Origin: a virus
Virus record (IMG/VR): IMGVR_UViG_3300028573_000042
Span: 1 to 31,996 of that record
Strand: one strand, 5' to 3'
DNA length: 31,996 bases
Shown here: positions 1-31,996 of the stretch, in pieces
How the letters are laid out: every line of letters begins with the position of its first letter
Numbering within the stretch: the first letter of the stretch is position 1
Position numbers and translations under genes: made by a program
Notes under the pieces: model-generated
The model's database searches: none
Told to the model about the DNA's origin: nothing
What the model saw: the letters and a program-made list of their open reading frames with translations, nothing else

Positions 1-3000
1 CCACGCCAGAACCCGCCCGGATCACCGACGAATCCTTTCAAAGCCTCCGCTATCTTACGGTCGTTGATCTTGTAAACATCTATCGAGCCATCTGGGTGAT
101 GGACGAAGAATTTATTAGGACCATAATAACTAGCTTTCTCTAGCTCGGCCTCGCGATCAGCAAAGCTGATTGGCTTCTGAGTCATCCTTCTGCCGAGGAT
201 ATGTCCCTGATCAATAAGCCGCCCAGCTTCCTTGGTAATACCGTCTTTGCCGTAACGCGTAGAGGCTTTGCTAGCGTCTGCTATTACCTGCATAAACGAA
301 TTATCGGAGACGGTCTGGCGTCCACCCATAGCGCGGGGGGACTGATTCATATCTCCGCTTACACCCTTGTCGCCCGTTAGATTAAACCGCTCTTGGTTTT
401 TGCGAGCGCCGGGGTCGCCCTTGAGAGGCATGTAATGTTTCCAGTCGTACAGCCCAATGATGCTGTCTACTTTGTCAGAGCGAAACCCAGACATACGGCT
501 ATACTTGGCTTCTAGGTCCTGAAGATTTTTAGCCAGAGAAAACATCTTGTCGATTTCAGGTCCATACTTTTTCATGTCTTCAGTATGAGTATCCTGAATG
601 ATCTGCTTAGCCTTGGGTGTGTATACTTCTCCAGCTACGTTATAGACTTTGTGATTAATATCTATAGACATAGATCTGGGCTTAGATGAGGACTTAACCG
701 GGCTAAACCCATCTTTGTCAGCGTGGTTCTTGGCCAGATACTCTTTTATCTGACGATCATGGGCCTGTTCAGCGGCGCCGGGCGCGGTAGTCTTATATTT
801 CTCGTCAATTAACTTGCGGAGATCAGCTGGGGTACCCTTAAGAGGATTACCGTTTACGTCTTTTAAAGTAATTTCAGTTCCGGGTTTATCTTGCAGCGGT
901 ACGTCCTGCAACCATCGCTCCATACGACGTTCGGGTTCGTGACGCGCCACAACATAGGTCTGGAGACGCTTTAAAGTGTCATCCATGGACTTACCAATTT
1001 TATGAGAGAATTCGGCAATGGCTGAATTAAGATCCCGGATTACCGGGATAATCTCTTTGTTAGCCATCTCTGTAATTGAATTCTGCCGCGACATCATATC
1101 GGCAATATTCGTACTGTCCCTACCAGACCTGTTCAGTTGTTCTTGTATAACCTGCATAGGCCGATAGTAATTCTGAAGTAATCTAAGAGCTTCTTCTTTA
1201 GCCTCATAGCTATTGGTTTTGAACGCCTGTGCGACTGTTCTAACAAACCCCTGCTTAGTGGTCTGCTCGCGGTAAAGCTTACTTTGCTCCGACGAAGTAT
1301 TGCGCTCGATATCGTTGATATCGTTTTCTTCTAGTGCGGGGGCTTTCTTAGTGACAGCCATCTCTTCCATATCTGGCTTAATAATACCGTCCCAAGCACG
1401 TTCATCTGCGGGTCCTAGTTTATCCAAAAAAAGCTTCATACTAGAAGCTGGCAGATAAGTTTTACCTGTTACAATGGATGCAAGCTTACGCATAGCTTGC
1501 CCCATGCTTTTAAAGAACTTATCTACAAGAGTTAATGGCTTATCAGACGTAGTAGCCCACCGTGAAGTCTGATCAGCAAACCATTCGCTGAAAGAAGTCC
1601 AATAAGGATTAGTCTTTACCTTTTCGTCGGATACATTATTTAGTTTTTCTGATTCGGCTATATTCCTATTACGCAGATAGGGTATTAATTCCTTAGCATC
1701 CATTTTCTGGGCGTGCCGAAGCCATTGATTATAATCTTTGAAAATAGCGTCACGTGTGGCTTTATCAGCAGCTTTAAAGTGAGTGCGCTGTAGCATATGC
1801 CCGACTTCATGAGCGATAGTTTCAACGACTACGCCGGGCGGGCTATTGTGCGCATCATTCCGTAAAACAATAAAAAAATCTTTATTGTCTTTCCCAAACG
1901 CTCCCATAGTACTAAAAGAATTCCTATGGAAATAGTCAAATATTTTATTATGTTCTCCGCCTAGATTATATTTATTAGGATTTTCTATAAGATCATCGGC
2001 GTGTGCTAAAAATGTATTTACATTACCGAGACCTACCTGCTTTAGTAGCCCCTGTAGATAGTCTCTATATTCCGGTTTAATTTTATCTGAAGCTACGACA
2101 TTAGACTTAGCATTAAGAAACGGTCCCTCAAAATGCTCCGCTAGTTTCGCAATGCGGGATTCTATTGTCGGTTCTGCTGCTTGTGTACTAGGTGGTTTCG
2201 GAACCTCCGCAGCAGCTTCCTTTGCCCGGCGAGCCATGAACTCTTCAACTGACTCGGTGGCCCCAGTAGATGCTTTAGGGACTGGGGTAGTGGTCCGTAC
2301 AGCTCGCTCACCAGTAATCCAGTTGCGGATTTTTCTAAGGTTGGGTTCTCCACTATCATTGGTGGCCTCCGCATAAATCTTGGTAAACGTAGGCCCATCT
2401 ACCAACCCAAGCTCATGAGCTTGCTGGGCAATTGCTAATAGTTCATCTCCACTGGCTTTCTGGATATCTTGCTTCTGTAGCCATTCTTTCTTGTCGGTTG
2501 TAGTTTTGACGGGAACTGGTTTCTCGTCTGGTTCTGGCAGCCGGGTAGCTTCTTTTAATAGATTAGCTACGTAATCGTGATCAGGCGTAGCTGATTTTAG
2601 TTCGCCTTGAAGCTGGTCATACGTATGAGTATCTATATGACCCTTTATATACGCCCGCTCAGTAAGGGCTAGTAGCTTATTAGTCTGCGGATCAGACTTT
2701 TCGTATAGTAAGTTCTTTAGATAATCCTTGGTCGCCCCGTAATAATCTAATGGAGCGTGAGCTGCTTCTTCTGCCACAGGGTGTCCGTCAGCAGCTGCTG
2801 GATGACCAGCCACTCCTGTTCGTTCAGCTTCAAAAGGGAGAGGGACGTGGGTATCTGGTTGTGATACAGGCAGTTCCACGCTTCCTCTAGGTCCTGAAGC
2901 GACATCTCCAGCACTGCTTCGTGCGGGCTCTCCATCTGGTTTTGCTGGTTCTGGTCCATTAGCCGGTTCCTCTGCTTTTGCCGGTTCGACTATTTTCCAT

Positions 3001-4097
3001 TTATCACCGTCACGCGCTACAAGTCCAGTCTTCTTCATCGTGTTTAGATGGCCCACGACGCTATTCCACTTTAGATTAACTTCTTTAGCTATATCTTTAG
3101 CGGTAGCTGGCCCAGAAGCAGTAAGAAAGTCCTTTACTGCTTGTCTATTAGACGCCTTGGTCTCCGGTGATATAGAAGTATTAGCCTCACCCGGAAGGAT
3201 CGGCTCCACAGGCTTAGCTACGTCTGGCGTCGCGGCTACAGGTGGAGGAACCTGTGTGGCCTGTGGAGCCGAAAGTGGTGGTGTAGGTTCCGGAGTCGCA
3301 GCTACAGGTGCGGGTTCCGGCGCCGCCGTTGCAGGCCCAACACCCTCGCTAGAAGGTGAAGCTGCGGGCAGCGGCTCAGCAGCGGGCGACGTCGGAGTGG
3401 GGATTGTAGCGGGTTTTCCGGCTAGGCGTTCACCTAACCCGAATACTTTCTTGCCAAGTGCAGTCTCATGGCTCAGCGCGCCACCTAGTAATGCTGATTC
3501 CCCTGCGCTGGTCCAGTCAATGTTTTTATTACCTTCTAATTTCTGTTGGGCTACATCTGTCGCGCCGCCTATACCTGCATTAACTGCCGCGAGCTTACGT
3601 GCAGTATAAATTTCTTTAGCGGCAGCTTCAGACAGCCCCGCAGTAGATTTTAACGCGGTAAGCGACGGCCTAAAAAACGCAAGTTGGGGGGCTAACTCCG
3701 CTATTTTTTGGGTAACAGGATAAGCTTGCTGTTCCGCTTCTTGCTGTTCTGGATTTTGCTTAAGCCACTTAGCAGCTTTAGGAAACTCTTCTAGCATCTT
3801 TTGCTGGAGCTTTCCCGCTCCATATCCGCCAGCAACACCACCTAAAATAGCCCCAGCAGCGGTACCTATACCGGGCATCACCATAGTGCCCAATTCTGCA
3901 CCCGCACCTGCCGCAGCGAGCGCCCCACCTACCGGGGCTATTTGACGCTCGACAGCGTGACCAGCCGTACCAGCTTGGGATACTTGGGGTCGATTATTAT
4001 AGTCGTTAAGATAATTCTTAAGACGGCCAATCAGCGCTGGGTCTGGATTATCCGGCATCTGAACTTGCGTCCCATCCGGCATCATCACTATCGGCAT
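1..4097 (-). CDS. Giant internal/ejected virion protein with winged-helix and HEXXH zincin domains (C-terminus off the left edge)
   Basis: The frame is open from an ATG at 4097 to base 1, at least 1365 codons, with no stop seen. Domains in order: a Gly/Ala-rich hydrophobic stretch (about residues 35-75) that could cross or disturb a membrane; helical segments; a Pro/Ala/Glu-rich linker (about 205-300); a winged-helix-like domain (about 316-369, ending in a KWKIV wing-like strand); and a zincin site HEVGH at 763-767 with a likely third ligand Glu838 in SEWFAD. Charged helical regions follow, resembling the large polyvalent protein-associated domains of phages (YMPLKG near residue 1223). The start lies 1 base after the stop of the 660-aa gene. 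By size, position and composition it is probably packaged in the head and ejected into the cell. That role is inferred; the peptidase fold is well supported, its substrate unknown. Confidence 0.8.
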   Translation of the reverse strand, partial: MPIVMMPDGTQVQMPDNPDPALIGRLKNYLNDYNNRPQVSQAGTAGHAVERQIAPVGGALAAAGAGAELGTMVMPGIGTAAGAILGGVAGGYGAGKLQQKMLEEFPKAAKWLKQNPEQQEAEQQAYPVTQKIAELAPQLAFFRPSLTALKSTAGLSEAAAKEIYTARKLAAVNAGIGGATDVAQQKLEGNKNIDWTSAGESALLGGALSHETALGKKVFGLGERLAGKPATIPTPTSPAAEPLPAASPSSEGVGPATAAPEPAPVAATPEPTPPLSAPQATQVPPPVAATPDVAKPVEPILPGEANTSISPETKASNRQAVKDFLTASGPATAKDIAKEVNLKWNSVVGHLNTMKKTGLVARDGDKWKIVEPAKAEEPANGPEPAKPDGEPARSSAGDVASGPRGSVELPVSQPDTHVPLPFEAERTGVAGHPAAADGHPVAEEAAHAPLDYYGATKDYLKNLLYEKSDPQTNKLLALTERAYIKGHIDTHTYDQLQGELKSATPDHDYVANLLKEATRLPEPDEKPVPVKTTTDKKEWLQKQDIQKASGDELLAIAQQAHELGLVDGPTFTKIYAEATNDSGEPNLRKIRNWITGERAVRTTTPVPKASTGATESVEEFMARRAKEAAAEVPKPPSTQAAEPTIESRIAKLAEHFEGPFLNAKSNVVASDKIKPEYRDYLQGLLKQVGLGNVNTFLAHADDLIENPNKYNLGGEHNKIFDYFHRNSFSTMGAFGKDNKDFFIVLRNDAHNSPPGVVVETIAHEVGHMLQRTHFKAADKATRDAIFKDYNQWLRHAQKMDAKELIPYLRNRNIAESEKLNNVSDEKVKTNPYWTSFSEWFADQTSRWATTSDKPLTLVDKFFKSMGQAMRKLASIVTGKTYLPASSMKLFLDKLGPADERAWDGIIKPDMEEMAVTKKAPALEENDINDIERNTSSEQSKLYREQTTKQGFVRTVAQAFKTNSYEAKEEALRLLQNYYRPMQVIQEQLNRSGRDSTNIADMMSRQNSITEMANKEIIPVIRDLNSAIAEFSHKIGKSMDDTLKRLQTYVVARHEPERRMERWLQDVPLQDKPGTEITLKDVNGNPLKGTPADLRKLIDEKYKTTAPGAAEQAHDRQIKEYLAKNHADKDGFSPVKSSSKPRSMSIDINHKVYNVAGEVYTPKAKQIIQDTHTEDMKKYGPEIDKMFSLAKNLQDLEAKYSRMSGFRSDKVDSIIGLYDWKHYMPLKGDPGARKNQERFNLTGDKGVSGDMNQSPRAMGGRQTVSDNSFMQVIADASKASTRYGKDGITKEAGRLIDQGHILGRRMTQKPISFADREAELEKASYYGPNKFFVHHPDGSIDVYKINDRKIAEALKGFVGDPGGFWR

Positions 4098-4098
4098 T

Positions 4099-6081
4099 TT
4101 AATGGCCAGCGTTTGTTAGGTAATCGTTCAGACTCATAACAGGTTGGCCACCACCAGCACCAGCCCCACCACCCGTGTCATTCCGAAATTCATTTATCCA
4201 ATTCTGCATATAAGTACGCTGTTCTGGCTTTAGATTCTGATTAGTGGCCAACTGTCGAGAATAACTCTGGAACGTCTGAGGCCCAGCGGTACCATACTTA
4301 GCCCTAATCTGAGCTTCGTCTAGCCCAACCTGTGCCCTCGCCTGCGCGGATTGCACGGTAGGCATATTGGCCGCGAGCTTCTTCTGGAAGTCCAGCAGCT
4401 CCTCTTCCGAAGCATTCGGGTTCTTCATCAGCCAGTTGGCGGCGATCATAGCCTCTGGAGTACCCTTGTACCCACCCATGATAGTAGCCCTCGCCGCTAC
4501 TTGCGCCATTTCTTTACTGTACATTAGTTCCACCGCGCGAATTCTAGCCGCGTCTACACGCGCGGTAAGATTATCATAACGAGTCAAGGCGTTATTGTAA
4601 GACTGCAACGCTTCCTTATCTGCGTTCATCTTTATGTTTTCTTGCGCCTCCTGCACCTGATAGCGAGACTCCATGGCCTTCATATTCAAGTCACGGTATT
4701 TCTCTATATTCTCTTGGTAAGCTTTAGCGCCTTCCTGCCCACCAACAGCCAACGCACCTAAGAACCCACCATGAGGATTCTCAGTAGCAGCGCGGGCCAT
4801 GCCTAACCCCATCTGAATCATGGCCATGCTATTACCCTTAGATTGCAGCTGGGACAGCTGACCTTGTAGCTGGTCTAGATAAGCAAGATGTTCTTTAGCG
4901 GCAGCGCCTATGCCTTGCTGGCTATATACCTTCATAAGATCATCAGAGTGAGACTGAACGGTACCTACAGCCTGCCTAGCCATATCAGCATCGGCCTGAT
5001 CTTTATTAAGCTCTTGCTGCATCCCACTCGGAATACCGTTAGGCCCACTACTAGTACGGGCGGACATGCTAGCAGTAGCGCCGGCATTATTAGGCCCTCC
5101 CGGAGCACCCTGCTGTGCTGGTGGGGGTGGAGCACCTTGTGGCACTGGAGCGTTAGGTCCCATCGGGCGTTGCTGATCGAACAAACCCGGAGGCGGGGTA
5201 CCCGGCCCTACTGGCGAGGAAGGTTTCGGCGGCGGTGGCGGCGCGGCGGACGCGGCTGGCTGAATAGGCGCGGTATTAATAGTACCCGGAGCGGGGCGTG
5301 TAACTGCACGAAATGGAGAATTAGGAGAAATTTCGTTTGTTCTTGGATCTACGTTAGGATGTCTAACGAGATCAATTAATTCTCTAAACCCTTCACCGGG
5401 GGTACCAGTGGGGTCTCCAGCAGTATCTCCGCCGCCATCAAACTTGCGGATATAGCCTCCTTCTTTGTTCTGCTGGACTTGCTGGGGTGCCACCCCGAGT
5501 TTCTGACCCTTAGCAAGATAGTTTTGAGCGTTGGCTCGTTGCCAATCAGCGAGCTGACGCTTGTAAATCGCGGCGGTTTGCGATTGAAGATCCGTTTCGC
5601 TGTCATCGTCTACGTCTCCACCCTCGGCCATCCCCGGACCCTGAGCAATGGTACTAGCCTGCTGCTGATTTTGCTGGCTCATTAGATTCTGCAAAAACTG
5701 ATTCTGCATCTGAGCTGAATAATCACTGGGATCATTGCCCATCGTGGCCATGCCACCGTCGTCAAAGGCAATAATCCCCCCGCTCGCCATATTGAAAGTA
5801 CTATTCGGGACCGGCAAACCAGAAATACCTTGCCCACGCTGAGCAGATGCGGCGTTTAGTTGATTATCTAGATCTTGCGATACGGTAGTAGGTTGCTGTT
5901 TCTGTGGCTGATTAGCGGCAGACTGCTTCAGCATCCGGTACTTCATGACCAGAGAAGCTAATCTTGGATCTACGCCCTTGGACAATAGATAACTAACCGC
6001 CTTGTCTGGCGGCAGCTTCTGTTTCTCTATTTGTTCCTCGGCCTGCGCTACAGCGGGGTCGAGTTGGCTAAGCCCACTCAT
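4099..6081 (-). CDS. 660-aa Gln/Pro-rich virion protein with GG-motif, likely ejection protein
   Basis: I do not recognise a named family. The N-terminal 55 residues are helical. Two copies of a glycine-framed motif follow, SGGIIAFDDGG (about 98-108) and EGGYIRKFDGGG (about 206-217), with a related MAEGGDVDDD between them. A Pro/Ala/Gly-rich linker (about 270-345, with runs of four or five prolines) leads to a long Gln/Ala/Met-rich helical region (about 360-600) that looks coiled-coil-forming, and the C-terminus has a Gly-rich stretch. The start ATG overlaps the stop of the 311-aa gene by four bases (ATGA). It sits between the Gln-rich protein and the giant zincin protein, so an internal or ejected virion protein is the natural inference. 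A tail-associated role is the alternative. Confidence 0.7.
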   Translation of the reverse strand: MSGLSQLDPAVAQAEEQIEKQKLPPDKAVSYLLSKGVDPRLASLVMKYRMLKQSAANQPQKQQPTTVSQDLDNQLNAASAQRGQGISGLPVPNSTFNMASGGIIAFDDGGMATMGNDPSDYSAQMQNQFLQNLMSQQNQQQASTIAQGPGMAEGGDVDDDSETDLQSQTAAIYKRQLADWQRANAQNYLAKGQKLGVAPQQVQQNKEGGYIRKFDGGGDTAGDPTGTPGEGFRELIDLVRHPNVDPRTNEISPNSPFRAVTRPAPGTINTAPIQPAASAAPPPPPKPSSPVGPGTPPPGLFDQQRPMGPNAPVPQGAPPPPAQQGAPGGPNNAGATASMSARTSSGPNGIPSGMQQELNKDQADADMARQAVGTVQSHSDDLMKVYSQQGIGAAAKEHLAYLDQLQGQLSQLQSKGNSMAMIQMGLGMARAATENPHGGFLGALAVGGQEGAKAYQENIEKYRDLNMKAMESRYQVQEAQENIKMNADKEALQSYNNALTRYDNLTARVDAARIRAVELMYSKEMAQVAARATIMGGYKGTPEAMIAANWLMKNPNASEEELLDFQKKLAANMPTVQSAQARAQVGLDEAQIRAKYGTAGPQTFQSYSRQLATNQNLKPEQRTYMQNWINEFRNDTGGGAGAGGGQPVMSLNDYLTNAGH

Positions 6082-7013
6082 CCACCACTACCAAACAACC
6101 CAGCCAGACCCGTGGCCGCAGTTCCCAGTCCAGCAACCTGACCGAGTACATTGGGGGTCTGTTGGTAATTTGCGTACACGCCAGAACCGGCTGCGGTGGA
6201 CGCGGTGCCGTGAAGAATATCAGACATATAGCCAAGCTGAGCATAGGGATAATTCTGCTGGTTGATAAAGTTCTGGTAGTTAGTATTGAGCTGTTCTTGC
6301 TCCAGATTCTGCGCGCTAGTACCAGCGCCCATCTGAGCAGATGCAATACCGGCTTGCTGCCCATACTGCTGGCCTCCAAGAGTACCAAGCGCCCCGGCAG
6401 CGTTAAGCTGCGAGTTGGCTGCGTTGAGCTGCGTCTGCTGCTGAGTATTAAACTGATTCTGGGCGTTCTGAAACGCACTCTGATAGCCTTGAGCAGTAAT
6501 GCCTTGCAGCTGACCCTGTAGCTGACCACCTAGCTGTGACTGCATGAGAGCTTGACGCGAAGAGCCTAGATTACCCGTGTTCTGCGCTGTAGACCCCAGC
6601 GTGGGAAGATTATTAGCGTAACCTTGGATAGCCTGTGCCTGCTGCTGTTTAACAACATCCTGTGTGTAAGGCGACATATACTGGTTAACAGTATCACCAG
6701 TAAAAGAAGTATTACCTACATTCTGGGCCTGCTGACCGGCCAACCCCGCCAGCCCTGTACCCTGATTAATCTGGCCAGCGGGGGTCATGCCCTGAATAGT
6801 ATTCATCGACTGCTGCTGGAGCGGGTTAAACCCAGCAACCATCTGGCCCTGATACTGTTGATAAGGATTAGTTGCTAGATTAGTAAGCGCGGAAGCCTGC
6901 GGCAGCAGACCGTTAATAGACCCACTCCCCATAACATACGGCTGCGCGTAGTCAGGGATATTAGACGTGGTAGTCGTCGTATTAGTAGGGGATGAACTGC
7001 CGCCGCCGCACAT
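6078..7013 (-). CDS. 311-aa Gln/Asn-rich internal virion protein
   Basis: The protein is very rich in Gln, Asn, Gly and Ala and begins MCGGGSSS, with Cys at position 2. Conserved-looking blocks are GQMVAGFNPLQQQ (about 56-68), YMSPYTQDVV (112-121) and NLGSSRQAL (148-156), then Gln/Ala/Asn helices and a Gly/Ala-rich C-terminus. From memory, these blocks recur in an unnamed family next to tail and ejection genes in many environmental short-tailed phages. The composition resembles DNA-ejection proteins such as P22 gp7 and gp20, but I see no clear homology. A GGGGGA ribosome site sits about 7 bases before the ATG, and the start is 2 bases after the acetyltransferase stop. Role in DNA ejection is inferred. 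Confidence 0.72.
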   Translation of the reverse strand: MCGGGSSSPTNTTTTTSNIPDYAQPYVMGSGSINGLLPQASALTNLATNPYQQYQGQMVAGFNPLQQQSMNTIQGMTPAGQINQGTGLAGLAGQQAQNVGNTSFTGDTVNQYMSPYTQDVVKQQQAQAIQGYANNLPTLGSTAQNTGNLGSSRQALMQSQLGGQLQGQLQGITAQGYQSAFQNAQNQFNTQQQTQLNAANSQLNAAGALGTLGGQQYGQQAGIASAQMGAGTSAQNLEQEQLNTNYQNFINQQNYPYAQLGYMSDILHGTASTAAGSGVYANYQQTPNVLGQVAGLGTAATGLAGLFGSGG

Positions 7014-7015
7014 GG

Positions 7016-7474
7016 TTAATCCCCCGCCATAAATGTAGCGCCAATAAGCTTTAGCCCCATTTTCTGGAGGGCTTTAATTTTATTCTCGGTATCATCCATG
7101 TTGAAAATATTTACAACCAAAGGCTTTTCCTGTTCTTCCGCGTAAATTCTAGCCATGCCCAATAAACTACTACCTACTTTAGATAATCTGTGTTCTGGTA
7201 ATACGTAAAACCATCCGTCAGTATAATATTCCGTGTCACTATACCACGGAGTCGTCTTATAAATACCAATACTTCCAATAATTTTACCATCTTCTTCGGC
7301 TATCCAAGCCCCGTGTTCAATACACTTAGTAACCCAAAGTGCCCCTTTAGGAATATTCTGCCCCTGATTCGCGCCCAGCTTCCCCATATTATGTTCTTGC
7401 CCAAAGTTATATATAAGAAAGTCTGCTAATGCTTTGAAGTCGTCGGTGGTTTTTTGGATCTTGCGAATTTTCAC
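7016..7474 (-). CDS. GNAT-family N-acetyltransferase
   Basis: The 152-aa protein has the size and layout of a single-domain GNAT enzyme, which transfers acetyl from acetyl-CoA to an amine. A strand GKIIGSIGIYK is followed by a strand ending WFYVLPEHR, a loop and helix RLSKVGSSLLGMARIYAEE in the place of the acetyl-CoA pyrophosphate loop, and a C-terminal strand-helix (IFNMDD...ALQKMGLKLIG). The usual R/QxxGxG/A signature is relaxed here to RLSKVGSS. The start is GTG, overlapping the upstream stop by four bases (GTGA), with AGGGG about 11 bases upstream. The coupling to virion genes suggests co-expression with late proteins. The substrate cannot be read from sequence and could be a virion or a host protein. 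Confidence 0.82.
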   Translation of the reverse strand: MKIRKIQKTTDDFKALADFLIYNFGQEHNMGKLGANQGQNIPKGALWVTKCIEHGAWIAEEDGKIIGSIGIYKTTPWYSDTEYYTDGWFYVLPEHRLSKVGSSLLGMARIYAEEQEKPLVVNIFNMDDTENKIKALQKMGLKLIGATFMAGD

Positions 7475-9780
7475 GCTGGCATCAACCCCTGTGCATTAAC
7501 CTGTGGAGCCTGTGCTTTCTTGCCTGTACGGGCCTGTCGTATACGATCCATCATTTGATATAGCCGCTTCGATCCTGCTTCCGTGGACCCATTACCTAGA
7601 TGGGATACCACGTCAGCCGGGACGACAAATTCTCCATCGCCAAGCGCGGCTGGTTCTGGGGGCCTGTTGCCACCTACAATCTGGGCCGGGATACTGTCAC
7701 TCATGCCATCACCGGGACCTTTAAGCAGGCGTCCTTGGCTAAGTGCAGTAAGCCCGCCCGGAGCATATCTTTTGATCTGCCCGCCCTGCTTAGAACCATA
7801 AATACCTGTAGAACTAAGATAATTACTGCCTCCGGCATTATCGTTAGTATTCTCGGTATAAAAGGGCTGTGAATAGTCGTACTGTGAAGGATCATAAGCC
7901 GGCGCCGCCGCATCCGGAGTTACATATGTCCCCGTAGTAGTTCCATCTGCGCTAATTCCAGTATTATCTACATACGGGCTATTTATAAAGGGCTGGCTGG
8001 CTATATCATTATAAGCCCCACCGGGGTTACTTTGATCTAATGTAAAATTAGCGTCGTTCGTAGCGTTAGTCTGAGCATTATTATAAGTAGCATTAGCCTG
8101 CTGACTAGGCGTCAATCCAGAAATATAATTAGTAGCATTACCAAGCCCAGTGGCTATTCCAGCCGTTGTGTTGAACCCAATACTATTTAATCCCGCCCCA
8201 ATAAGTTTTAGAGGATTATATGTACCCGCATTAGAAGGAACCACATTTAGCTGCGACGGCGGACTACCATTATCTTGTGATGCATAATAATCCGGGCTAC
8301 TAATATCCTGTGCTGTAGCATTAGGCCCCGAAGTATTAGAATTACTCTGATCAGTAACAGGAAACCCCGTAGAAGGGTCTACCATTACTTGAGTGCCCAC
8401 TGGAGTATTACCAGTAAGACTTGGAATGCCCGCAGCTGGAGTTTGAGAAGTACCAGACGGATTCGGGCTATTAGTAGTTCCATTGGCAATACCTCCACTC
8501 GTCGGCGGGGCTTTAAAAGAATTATTTAGATTCTGTAAATAGTTAGTCCAATCACCGGACGGTGGGGCCGCATGTACTTGCTGCGCCTGCTGTTGCTGAC
8601 CTTGTGTAATCTGGTTTTGATACTGTTGAATTAGCGCCGCCTGTTGTGGATTTGTTGGCGTAAGTGGCGTCGCCTGCGGAGCAGCCTGATTAGGCTGCGC
8701 GGCTCCAGTAAGAGTCTGAGCAGCTTGAGCAGTTCCGGCAGGAAGAGTAGTGCTAATCCCACCAGTATCATAATGTTTGATAGACCCACCATGTCTATAA
8801 TTCCCCATATAAATAGGAGTGGAGTACCCCTGTCCAAGTATTGGCAACTGCCCCGGCCCCGGATGAGGATTTTGCGTACCTCTATTATATTGTTCTTTAT
8901 ATAGGGGATAAGTGGGTTTAGCTGGGATCTGCTGTTGGTTAAGGTACGACTGGTACATAGCCGGCGCAGCCGCTTCCATAAGGCTATATTTACCAGAATT
9001 CGCGGCGACATCGCCTAGCGCTTGGCTAGAAGTCATACTGTCAGAGCCGCCCGCAAGAGTTCTAAGTCCTTGCCCAAACTGCTGGCCAGTAAAGCCATTA
9101 GAAACAGAAGAAGCTTCATTGGCGCGGATACCCGACGTAGCTGCCTGCTGAGCGGCTTGGCCAGAAGTAATAAATTTTAACTGGCCGTTCTTGCCCGTTG
9201 TAGCTACAACCTGATTAGGATCTTGCGTAGGTGTAACAGACGTGGCTGGCGTAGTATCCGTAGCAATCCCGCTAGGTCCTTCCATGGGCTGAAGCCCAGA
9301 AGAATCAGTAGGCGTGGCTGCGGCCGGATCGTTGGCGAGTGAAGAATTCGTAGCCGCCGAAGCAGCCTGATCGGCCGTGGATTGCGCACCAACTCCAGCA
9401 ATCCCACTAGCAATATTAGCCCCACCATACGCACCCAAACCAGCTGTCAAACCAGACATAAACGCGGTCTTGTGATTAATAGCAGCGTCAGCGGCGCCAA
9501 CAATAAGCCCAGCGGCAGGAGCGCCTACCCCTGTTGCAGCAAGTACGCCGCCAGCGATTGTAGGAAGGATACTATCAAGCCAGCCAGCTTCCAGCAGGCC
9601 AGTATGAGGATTACGGGTAAGACTGCCACCAGCAGCCATAGCCAATTTTTGAAGGCCATCTACTTCCTTATTGCTCATATGCACGAGCTGAGAATCAGGC
9701 CCACGCCCCAATGCCGCGATCCCACGAGATAGATCAAAGTGGGATTTCTGAGTCTGCGGATGGAGCATTCTCTGACTCAT
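7471..9780 (-). CDS. 769-aa Gly/Ala/Asn-rich internal virion protein with GG-motifs and conserved C-terminal domain
   Basis: I chose the ATG at 9780 (MSQRML) because it gives an ATGA overlap with the upstream gene and has GGTGA nearby; a TTG five codons upstream is less likely. Residues about 45-60 (LAMAAGGSLTRNPHTGLLEAG) precede an Ala/Gly-rich hydrophobic region (about 65-135) suited to membrane insertion. A long low-complexity Thr/Asn/Gln/Pro/Ser middle follows. Two glycine-framed motifs, HGGSIKHYDTGG (about 328) and QGGQIKRYAPGG (about 663), come before a compact C-terminal domain with GPGDGMSDSIPA and DGEFVVPADVVSHLGNGST. From memory, that last block recurs in virion proteins of marine and freshwater podophages. 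The likely role is an internal ejection-channel protein, by position and composition only. Confidence 0.72.
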   Translation of the reverse strand: MSQRMLHPQTQKSHFDLSRGIAALGRGPDSQLVHMSNKEVDGLQKLAMAAGGSLTRNPHTGLLEAGWLDSILPTIAGGVLAATGVGAPAAGLIVGAADAAINHKTAFMSGLTAGLGAYGGANIASGIAGVGAQSTADQAASAATNSSLANDPAAATPTDSSGLQPMEGPSGIATDTTPATSVTPTQDPNQVVATTGKNGQLKFITSGQAAQQAATSGIRANEASSVSNGFTGQQFGQGLRTLAGGSDSMTSSQALGDVAANSGKYSLMEAAAPAMYQSYLNQQQIPAKPTYPLYKEQYNRGTQNPHPGPGQLPILGQGYSTPIYMGNYRHGGSIKHYDTGGISTTLPAGTAQAAQTLTGAAQPNQAAPQATPLTPTNPQQAALIQQYQNQITQGQQQQAQQVHAAPPSGDWTNYLQNLNNSFKAPPTSGGIANGTTNSPNPSGTSQTPAAGIPSLTGNTPVGTQVMVDPSTGFPVTDQSNSNTSGPNATAQDISSPDYYASQDNGSPPSQLNVVPSNAGTYNPLKLIGAGLNSIGFNTTAGIATGLGNATNYISGLTPSQQANATYNNAQTNATNDANFTLDQSNPGGAYNDIASQPFINSPYVDNTGISADGTTTGTYVTPDAAAPAYDPSQYDYSQPFYTENTNDNAGGSNYLSSTGIYGSKQGGQIKRYAPGGLTALSQGRLLKGPGDGMSDSIPAQIVGGNRPPEPAALGDGEFVVPADVVSHLGNGSTEAGSKRLYQMMDRIRQARTGKKAQAPQVNAQGLMPA

Positions 9781-10163
9781 TGATTCACCAACCAATCCGT
9801 TGAATTAGAATTACTAGCACTACAATTTATCGTAAAGCCACTCGCTAACTTATTAGTAACCCAACAGTACCCAGCCGCGTTCCCAGACAAAGCTACAGAA
9901 TAAGTATTATTAGGTTGAATCTGATTAGGCGTAAAAACTACATTAACTGTTGTGGACGCATTAAATGTAGCCGTTCCACTTACGTCCGCAGCGTCAGCAA
10001 GTATATTCAAATTCAAAGCATTACACAACTGTGTAAAGAATAACCTTAGAATATTATTATTCCCTACCGCATATACACCAGAATACGTATTCGGCGGTAC
10101 CGGCAAGTTAGGCGGGGACACCGTAACCGGAGTAGTAGTACTGATTATGCGTTGTATACTCAT
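9777..10163 (-). CDS. 128-aa beta-rich small virion protein
   Basis: After a Pro-rich N-terminus, the protein has a short hydrophobic helix (about 38-55, NILRLFFTQLCNALNLNIL) and then alternating strands rich in Thr, Asn and Ser (FNASTTVNVVFTP, NTYSVALSG, GYCWVTNKLASGFTIN). The pattern SGFTIN...S after a YSV strand resembles a small beta domain that often ends phage tail fibres, so it may be a detachable receptor-binding or cap subunit. It starts 3 bases after the nozzle-gene stop and overlaps the 769-aa gene by ATGA. Two cysteines (in GYCWV and INCSAS) lie near each other in sequence, but nothing shows whether they pair. I do not recognise a named family. Confidence 0.62.
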   Translation of the reverse strand: MSIQRIISTTTPVTVSPPNLPVPPNTYSGVYAVGNNNILRLFFTQLCNALNLNILADAADVSGTATFNASTTVNVVFTPNQIQPNNTYSVALSGNAAGYCWVTNKLASGFTINCSASNSNSTDWLVNQ

Positions 10164-10166
10164 GCT

Positions 10167-12560
10167 TTACCTACGCCCGTCCGGTCTGATATCGAAGCGC
10201 AGCGCACCTAACTGCCAGAATACGCCTAAGTTTGGCGAAGAAATCTGGAGTGCCATCTGGCGCCCACGTACCCGTGTATAAATCTGGCTGGTAAATAATT
10301 CTACAGGCGATGTAGAACTACTCGTTACTGACATCTGGTCAGGGTTAGTAACCGAACTGGAATACGAAGTACCCGTACTTTCACGCGGGTACACAGTTAA
10401 ATATATAACAGGATTAGATGAAGTAGAGGTATTGAATATAAAGTCCGGTAGGCAGCGCCAGACTTGTGCGTAGTGATGCCCGTCGCCAATAGCGAAGTCC
10501 GCCGACTGTAGAACCGAATTAATAGCTATAGGCCCAGTAGACGGCGTATTGTCGTCTATGTAATTCTCGTGGTACACAAGTTGATTAGGTACCAGTGGAT
10601 AAACTGGCGCATATGCGGCGTGGGCCGCTGCCGTGGTACCATTTACTCCGCGAACAACCCCAGCAAGATTATTACCACTAATATTAGCGTAGGATATTTG
10701 TTCCGTATCAATAATTAAAGTTCCGCTTATGGGATATGTACTAGGATCTATTAAAGCAATATTCATCTGGGAACTATTAATGCCCGCAGATAAATAGCTT
10801 AGCTTAGAGCTATATATCCCCATAGGGAAAGGCTTAAGGGAGTTCTGATAAAAAAACGTCCTATTTATACTCCCATAATACCAAGTATTTTCTATATAGT
10901 TATAAATTACGTAGCTATCGTTTACATTGCTATTTATGGAAGGATATACCCACCATACTTCATTGAATGGTTCATTATGCCCAGCGACAATTTGCAGCGC
11001 TTGAGTAAGGTTAATATTAGTAAATATAAACTTACGCAAAGTACACGGGAGGGTATTGACCATACCGGAATATACGTAAAACTTGTCCACGCCCATCCAG
11101 TACGTTACACCATTGACCGTAATCATGGCATTTTGCGAGATAATGGATATATTGTCCATTAGCGGTGTAAAGCCGAAGACGTATGGTGGACCGATATACT
11201 GCATCGAATACAATGCTTGGTCCGTCCATATCAATATCTCCTGACGAGTGTTTACAGCACCTACTATATAACTACCGTTCGTCAGTGTCTGAGACCCCGC
11301 CTGATTAGAGGTTGTAATAGACCAGTCGGCGGCTACGGATTGATCGGACCAGCGTACAAGAAGTGGGTTGAAGGGCTGGCTATAACTACCTTGCAGCGGG
11401 TTATAAGGCGTAGCCCCCATAGCCACTACAAATCCAGTAGTATCTGAACTAATTATCTGAAACGTTTCAGTAGGGGCGGTTTGGCCAGAGTAGCTAAACG
11501 TCAAAGTTACATTAGTCTGGGTACCAGTAGTGGCCGCTGAAAGAGTTACAAGTGTGCCGCCCACGGCTGTAGACACAACATAAGTACCCACAGTAATACC
11601 CGGTCCTGATACATAAGCCCCGTTATCTATATAAGCAGTAGAAGTAACATTGATCTGGCTTACAGTACCTGTCCACGAGACATTGGTCTGCGTACTCTTA
11701 GTCTGCGTATTGGCATACTGGGCAATCGTAATAGCCGGCGTCCAAGTAGCGCTACTTTGATACGAATTCTGCCAGTAATAAATTCCGCCCGCGCGTATAG
11801 CCATTACCAAATCTTGGTTAAAATTGGCTTGTGACCATATCCGCAGGGGTGTGTACCCAGAAGAAGATGCTCCGAACCCTCCGAGCCCGAACCCTCCAGA
11901 TCCCCATCCAGCCGACGCGGAAGCAATAGCGTTACCTGCTGGAATTTTATAAGTAGCAGTTGCTGAAGAATTTCCGCCAGTAGTAGAACTACCCGCGTTA
12001 GCTGATACTATAATCGTAAAAGTAGTGCTGCTAGGAATAGTTATAATTTCATAAGAGGCCGTATTAGACCCAGCCGGAATAATAACCGCGCCGCCAACAG
12101 TAATACCCGCCCCGCCAGCCAGCGTAAACAATACCTCAGTACCCACAATAAGATCGGCAATAGAAGCTAAGCTAGCGTCAGTTACTGTAACTAACTGACT
12201 CCCGGAAGTAGTAGCAAACGCCGTATTAGTCAGCGCATTAGGAGTAGTAACTCCGAGATAACTAGTCTGATACGCATCATTGGGGGTTATATCGTTGTAT
12301 GTCCCATTGAATTCTACATAGTATCTTTGGTTCGTACCGAAAGCAGTTAAGATATCTGTGTTGTAATCCGCCCACGTATACAACGATCTAGCAACGCCGA
12401 AGAAAGTATTGCCCGGCGAATAATTAGACCAGCCCCCTATTTTTTCAGGGTAGCCACTACGAAACCGGACGTTATTGCAGCTAACCCACCCGCCTTCATT
12501 GGCGTAGACGGTTACTTCTTTATTTATACCGGGACGAAACTGTACTTTAGTTATTGGCAT
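10167..12560 (-). CDS. Tail nozzle / packaged-DNA stabilisation protein (gp10-like, 797 aa)
   Basis: The N-terminus (KVQFRPGINKEVTVYANEGG, then NVRFRSGYPEKIGGW) and a later block (YWMGVDKFYVYSG, VWWVYPS, YNYIENTWYYG) match my memory of a widespread podophage protein placed near tail genes. Its beta-propeller-like repeat pattern fits the P22 gp10 / T7 gp12 role of forming the lower tail tube that keeps DNA in the head. The length (797 aa) is above the roughly 470 aa of P22 gp10. The extra length includes at least two Gly/Thr/Val-rich beta inserts (about residues 100-205 and 285-360), one carrying GPGITVGTYVVS. It overlaps the lysozyme stop by 14 bases. The family is fairly sure; the exact P22 equivalence is inferred. 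Confidence 0.75.
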   Translation of the reverse strand: MPITKVQFRPGINKEVTVYANEGGWVSCNNVRFRSGYPEKIGGWSNYSPGNTFFGVARSLYTWADYNTDILTAFGTNQRYYVEFNGTYNDITPNDAYQTSYLGVTTPNALTNTAFATTSGSQLVTVTDASLASIADLIVGTEVLFTLAGGAGITVGGAVIIPAGSNTASYEIITIPSSTTFTIIVSANAGSSTTGGNSSATATYKIPAGNAIASASAGWGSGGFGLGGFGASSSGYTPLRIWSQANFNQDLVMAIRAGGIYYWQNSYQSSATWTPAITIAQYANTQTKSTQTNVSWTGTVSQINVTSTAYIDNGAYVSGPGITVGTYVVSTAVGGTLVTLSAATTGTQTNVTLTFSYSGQTAPTETFQIISSDTTGFVVAMGATPYNPLQGSYSQPFNPLLVRWSDQSVAADWSITTSNQAGSQTLTNGSYIVGAVNTRQEILIWTDQALYSMQYIGPPYVFGFTPLMDNISIISQNAMITVNGVTYWMGVDKFYVYSGMVNTLPCTLRKFIFTNINLTQALQIVAGHNEPFNEVWWVYPSINSNVNDSYVIYNYIENTWYYGSINRTFFYQNSLKPFPMGIYSSKLSYLSAGINSSQMNIALIDPSTYPISGTLIIDTEQISYANISGNNLAGVVRGVNGTTAAAHAAYAPVYPLVPNQLVYHENYIDDNTPSTGPIAINSVLQSADFAIGDGHHYAQVWRCLPDFIFNTSTSSNPVIYLTVYPRESTGTSYSSSVTNPDQMSVTSSSTSPVELFTSQIYTRVRGRQMALQISSPNLGVFWQLGALRFDIRPDGRR

Positions 12561-12975
12561 TAGGGTCTACGCCCGTTAGTAATATATTAGCCAATGCATC
12601 ATAACGCTCTACAAGTTCATGGGCTACTTCTGAATTCAATAATTCTTGTTCAGCGCCGGACCAGTCTTTCCGTGTAAGCGCCATGATCATATTGGGAAAA
12701 TGCAGCAGCCCCTCTACCCCGACGTTAAAACTTATATCTACAATGACAGATTGTCTTACCGGGTCTAGATTTTTGTACCATATATAAGCCTGCAACGCCT
12801 GATCACGTTCTTGTATTTGCGCCTGAAGTAGAGCCGCAGCAGCGAATTGTGTAATCCCCTGATCAACGCAAAAACCATAACCAATGGTAGTGAAACCATG
12901 AATATCTTTATAAGCTTTAGCCCGAAACCCTTCCTCGGTTTTGAGTCGGGGAGTGACATAATCAATAGTGTTCAT
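12547..12975 (-). CDS. T4-type lysozyme (GH24 endolysin)
   Basis: This 142-aa enzyme cleaves the glycan chains of peptidoglycan. The GH24 catalytic triad is intact and spaced as in T4 lysozyme: Glu15 (KTEEGF), Asp24 (AYKD) and Thr30 (FTTIGYG), that is E-x8-D-x5-T. The later segment DISFNVG matches the family's helical lobe. No signal peptide or signal-anchor segment is visible, so release to the wall should depend on a holin, and the 77-aa coiled-coil/membrane protein directly upstream fits that job. The start overlaps its stop by ATGA. The stop in turn lies 14 bases inside the nozzle gene, which places lysis inside the virion operon. A virion-borne muramidase is a less likely alternative. 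Confidence 0.92.
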   Translation of the reverse strand: MNTIDYVTPRLKTEEGFRAKAYKDIHGFTTIGYGFCVDQGITQFAAAALLQAQIQERDQALQAYIWYKNLDPVRQSVIVDISFNVGVEGLLHFPNMIMALTRKDWSGAEQELLNSEVAHELVERYDALANILLTGVDPNANN

Positions 12976-13205
12976 TGTTTGAAGTGATCAAGGAACCATA
13001 CCGCGCCAGCGCCTATCGCGCCGAATACAAACCTAACTACCCACAAAGCGCCTTTGCCTTCTGAAATAGTATTATTTAACTTAGAAACCGCGTCACCTAA
13101 GTTATGTACCTGAGTAGATAAATTTTTAACTTCGACTTCTAAGCCGCTATTAGCAACTCGTAAGTCGGATACATCTCTTTCAAGGCGTTGCAAGCGGTCG
13201 TCCAT
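12972..13205 (-). CDS. Candidate holin, XhlA-like coiled-coil plus one membrane segment (77 aa)
   Basis: Residues 1-49 form an amphipathic helix with heptad-like spacing (LQRLERDVSDLR, LEVEVKNLSTQVHNLGDAVSKL). Residues about 53-72 are a single hydrophobic segment (ALWVVRFVFGAIGAGAVWFL), ending in a short charged tail. This is the layout of the small XhlA/hemolysin-type membrane proteins that often lie beside phage endolysins. The gene directly precedes and overlaps the lysozyme (ATGA), supporting a role in permeabilising the cytoplasmic membrane at lysis. Membrane topology is read from hydrophobicity alone. A pinholin or a membrane-bound regulator of lysis are alternatives. I see no spanin gene in the window. 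Confidence 0.72.
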   Translation of the reverse strand: MDDRLQRLERDVSDLRVANSGLEVEVKNLSTQVHNLGDAVSKLNNTISEGKGALWVVRFVFGAIGAGAVWFLDHFKQ

Positions 13206-13216
13206 CTAAGTAGTCC

Positions 13217-14347
13217 TTAATTCAGCAGGTAAGTAACAGATATAGTAACAGTAGGTCCTTTATTATTAGATGATGCCCAGCCACTAAGCGAGTTATTTAG
13301 TAAGAAACTAATAGTAGAAGTACTAATAAATGCGCTCGCCCCCGCACTCGCTAGAGCATAAACAGGGCCGCCATTATTTTGCATACTTCCATCCGGAATA
13401 GCTAAATACTGTTGTCTAGTTGGTTGGCAATTAGAGGGTATATTAGTTAAAGTAAGAGACGATGAATTTGAGTTAACAACCGAAGGCGCTGTAATCGCCA
13501 ACGTACAACTATTACCAGCAATACTATAATAAATAGTAGCGGTAGAAGCGGAAGAAAAACCAGTATAAGTGCCAGTAAACGACCCACTCTGAAATTGATT
13601 CACCCCATTAATATAATAACCACTCTGTACATTAAGAGTACCAGCGCCTTCATTCGCGATTCCAGTACCTATTGTGACGCTCCCATCCCCAGCGACCCTC
13701 ATTAACGAAACCGAGCTATTGTAATTACTAAGATAAAGAGCCGTATCAGCGGTCGTTGTCCCCGCCGCTACAAACAGACCGAGCGACTGTCCTGAAGTCG
13801 ATACCCCGTTGATCTTAGTAGCGTAGTAGTTTATAGCCCCGTTGATAGTTACCGCCGTACCGCTAACAGGCATAGCAAACGTATATGGCGTAGATATAGC
13901 TAAAGGACTATAGGCGATAAGATTAATATTAGTCCCATCGTTATAAACAAACGAAGTAGAGCCATTAGGTACTGTTACCGCAGCACCAGATGGTGAGCCT
14001 ATCGAGCCATTACTTACTTTAATAACGCCAGCGGAAGTAGCGTTGTTAACTACATAAAGCTTTTGGTTAGCCGGAACATATAGATACTGCGACGAGAAGT
14101 TAGTCCCGCTGCAATAGAAATAAATATTACGCCCGTTGCTACTTGACGACCCACCAGTATTACTAAACTGGTTATTATTAATATATACCTGCTGGTCCGC
14201 GCTGGCATATACAACGTTGTAATACCCGGTAATCGCCGTCTCTAGACCAGAGCCAATATTATTATTGACAACCCCGCCCCACGAACCAGCTAGGTCCCCG
14301 GTACCGATAAGGGTAAGTTGTAGATTCGAGCTGTAAGTTTCTGCCAT
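13217..14347 (-). CDS. Tail fibre protein (376 aa)
   Basis: The N-terminus (TYSSNLQLTLIGTGDLAGSW, then GGVVNNNIGSGLETAITGY) matches a block I recall from the start of many podophage and siphophage tail fibres, where it attaches the fibre to the virion. The rest is Ser/Asn/Thr/Gly/Val-rich beta sequence typical of trimeric fibre shafts, with a C-terminal region (about 255-376) that probably forms the receptor-binding tip. It starts within the tailspike stop (TAATG, 1-base overlap). No enzymatic motif is visible, so a binding role rather than cleavage is likely. The receptor cannot be inferred. Confidence 0.82.
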   Translation of the reverse strand: MAETYSSNLQLTLIGTGDLAGSWGGVVNNNIGSGLETAITGYYNVVYASADQQVYINNNQFSNTGGSSSSNGRNIYFYCSGTNFSSQYLYVPANQKLYVVNNATSAGVIKVSNGSIGSPSGAAVTVPNGSTSFVYNDGTNINLIAYSPLAISTPYTFAMPVSGTAVTINGAINYYATKINGVSTSGQSLGLFVAAGTTTADTALYLSNYNSSVSLMRVAGDGSVTIGTGIANEGAGTLNVQSGYYINGVNQFQSGSFTGTYTGFSSASTATIYYSIAGNSCTLAITAPSVVNSNSSSLTLTNIPSNCQPTRQQYLAIPDGSMQNNGGPVYALASAGASAFISTSTISFLLNNSLSGWASSNNKGPTVTISVTYLLN

Positions 14348-16446
14348 TAGATTGGTGTCCCTAGTGCGAGCGGATAAAGTCTGCCGAAGTAAAGTTGGGT
14401 TGAACCGGAACCCGTAGCCGCTATATTAAGAGTTAGGGTGGTAGTACCACCAGAACCCCCGGTAGATCCACCAGATACGACTCTTGCATACGACGGCATA
14501 TTTGTTCCAAATAACCAATCCCCGTTATAAATTGTATTATAAAAAGAAGAGCCGCCAGTCAAGGTTACTGCTGTAGTTCCATTAGTTGTGGCGTTAACAG
14601 TCGAGATTGGTGCCCACTCAGTCGGGCACACAAACATCGAGCCAGCTTGATAAGTATTCCAATTCGCCACGGTATCATAAAGAAGCGGATCGAATAAAAG
14701 CGCACAAGTCACTAACTGAGAGCCGGAGTTAATCGCCGACACCTGTAGCATTGGCATTACGTACTGGGTTAAACTAGAGGCCGTTACCTTGGCCTGCCAG
14801 TGCAAAATATCCCCAACTTGAAATGCTAGGTAGTTAGTGCAATTAAAAGTAAGGCTGGATGGAGTAGGCCATACGTTAATAGTCAAGGTAAGATTAGTTA
14901 CACCACTGACCTGAACAAATGGTTGTCCCGCCTGCGATTGATACGAGTAATCGGATGCGGAATTTGAAATATATCGTGACTGAAATACAGCCCTGAAACG
15001 ATTATTTACCGCTTGCTCAGCTAATCCGTATCCGCGAGGGTAGATGTCGGATACCTCATACGCTCCCCCTGACCCATTTGGCACAGCGCAATTCTTCATA
15101 ACCGTTGGTGTACTGTTCTTGGTTAGTCCAACTAATGGAGGAATATTAGTTGACCCAGAAGCGCCAAGTGAGCATTGTTCAAGAGTCATAGTAATGGGGT
15201 CACTAATAAGATTAAGCACAGGATTATTCGCTGAAAGAGTCGAAAGACCTATGCTCGTACCCTTAAATGTAGCGACCCCGTGATTTTCAAGTACTACCGG
15301 AGGCGGTGGCGGCCACCCAGTAACCTGAGATATGGTATAATCTCCCCCAATAAAAGATAGTGCTGAACAATTACCTCCAGAACCTTGCCCCCACAGCCCT
15401 ATTTGCCTAATAGACTCAGCATAATTTTCTTCAAATGTTGAAGAACCAAAAGCTTTCTGAAATTGAAAGAGTCTATAAAGAAACCCTAAATTCAAGCCCT
15501 TGACTCTAGAAGGTGGGCATCCTTGAAAGTTTCCGTAATTGATACCGTCAAATGCCTGCCTGCATCCTCCTATACCACCATCATTCATAGCAAACAGGCG
15601 ACTTTGAGACTGCCCAATGGCTACCCCAGTATCACACCACGAGATTTGACTATTACGAGTAAGAAGTCCAGAACCATTTTCTGCGGCAGCGCCACTAGTA
15701 GATAATGCTATACCTACAAAGAAATATTGAATCTGTATGTTATCAAGTAGGACTAAGTTAGAACCAAAACTTGCCGAATATGTAAGTCCCGGATACCCAC
15801 CATCAGATGGTGAATTAACTATCAGTGGGTCTATTGCTATAGCACAATAGGGGGAATTTGTAATGGTTGGCCCACCACGCACACCGGCAGTTAGGTATTT
15901 AGTGTAGTCGTCTACAGGGCAATTGTACCCAACTGTTCCATATGGAGCATAATTCTGCCCCATTATAGCGAAATCTCTTAGCCAAACTCCGTTGACAGTA
16001 TTAAGACAAAAGGTAGGTAAAGTCTTTGTTTGATTAACAATCACTGTGTTGGATGTTTGAAATCCCAAGACATATGGGGCAGTAGGAGTATTAGCGACAG
16101 TAAATTGGCTGCCCAGAGAACCAGATCCAAACAATCCCCACTGCCCACCTTGGTACGTCTGCACCTGATAACCAATTGGCACATTTACTACAGAAAAGAT
16201 ACCGGACGGTAATTGAACTGGTAGATTGTATGCAGTAGCTTGGGTAAGCGCTGAATTGATAGCCACTGAACTATCGTTGTTACCAGTAGGATCTATGGCA
16301 AAATCGCGAGCGTCTACAAATAATCCATTACCATTAAACAGCGTCGTAAAATTAGTATTTATATCAGTAAACGCATTACGCAACGGCTCGCCAGTCTTAT
16401 TATTAGGCGCTGTTCCTGTGTTAATAACTATCTGAGAAGTAGCCAT
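14347..16446 (-). CDS. Tailspike with pectate-lyase-like beta-helix (699 aa)
   Basis: The N-terminus has the virion-attachment motif APNNKTGEPLRNAFTDIN, which I recall from many phage tail proteins. It is followed by VDARDFAIDPTGNNDSSVAI, the entry strand typical of the pectate-lyase-3/glycosyl-hydrolase-28-like right-handed beta-helix. The helix region runs to about residue 455, with Asn/Gly-rich turns. A C-terminal beta region follows, including a Gly/Thr module (about 620-690, with a GGSTGGSGGTTT stretch). Tailspikes of this build bind and often cut capsular or O-antigen polysaccharide. I cannot point to catalytic residues with confidence, so an enzymatic role is inferred. The start overlaps the upstream stop by 1 base (TAATG), with GGTGGGG about 7 bases before it. 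Confidence 0.8.
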   Translation of the reverse strand: MATSQIVINTGTAPNNKTGEPLRNAFTDINTNFTTLFNGNGLFVDARDFAIDPTGNNDSSVAINSALTQATAYNLPVQLPSGIFSVVNVPIGYQVQTYQGGQWGLFGSGSLGSQFTVANTPTAPYVLGFQTSNTVIVNQTKTLPTFCLNTVNGVWLRDFAIMGQNYAPYGTVGYNCPVDDYTKYLTAGVRGGPTITNSPYCAIAIDPLIVNSPSDGGYPGLTYSASFGSNLVLLDNIQIQYFFVGIALSTSGAAAENGSGLLTRNSQISWCDTGVAIGQSQSRLFAMNDGGIGGCRQAFDGINYGNFQGCPPSRVKGLNLGFLYRLFQFQKAFGSSTFEENYAESIRQIGLWGQGSGGNCSALSFIGGDYTISQVTGWPPPPPVVLENHGVATFKGTSIGLSTLSANNPVLNLISDPITMTLEQCSLGASGSTNIPPLVGLTKNSTPTVMKNCAVPNGSGGAYEVSDIYPRGYGLAEQAVNNRFRAVFQSRYISNSASDYSYQSQAGQPFVQVSGVTNLTLTINVWPTPSSLTFNCTNYLAFQVGDILHWQAKVTASSLTQYVMPMLQVSAINSGSQLVTCALLFDPLLYDTVANWNTYQAGSMFVCPTEWAPISTVNATTNGTTAVTLTGGSSFYNTIYNGDWLFGTNMPSYARVVSGGSTGGSGGTTTLTLNIAATGSGSTQLYFGRLYPLALGTPI

Positions 16447-17939
16447 TACGTTACCCCACCCTCAATAGGAGGCGGGGTCCCACCCGTACCGATGGGGGAC
16501 CAAGCTGTCGTGTTTGTAGATATAGGAACCCATTGCAACGCACCCTCGTAGCCATCGGTGGTAGCAACAGTGCTATCCGCCGTTACATAAGTATTATCAG
16601 CTGTGAGTGCGTCAGACTGGAAGTCGTTAACAGGACTCCAGACTGTCGTTGGCAACGGAGGAATAATACTCCAAGTCGTTGGAGAATTAAAGACTAATGA
16701 ACCACTTACCTGAATACCATGGGTATTTATGTCATAGGCCCGTCTAGGATTAGGCCAGTCAAAGTTGAATATCTTAGGAACAACAGGTGGTATATACGGA
16801 ATACCGCGCGTAGTAGTTCCAGATATCTGATAATCCTGCGGGTTAGCTTTGGCCCGTACCGGATTAGCCCAATCAGATTGTACAAATGGCGGCTTAAAGG
16901 GGGCTGGAGGAATACCAAGTATTAAGCTATTAGGTACAGGATCAGGCTGTAAGACTTTTACTTTTGGCTGCGGATTGCTAACCGTAGCAGATCTAAATAC
17001 CCGATTTGTTAATACCCCAGAGGCTAGTAAATTAGATATATTCTCTTGCTGAACATAATATCTAATCTTTACTGGCATCTGCCAATCAAGATTATTAAAC
17101 GGCTTAGTAACTACAGGCGGTGGAGGTATAACCCCCATCTGGAAGTATTGCGGCGTAGCCCGTGCCCGTAGCGGATTGGGCCAGTCGGTCTGATTGAAGG
17201 CTGTACGTGGTATGCCTTGGGTAGCATTGATCCCAGACTGGAAGTCTTGTGGAGTTGCCTTAGCCCTAGTAGGCGTTACCCAGTCAGTCTGCGCGAACGG
17301 CGGTACGGTTACACCAGACGGGATACCTAATATTAAACTATTAGGTACCGGGTCAACCTGAACATTTTTAATTTTAGGCTGAGGATTATTTACAACAAAA
17401 GTTCTAAATACTTGGTTCTGGTAAGTACCATTTCCTAAGCTATTAGGAAAAATATCGTTATTATTAAAATACTTAGGTCTATTGGGAGTAACCCAATCGG
17501 TCTGTATAAATGGCGCAGTAATAGCGCTAGGCGCAAGTATTAAATTATTAACTACCGTATCCGCTATAGCGACAGGCTTTCTAGCGTAGTAGGTAAAAAA
17601 TTCTTGTGGTGTGGCTGGGAACGGTGTACGCGGTATAGGCTGCCGAGCAGTTACTATTTGCGTATCTATTGTAGGTTGGCTTCTAGCCCTTAAAGGATTG
17701 GGCCAATCCGACTGTTTAAATGGTGCTGGCGGGGGAATGCCGCGAGTAGTGTATCCAGAGAGCTGAAAGTCCTGCGGAGCAGCTTTAGCCCTAGTGGGGG
17801 TTACCCAATCAGTCTGATTAAACGGCGCCGGAGGCGGTGGGATACCACGAGTAGTAACCCCCGAAAGCTGGAAATCTTGCGGGGTATACCGCCTAAGTTG
17901 TGGGTTATTAAAACCCGGCGCTGGTATATTATTACTCAT
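16446..17939 (-). CDS. 497-aa Phe/Asp-Trp repeat protein, unknown virion-associated function
   Basis: The protein is built from eight copies of a short unit F-x-[QNF]-x-DW-x-x-P-x-[RK], mostly followed by RAKAxPQDFQ and a TTRGIPPPPAP-like Pro-rich spacer. Spacing is irregular because some units carry longer inserts. Two inserts repeat each other: NPQPKIKNV...DPVPNSLILGIP and NPQPKVKVL...DPVPNSLILGIP. The C-terminal about 90 residues are different, with TTWSIIPPLP and two W-[VS]-P-[VI] segments. There is no signal peptide or membrane segment. It is the first gene after the only sizeable gap and hairpin, and it overlaps the tailspike gene by TAATG. From memory, similar DW-P repeat proteins occur in uncultured phages without a known role. 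A fibrous linker or a site for protein partners is possible. Confidence 0.7.
   Translation of the reverse strand: MSNNIPAPGFNNPQLRRYTPQDFQLSGVTTRGIPPPPAPFNQTDWVTPTRAKAAPQDFQLSGYTTRGIPPPAPFKQSDWPNPLRARSQPTIDTQIVTARQPIPRTPFPATPQEFFTYYARKPVAIADTVVNNLILAPSAITAPFIQTDWVTPNRPKYFNNNDIFPNSLGNGTYQNQVFRTFVVNNPQPKIKNVQVDPVPNSLILGIPSGVTVPPFAQTDWVTPTRAKATPQDFQSGINATQGIPRTAFNQTDWPNPLRARATPQYFQMGVIPPPPVVTKPFNNLDWQMPVKIRYYVQQENISNLLASGVLTNRVFRSATVSNPQPKVKVLQPDPVPNSLILGIPPAPFKPPFVQSDWANPVRAKANPQDYQISGTTTRGIPYIPPVVPKIFNFDWPNPRRAYDINTHGIQVSGSLVFNSPTTWSIIPPLPTTVWSPVNDFQSDALTADNTYVTADSTVATTDGYEGALQWVPISTNTTAWSPIGTGGTPPPIEGGVT
16740..17835 (-). repeat. Eight degenerate DW-P repeats encoded in the 497-aa gene
   Basis: Units centre near 17810, 17710, 17500, 17287, 17188, 17088, 16873 and 16758. 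In each, the coding strand reads Phe, two residues, Asp-Trp, two residues, Pro. The two longer inserts (about 17318-17420 and 16905-16995) are also copies of each other, so a larger block has been duplicated inside the array. The DNA has diverged more than the protein pattern, pointing to old duplications kept under selection. Confidence 0.8.
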
Positions 17940-18000
17940 GTCGGGTCCAGCACCCCGTGAGTACTAGAGGGCGAGTTTCCCCGCCCTCTAGTGTTTTTAA
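17940..18000. other. Only sizeable intergenic gap of the operon (61 bases)
   Basis: Apart from the hairpin, the gap holds the leader of the 497-aa gene, where GGA lies about 6 bases before the ATG at 17939. I looked for -35/-10 promoter pairs reading leftwards and saw none convincing. The gap separates the small virion protein from the repeat protein and the adhesin/lysis genes, so it may mark a change in transcript level. Confidence 0.5.
17963..17998 (+). terminator. Perfect 11-bp hairpin with T-run, terminator-like on the plus strand
   Basis: ACTAGAGGGCG (17963-17973) pairs perfectly with CGCCCTCTAGT (17982-17992) around an 8-base loop, followed by GTTTTT on the plus strand. Read that way it is a textbook intrinsic terminator. 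All genes run on the minus strand, however, where the same hairpin has no T-run after it. For the gene mRNA it is therefore more likely a 3'-end stabilising or processing hairpin after the 167-aa gene, or a partial terminator. On the plus strand it could stop antisense transcription. Confidence 0.7.
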
Positions 18001-18504
18001 TTAGACTACTTCGTACAGAACGTGAGAGCTGATCTGCCCGGTCGTACCACCAGTAAAAGCAGACAAGCTAGCCTCACCCAACGAAGCCGTATTACCCACT
18101 ACTGAAGGCTCTTCACCGGGACGAGCTACCCAACGAACGATACCGCCGTAAGCATTAAACGACAGATGCAGAAGATGCAACGTCGCTGACCGCTGCGGCT
18201 TAGTTGTCGCGGCAGTATTGCCAACAAGGGGTACGGTACCCGGCGCAGTATTCGAGGCGTCCGTGACAGCCGTGCGGCCACCACCTACGGTTCCCGTCAT
18301 AACTATGGAATCACGGGCAAAAACCATAATACTGGGCGAGCTGGTCGAAGCCGCTTCACCACCCATATAGATCTCGGCAAAGTTCAGACGCTGCGTCGAG
18401 TTACCACCCTGAAAGAACCCCAGATAAGTGGAGTCCACGAGGTTCGTGGTATCGGCCGTAGCAGTCGGGGTAACACTCGTGACGCTGAAAGAATAACGTG
18501 CCAT
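18001..18504 (-). CDS. 167-aa virion protein, possibly abundant
   Basis: I do not recognise a named family. The protein is Thr/Ser/Gly/Ala-rich and beta-like. A better-conserved-looking C-terminal half includes LHLLHLSFNAYGGIVRWVARPGEEP-type sequence (about 109-132) and ends ISSHVLYEVV. There is no signal peptide, membrane segment or catalytic motif. The ribosome site is excellent (AGGAGAG, about 4 bases before ATG), the gene abuts the zinc-protein stop (TAAATG), and a strong hairpin follows it. Together these suggest high expression, as for a decoration or minor structural protein. That role is inferred from context only. Confidence 0.7.
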   Translation of the reverse strand: MARYSFSVTSVTPTATADTTNLVDSTYLGFFQGGNSTQRLNFAEIYMGGEAASTSSPSIMVFARDSIVMTGTVGGGRTAVTDASNTAPGTVPLVGNTAATTKPQRSATLHLLHLSFNAYGGIVRWVARPGEEPSVVGNTASLGEASLSAFTGGTTGQISSHVLYEVV

Positions 18505-18819
18505 TTAACTCTCCTGTTTGGATAGTATTTCATCTACTACTTGATCGAAGGTTTTGCACGTAAGGGTCTTCGCTTTTACCGCCGCGCAATCATCACATAT
18601 TAGATGATCACAACCCCGACAATAAGAGCGCTCACGAGTTCTATTCGGGTTTAAAATTACCACTCTTTGACAATGTTTGCAAGTGAAACTTGGTGCTTCA
18701 AACAAACCTCTACCAGCCCCCATTGGTAAACCTGCCTGTACTATTAGTTCATCAGGTACAGGTGCTCCATGACGATGATCCATCATGAAATAGCCTTCTT
18801 GGTCGCGTAAAGTTTTCAT
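18505..18819 (-). CDS. 104-aa zinc-binding (treble-clef/RING-like) phage protein
   Basis: Cysteine pairs CKHC (47, 50), CRGC (67, 70) and CDDC (75, 78), plus Cys88, form a zinc-binding pattern able to hold one or two metal ions. The N-terminal 45 residues are polar and variable. The core CxxC...NPNRTRERSYCRGCDHLICDDC matches an unnamed small-protein family I recall among structural genes of environmental phages. I chose the ATG at 18819 (MKTLRD) over the one at 18825: it gives an ATGA overlap with the 250-aa gene, and an AGG lies 7 bases upstream. Possible roles are a virion neck protein stabilised by zinc or an assembly factor. Nothing shows ubiquitin-ligase activity. Confidence 0.75.
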   Translation of the reverse strand: MKTLRDQEGYFMMDHRHGAPVPDELIVQAGLPMGAGRGLFEAPSFTCKHCQRVVILNPNRTRERSYCRGCDHLICDDCAAVKAKTLTCKTFDQVVDEILSKQES

Positions 18820-19568
18820 AGACATACCTGAGACATTAGAGGGACCGAAGGAAGATAAGAATAAGGTATTCCAAGAGTGTAATAATGCCCAGTACTGCCA
18901 TTAACAGGGTCAGTAAAAGTAGAACTCCCGTTACTTTCTGGACCTATCTGCTGAGATTCTACTACCATTGACATATTAGTAGAAAAAACAGTGGACGCCG
19001 CCGAAATAATAGTGGTGCCTCCAGTTCCAGAAACTACGTTTGCAGGGGGAGTTTGGCCGCAAAAATTAAACCCTATCATTAAATAAGGCCCACTATTTAC
19101 AAAATAAGCCCCCGTATTAACTGATTTAATAGCATCTGTAGCTGTACCCGGAAAGGTATAAATTGCAGAGTAATTATAAGTAACCCCACTAATTTGAGAT
19201 ATACTATACACACCAACTGTATTAGCTATCTCTAAAATTATAATACCCGCGTTAGTAACTGCTGTAGTATAATTTACAGTTACAGTATTACTACCAGAAA
19301 CAACCCTGTCACTGTTTTGTACCATATAGTAGGGAGTCCCAGATGGATTAAGAGTAGTACCCCTTAAATTAGATATTTGGGAATAATTATTCCCCGAAGT
19401 ATCTGTAATATTATTAAACTTGTCAATTGCTACGCCATTGTCAAATACACCAAGAACTAATATAGAGCTACCCGCTTGGACAGAACTAGGAAATGTAGCT
19501 GATATACTAGATACTGCACTAGCACTAAAATTAGAAGCCAATTGAGCTACAACAGTGGGTAAACTCAT
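18816..19568 (-). CDS. 250-aa beta-sandwich adhesin-like virion protein
   Basis: After a short N-terminus, residues about 25-110 show a beta-sandwich pattern: SVQAGSSILVLGVFDNG, ITDTSGNNYSQI, PYYMVQNS and VSGSNTVTVNYTT. The same pattern (AGxxxLV, then TDxxGNxY) occurs in the neighbouring 790-aa protein, so this is probably a shorter relative made of one such domain plus a C-terminal half. There is no signal peptide or catalytic motif. The gene is AT-rich (23 of 60 bases G+C at 19141-19200), unlike the 790-aa gene. An AGGAT ribosome site lies 8 bases before the ATG. A tail appendage or receptor-binding role is inferred. Confidence 0.7.
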   Translation of the reverse strand: MSLPTVVAQLASNFSASAVSSISATFPSSVQAGSSILVLGVFDNGVAIDKFNNITDTSGNNYSQISNLRGTTLNPSGTPYYMVQNSDRVVSGSNTVTVNYTTAVTNAGIIILEIANTVGVYSISQISGVTYNYSAIYTFPGTATDAIKSVNTGAYFVNSGPYLMIGFNFCGQTPPANVVSGTGGTTIISAASTVFSTNMSMVVESQQIGPESNGSSTFTDPVNGSTGHYYTLGIPYSYLPSVPLMSQVCL

Positions 19569-19572
19569 AATC

Positions 19573-21945
19573 TTATCCTATCCATTGCTGGCCAATAGGA
19601 AGTGTAGCACTAGTAAAACTTATAAACCCGCCCGCCGTGCTGTTGGCTACACCGACCGGCGTGTTCTGAATCGTCCACGTCTGAGAGCCTGACGCGCTAT
19701 ACAGGTAGTACGCGAACGTGTCAGCGTTCTCGACTAGATCGAGATCGACCTCGCCCGTATAAGTACATAGGCCCCATACCGAGCCAACGGGCGCCAAGGT
19801 ATTGAGGCCGGGTCCCTGCCCGAGTTCTAGGTTGCAGATCGTGATGCCAGACGTGCTGATAGGCGAGGGGCTAGGCGATGCAGTGAAATGATCCGGGCAA
19901 ATGAACGTTGACACACTTGTCGCCGGCACCAGTACGGAGCCGCCGAACGTCGCGGACAGCTCGCACGTCGTAGAACTCAATCCGGCCGCGATCACGAAGT
20001 AAGGCGTACCGTTTGAATAGTTCGATGGCGTCGCGTCTTGGATATAGACCTTGTCCCCGGCCGCGAAGGATTGCGCCACCGTAGCCCATACCCCCGTCGA
20101 GGTATTCTGCGACGCGGACTGGAAATTGACTGTCTGATTGTTGGCGAGTGAACTGTCATAGGGAGACGCTAGCGCATTCGCAAGATCCAGAAACCTCCAC
20201 GAGAGTGTCGGGTCGCCACCGCCACCATTTACCCATATATCAATGTTTGGATTTGGTAACGTGTTTGTACAGTACCAGACCCCCGCACCAGCCGCCGATT
20301 GGGTATAAGCGTTACCGTCACTATCCGTTACAGTGGTTGCATTAAGGTTGGGATCGGTCGAAACGATCACGCGCAGATTACCTTGAGCGGTTACCTGTAG
20401 GCGATAAACTCCGGTCGCTGGGTAGGAGATCGTCGCGAAGTGGTGACGCGAGGCGAAGCGAATCGTCGACAGTGGCGGAGTGCCGGCTCCTGACGAGAGT
20501 TTCAGCGCTACCGCTAGGCTGTTCCAGTTATCCCCGGTCTCGTTGACCGAGACAATGGCGGGAGCGATTGCAGCGCTAGTTGCCTGCACGGTGCCAATTA
20601 CTGCCTTGGGCAGACTGGTATTCGCATTTGCATTCCAGCCGATATCAGCATTCAGGATCGTTTGATTCTGGCCGGGAAAAACGGCCGTCGTAAGATTGCT
20701 CGGGTTGTTATCCGACTTGATGAAGTATGACCAGACGAAGTTGCCACCGTTGGCATTGTTATTGCCCGGCGTGAAGCTTGGCACCGCTGTGCTGGTTGAT
20801 GGCGTTGCGCCATTACTCGACGTGCCGTTAGTGACGCTCGCAGTAGCGACACCATAAAGTTCGGTCACCACCATGTTGAATAGCTTCGACGGAACCGTAC
20901 AGGTGCCGGTCCCGGTGCCAGCGCCAGTCGCCGTAAACAGCGTCCCGACTACATAGCCAGCGGGCGCCCCGAAGCTGGCCCAGTTCGTATTCCCAAGCGT
21001 GGTGATAGTGTAGTTAGTACCATTGACCATCGCCGTCGCCGCAATGGGCGCATTGAGGTTCAGGGTGATGGAGTCCTGACCGCCCGCGATATTCTCTAAT
21101 ACATAGACGTAAGCATCATTGGCGCCGACACCTAGTTGCGAGCTAACCTTCTGGTTCAGGTTCCCATTGACCGCACTAACGAGACTCGTGATCGTCGTGC
21201 CTCCGTCGACCTCGAAGCCGACCACAAGGGTATTACCAGCACCGCTTGGAGCCGGCAGTGGGTACTTAAAATTGTTGCCGCCAATGTTCCTACCTGATGG
21301 ATTGCCCCCGCCACCAAGGTGCTGATAGATGTGCCCGATGCTAGTATTCGATGGAGCAAGGACCAATTCAAGAGAAAACGATACTGTGTTGCCGGCGCCC
21401 ACCACGTTGGCATTTGTGCTTGACCAACTAGATACACCACCATTCGTATCGTGCAACGCCGCCTGACTCGTGGCCACGATGGACGTGACGTTCGTCATGC
21501 CAGATGGGGCGACCGTCAGCGTCTGGGTCGCGTTGGAAGCCGCGACAAAGCCTATGATCCAGTCGTTGCCGCTGAAGTTATCCCCAAGCGTCAGAGCCGG
21601 GAAGTTGACCGTGGCCGTGGTCGAACTATTGCTCGCCGCAGCGCCGACCCGGATGGTATTATTGGCAGAAGGGCGATAAACCGCGCATATTAACTGACTT
21701 GCATTGGTCCATGTACCGCTAGGTGTAGATGTTCCCGTCGCATATCGGTAAGCAACACGCCCAGAAAGCGCAGTTGCAGTTGCGTTAGTCTTGGCTACAG
21801 GGCTGATCCAGCCAGCGGGCACGGTGACAGCGGTCGTGGCCCCGCTGTGCATTGCTCCCATGATGACAATATCACCAGCTTGGGTTGTTGGGACTGTTAG
21901 GGTTGTAGCACTAGCAGTCTGCGTACCTACCCGCGTAATACTCAT
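19573..21945 (-). CDS. 790-aa multi-domain beta-sandwich tail/adhesin protein, GC-rich
   Basis: The protein reads as tandem beta domains. Domain 1 (about 1-205) opens with TVPTTQAGDIVIMGAM. Domain 2 (about 225-310) has PSGAGNTLVVGFEV and ENIAGGQDSITLNLN. An insert (about 310-355) carries the NGTNYTITTLGNTNW and GTLFTATGAGTGTGTCTV pattern, which I recall as a mobile module in many phage tail proteins. A later domain has TVTDSDGNAYTQ, and a near-C-terminal module reads FAAGDKVYIQD...GTPYFVIAAG. The gene starts in the upstream stop (TAATG) with only a weak AAGAAG ribosome site. Its base composition (40 and 39 of 60 bases G+C at 19921-19980 and 20881-20940) is well above its neighbours. A cell-binding tail protein acquired by exchange is the best inference. 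Confidence 0.72.
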   Translation of the reverse strand: MSITRVGTQTASATTLTVPTTQAGDIVIMGAMHSGATTAVTVPAGWISPVAKTNATATALSGRVAYRYATGTSTPSGTWTNASQLICAVYRPSANNTIRVGAAASNSSTTATVNFPALTLGDNFSGNDWIIGFVAASNATQTLTVAPSGMTNVTSIVATSQAALHDTNGGVSSWSSTNANVVGAGNTVSFSLELVLAPSNTSIGHIYQHLGGGGNPSGRNIGGNNFKYPLPAPSGAGNTLVVGFEVDGGTTITSLVSAVNGNLNQKVSSQLGVGANDAYVYVLENIAGGQDSITLNLNAPIAATAMVNGTNYTITTLGNTNWASFGAPAGYVVGTLFTATGAGTGTGTCTVPSKLFNMVVTELYGVATASVTNGTSSNGATPSTSTAVPSFTPGNNNANGGNFVWSYFIKSDNNPSNLTTAVFPGQNQTILNADIGWNANANTSLPKAVIGTVQATSAAIAPAIVSVNETGDNWNSLAVALKLSSGAGTPPLSTIRFASRHHFATISYPATGVYRLQVTAQGNLRVIVSTDPNLNATTVTDSDGNAYTQSAAGAGVWYCTNTLPNPNIDIWVNGGGGDPTLSWRFLDLANALASPYDSSLANNQTVNFQSASQNTSTGVWATVAQSFAAGDKVYIQDATPSNYSNGTPYFVIAAGLSSTTCELSATFGGSVLVPATSVSTFICPDHFTASPSPSPISTSGITICNLELGQGPGLNTLAPVGSVWGLCTYTGEVDLDLVENADTFAYYLYSASGSQTWTIQNTPVGVANSTAGGFISFTSATLPIGQQWIG

Positions 21946-22388
21946 TACGTACTTCTTATAATAGCGTTATTTTGATTATTTGTAGGAAACGTAACAGTAA
22001 ATAAATTTTGGGGCGTAATGTTATTCCCAAAAGCTAATACACACACTGACCGATTGCCCTGACTAGAATTATAAATTAATGCTCCAGCCGTAGTAAAGCT
22101 TGCTGGATTCCAAATCACAGTCGCGAAATTCAAGTATGCTATACCACTAGTGGTAGTACCATACACCGCTGGACCTACTACAGCTAGTGCCTGACCCCCA
22201 GCTGCGTACCCAACACCTGTTATTTCATTTGTCGCAGAATACGCCGTTGTTGACGCATTTAGCGTTGCAGTGGAGTTATACAAAGCGATCTTGAATGTAT
22301 CCGGCGTCCGGTAAATGCTTCCAAACGCATGTACCCCACTATATAGTTCCAGTAAGAAACTATTAGTTTTCGTCTGAATAATAGCCAT
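21945..22388 (-). CDS. 147-aa conserved phage virion protein
   Basis: The layout is NSFLLELYSGVHAFG, DTFKIALYNSTATLN, AYSATNEITGVGYAAGG, a strand region, GALIYNSSQGN and VLAFGNNITPQNLFTVTFP. From memory, this order of blocks recurs in an unnamed family of small proteins near tail or adaptor genes of many phages. It is beta-rich and has no catalytic motif or membrane segment. It starts 1 base after the 225-aa gene stop and overlaps the 790-aa gene by TAATG, so the three are translated together. A tail-tip, fibre-attachment or neck role is possible; none is proved by the sequence. Confidence 0.72.
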   Translation of the reverse strand: MAIIQTKTNSFLLELYSGVHAFGSIYRTPDTFKIALYNSTATLNASTTAYSATNEITGVGYAAGGQALAVVGPAVYGTTTSGIAYLNFATVIWNPASFTTAGALIYNSSQGNRSVCVLAFGNNITPQNLFTVTFPTNNQNNAIIRST

Positions 22389-22389
22389 A

Positions 22390-23067
22390 TTAAGTCACTG
22401 GGACTTTGACTTGTCCCTCTCGATAAGCATCGCGACGATCTTTACCATCGCCCAGCTGTTTAAGTCTCTGCATACCCGACATGTAGTTTTTCTCATACAT
22501 TTCGAGTACGTCGGCTTCACCTTTCATAAAGATATACGCCTCTACTAGCGATCCATATAGCAACACTTCTGGGAAGTTATTGCCAAGCCACGAACTACCG
22601 GCAGTGACAATAGTCGTAGGGTAATAATAGTAATGAAGCTCTACAGGGTATCCAATATCCGGTGTTGGCCCTAGTATCAAAGTCTGATAATCAAACTGAG
22701 CATAATAATTAGGCGTAGCCTGCGCGGTCGGCGCTGGGTAAGCCTCACGAATATAGTTCACGTCTTTAGGCACAAGATATACATAAGCATTGGGCGACTG
22801 GGTTGTGTCGGTAATAGCTATCGAATAAGTCGCCAGCCAATCCGATGGAAGTAGCAAATACTGATTACCCGCGCTTAACGCAGCAACCTGATTCTTTCTA
22901 ATCGCTGGGATCTGGACCGTGTTATAGATTCTTTGTTCGGCTGTCTGAACAAACGTAGGAATATCCGCCAAAAAAGTAGTTTCTTGGTTATTACAATAGT
23001 CCTGAATTAACTGCCATAAATTATTAGGCGAATTAACTCCAGCAGTATAGGTCAGCGGAAACGCCAT
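22390..23067 (-). CDS. Head-tail adaptor / neck protein (225 aa)
   Basis: A helical N-terminus (LWQLIQDYCNN, FVQTAEQRIYNTVQIPAIRK) is followed by a small beta part (LLLPSDWLATYSIAI). A C-terminal helical region contains WLGNNFPEVLLYGSLVEAYI and FMKGEADVLEMYEKNY and ends in a basic tail. The helix-beta-helix plan and the position between capsid and tail genes fit the adaptor proteins that sit under the portal in short-tailed phages (P22 gp4 and T7 gp11 classes). From memory, the PSDWLA and LLYGSLVEAY blocks recur in this phage family. It is one of two candidate adaptors here, with the 247-aa protein at 23881; which one contacts the portal cannot be told. Confidence 0.75.
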   Translation of the reverse strand: MAFPLTYTAGVNSPNNLWQLIQDYCNNQETTFLADIPTFVQTAEQRIYNTVQIPAIRKNQVAALSAGNQYLLLPSDWLATYSIAITDTTQSPNAYVYLVPKDVNYIREAYPAPTAQATPNYYAQFDYQTLILGPTPDIGYPVELHYYYYPTTIVTAGSSWLGNNFPEVLLYGSLVEAYIFMKGEADVLEMYEKNYMSGMQRLKQLGDGKDRRDAYREGQVKVPVT

Positions 23068-23070
23068 TTA

Positions 23071-23361
23071 TCATTTCCGCGCCGCACGATCCCGCGCAAA
23101 AGTATCCCGTTCGCGCTCATCTACGAGGAACTTCTTGCCTTTTTCAGCAGCCCCCGTACCCTTCATCTCCATGCGTTCCTTCTTCTTAGTACCCGGAGTC
23201 AGCCGGTTATAGACCGTGATGTCATCATTATCTATGCCCGTCTGCGGGTAGCCAGAACCGGGATGCTGGTCGTTCTTAATAGGCTGCTTGTACTTCCCGA
23301 GCGGGCTTTCGTCAAACGAGAAATACTTAAACGGCCGTTCTACACGGTGCTTGTTACCCAT
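23071..23361 (-). CDS. 96-aa charged small phage protein
   Basis: I chose the ATG at 23361 (MGNKHRVERPF) because GAAGG lies about 10 bases upstream and it falls 1 base after the stop of the 36-aa gene; the longer frame to 23406 would run through that gene. The sequence is charged and Gly/Lys-rich (GTKKKERMEMKGTGAAEKGKKF) and ends in Asp/Arg-rich helix, with no cysteines or membrane segment. It looks largely unstructured and could bind nucleic acid or protein during assembly. I do not recognise a family, but the tight spacing between a 36-aa gene and an adaptor gene supports it as real. Confidence 0.68.
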   Translation of the reverse strand: MGNKHRVERPFKYFSFDESPLGKYKQPIKNDQHPGSGYPQTGIDNDDITVYNRLTPGTKKKERMEMKGTGAAEKGKKFLVDERERDTFARDRAARK

Positions 23362-23362
23362 T

Positions 23363-23473
23363 TTACTTACCCTTCTGGTTCTTAGCCCGAGCCAAATTAC
23401 GTCCATACTTCTTCATGGCTTCACTGGTCACACCATGGCCCTTCTTCATCTTCACTTCTTTCTTCGCTTTCAT
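23363..23473 (-). CDS. 36-aa Lys-rich small protein, easily missed
   Basis: ATG at 23473 opens a 36-codon frame ending in TAA at 23365-23363. The protein begins MKAKKEVKMKKGHG and ends NLARAKNQKGK, with about one third Lys or Arg. The ribosome site is strong: AGGAGAT lies about 5 bases before the ATG. The stop is followed after one base by the ATG of the 96-aa gene. The MKKGHG and SEAMKKYGRN segments echo the KKGG protein at 24844-25329 and small proteins I recall beside phage adaptor genes. A nucleic-acid or assembly-factor role is possible; no function is known to me. Confidence 0.7.
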   Translation of the reverse strand: MKAKKEVKMKKGHGVTSEAMKKYGRNLARAKNQKGK

Positions 23474-23482
23474 CTAAATCTC

Positions 23483-23884
23483 CTAACTCGCTGTAGCCGT
23501 TATATGGCCTATGGAAGTCACTGTAACCAAGGCATTCGGAATATTTAGTTCAGTACTAGGTTCATTATTTCCAACGAAATTAAATCCCCCGCCTACCGGG
23601 TTAAATCCCCATTGGCTCATCCTGCTACCCCCGGTACCATCATTACCATTCTCATAATAGCCAGCTTGGTCTGGTCTAGGATTCCTGACCCCGTAGTTAT
23701 CTTCAACAGGATACATGCCAAGCTGTAACTGCGGATGATCAGGATCATAACACTCTGGGCAAGCCATTATACCCGTAATTTTAGTTTTAATCACCAAGGC
23801 TCTTAGTTCAGTAAGCTTATACCGGAACCCACAAACATCGCATTCTGCGATGCTATTTTTGCCAGAACTATATTTACTACTCAT
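23483..23884 (-). CDS. 133-aa zinc-ribbon phage protein
   Basis: Cys15/Cys18 (ECDVCGFRYKL) and Cys42/Cys45 (ACPECYDPDHPQ) make a classic zinc ribbon, followed by a polar segment with VRNPRPDQAG and a C-terminal Gly/Asn-rich tail that ends in short strands. The CGFRYKLxxLR and CxxCxDPxHPQ blocks recur, as I recall, in an unnamed family coded beside neck and adaptor genes of environmental phages. The start overlaps the 247-aa adaptor gene stop by ATGA, so the two are translated together. It may be a zinc-stabilised neck protein. DNA binding is possible, but nothing in the sequence argues for it. Confidence 0.8.
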   Translation of the reverse strand: MSSKYSSGKNSIAECDVCGFRYKLTELRALVIKTKITGIMACPECYDPDHPQLQLGMYPVEDNYGVRNPRPDQAGYYENGNDGTGGSRMSQWGFNPVGGGFNFVGNNEPSTELNIPNALVTVTSIGHITATAS

Positions 23885-24624
23885 GAAATAAACCCTATCC
23901 GGGGTACAAGCCTAGTGCTGGCTTTCTCGCGATCCTCACTAGCCGCGCGCAGCCATTCCTCTTCGTACGCTTGTTTAAGCATTGGGATACGAATCTGGGC
24001 CTGCGGAATTTTCAAGGACAGATAATACGCAAGGCCAGCGCAGGCAGCGGGTAAAAACCTTGCCGGGATATCCTGCCCCTGAATACCCGTGCCAGCGTCC
24101 TGAATCTGGCGAATACGATAATATACAAACGTCCAAGTCGTTGATCCGTCTGGAATAGGCCACACTGTAAACTGCGGCGAAGGACCACTGGGCAGACTGA
24201 CATTAGAGTTATTATTCCCGCCCTGACGGTTAATCCAGACTTGTATTGGCCTTCCCTGTACCAGCTTATTAGGGATAGTTATATAAGTACTCTCGGATAT
24301 CCGAGTAATATTCAGGTCTTGCTGGATAACCGAACCAGAGCTGGTACGGATAATCATATCCAATAAATCTACGGTATCGTTGGGCAGATTATAGGTAGCG
24401 GTGCCCTGAACGAGAGTCACGCTATAAGGACCATCAATGGTCCACATATTAATGCCGCGATTCGCCCACTCCAGAAACATTAAACTCAGGCTACGCCGGG
24501 CTGTCCGGAAATCATAGCCTGAGCGAAGTTCTTGACCGCAGCGTTCAAACGCCTCTTCGACCAGCGTGCTGGTGTCGAGGTTAAAGTTCGTCGTACCCGA
24601 TGTCGGGTAGGTGGGCGTAGTCAT
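23881..24624 (-). CDS. P22 gp4-like head-tail adaptor (247 aa)
   Basis: The N-terminal helices (LVEEAFERCGQELRSGYDFR, then ARRSLSLMFLEWANRGINMW) are characteristic of a widespread adaptor family. They precede a beta middle (YNLPNDTVDLLDMII, FTVWPIPDG) and C-terminal helices (YYLSLKIPQA, YEEEWLRAASEDREK). In P22, the adaptor (tail accessory factor gp4) binds the underside of the portal after packaging and starts tail assembly. The length (247 aa) is above the roughly 166 aa of P22 gp4, so the match is one of role and plan. It follows the 60-aa gene by 24 bases. Confidence in an adaptor role is good. Confidence 0.78.
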   Translation of the reverse strand: MTTPTYPTSGTTNFNLDTSTLVEEAFERCGQELRSGYDFRTARRSLSLMFLEWANRGINMWTIDGPYSVTLVQGTATYNLPNDTVDLLDMIIRTSSGSVIQQDLNITRISESTYITIPNKLVQGRPIQVWINRQGGNNNSNVSLPSGPSPQFTVWPIPDGSTTWTFVYYRIRQIQDAGTGIQGQDIPARFLPAACAGLAYYLSLKIPQAQIRIPMLKQAYEEEWLRAASEDREKASTRLVPRIGFIS

Positions 24625-24648
24625 GGGTTTACCCCACCCTTATGGGGA

Positions 24649-24831
24649 TTACTTCCCGTGATAGGTGCCCCGAACGTGGTCCTGATGCTGCTCATAGTGC
24701 TTCGGATGCGAACCATGAAACGGCCCCGGACTGTCAATCGGGTGCTCAATGGGCGGCGTCTCAATCCCGTCGAAGTGCTTCGGGGAATGAGGCGACTTAA
24801 CCGTGCGTCCACCATGCTTAGAATGTGCCAT
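24649..24831 (-). CDS. 60-aa His/Pro/Gly-rich small protein
   Basis: The frame starts MAHSKHGGRTVKS and contains nine histidines or more, with HGSHPKHYEQHQDH near the end. The ribosome site AAAGGAT lies about 8 bases before the ATG, and the gene sits 12 bases after the KKGG-protein stop and 24 bases before the adaptor, which supports it over the overlapping frames. It looks disordered and might bind metal or nucleic acid. I do not recognise a family. Confidence 0.6.
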   Translation of the reverse strand: MAHSKHGGRTVKSPHSPKHFDGIETPPIEHPIDSPGPFHGSHPKHYEQHQDHVRGTYHGK

Positions 24832-24843
24832 ATCTATATCCTT

Positions 24844-25329
24844 TTAACGAAAATTCCCACGAGTATGACCGCGCTCAGCAATACCATCACCGCGAACGCT
24901 ACCACCTTTAGCATAATGATGCTTGGCGCGTCCACCTTTCTTCATAGCTACTTTCTTACCATGATGATCTTTATCTTCGCCCTTGAGGGGCCACTTCTTT
25001 TCTGGCTCTTGTTCGTTCTTCAGGGTTTCACCGCCAGCGGCGAATTTCTTAACCTTCCCGCCCTTCTTCATCTGCGGCATACCACCATCAGTAGATGGGC
25101 CGGCTGCGGCATTGGGCGGAGGCGCGGCAGACTGATCGGCCAGCGCGGCCGGGAGCCTCGGCTTTAGTGATTTCATATGTCCACCCTTCTTCATGTGCTT
25201 TCCTTGAGCCTTATCGGCTGCAACAAAATCTTTAGCTACCTTCTCACTCGGCCCACCGCCACCCGGCTTTCTCCACCCGTGCGCTGCGGCGCGCATGAGC
25301 CTAGCCTGTGCGGGGCTTGTAGACGGCAT
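24844..25329 (-). CDS. 161-aa Lys/Gly-rich KKGG protein
   Basis: An N-terminal helix SPAQARLMRAAAHGWRK (about 4-20) and VAKDFVAADKAQ lead into a basic, glycine-rich region with three MKKGG boxes: MKKGGHMK, MKKGGKVKKFAAGG and MKKGGRAKHHYAKGG. It ends SVRGDGIAERGHTRG. An Ala/Pro linker lies between boxes 1 and 2. The last two boxes match the glycine-framed motif of the 660-aa and 769-aa proteins. From memory, proteins with this KKGG...RGxGxxxRGxTxG ending are common in head-tail regions of uncultured phages and have no known role. The high charge suggests DNA or partner-protein binding. It sits between virion genes, 3 bases after the 99-aa gene stop. Confidence 0.75.
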   Translation of the reverse strand: MPSTSPAQARLMRAAAHGWRKPGGGGPSEKVAKDFVAADKAQGKHMKKGGHMKSLKPRLPAALADQSAAPPPNAAAGPSTDGGMPQMKKGGKVKKFAAGGETLKNEQEPEKKWPLKGEDKDHHGKKVAMKKGGRAKHHYAKGGSVRGDGIAERGHTRGNFR

Positions 25330-25332
25330 CTA

Positions 25333-25632
25333 TTACCCGTAAAACAATGTAACAGAAGTAATATTTGTCAGTGTAACATACATATCATTATTAAATCTAA
25401 TACCTTCGCCGGGTATCCAAATATAATCATTTGATGCCACGCCATCAGTATCCATCTTGAGGCGTTGGGGTCCACCGGAAGCCCCGTCGGTAATCACAAT
25501 ACTGCCTATAACGGCCGGGGTATCTAGCCAAATACCCTTCAGGCGCACACCAAGACTAGGACTAGTTGAACCTACTCCAGCTAGTCCAGTACTACTAAGG
25601 TATACACTCTTGACATCTGTCTGAGTAGACAC
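25333..25632 (-). CDS. 99-aa small beta-rich virion protein
   Basis: The start is GTG at 25632, with AGG about 9 bases upstream; an ATG two bases upstream is out of frame. The protein has alternating strands: VRLKGIWLDTP, IGSIVITDGASGG and a C-terminal WIPGEGIRFNNDMYVTLTNI followed by a short strand. From memory, the PGEGIRF...YVT ending recurs in small proteins next to phage capsid genes. There are no catalytic residues, cysteines or membrane segment. A capsid decoration, stabilising or neck-ring role fits its size and position. That is inference from context. Confidence 0.7.
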   Translation of the reverse strand: MSTQTDVKSVYLSSTGLAGVGSTSPSLGVRLKGIWLDTPAVIGSIVITDGASGGPQRLKMDTDGVASNDYIWIPGEGIRFNNDMYVTLTNITSVTLFYG

Positions 25633-25644
25633 ATTAGTAACCTA

Positions 25645-26292
25645 TTAAATAGTACCAAACGGCAGAATCGTAGTAGACGTAATGGGTGACACAGGCGTCT
25701 GCTGATACCACGAGCCATCCGGGAACCGAAGCGCATAATCTACAGCAATCGTAGCAGCGCCGGTCGTCGCGCCAGTGCCTGTACCAGTAAACCACGCAAG
25801 GACAAACTGATCGGTAGGCGCCGTCTGACCGTTACTGACGTTGGCCCAGTAAGCCACGTTAGATAGCGCGAACGCCGCTGAGCCAATCGTAATACCTAGC
25901 GTATATCGCCCAGTACCAATAGTCGCGCCAGTAGCCGTTACCGTAGCAATGGTAGTACCCGCCGTAGCCGAAGTAGGCGAAAGCGCAATAGTAATGGTGT
26001 TATTAGTACCCGCATTGAACGCCGTAGTAACATCAACATTGATATTATCAATGTAAGCACCAGCTGGGATAATAACAATACCAGCGGGGCTGGCAGCGTT
26101 AGTCTGCGTATAGCCTAGGTTAGAGTTCGCAGTGCTGTTGGTATAGGCAAGCGAACCAAACTGGTACGCATCAGAAACACCCATGTTTCTGATATACCCC
26201 GCAGTCGTACTAAACTGCGGGTTTGTTTCTTTCTGCGTCCCAATCGCAAAAGGACCAAAATGTTGCGCAATGTTGCCGATTGATCCAGCCAT
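25645..26292 (-). CDS. 215-aa Thr/Ala/Gly-rich capsid-associated protein
   Basis: The gene directly follows the major capsid gene and has a strong ribosome site (AGGAG, 7 bases before ATG), both expected for an abundant head protein. The N-terminus (IAQHFGPFAIGTQKETNPQF) is followed by beta sequence rich in Thr, Ala and Gly (IVIIPAGAYIDNINVDV, TITIALSPTSA, YTLGITIG) and a C-terminal segment with ALRFPDGSWYQQTPV. There is no named match I can give. A head-decoration or capsid-stabilising protein is the best inference; a head fibre is the alternative. Confidence 0.7.
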   Translation of the reverse strand: MAGSIGNIAQHFGPFAIGTQKETNPQFSTTAGYIRNMGVSDAYQFGSLAYTNSTANSNLGYTQTNAASPAGIVIIPAGAYIDNINVDVTTAFNAGTNNTITIALSPTSATAGTTIATVTATGATIGTGRYTLGITIGSAAFALSNVAYWANVSNGQTAPTDQFVLAWFTGTGTGATTGAATIAVDYALRFPDGSWYQQTPVSPITSTTILPFGTI

Positions 26293-26308
26293 TTACTACT
26301 CCTGATCT

Positions 26309-27220
26309 TTACGCAACGCCGAAGATGCCCAGCGGGTCGCTCCAGCCGAAGCTGTAACGCTCGCGGCTCTTGTAGCGCACGTTGCCGGTATCAAAGTCTC
26401 CATCCATTGAGTTCTGGAGCGGGGTACGCACAAAGTGCTTAAGCCCATTCGGAACATCCGTCAACAGGTACCAACCGTGGGTATCCGTGAGGAAGTGGTT
26501 GACCTTGAAGCCTTCCGGAATGGCGCCCATCGCCTTCAGCGCATTGATATCATTATCAGTCGTACCAACACGAAGCTCGGTATCCAGAAGACGCTTAGAC
26601 ACGAACATCTGGTTCGGCGGAACCACCAGCTTGCGCGGCTTGCCCGCGATCAGCAGTCCGCGCTCATCCGTCCACGCGGCAATCTGAATAACGGCGGCTT
26701 CCAGCGAAGTCTCGTTCAGATCCGGAGCAGTCGAGAACGTATTGGAGTTCGTTCCGCCGTTGACCAGCGGATGAACCGTGCTAAACAGCGAAACACCATC
26801 ACCACCAACCGGGGCATTCGGAACAATGCTGAAGCCGTTATTGATAATGGCCGCAGCCTTTACTTGCTTGGTATAAGCCATCGCACGCGCAAGGGACTTC
26901 GTATAGCGCTTCGAGAGACTATCATAAAGATTATCTTCGATTGCCTCTTCCGTGATCGAGAATCCTAGAGCAATCGTCTCGTGGTTATAACGAGCGGTCC
27001 AAGCTTCCTGCGCATTGTCATACGCAATAACCTGACCTTCGTTCTTTACGGGAGCCGCATTGAACCCCGACAGCTTAGTCTCTTCCTCGAAAGAACGCTC
27101 GGAAGTCTCTACTTCGTAGATTTCCTTATGCTCTTCGCCATAAGTGGCGTATTCCATGCCGAACAGCGCGTTCAGGCCGGGGAGCAGTTCCTTAAGAAGT
27201 TGTGCGCGTGAAATAGCCAT
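26309..27220 (-). CDS. Major capsid protein
   Basis: This 303-aa protein should form the icosahedral head. The blocks RAQLLKELLPGLNALFGMEY, FEEETKLSGF, ARYNHETIALGFSITEEAIE, DNLYDSLSKRYTKSLARAMA and ERYSFGWSDPLGIFG match a phage capsid family I recall as Mu-type major head protein (HK97 fold). Its acidic N-terminal region and the long helix around residues 90-125 fit that fold. A strong GGGAG site lies about 7 bases before the ATG. It stands after the scaffold and before decoration-like genes, the usual order. No cleavage site or prohead protease is apparent in the window, so maturation may rely on the scaffold alone. Confidence 0.88.
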   Translation of the reverse strand: MAISRAQLLKELLPGLNALFGMEYATYGEEHKEIYEVETSERSFEEETKLSGFNAAPVKNEGQVIAYDNAQEAWTARYNHETIALGFSITEEAIEDNLYDSLSKRYTKSLARAMAYTKQVKAAAIINNGFSIVPNAPVGGDGVSLFSTVHPLVNGGTNSNTFSTAPDLNETSLEAAVIQIAAWTDERGLLIAGKPRKLVVPPNQMFVSKRLLDTELRVGTTDNDINALKAMGAIPEGFKVNHFLTDTHGWYLLTDVPNGLKHFVRTPLQNSMDGDFDTGNVRYKSRERYSFGWSDPLGIFGVA

Positions 27221-27232
27221 TTATAAACTCCC

Positions 27233-28168
27233 TTATGCGCCAGTCGCGTTAAGATAAGCGTGATACCCAAAGTTCCAACCGACAACCACTTCTGGATACC
27301 CGACGAGAGTAATAGTCGTGCTGGCGGCTAGAGTAATGGCCGTATTCACCGTCAAAGTACTGCCCGACACGCTAACCACCGTAATGAGGTTAGACACGTT
27401 GGCACCAGTCGAAGTAGACGCCGTGCTGATCAGCTGCATACCGGGGATGATACCCAGAGCAGCCGAGGCACCGGGGAGCGTCGGTCCATAAGTACTAGCC
27501 GCGTTTACCGTAGTAACCGTGGTCGAAGAACCCGCCGTGCTGGCCACCGCCGTAAAGGTAATCGCCGTATCCGGGATCACCTGAACAACACGGAACGGAG
27601 CCGAAGTCGTCAACCGGGCGCCGGTACCCGTACCAGCCGTGGTCGGGATATTACCCGAGACACCCATGGCCGAATCGCCAGTCGTGGAGCTACCCGCCGT
27701 ACCCGTAACCGCGAACATGTTGGTACCGACGTAGTAAGGATTCACATAACCGACCGTCTGCGACGTGTTAGAAATACCACCGCTCGGCTGAGCGATGACC
27801 GCTACGCGAAACAGCGCCTGCGGGTCATCAACCACGTAAGCCACCGCATCCTGCGCAGCCGTCGAGGCTGCCCAGAACTGGTATCGGTTTTTACCAAAGA
27901 TTGGGCCACCAGTCGTGGTGTATTCACAGCCCTGAAAGATACCCAACGTTCCAGCGACAGCAGAAGTAGTCGCCGTGGTCATCGAAGTCTGGATAATGTT
28001 ACCCAACGACGTAGACGTGGCACTCATAGCTACGATATCCCCGTAGCTAAGCTGCGTACCATAAGCACTCTGAATGGGGAACATACGGGTAGACCCCGAA
28101 TAAACTCGCCCACCAACAAGGTTATATGGCTTAAAGCCATAAGGGGCTGCAACGTATGGATAACCCAT
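27233..28168 (-). CDS. 311-aa capsid-associated protein with beta insert
   Basis: The N-terminal half (YGFKPYNLVGGRVYSGSTRM, GIFQGCEYT, YQFWAAS, AVAYVVDDPQALFRVAV) matches a conserved protein I recall beside capsid genes of environmental phages. The last 20 residues (VVVGWNFGYHAYLNATGA) belong to the same core. Between them, about residues 200-285 form a Thr/Ser/Gly/Val-rich beta insert (GMQLISTASTSTG, VVSVSGSTLTVN). The ribosome site is strong (AGGAG, 7 bases before ATG), so expression should be high. It lies between scaffold-side genes and the major capsid gene. Likely a decoration or second shell protein; an alternative major capsid subunit is less likely given the neighbour at 26309. Confidence 0.72.
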   Translation of the reverse strand: MGYPYVAAPYGFKPYNLVGGRVYSGSTRMFPIQSAYGTQLSYGDIVAMSATSTSLGNIIQTSMTTATTSAVAGTLGIFQGCEYTTTGGPIFGKNRYQFWAASTAAQDAVAYVVDDPQALFRVAVIAQPSGGISNTSQTVGYVNPYYVGTNMFAVTGTAGSSTTGDSAMGVSGNIPTTAGTGTGARLTTSAPFRVVQVIPDTAITFTAVASTAGSSTTVTTVNAASTYGPTLPGASAALGIIPGMQLISTASTSTGANVSNLITVVSVSGSTLTVNTAITLAASTTITLVGYPEVVVGWNFGYHAYLNATGA

Positions 28169-28182
28169 TTATATACTCCTAA

Positions 28183-28641
28183 TTACTTGCCTTTACCAAA
28201 CGACGTAGTGGAGCGTCTTTCTGTGAACAGCGGCATTCTAGGGTCCTGCTGTCGCATAAAGCTGTTATCTACCGCGTCAATCTGTGCATCGGACTGCTTC
28301 TTGTAGTACAGCTTGCGTTGATCATCCATCTCAGCAGGCATCTTACAAAGCAACAGTCCACCAATCTCAATATTCCCTTTAAACCGACCATTCGGGTCCG
28401 CTAGACCCGCAATCTCAGGATGATCCGCCGCCGCGCACGGTTCCCATCCTTCTCGAAACTTCGCTGAGGTATTGGTGGGATCATTCTGACCCATCAACGC
28501 AATCCTCACCCATCTGAACCGCCAGCCTTCTACTGGGTTCGGGTCTGGCAGCAACTGCGGGGGTTTCCACTCCTGCTTGCGTACCGTAGCTTCCCGACTC
28601 TCAAGTTCACGTGCAATTCTGTTCGTTGCAGCATCAACCAT
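28183..28641 (-). CDS. 152-aa conserved head-module protein
   Basis: I chose the ATG at 28641 because GGAG lies 7 bases upstream; an ATG at 28647 has only 2 bases of spacing. Conserved-looking blocks are EGWRFRWVRIALMGQNDPTN, FREGWEPC, HPEIAG, IEIGGLLLCKMP and MRQQDPRMPLF. From memory, these recur in proteins next to scaffold and capsid genes of short-tailed phages, without an assigned function. The start is inside the scaffold gene end, so the two are translated together. The mix of charged and aromatic residues suggests a soluble globular protein. Capsid assembly factor is a plausible role, not shown. Confidence 0.72.
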   Translation of the reverse strand: MVDAATNRIARELESREATVRKQEWKPPQLLPDPNPVEGWRFRWVRIALMGQNDPTNTSAKFREGWEPCAAADHPEIAGLADPNGRFKGNIEIGGLLLCKMPAEMDDQRKLYYKKQSDAQIDAVDNSFMRQQDPRMPLFTERRSTTSFGKGK

Positions 28642-29587
28642 TGGCATTCTCCGAAAGTTTCAAAAATTCCCGCGCATACGCTTCAGGCGTAATCCCTAGT
28701 CTCTTAGCCAGATTTGCCTGACTTACCGTCATGCGTACCTGTTTTGGCGCAGTAGACCGAGTTACCGGCGTAATATTCGTGGGTTTGCGGGGAGTAGGTT
28801 CTTTCTTACTCTCCGGGGCTTCCTCGTAGTTCTCCGGGAAGCGACGGCGCATTGTGGCGTCGATTTTCTCGAAATACTCATCAGAGCTGGGTGTTACACC
28901 CGCCTTAACAAGCTTTTCGTGCAGACCTAACGCAGCAGCCGTGGCTTCTTCGTCACTACCGAACCAAGCGTTCTTTGCTTTCCAAGCCTCGGCTTTGGGG
29001 TCCGGAGCTTGGCGACGCTGAGGTTCTTCAGCCTGTGATGTAGCTTTTACTACATCTTTTTCTTCCTGTAAAGGGGTAGTTGGCCGATAACCTTCAACTT
29101 CCCGCATTTTAAGCTTCGCTTCAGTCATTAATTCCTGAGCATTAGTGATTAGCTCAGCATCACCTGACTCATAAGCAGCTTTTAGCTTAGTTCTAGCGTT
29201 ATCCAGCTCGGTTTTGGCGGCTTTCGTTACCTCGGTAATGAAAATCTTCTCGCCAGTACCCAAACGCTTCTGAAGTTCTTGAATTTCCTTGTTTTTTGAC
29301 TCCGCGAACCTAATAGCTTCGTTCTTTTCACGCGTTTCAGCTTCCTTAGCACGCCGCTCATCGTGCCAAACCTTCTTTAGCTGCTTAATTCGCTGCTGAA
29401 CCTTCTCGCCATACTCAGTAAGATCATCATTATCAAGCTCTTCCTTGATCTTATCGGGTAGCGGGGCACGGTTTCGGTCTTCTGGAGGGGCATCGTCCTC
29501 GATTTTGATCTCGATTTCGTTGTCGGCGGCCTTCTTCTGGGGGCCATCAACGCCTTCTTCGTCAGGAAACTTGTAACTCTCAGCCAT
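28634..29587 (-). CDS. Capsid scaffold protein
   Basis: The 317-aa protein is highly charged and mostly helical. An acidic N-terminus (DNEIEIKIEDD) is followed by a long coiled-coil region (about 55-170, with RIKQLKKVWHDERRAKEAE), a Pro/Lys-rich linker and a C-terminal short helical segment LAKRLGITPEAYAREFLKL that could contact the coat protein. This plan, with the gene placed between portal and major capsid, is that of phage scaffolds, which line the prohead and leave before DNA enters. The ribosome site is strong (AGGAGAT, about 5 bases before ATG). No protease motif is visible. Confidence in the role is high, although scaffolds diverge too far to show homology by eye. Confidence 0.8.
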   Translation of the reverse strand: MAESYKFPDEEGVDGPQKKAADNEIEIKIEDDAPPEDRNRAPLPDKIKEELDNDDLTEYGEKVQQRIKQLKKVWHDERRAKEAETREKNEAIRFAESKNKEIQELQKRLGTGEKIFITEVTKAAKTELDNARTKLKAAYESGDAELITNAQELMTEAKLKMREVEGYRPTTPLQEEKDVVKATSQAEEPQRRQAPDPKAEAWKAKNAWFGSDEEATAAALGLHEKLVKAGVTPSSDEYFEKIDATMRRRFPENYEEAPESKKEPTPRKPTNITPVTRSTAPKQVRMTVSQANLAKRLGITPEAYAREFLKLSENANG

Positions 29588-29597
29588 TTTTATCTCC

Positions 29598-29948
29598 TTA
29601 GCCTGCGCGGGTAACGCCGCGTGGGTCGTCTACAACTGCATCAACGGTGTCATCGTTGATGATCCGGAACTCATGACCGTGAATTTTTACTCTAGTGCCC
29701 TGATAAGCCCTAGTAATAATAAAATCACGTTCCTTGCACCAAGGCCCGCTGGGGAACTTAGCCTTATCTTTATAAGCATCAGGGCCAAGCTTCAGAACAA
29801 ACAACACAATGGTCGTTTGCTCCTCTACACGAGCTACTTCACTCGGTTTTACCAGCGTATCGCCAAACTTATCATCGGCCTTGGGAACTGCGCAGAGTAT
29901 TTTGTACCCTGTGGGGGTCGGTAATTGCGTTGCGGTCTCGTCGGTCAT
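29598..29948 (-). CDS. GroES-like co-chaperonin fold protein (116 aa)
   Basis: The strand order matches GroES: PTGYKILCAVP, a segment GDTLVKPSEVA in the place of the mobile loop, then TIVLFVLKLGPDAY for the vGxG strand, GPWCKERDFIITRAYQGTRV for the GDxVxFxxYxGxxVK region, and EFRIINDDTVDAVVDD for the final EilaVV strand. GroES is about 97 aa; the extra length is at the N-terminus and around the KFPSGPW insert. Phage T4 gp31 shows that a phage co-chaperonin can help fold a capsid protein with host GroEL, and this gene lies just before the scaffold and capsid genes. The fold call is likely; chaperonin activity is inferred. Confidence 0.72.
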   Translation of the reverse strand: MTDETATQLPTPTGYKILCAVPKADDKFGDTLVKPSEVARVEEQTTIVLFVLKLGPDAYKDKAKFPSGPWCKERDFIITRAYQGTRVKIHGHEFRIINDDTVDAVVDDPRGVTRAG

Positions 29949-30148
29949 AAATCCTCTAGTCTTTTGTGGATATTCTCTAAAATCTGCCGTGCTTCTTGCA
30001 GCCCCTTGAGCTGTCCGACTACATATTTATAGTCGCTATAGTCTGTTGGGCGCCCGGCAGATATATTTTTAATCCTAGTGTCTTCCAACTCTAGAATTTT
30101 ACTATTTATCTCCCCGAGGACCTTAAGCGCTAAGTCAGTATCGTTCAC
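29945..30148 (-). CDS. 67-aa helical small protein
   Basis: The start is GTG, overlapping the portal stop (GTGA), and the stop overlaps the GroES-like gene start (ATGA), so the three are tightly coupled. The sequence is two charged helices (LALKVLGEINSKILELEDTR and VVGQLKGLQEARQILENIHK) around a short loop. It has no membrane segment or cysteine. Coiled-coil assembly with portal or scaffold is possible. I do not recognise a family. Confidence 0.68.
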   Translation of the reverse strand: MNDTDLALKVLGEINSKILELEDTRIKNISAGRPTDYSDYKYVVGQLKGLQEARQILENIHKRLEDL

Positions 30149-31996
30149 TTCTTAGTAGCTCCCGGCTTTGGTTTGTTCTTTGCCGCTTCCTTTGCAGCAA
30201 GTTTGGCCTGTTCCGCCTTCATCTTCTCCATTCTCTCGTCATGCTCCATCTGAGACTCATGCTTATGGAGGTCTAGATCCTGCTGTGTCTCATGTTTGTG
30301 GAGTTCGGTATTAAGGCTTGAGGCGTGCTTCCGCAAGTCTGCGGATTGACCAGAAACATGCTTATGTAGGTCGGCCGCTTGATCACTGCTATGTTGAAAG
30401 TGACTAGTAGCAGTATCAACAGAATGTTTATGTAGGTCTGCGGCCGTCTGAAGCTTTGTCTTAGCGATGTCCGCACCGAGTTTCGCGCCTTCCGCATGTT
30501 GTTTTCCCTCCTCCTGCATCCGGGATGTCTCCGCCTGCTGCCGCTGCTGGGCTATCTGTGCGCCCAACTTGGCACCGTCACCGTGCGCGTCGATCTGCAT
30601 CTGCTGTCGGCGTAGGTCCAAGTCATCCTTCTTGGCCGACGCGTCCATAACATCTTTCTGTCCCTTGCGCTGCTGCTCTGCCTGCTTGATCTGCTGCTCC
30701 ATCTCCAGCTCGCGCTGTGCCAGCTGCTGCTGGAGCTGAGCGATCTGAGCCTTCTGCTGCATATCCTGTTGTTTAAGCTGGAGTTCCTGCGCTTTAAGCT
30801 GAAGCTCCTGCTGCTGCATCTGGATAAGCGGGTCCTGAGCTTGCTGCTGAGCCTGCTGAGCTGCCGCTTCCTGCTTATCTTTCTGAAGAAGCTTGCCAGC
30901 GGCCTGCGCGGCGAGGGCTGAAACCCTAACCTCGACTTCTGGCGGAAGATGCCCAACATCAAGATCTTCACCGAAGAAGTCTGGCGGCGGAGGTAGACTC
31001 GCACCCAGCTGCTGTTCAAGATCCTTACGATACTTGAACGCCACGTGCTCCATGATATGCGCGTGTGCAGCGCCCATAAGTACTTGTGCCTGCTGCGGAT
31101 TCTGCGACGCAATCTGCTGAATCTTCGGATCTTGTAGCGCAGCCATGTGTACACCCAAGTGCGCGTCGTGATCCTGATACATAAACGCGCGGGTAGGCTT
31201 ACCCATAAGGATGGCCATATTCTCGGACACAGGGTCCAACGGTTTCATGTCGTCCTTCATCGGGACGATCTTCTGGGAGTTCTTAACCCCCAGTGTCTCG
31301 ATCATCTGGCGGTGTAAGAATGGCAAATCATAAATCTGAGGAGCCGTCTGAGACAGCTGAAGCACAGCTTGATACTGCACCACACGCTGAGACATAGTAC
31401 TAGCGTTAGGATCAGACACAGGGATAACATCGCAACAATCATAGTCGGCCCTTTTGGCGCTTGCGGACCCCAGCTCAGGCTCATAATCATAATCCTCTGG
31501 AGTATTGTCCCTAATAATTGCTGCTAGAAGCTTGAATTCCTGCTTCATCGTGTAGTGAATGCGCGCCTGCACGGCGCTCATCACTTTCAGAACCCGCTCT
31601 AGAATCGCCAGCGTCGTACCAACAGGTGACTGACTGGACATGTCAGACACCTTAAGATCCGCTACTGCCGCGAATCGCCGGCCATCTTCAATGACCTGAT
31701 TCATCAAAGCCAATAACACTTGGCTCGGTTCTTTATATGGCAGCGGGAGAATATTGTCTTTGATAGGGCCGCTAGGAAGATCTACGTCGCGCCACTCGCC
31801 CGGAGCTATGGGGGTGTCGTCACCTTTGATACGCAAGCCATTGGCTTTAAGCCCGCCCGGAAGATTAGAAAGTGTTCCAGCGTCGATAAGCTGTCGCAAA
31901 AGGCTAGTAGCTGCTCGCGCGTGGCCCCCAATAAGGTGGATGAGCCCAAAGTAATAGAACCCGAATCCCGGAATATAGCCGTAATGCACGAAGTGT
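30145..31996 (-). CDS. Portal protein, P22-like, N-terminus off the right edge
   Basis: The frame is open to the right edge; a GTG at 31989 is an internal Val codon, since sense codons continue upstream. About 616 residues are visible. Visible blocks are FYYFGLIHLIGGHARAATSL, LRQLIDAGTLSNLPGGLKAN, FKEP-like LPYKEPSQVLLALMNQVIED and the long helix SPVGTTLAILERVLKVMSAV. From memory, they match the portal of many short-tailed phages (P22-type). The dodecameric portal is the DNA door of the head. The C-terminal half is unusual: a long Gln-rich coiled coil (about 365-485), then six 11-residue units and a charged tail. P22 portal also ends in a helical barrel, so this may be its equivalent. The order portal, scaffold, capsid supports the call. 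Confidence 0.82.
   Translation of the reverse strand, partial: HFVHYGYIPGFGFYYFGLIHLIGGHARAATSLLRQLIDAGTLSNLPGGLKANGLRIKGDDTPIAPGEWRDVDLPSGPIKDNILPLPYKEPSQVLLALMNQVIEDGRRFAAVADLKVSDMSSQSPVGTTLAILERVLKVMSAVQARIHYTMKQEFKLLAAIIRDNTPEDYDYEPELGSASAKRADYDCCDVIPVSDPNASTMSQRVVQYQAVLQLSQTAPQIYDLPFLHRQMIETLGVKNSQKIVPMKDDMKPLDPVSENMAILMGKPTRAFMYQDHDAHLGVHMAALQDPKIQQIASQNPQQAQVLMGAAHAHIMEHVAFKYRKDLEQQLGASLPPPPDFFGEDLDVGHLPPEVEVRVSALAAQAAGKLLQKDKQEAAAQQAQQQAQDPLIQMQQQELQLKAQELQLKQQDMQQKAQIAQLQQQLAQRELEMEQQIKQAEQQRKGQKDVMDASAKKDDLDLRRQQMQIDAHGDGAKLGAQIAQQRQQAETSRMQEEGKQHAEGAKLGADIAKTKLQTAADLHKHSVDTATSHFQHSSDQAADLHKHVSGQSADLRKHASSLNTELHKHETQQDLDLHKHESQMEHDERMEKMKAEQAKLAAKEAAKNKPKPGATKK
30244..30441 (-). repeat. 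Six exact-length 33-bp (11-residue) repeats in the portal C-terminus
   Basis: Units begin ADLHKHS, TSHFQHS, ADLHKHV, ADLRKHA, TELHKHE and LDLHKHE, each exactly 11 residues, and the final His codon of each unit recurs every 33 bases (30424, 30391, 30358, 30325, 30292, 30259). An 11-residue period makes a nearly straight, slightly right-handed coiled coil (hendecad). The conserved His-Lys-His places stacked histidines along one face. Confidence 0.88.

Follow-up and report, generated by a model that had tools for sequence, protein, structure and literature searches.

IMGVR_UViG_3300028573_000042 is a complete IMG/VR record of 31,996 bp, and the window analysed here, i.e. the whole stretch of DNA at its full length, spans all of it. 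One end is occupied by a giant open reading frame on the minus strand, which starts with an ATG at position 4097 and is stop-free down to base 3, encoding at least 1365 residues; since the window is the entire record, the gene is truncated by the contig end. Its start codon is backed by a TAAAATG coupling with the preceding gene, a single base separating the stop of the latter from the start of the giant, and by relatives whose N-terminal cap is similar. The genes considered here are the following.

3..4097, minus strand: giant polyvalent/ejection protein, residues 1-1365, an open frame with its 3' end lost at the contig end
4099..6081, minus strand: 660-aa protein, probable second ejection protein, in the same gene order as in L164 and other relatives
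6078..7013, minus strand: 311-aa DNA ejection protein (phrog_4287, E=2.8e-24)
7474-7016, minus strand: GNAT
27220-26309, minus strand: capsid protein, with several structural proteins also on the minus strand
31995-30145, minus strand: portal-like protein

The giant is thus encoded among virion or late genes, with the portal, the capsid and the ejection protein on its own strand. The 311-aa ejection protein is 59% identical to its counterpart in L082, and the 660-aa protein has an equivalent of 662 aa with a similar N-terminus in L164, the nearest relative. The small-medium-giant gene order recurs in relatives, in the Microcystis phage Mae-Yong1326-1 and in phage N4 (gp52-gp51-gp50). The succession of 311-aa ejection protein, 660-aa protein and giant matches the pattern of a podovirus ejection-protein trio. 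Along the giant itself, the following parts can be distinguished.

3999..4097, minus strand: N-terminal cap, residues 1-33 (MPIVMMPDGTQVQMPDNPDPALIGRLKNYLNDY), of a type with which many related giants also begin
3822..3944, minus strand: Gly/Ala-rich, moderately hydrophobic stretch, residues 52-92
3168..3422, minus strand: first Pro/Ala-rich acidic linker, residues 226-310, 27% Pro
2985..3167, minus strand: winged helix-turn-helix (wHTH), residues 311-371, net charge +4, pI 9.7
2748..2984, minus strand: second Pro/Ala-rich acidic linker, residues 372-450, 18% Pro
1398..2138, minus strand: zincin-like metallopeptidase domain, residues 654-900
1797..1811, minus strand: HEVGH motif, residues 763-767
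1584..1586, minus strand: Glu838, predicted third zinc ligand, in SFSEWFADQ
3..1373, minus strand: conserved C-terminal trunk, residues 909-1365, with about 600 more residues including LPD38 expected past the contig end

Searching viral contigs with the whole giant recovered no relatives, tblastn in a phage collection gave a weak match in just one phage, and a near-DNA search in phages gave nothing; relatives were collected via the conserved neighbour genes. Complete ones measure 1932-2454 aa. A Pfam scan of five complete relatives (L164, L165, L166, L169 and L170) detected LPD38 in each, and two annotated phage giants with a domain link also have it at the C-terminus, which makes 7/7 of those checked; in the window giant, its place falls beyond the contig end. 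The trunks of two sets of giants align over 859 columns (E 2e-121), and BLAST coverage with several giant queries, taken across 41 giants, mostly stays at 0-8 ahead of the zincin and rises to about 10-25 along most of the trunk, the zincin itself also being conserved. On the variable side, 50 sampled proteins carry FtsK-gamma winged helices in four cases (L225, L227, L232 and L249), ART-PolyVal in three, ddrB-ParB in two, and sigma-r4, HTH_23 and an IclR-type domain in one each.

A preliminary description of this DNA had called the N-terminus suited to membranes. The Gly/Ala-rich stretch is indeed present, but its hydrophobicity is just moderate (best 19-residue Kyte-Doolittle mean 1.45), so that the label is weak; Gly-zipper Pfam matches occurred in 2/50 relatives. 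Tape-measure matches of the giant in phrog were dismissed as matches to Ala/Gly-rich composition. The Pro-rich linker previously reported turns out to be two linkers, one on either side of the winged helix. The latter had been placed at about residues 316-369, and this position is right: residues 312-368 match the MarR profile phrog_1687 (E=2.7e-7), the region is conserved in L164, which aligns with residues 301-518 of the window giant at 28% identity (E 1e-14; GHLNTMKKTGL / GHLNTLKREGL), and an AlphaFold2 model spanning residues 296-390, run with three sequences, has helices at 311-328, 333-339 and 344-357 and strands at 360-363 and 366-369, with a core pLDDT of 87-89. The structure prediction that had been suggested as a check therefore yielded the three-helix-and-wing order, and the suggested comparison with MarR-like winged helices was positive both with phrog_1687 and with Foldseek, whose matches (E 1e-3 to 1e-2) include Z-alpha, IclR, MarR, SelB, FtsK-gamma and LexA, those to Z-alpha domains being the best. 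Pfam HTH families match the region below cut-off. A third, weaker winged-helix match is L190, and MarR/IclR-like wHTH domains, present in the window giant, are rare in sampled relatives: L190 is the only other one that combines such a domain, weakly, with the same zincin clade. A search of viral contigs with the wHTH alignment recovered L164's phage alone.

More specific names for this domain were rejected. We dropped that of MarR regulator because the dimerisation part is absent: no MarR/IclR-type dimerisation or ligand domain lies beside the wHTH, which has Pro-rich flanks and forms only a core in the 296-390 model. Membership in the Z-DNA-binding Z-alpha domains fails in the alignment; of the DNA contacts of these domains, which we take to be an Asn and a Tyr of the recognition helix and a Trp of the wing, the Asn/Tyr sites are occupied by V347 and N351, and Trp366 alone fits. 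A PADLOC match to Csa3 covers the wHTH only. We infer that the winged helix probably binds DNA: as a basic domain on two long acidic Pro-rich tethers, it would probably attach to the phage DNA as this enters, or to an early promoter/operator. It is unlikely that it serves instead as a protein-interaction module, directed for example to host RNA polymerase or another ejection protein. This possibility is favoured by the fact that protein binding is common among winged helices and by the lack of Z-DNA-type contacts, but the domain is basic and its linkers are acidic, and DNA-reading domains, FtsK-gamma among them, fill the same variable region in relatives.

The intact HEVGH...E zincin site reported earlier at residues 763-767 and Glu838 is exactly there, conserved in relatives and supported by a confident model (pLDDT 88, pTM 0.86, 51 sequences), in which HEVGH lies within one helix, preceded by three strands as in the zincin-like MPTase, and Glu838 within a later helix. 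By composition, 0.05 HExxH motifs would be expected in the giant. Seventeen positions (E759, H763, E764, G766, H767, A777, R809, Y832, F836, E838, W839, A841, D842, W847, F861, F862 and P883) are invariant in the 51 sequences and likewise in an 83-sequence alignment; HExxH and EWxAD were search patterns, so that their invariance is partly built in, and A777, R809, Y832, W847, F861, F862 and P883 lie outside these patterns. Residues 654-900 thus qualify as a zincin-like metallopeptidase with predicted proteolytic activity, of the type HE[LV]GH / SFxEW[YF]AD. Peptidase M78 (IrrE-like, PF06114) had no match above its curated cut-off in the window giant, and weak M78-like matches occur in 27/51 relatives (best E 6e-5). 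Several of the best Foldseek matches of the domain are zincins, all of them weak (E of at least 0.09), with ArdC lower down. A search of genome contigs with the zincin gave four loci, in bins or genomes of Legionella, Endozoicomonas, Acinetobacter and Methylophilaceae.

The protease differs between close relatives. Apart from the winged-helix region, L164 matches the window giant at residues 36-226 (E 7e-27) and 909-1365 (E 2e-76). At the place of the zincin, it has HEALGH at 717 (FHEALGHYG...DEVLANASE), an HExxxH form described as a separate set by Iyer et al. (PMC5512222); the zincin of the window giant has no match in L164 and instead matches L168 (E 8.5e-31) and L169 (E 2e-29). Because L164 shares the N-terminal part, the wHTH and the trunk with the window giant and has a different protease, the protease module has changed against a background of retained cargo and trunk, without loss of the catalytic residues.

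The place of the protease stays about the same. All 14 non-redundant giants of one homology group, gathered mainly through the ejection protein or the trunk (L169 was chosen via a zincin match), have HExxH or HExxxH 1002-1437 aa from the C-terminus, with 0.8 expected from shuffles. In 41 non-redundant complete zincin giants, 1028-1747 residues follow HExxH (mean 1185) and 831-1847 precede it; the 80 zincin giants were found by zincin motifs, so that zincin conservation among them is partly built in. The zincin hence sits at a near-constant place between a changeable N-terminal cargo and a conserved trunk.

This plan recalls the virion RNA polymerase of N4, gp50 (Schitoviridae), which is the largest of three ejection proteins, as proposed for the window giant; the N4 order gp52, gp51, gp50 parallels the 311-aa protein, the 660-aa protein and the giant. 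All three N4 proteins serve in ejection, and gp50 itself is ejected into the cell (PMC12633501). The 3500-residue gp50 contains a single HELVH, at 2228, which leaves 1273 aa up to the C-terminus; the N4-type zincin aligns in hhalign with that of the HExVH giants at 97% probability (E 1.3e-10) and with a larger set at 81%. When alignments of the two trunks, C2 of N4 and LPD38, were compared, no homology was detected (9.7% and 16% probability), and no RNA polymerase family matches residues 1-1365 of the window giant, whereas N4 gp50 matches clearly. Since the polymerase is absent from the window giant, this is a likeness of plan and not membership in the N4 type. Tentatively, with somewhat better than one chance in three, a single blueprint might underlie many podovirus-like largest ejection proteins, N4 vRNAP included: an N-terminal cap, an exchangeable cargo, a zincin with some 1.0-1.4 thousand residues after it and a conserved trunk. 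The zincin would serve generally as a protease for cargo release, open to replacement by another clade at an unchanged place, and the N4 polymerase would be one cargo among others, the winged helix being that of the window giant.

More broadly, the window giant belongs to the phage polyvalent proteins (Iyer et al. 2017, PMC5512222), like which it has a very long chain, disparate domains, an HExxH with a Glu in a later helix and a virion-gene setting; their LPD38 is C-terminal in relatives, and the window contig stops before that part. The earlier assignment to large polyvalent proteins with a protease is supported, a wHTH and a zincin of unrelated activities being carried on one long chain. 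FtsK-type wHTH and other HTH domains are already known in polyvalent proteins (PMC5512222). The order of domains, which the preliminary description could not name, is usual in these phages as variable cargo, zincin and C-terminal LPD trunk. The DarB-like giants of JC1 (gp69) and Bcep22 (gp75) are LPD38 giants, virion-associated and encoded where the block of virion genes ends. JC1 gp69 has 4515 aa, with LPD38 at 4195-4401, and gave 51 unique peptides in mass spectrometry of CsCl-purified virions (PMC9144972). These giants differ by matches to transglycosylase, methylase/helicase and LPD3, and zincin is absent from the paper's table. The giant of Mae-Yong1326-1 (UUJ74515.1) resembles ours in its HELGH at 954, its SFQEWAAE and its position as the third of three genes after the packaging block, with a GNAT gene a few genes upstream as a shared feature; it differs in its 2441 aa, in the detection of LPD1 rather than LPD38 and in having no wHTH match. 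As this phage is described as long-tailed, with a tail of 340 nm, the plan is not confined to podoviruses. P1 DarB was rejected as a near relative, as it lacks HExxH and has a different N-terminus. P1 DdrB is processed, for which Iyer et al. proposed autoproteolysis by its MPTase, and N4 vRNAP is packaged unprocessed (PMC5512222); the former supports self-cleavage and the latter a packaging role.

We favour, with a probability of about 0.6, the reading of the giant as a podovirus-type largest ejection protein of the polyvalent class, virion-packed and injected, with exchangeable cargo and a zincin that is most likely self-cleaving. Of the three ejection proteins that this probable podovirus would encode, it would be the largest, carried in the virion and entering the host along with the phage DNA. 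Its N-terminal side would be the exchangeable cargo, here a winged helix, and the zincin at the border between cargo and trunk would most likely cut its own polypeptide, freeing the cargo during assembly or after entry. Ejection together with the DNA, as previously suggested, is very probable by homology, considering the ejection-protein synteny, LPD38 in relatives and the JC1 proteomics; action of the zincin on its own chain stands, taken separately, slightly below an even chance.

A rather doubtful alternative is that the zincin-like domain serves chiefly in structure or packaging, the winged helix anchoring the giant at the end of the genome within the capsid or ejectosome. It draws on N4, where the zincin region is required for encapsidation according to Iyer et al. 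(PMC5512222), where the C-terminal domain represses the polymerase (PMC12633501), and where 15 N4-type proteins have HExxH 1038-1361 aa from the C-terminus, mostly at 1230-1313. A purely structural part would nevertheless sometimes be expected to lose its catalytic residues, and the catalytic H, E and H are retained in every relative examined, even through the clade swap. Less probable still is the use of the protease mainly against host proteins, an action envisaged initially; it would then be an effector cleaving, for example, defence or regulatory proteins right after entry, with the winged helix as a second effector acting on host promoters. Iyer et al. allow such a role for some MPTases (PMC5512222), and the clade swap between close relatives could reflect shifting host targets, but the zincin is near-universal and fixed at one place by the trunk whatever the cargo, which is atypical of host-directed effectors and fits processing, release or packaging better, and other likely effectors (ART, ParB-like, PBECR) occupy the variable part. 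A chimeric contig with its junction at the zincin, which would make the domain combination an assembly artefact, is hardly credible despite the different protease of L164 at this point, given the single unbroken frame, the zincin's location where the family predicts it and the same zincin clade in L168 and L169, giants of like plan.

The polyvalent class, its zincins, its HTH domains and the idea of injection were published in 2017 (PMC5512222); the rare pairing of wHTH and zincin, the fixed position of the protease, its change of clade and the parallel drawn with N4 are apparently new with respect to the literature. For N4 vRNAP, a zincin fixed between cargo and trunk in many phage giants offers a testable idea of what its own zincin and very large C-terminal domain might do, namely form a delivery chassis that includes its protease. 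Should release of the cargo be real, these giants would act as natural vehicles for protein injection, the winged helix being in that case a regulator that enters the host ahead of any phage gene expression.

A GNAT acetyltransferase gene stands directly before the genes for the ejection proteins, and Microcystis phage Mae-Yong1326-1 carries one too, a few genes ahead of its own giant protein. Three proteins of the window that otherwise differ from one another each contain two copies of a short motif, GGxIxxFDxGG, against an expectation of 0.1-0.2 copies per protein for a pattern that was defined after the motif had been noticed. Two small proteins with Cys motifs are also encoded; the 106-aa one matches FYVE/RING-type domains weakly and its gene has structural genes on either side.

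3999-4097, minus strand: N-terminal cap (residues 1-33) of the giant
4099-6081, minus strand: protein with two GGxIxxFDxGG copies
7016-7474, minus strand: GNAT acetyltransferase gene
7471-9795, minus strand: protein with two GGxIxxFDxGG copies
18505-18825, minus strand: 106-aa protein whose Cys pattern, CKHC...CRGCDHLICDDC, resembles a zinc finger
23483-23884, minus strand: 133-aa zinc-ribbon-like ORF, two CxxC pairs (CDVCGF, CPECYD)
24844-25329, minus strand: protein with two GGxIxxFDxGG copies

The Mae-Yong1326-1 giant (UUJ74515.1; OP028995.1, locus L255, 6202-13527) carries the annotation peptidoglycan transglycosylase. This name looks doubtful: LPD1 is the only Pfam match above cut-off, and the chain contains a zincin of the same type as the window giant.

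Upstream of the zincin, the related phage giant L232 bears an FtsK-gamma winged helix (about residues 530-588) that matches the Pfam family very closely (E 1.5e-25) and may read host KOPS sites; the giants L225, L227 and L249 have such winged helices, also upstream of the zincin, at about residues 518-707.

At least three kinds of cap recur at the N-termini of the giant and relatives, followed by cargo that differs between giants: one is a DG...P type, another an ADAAGD helix type, and a third consists of short repeats in tandem (WTQYQ or FDQFD, for example). Residues 1-30 of P1 DarB serve as a capsid-targeting signal (PMC9024508), although the P1 sequence is not similar to the caps. The recurring caps may act as packaging signals.
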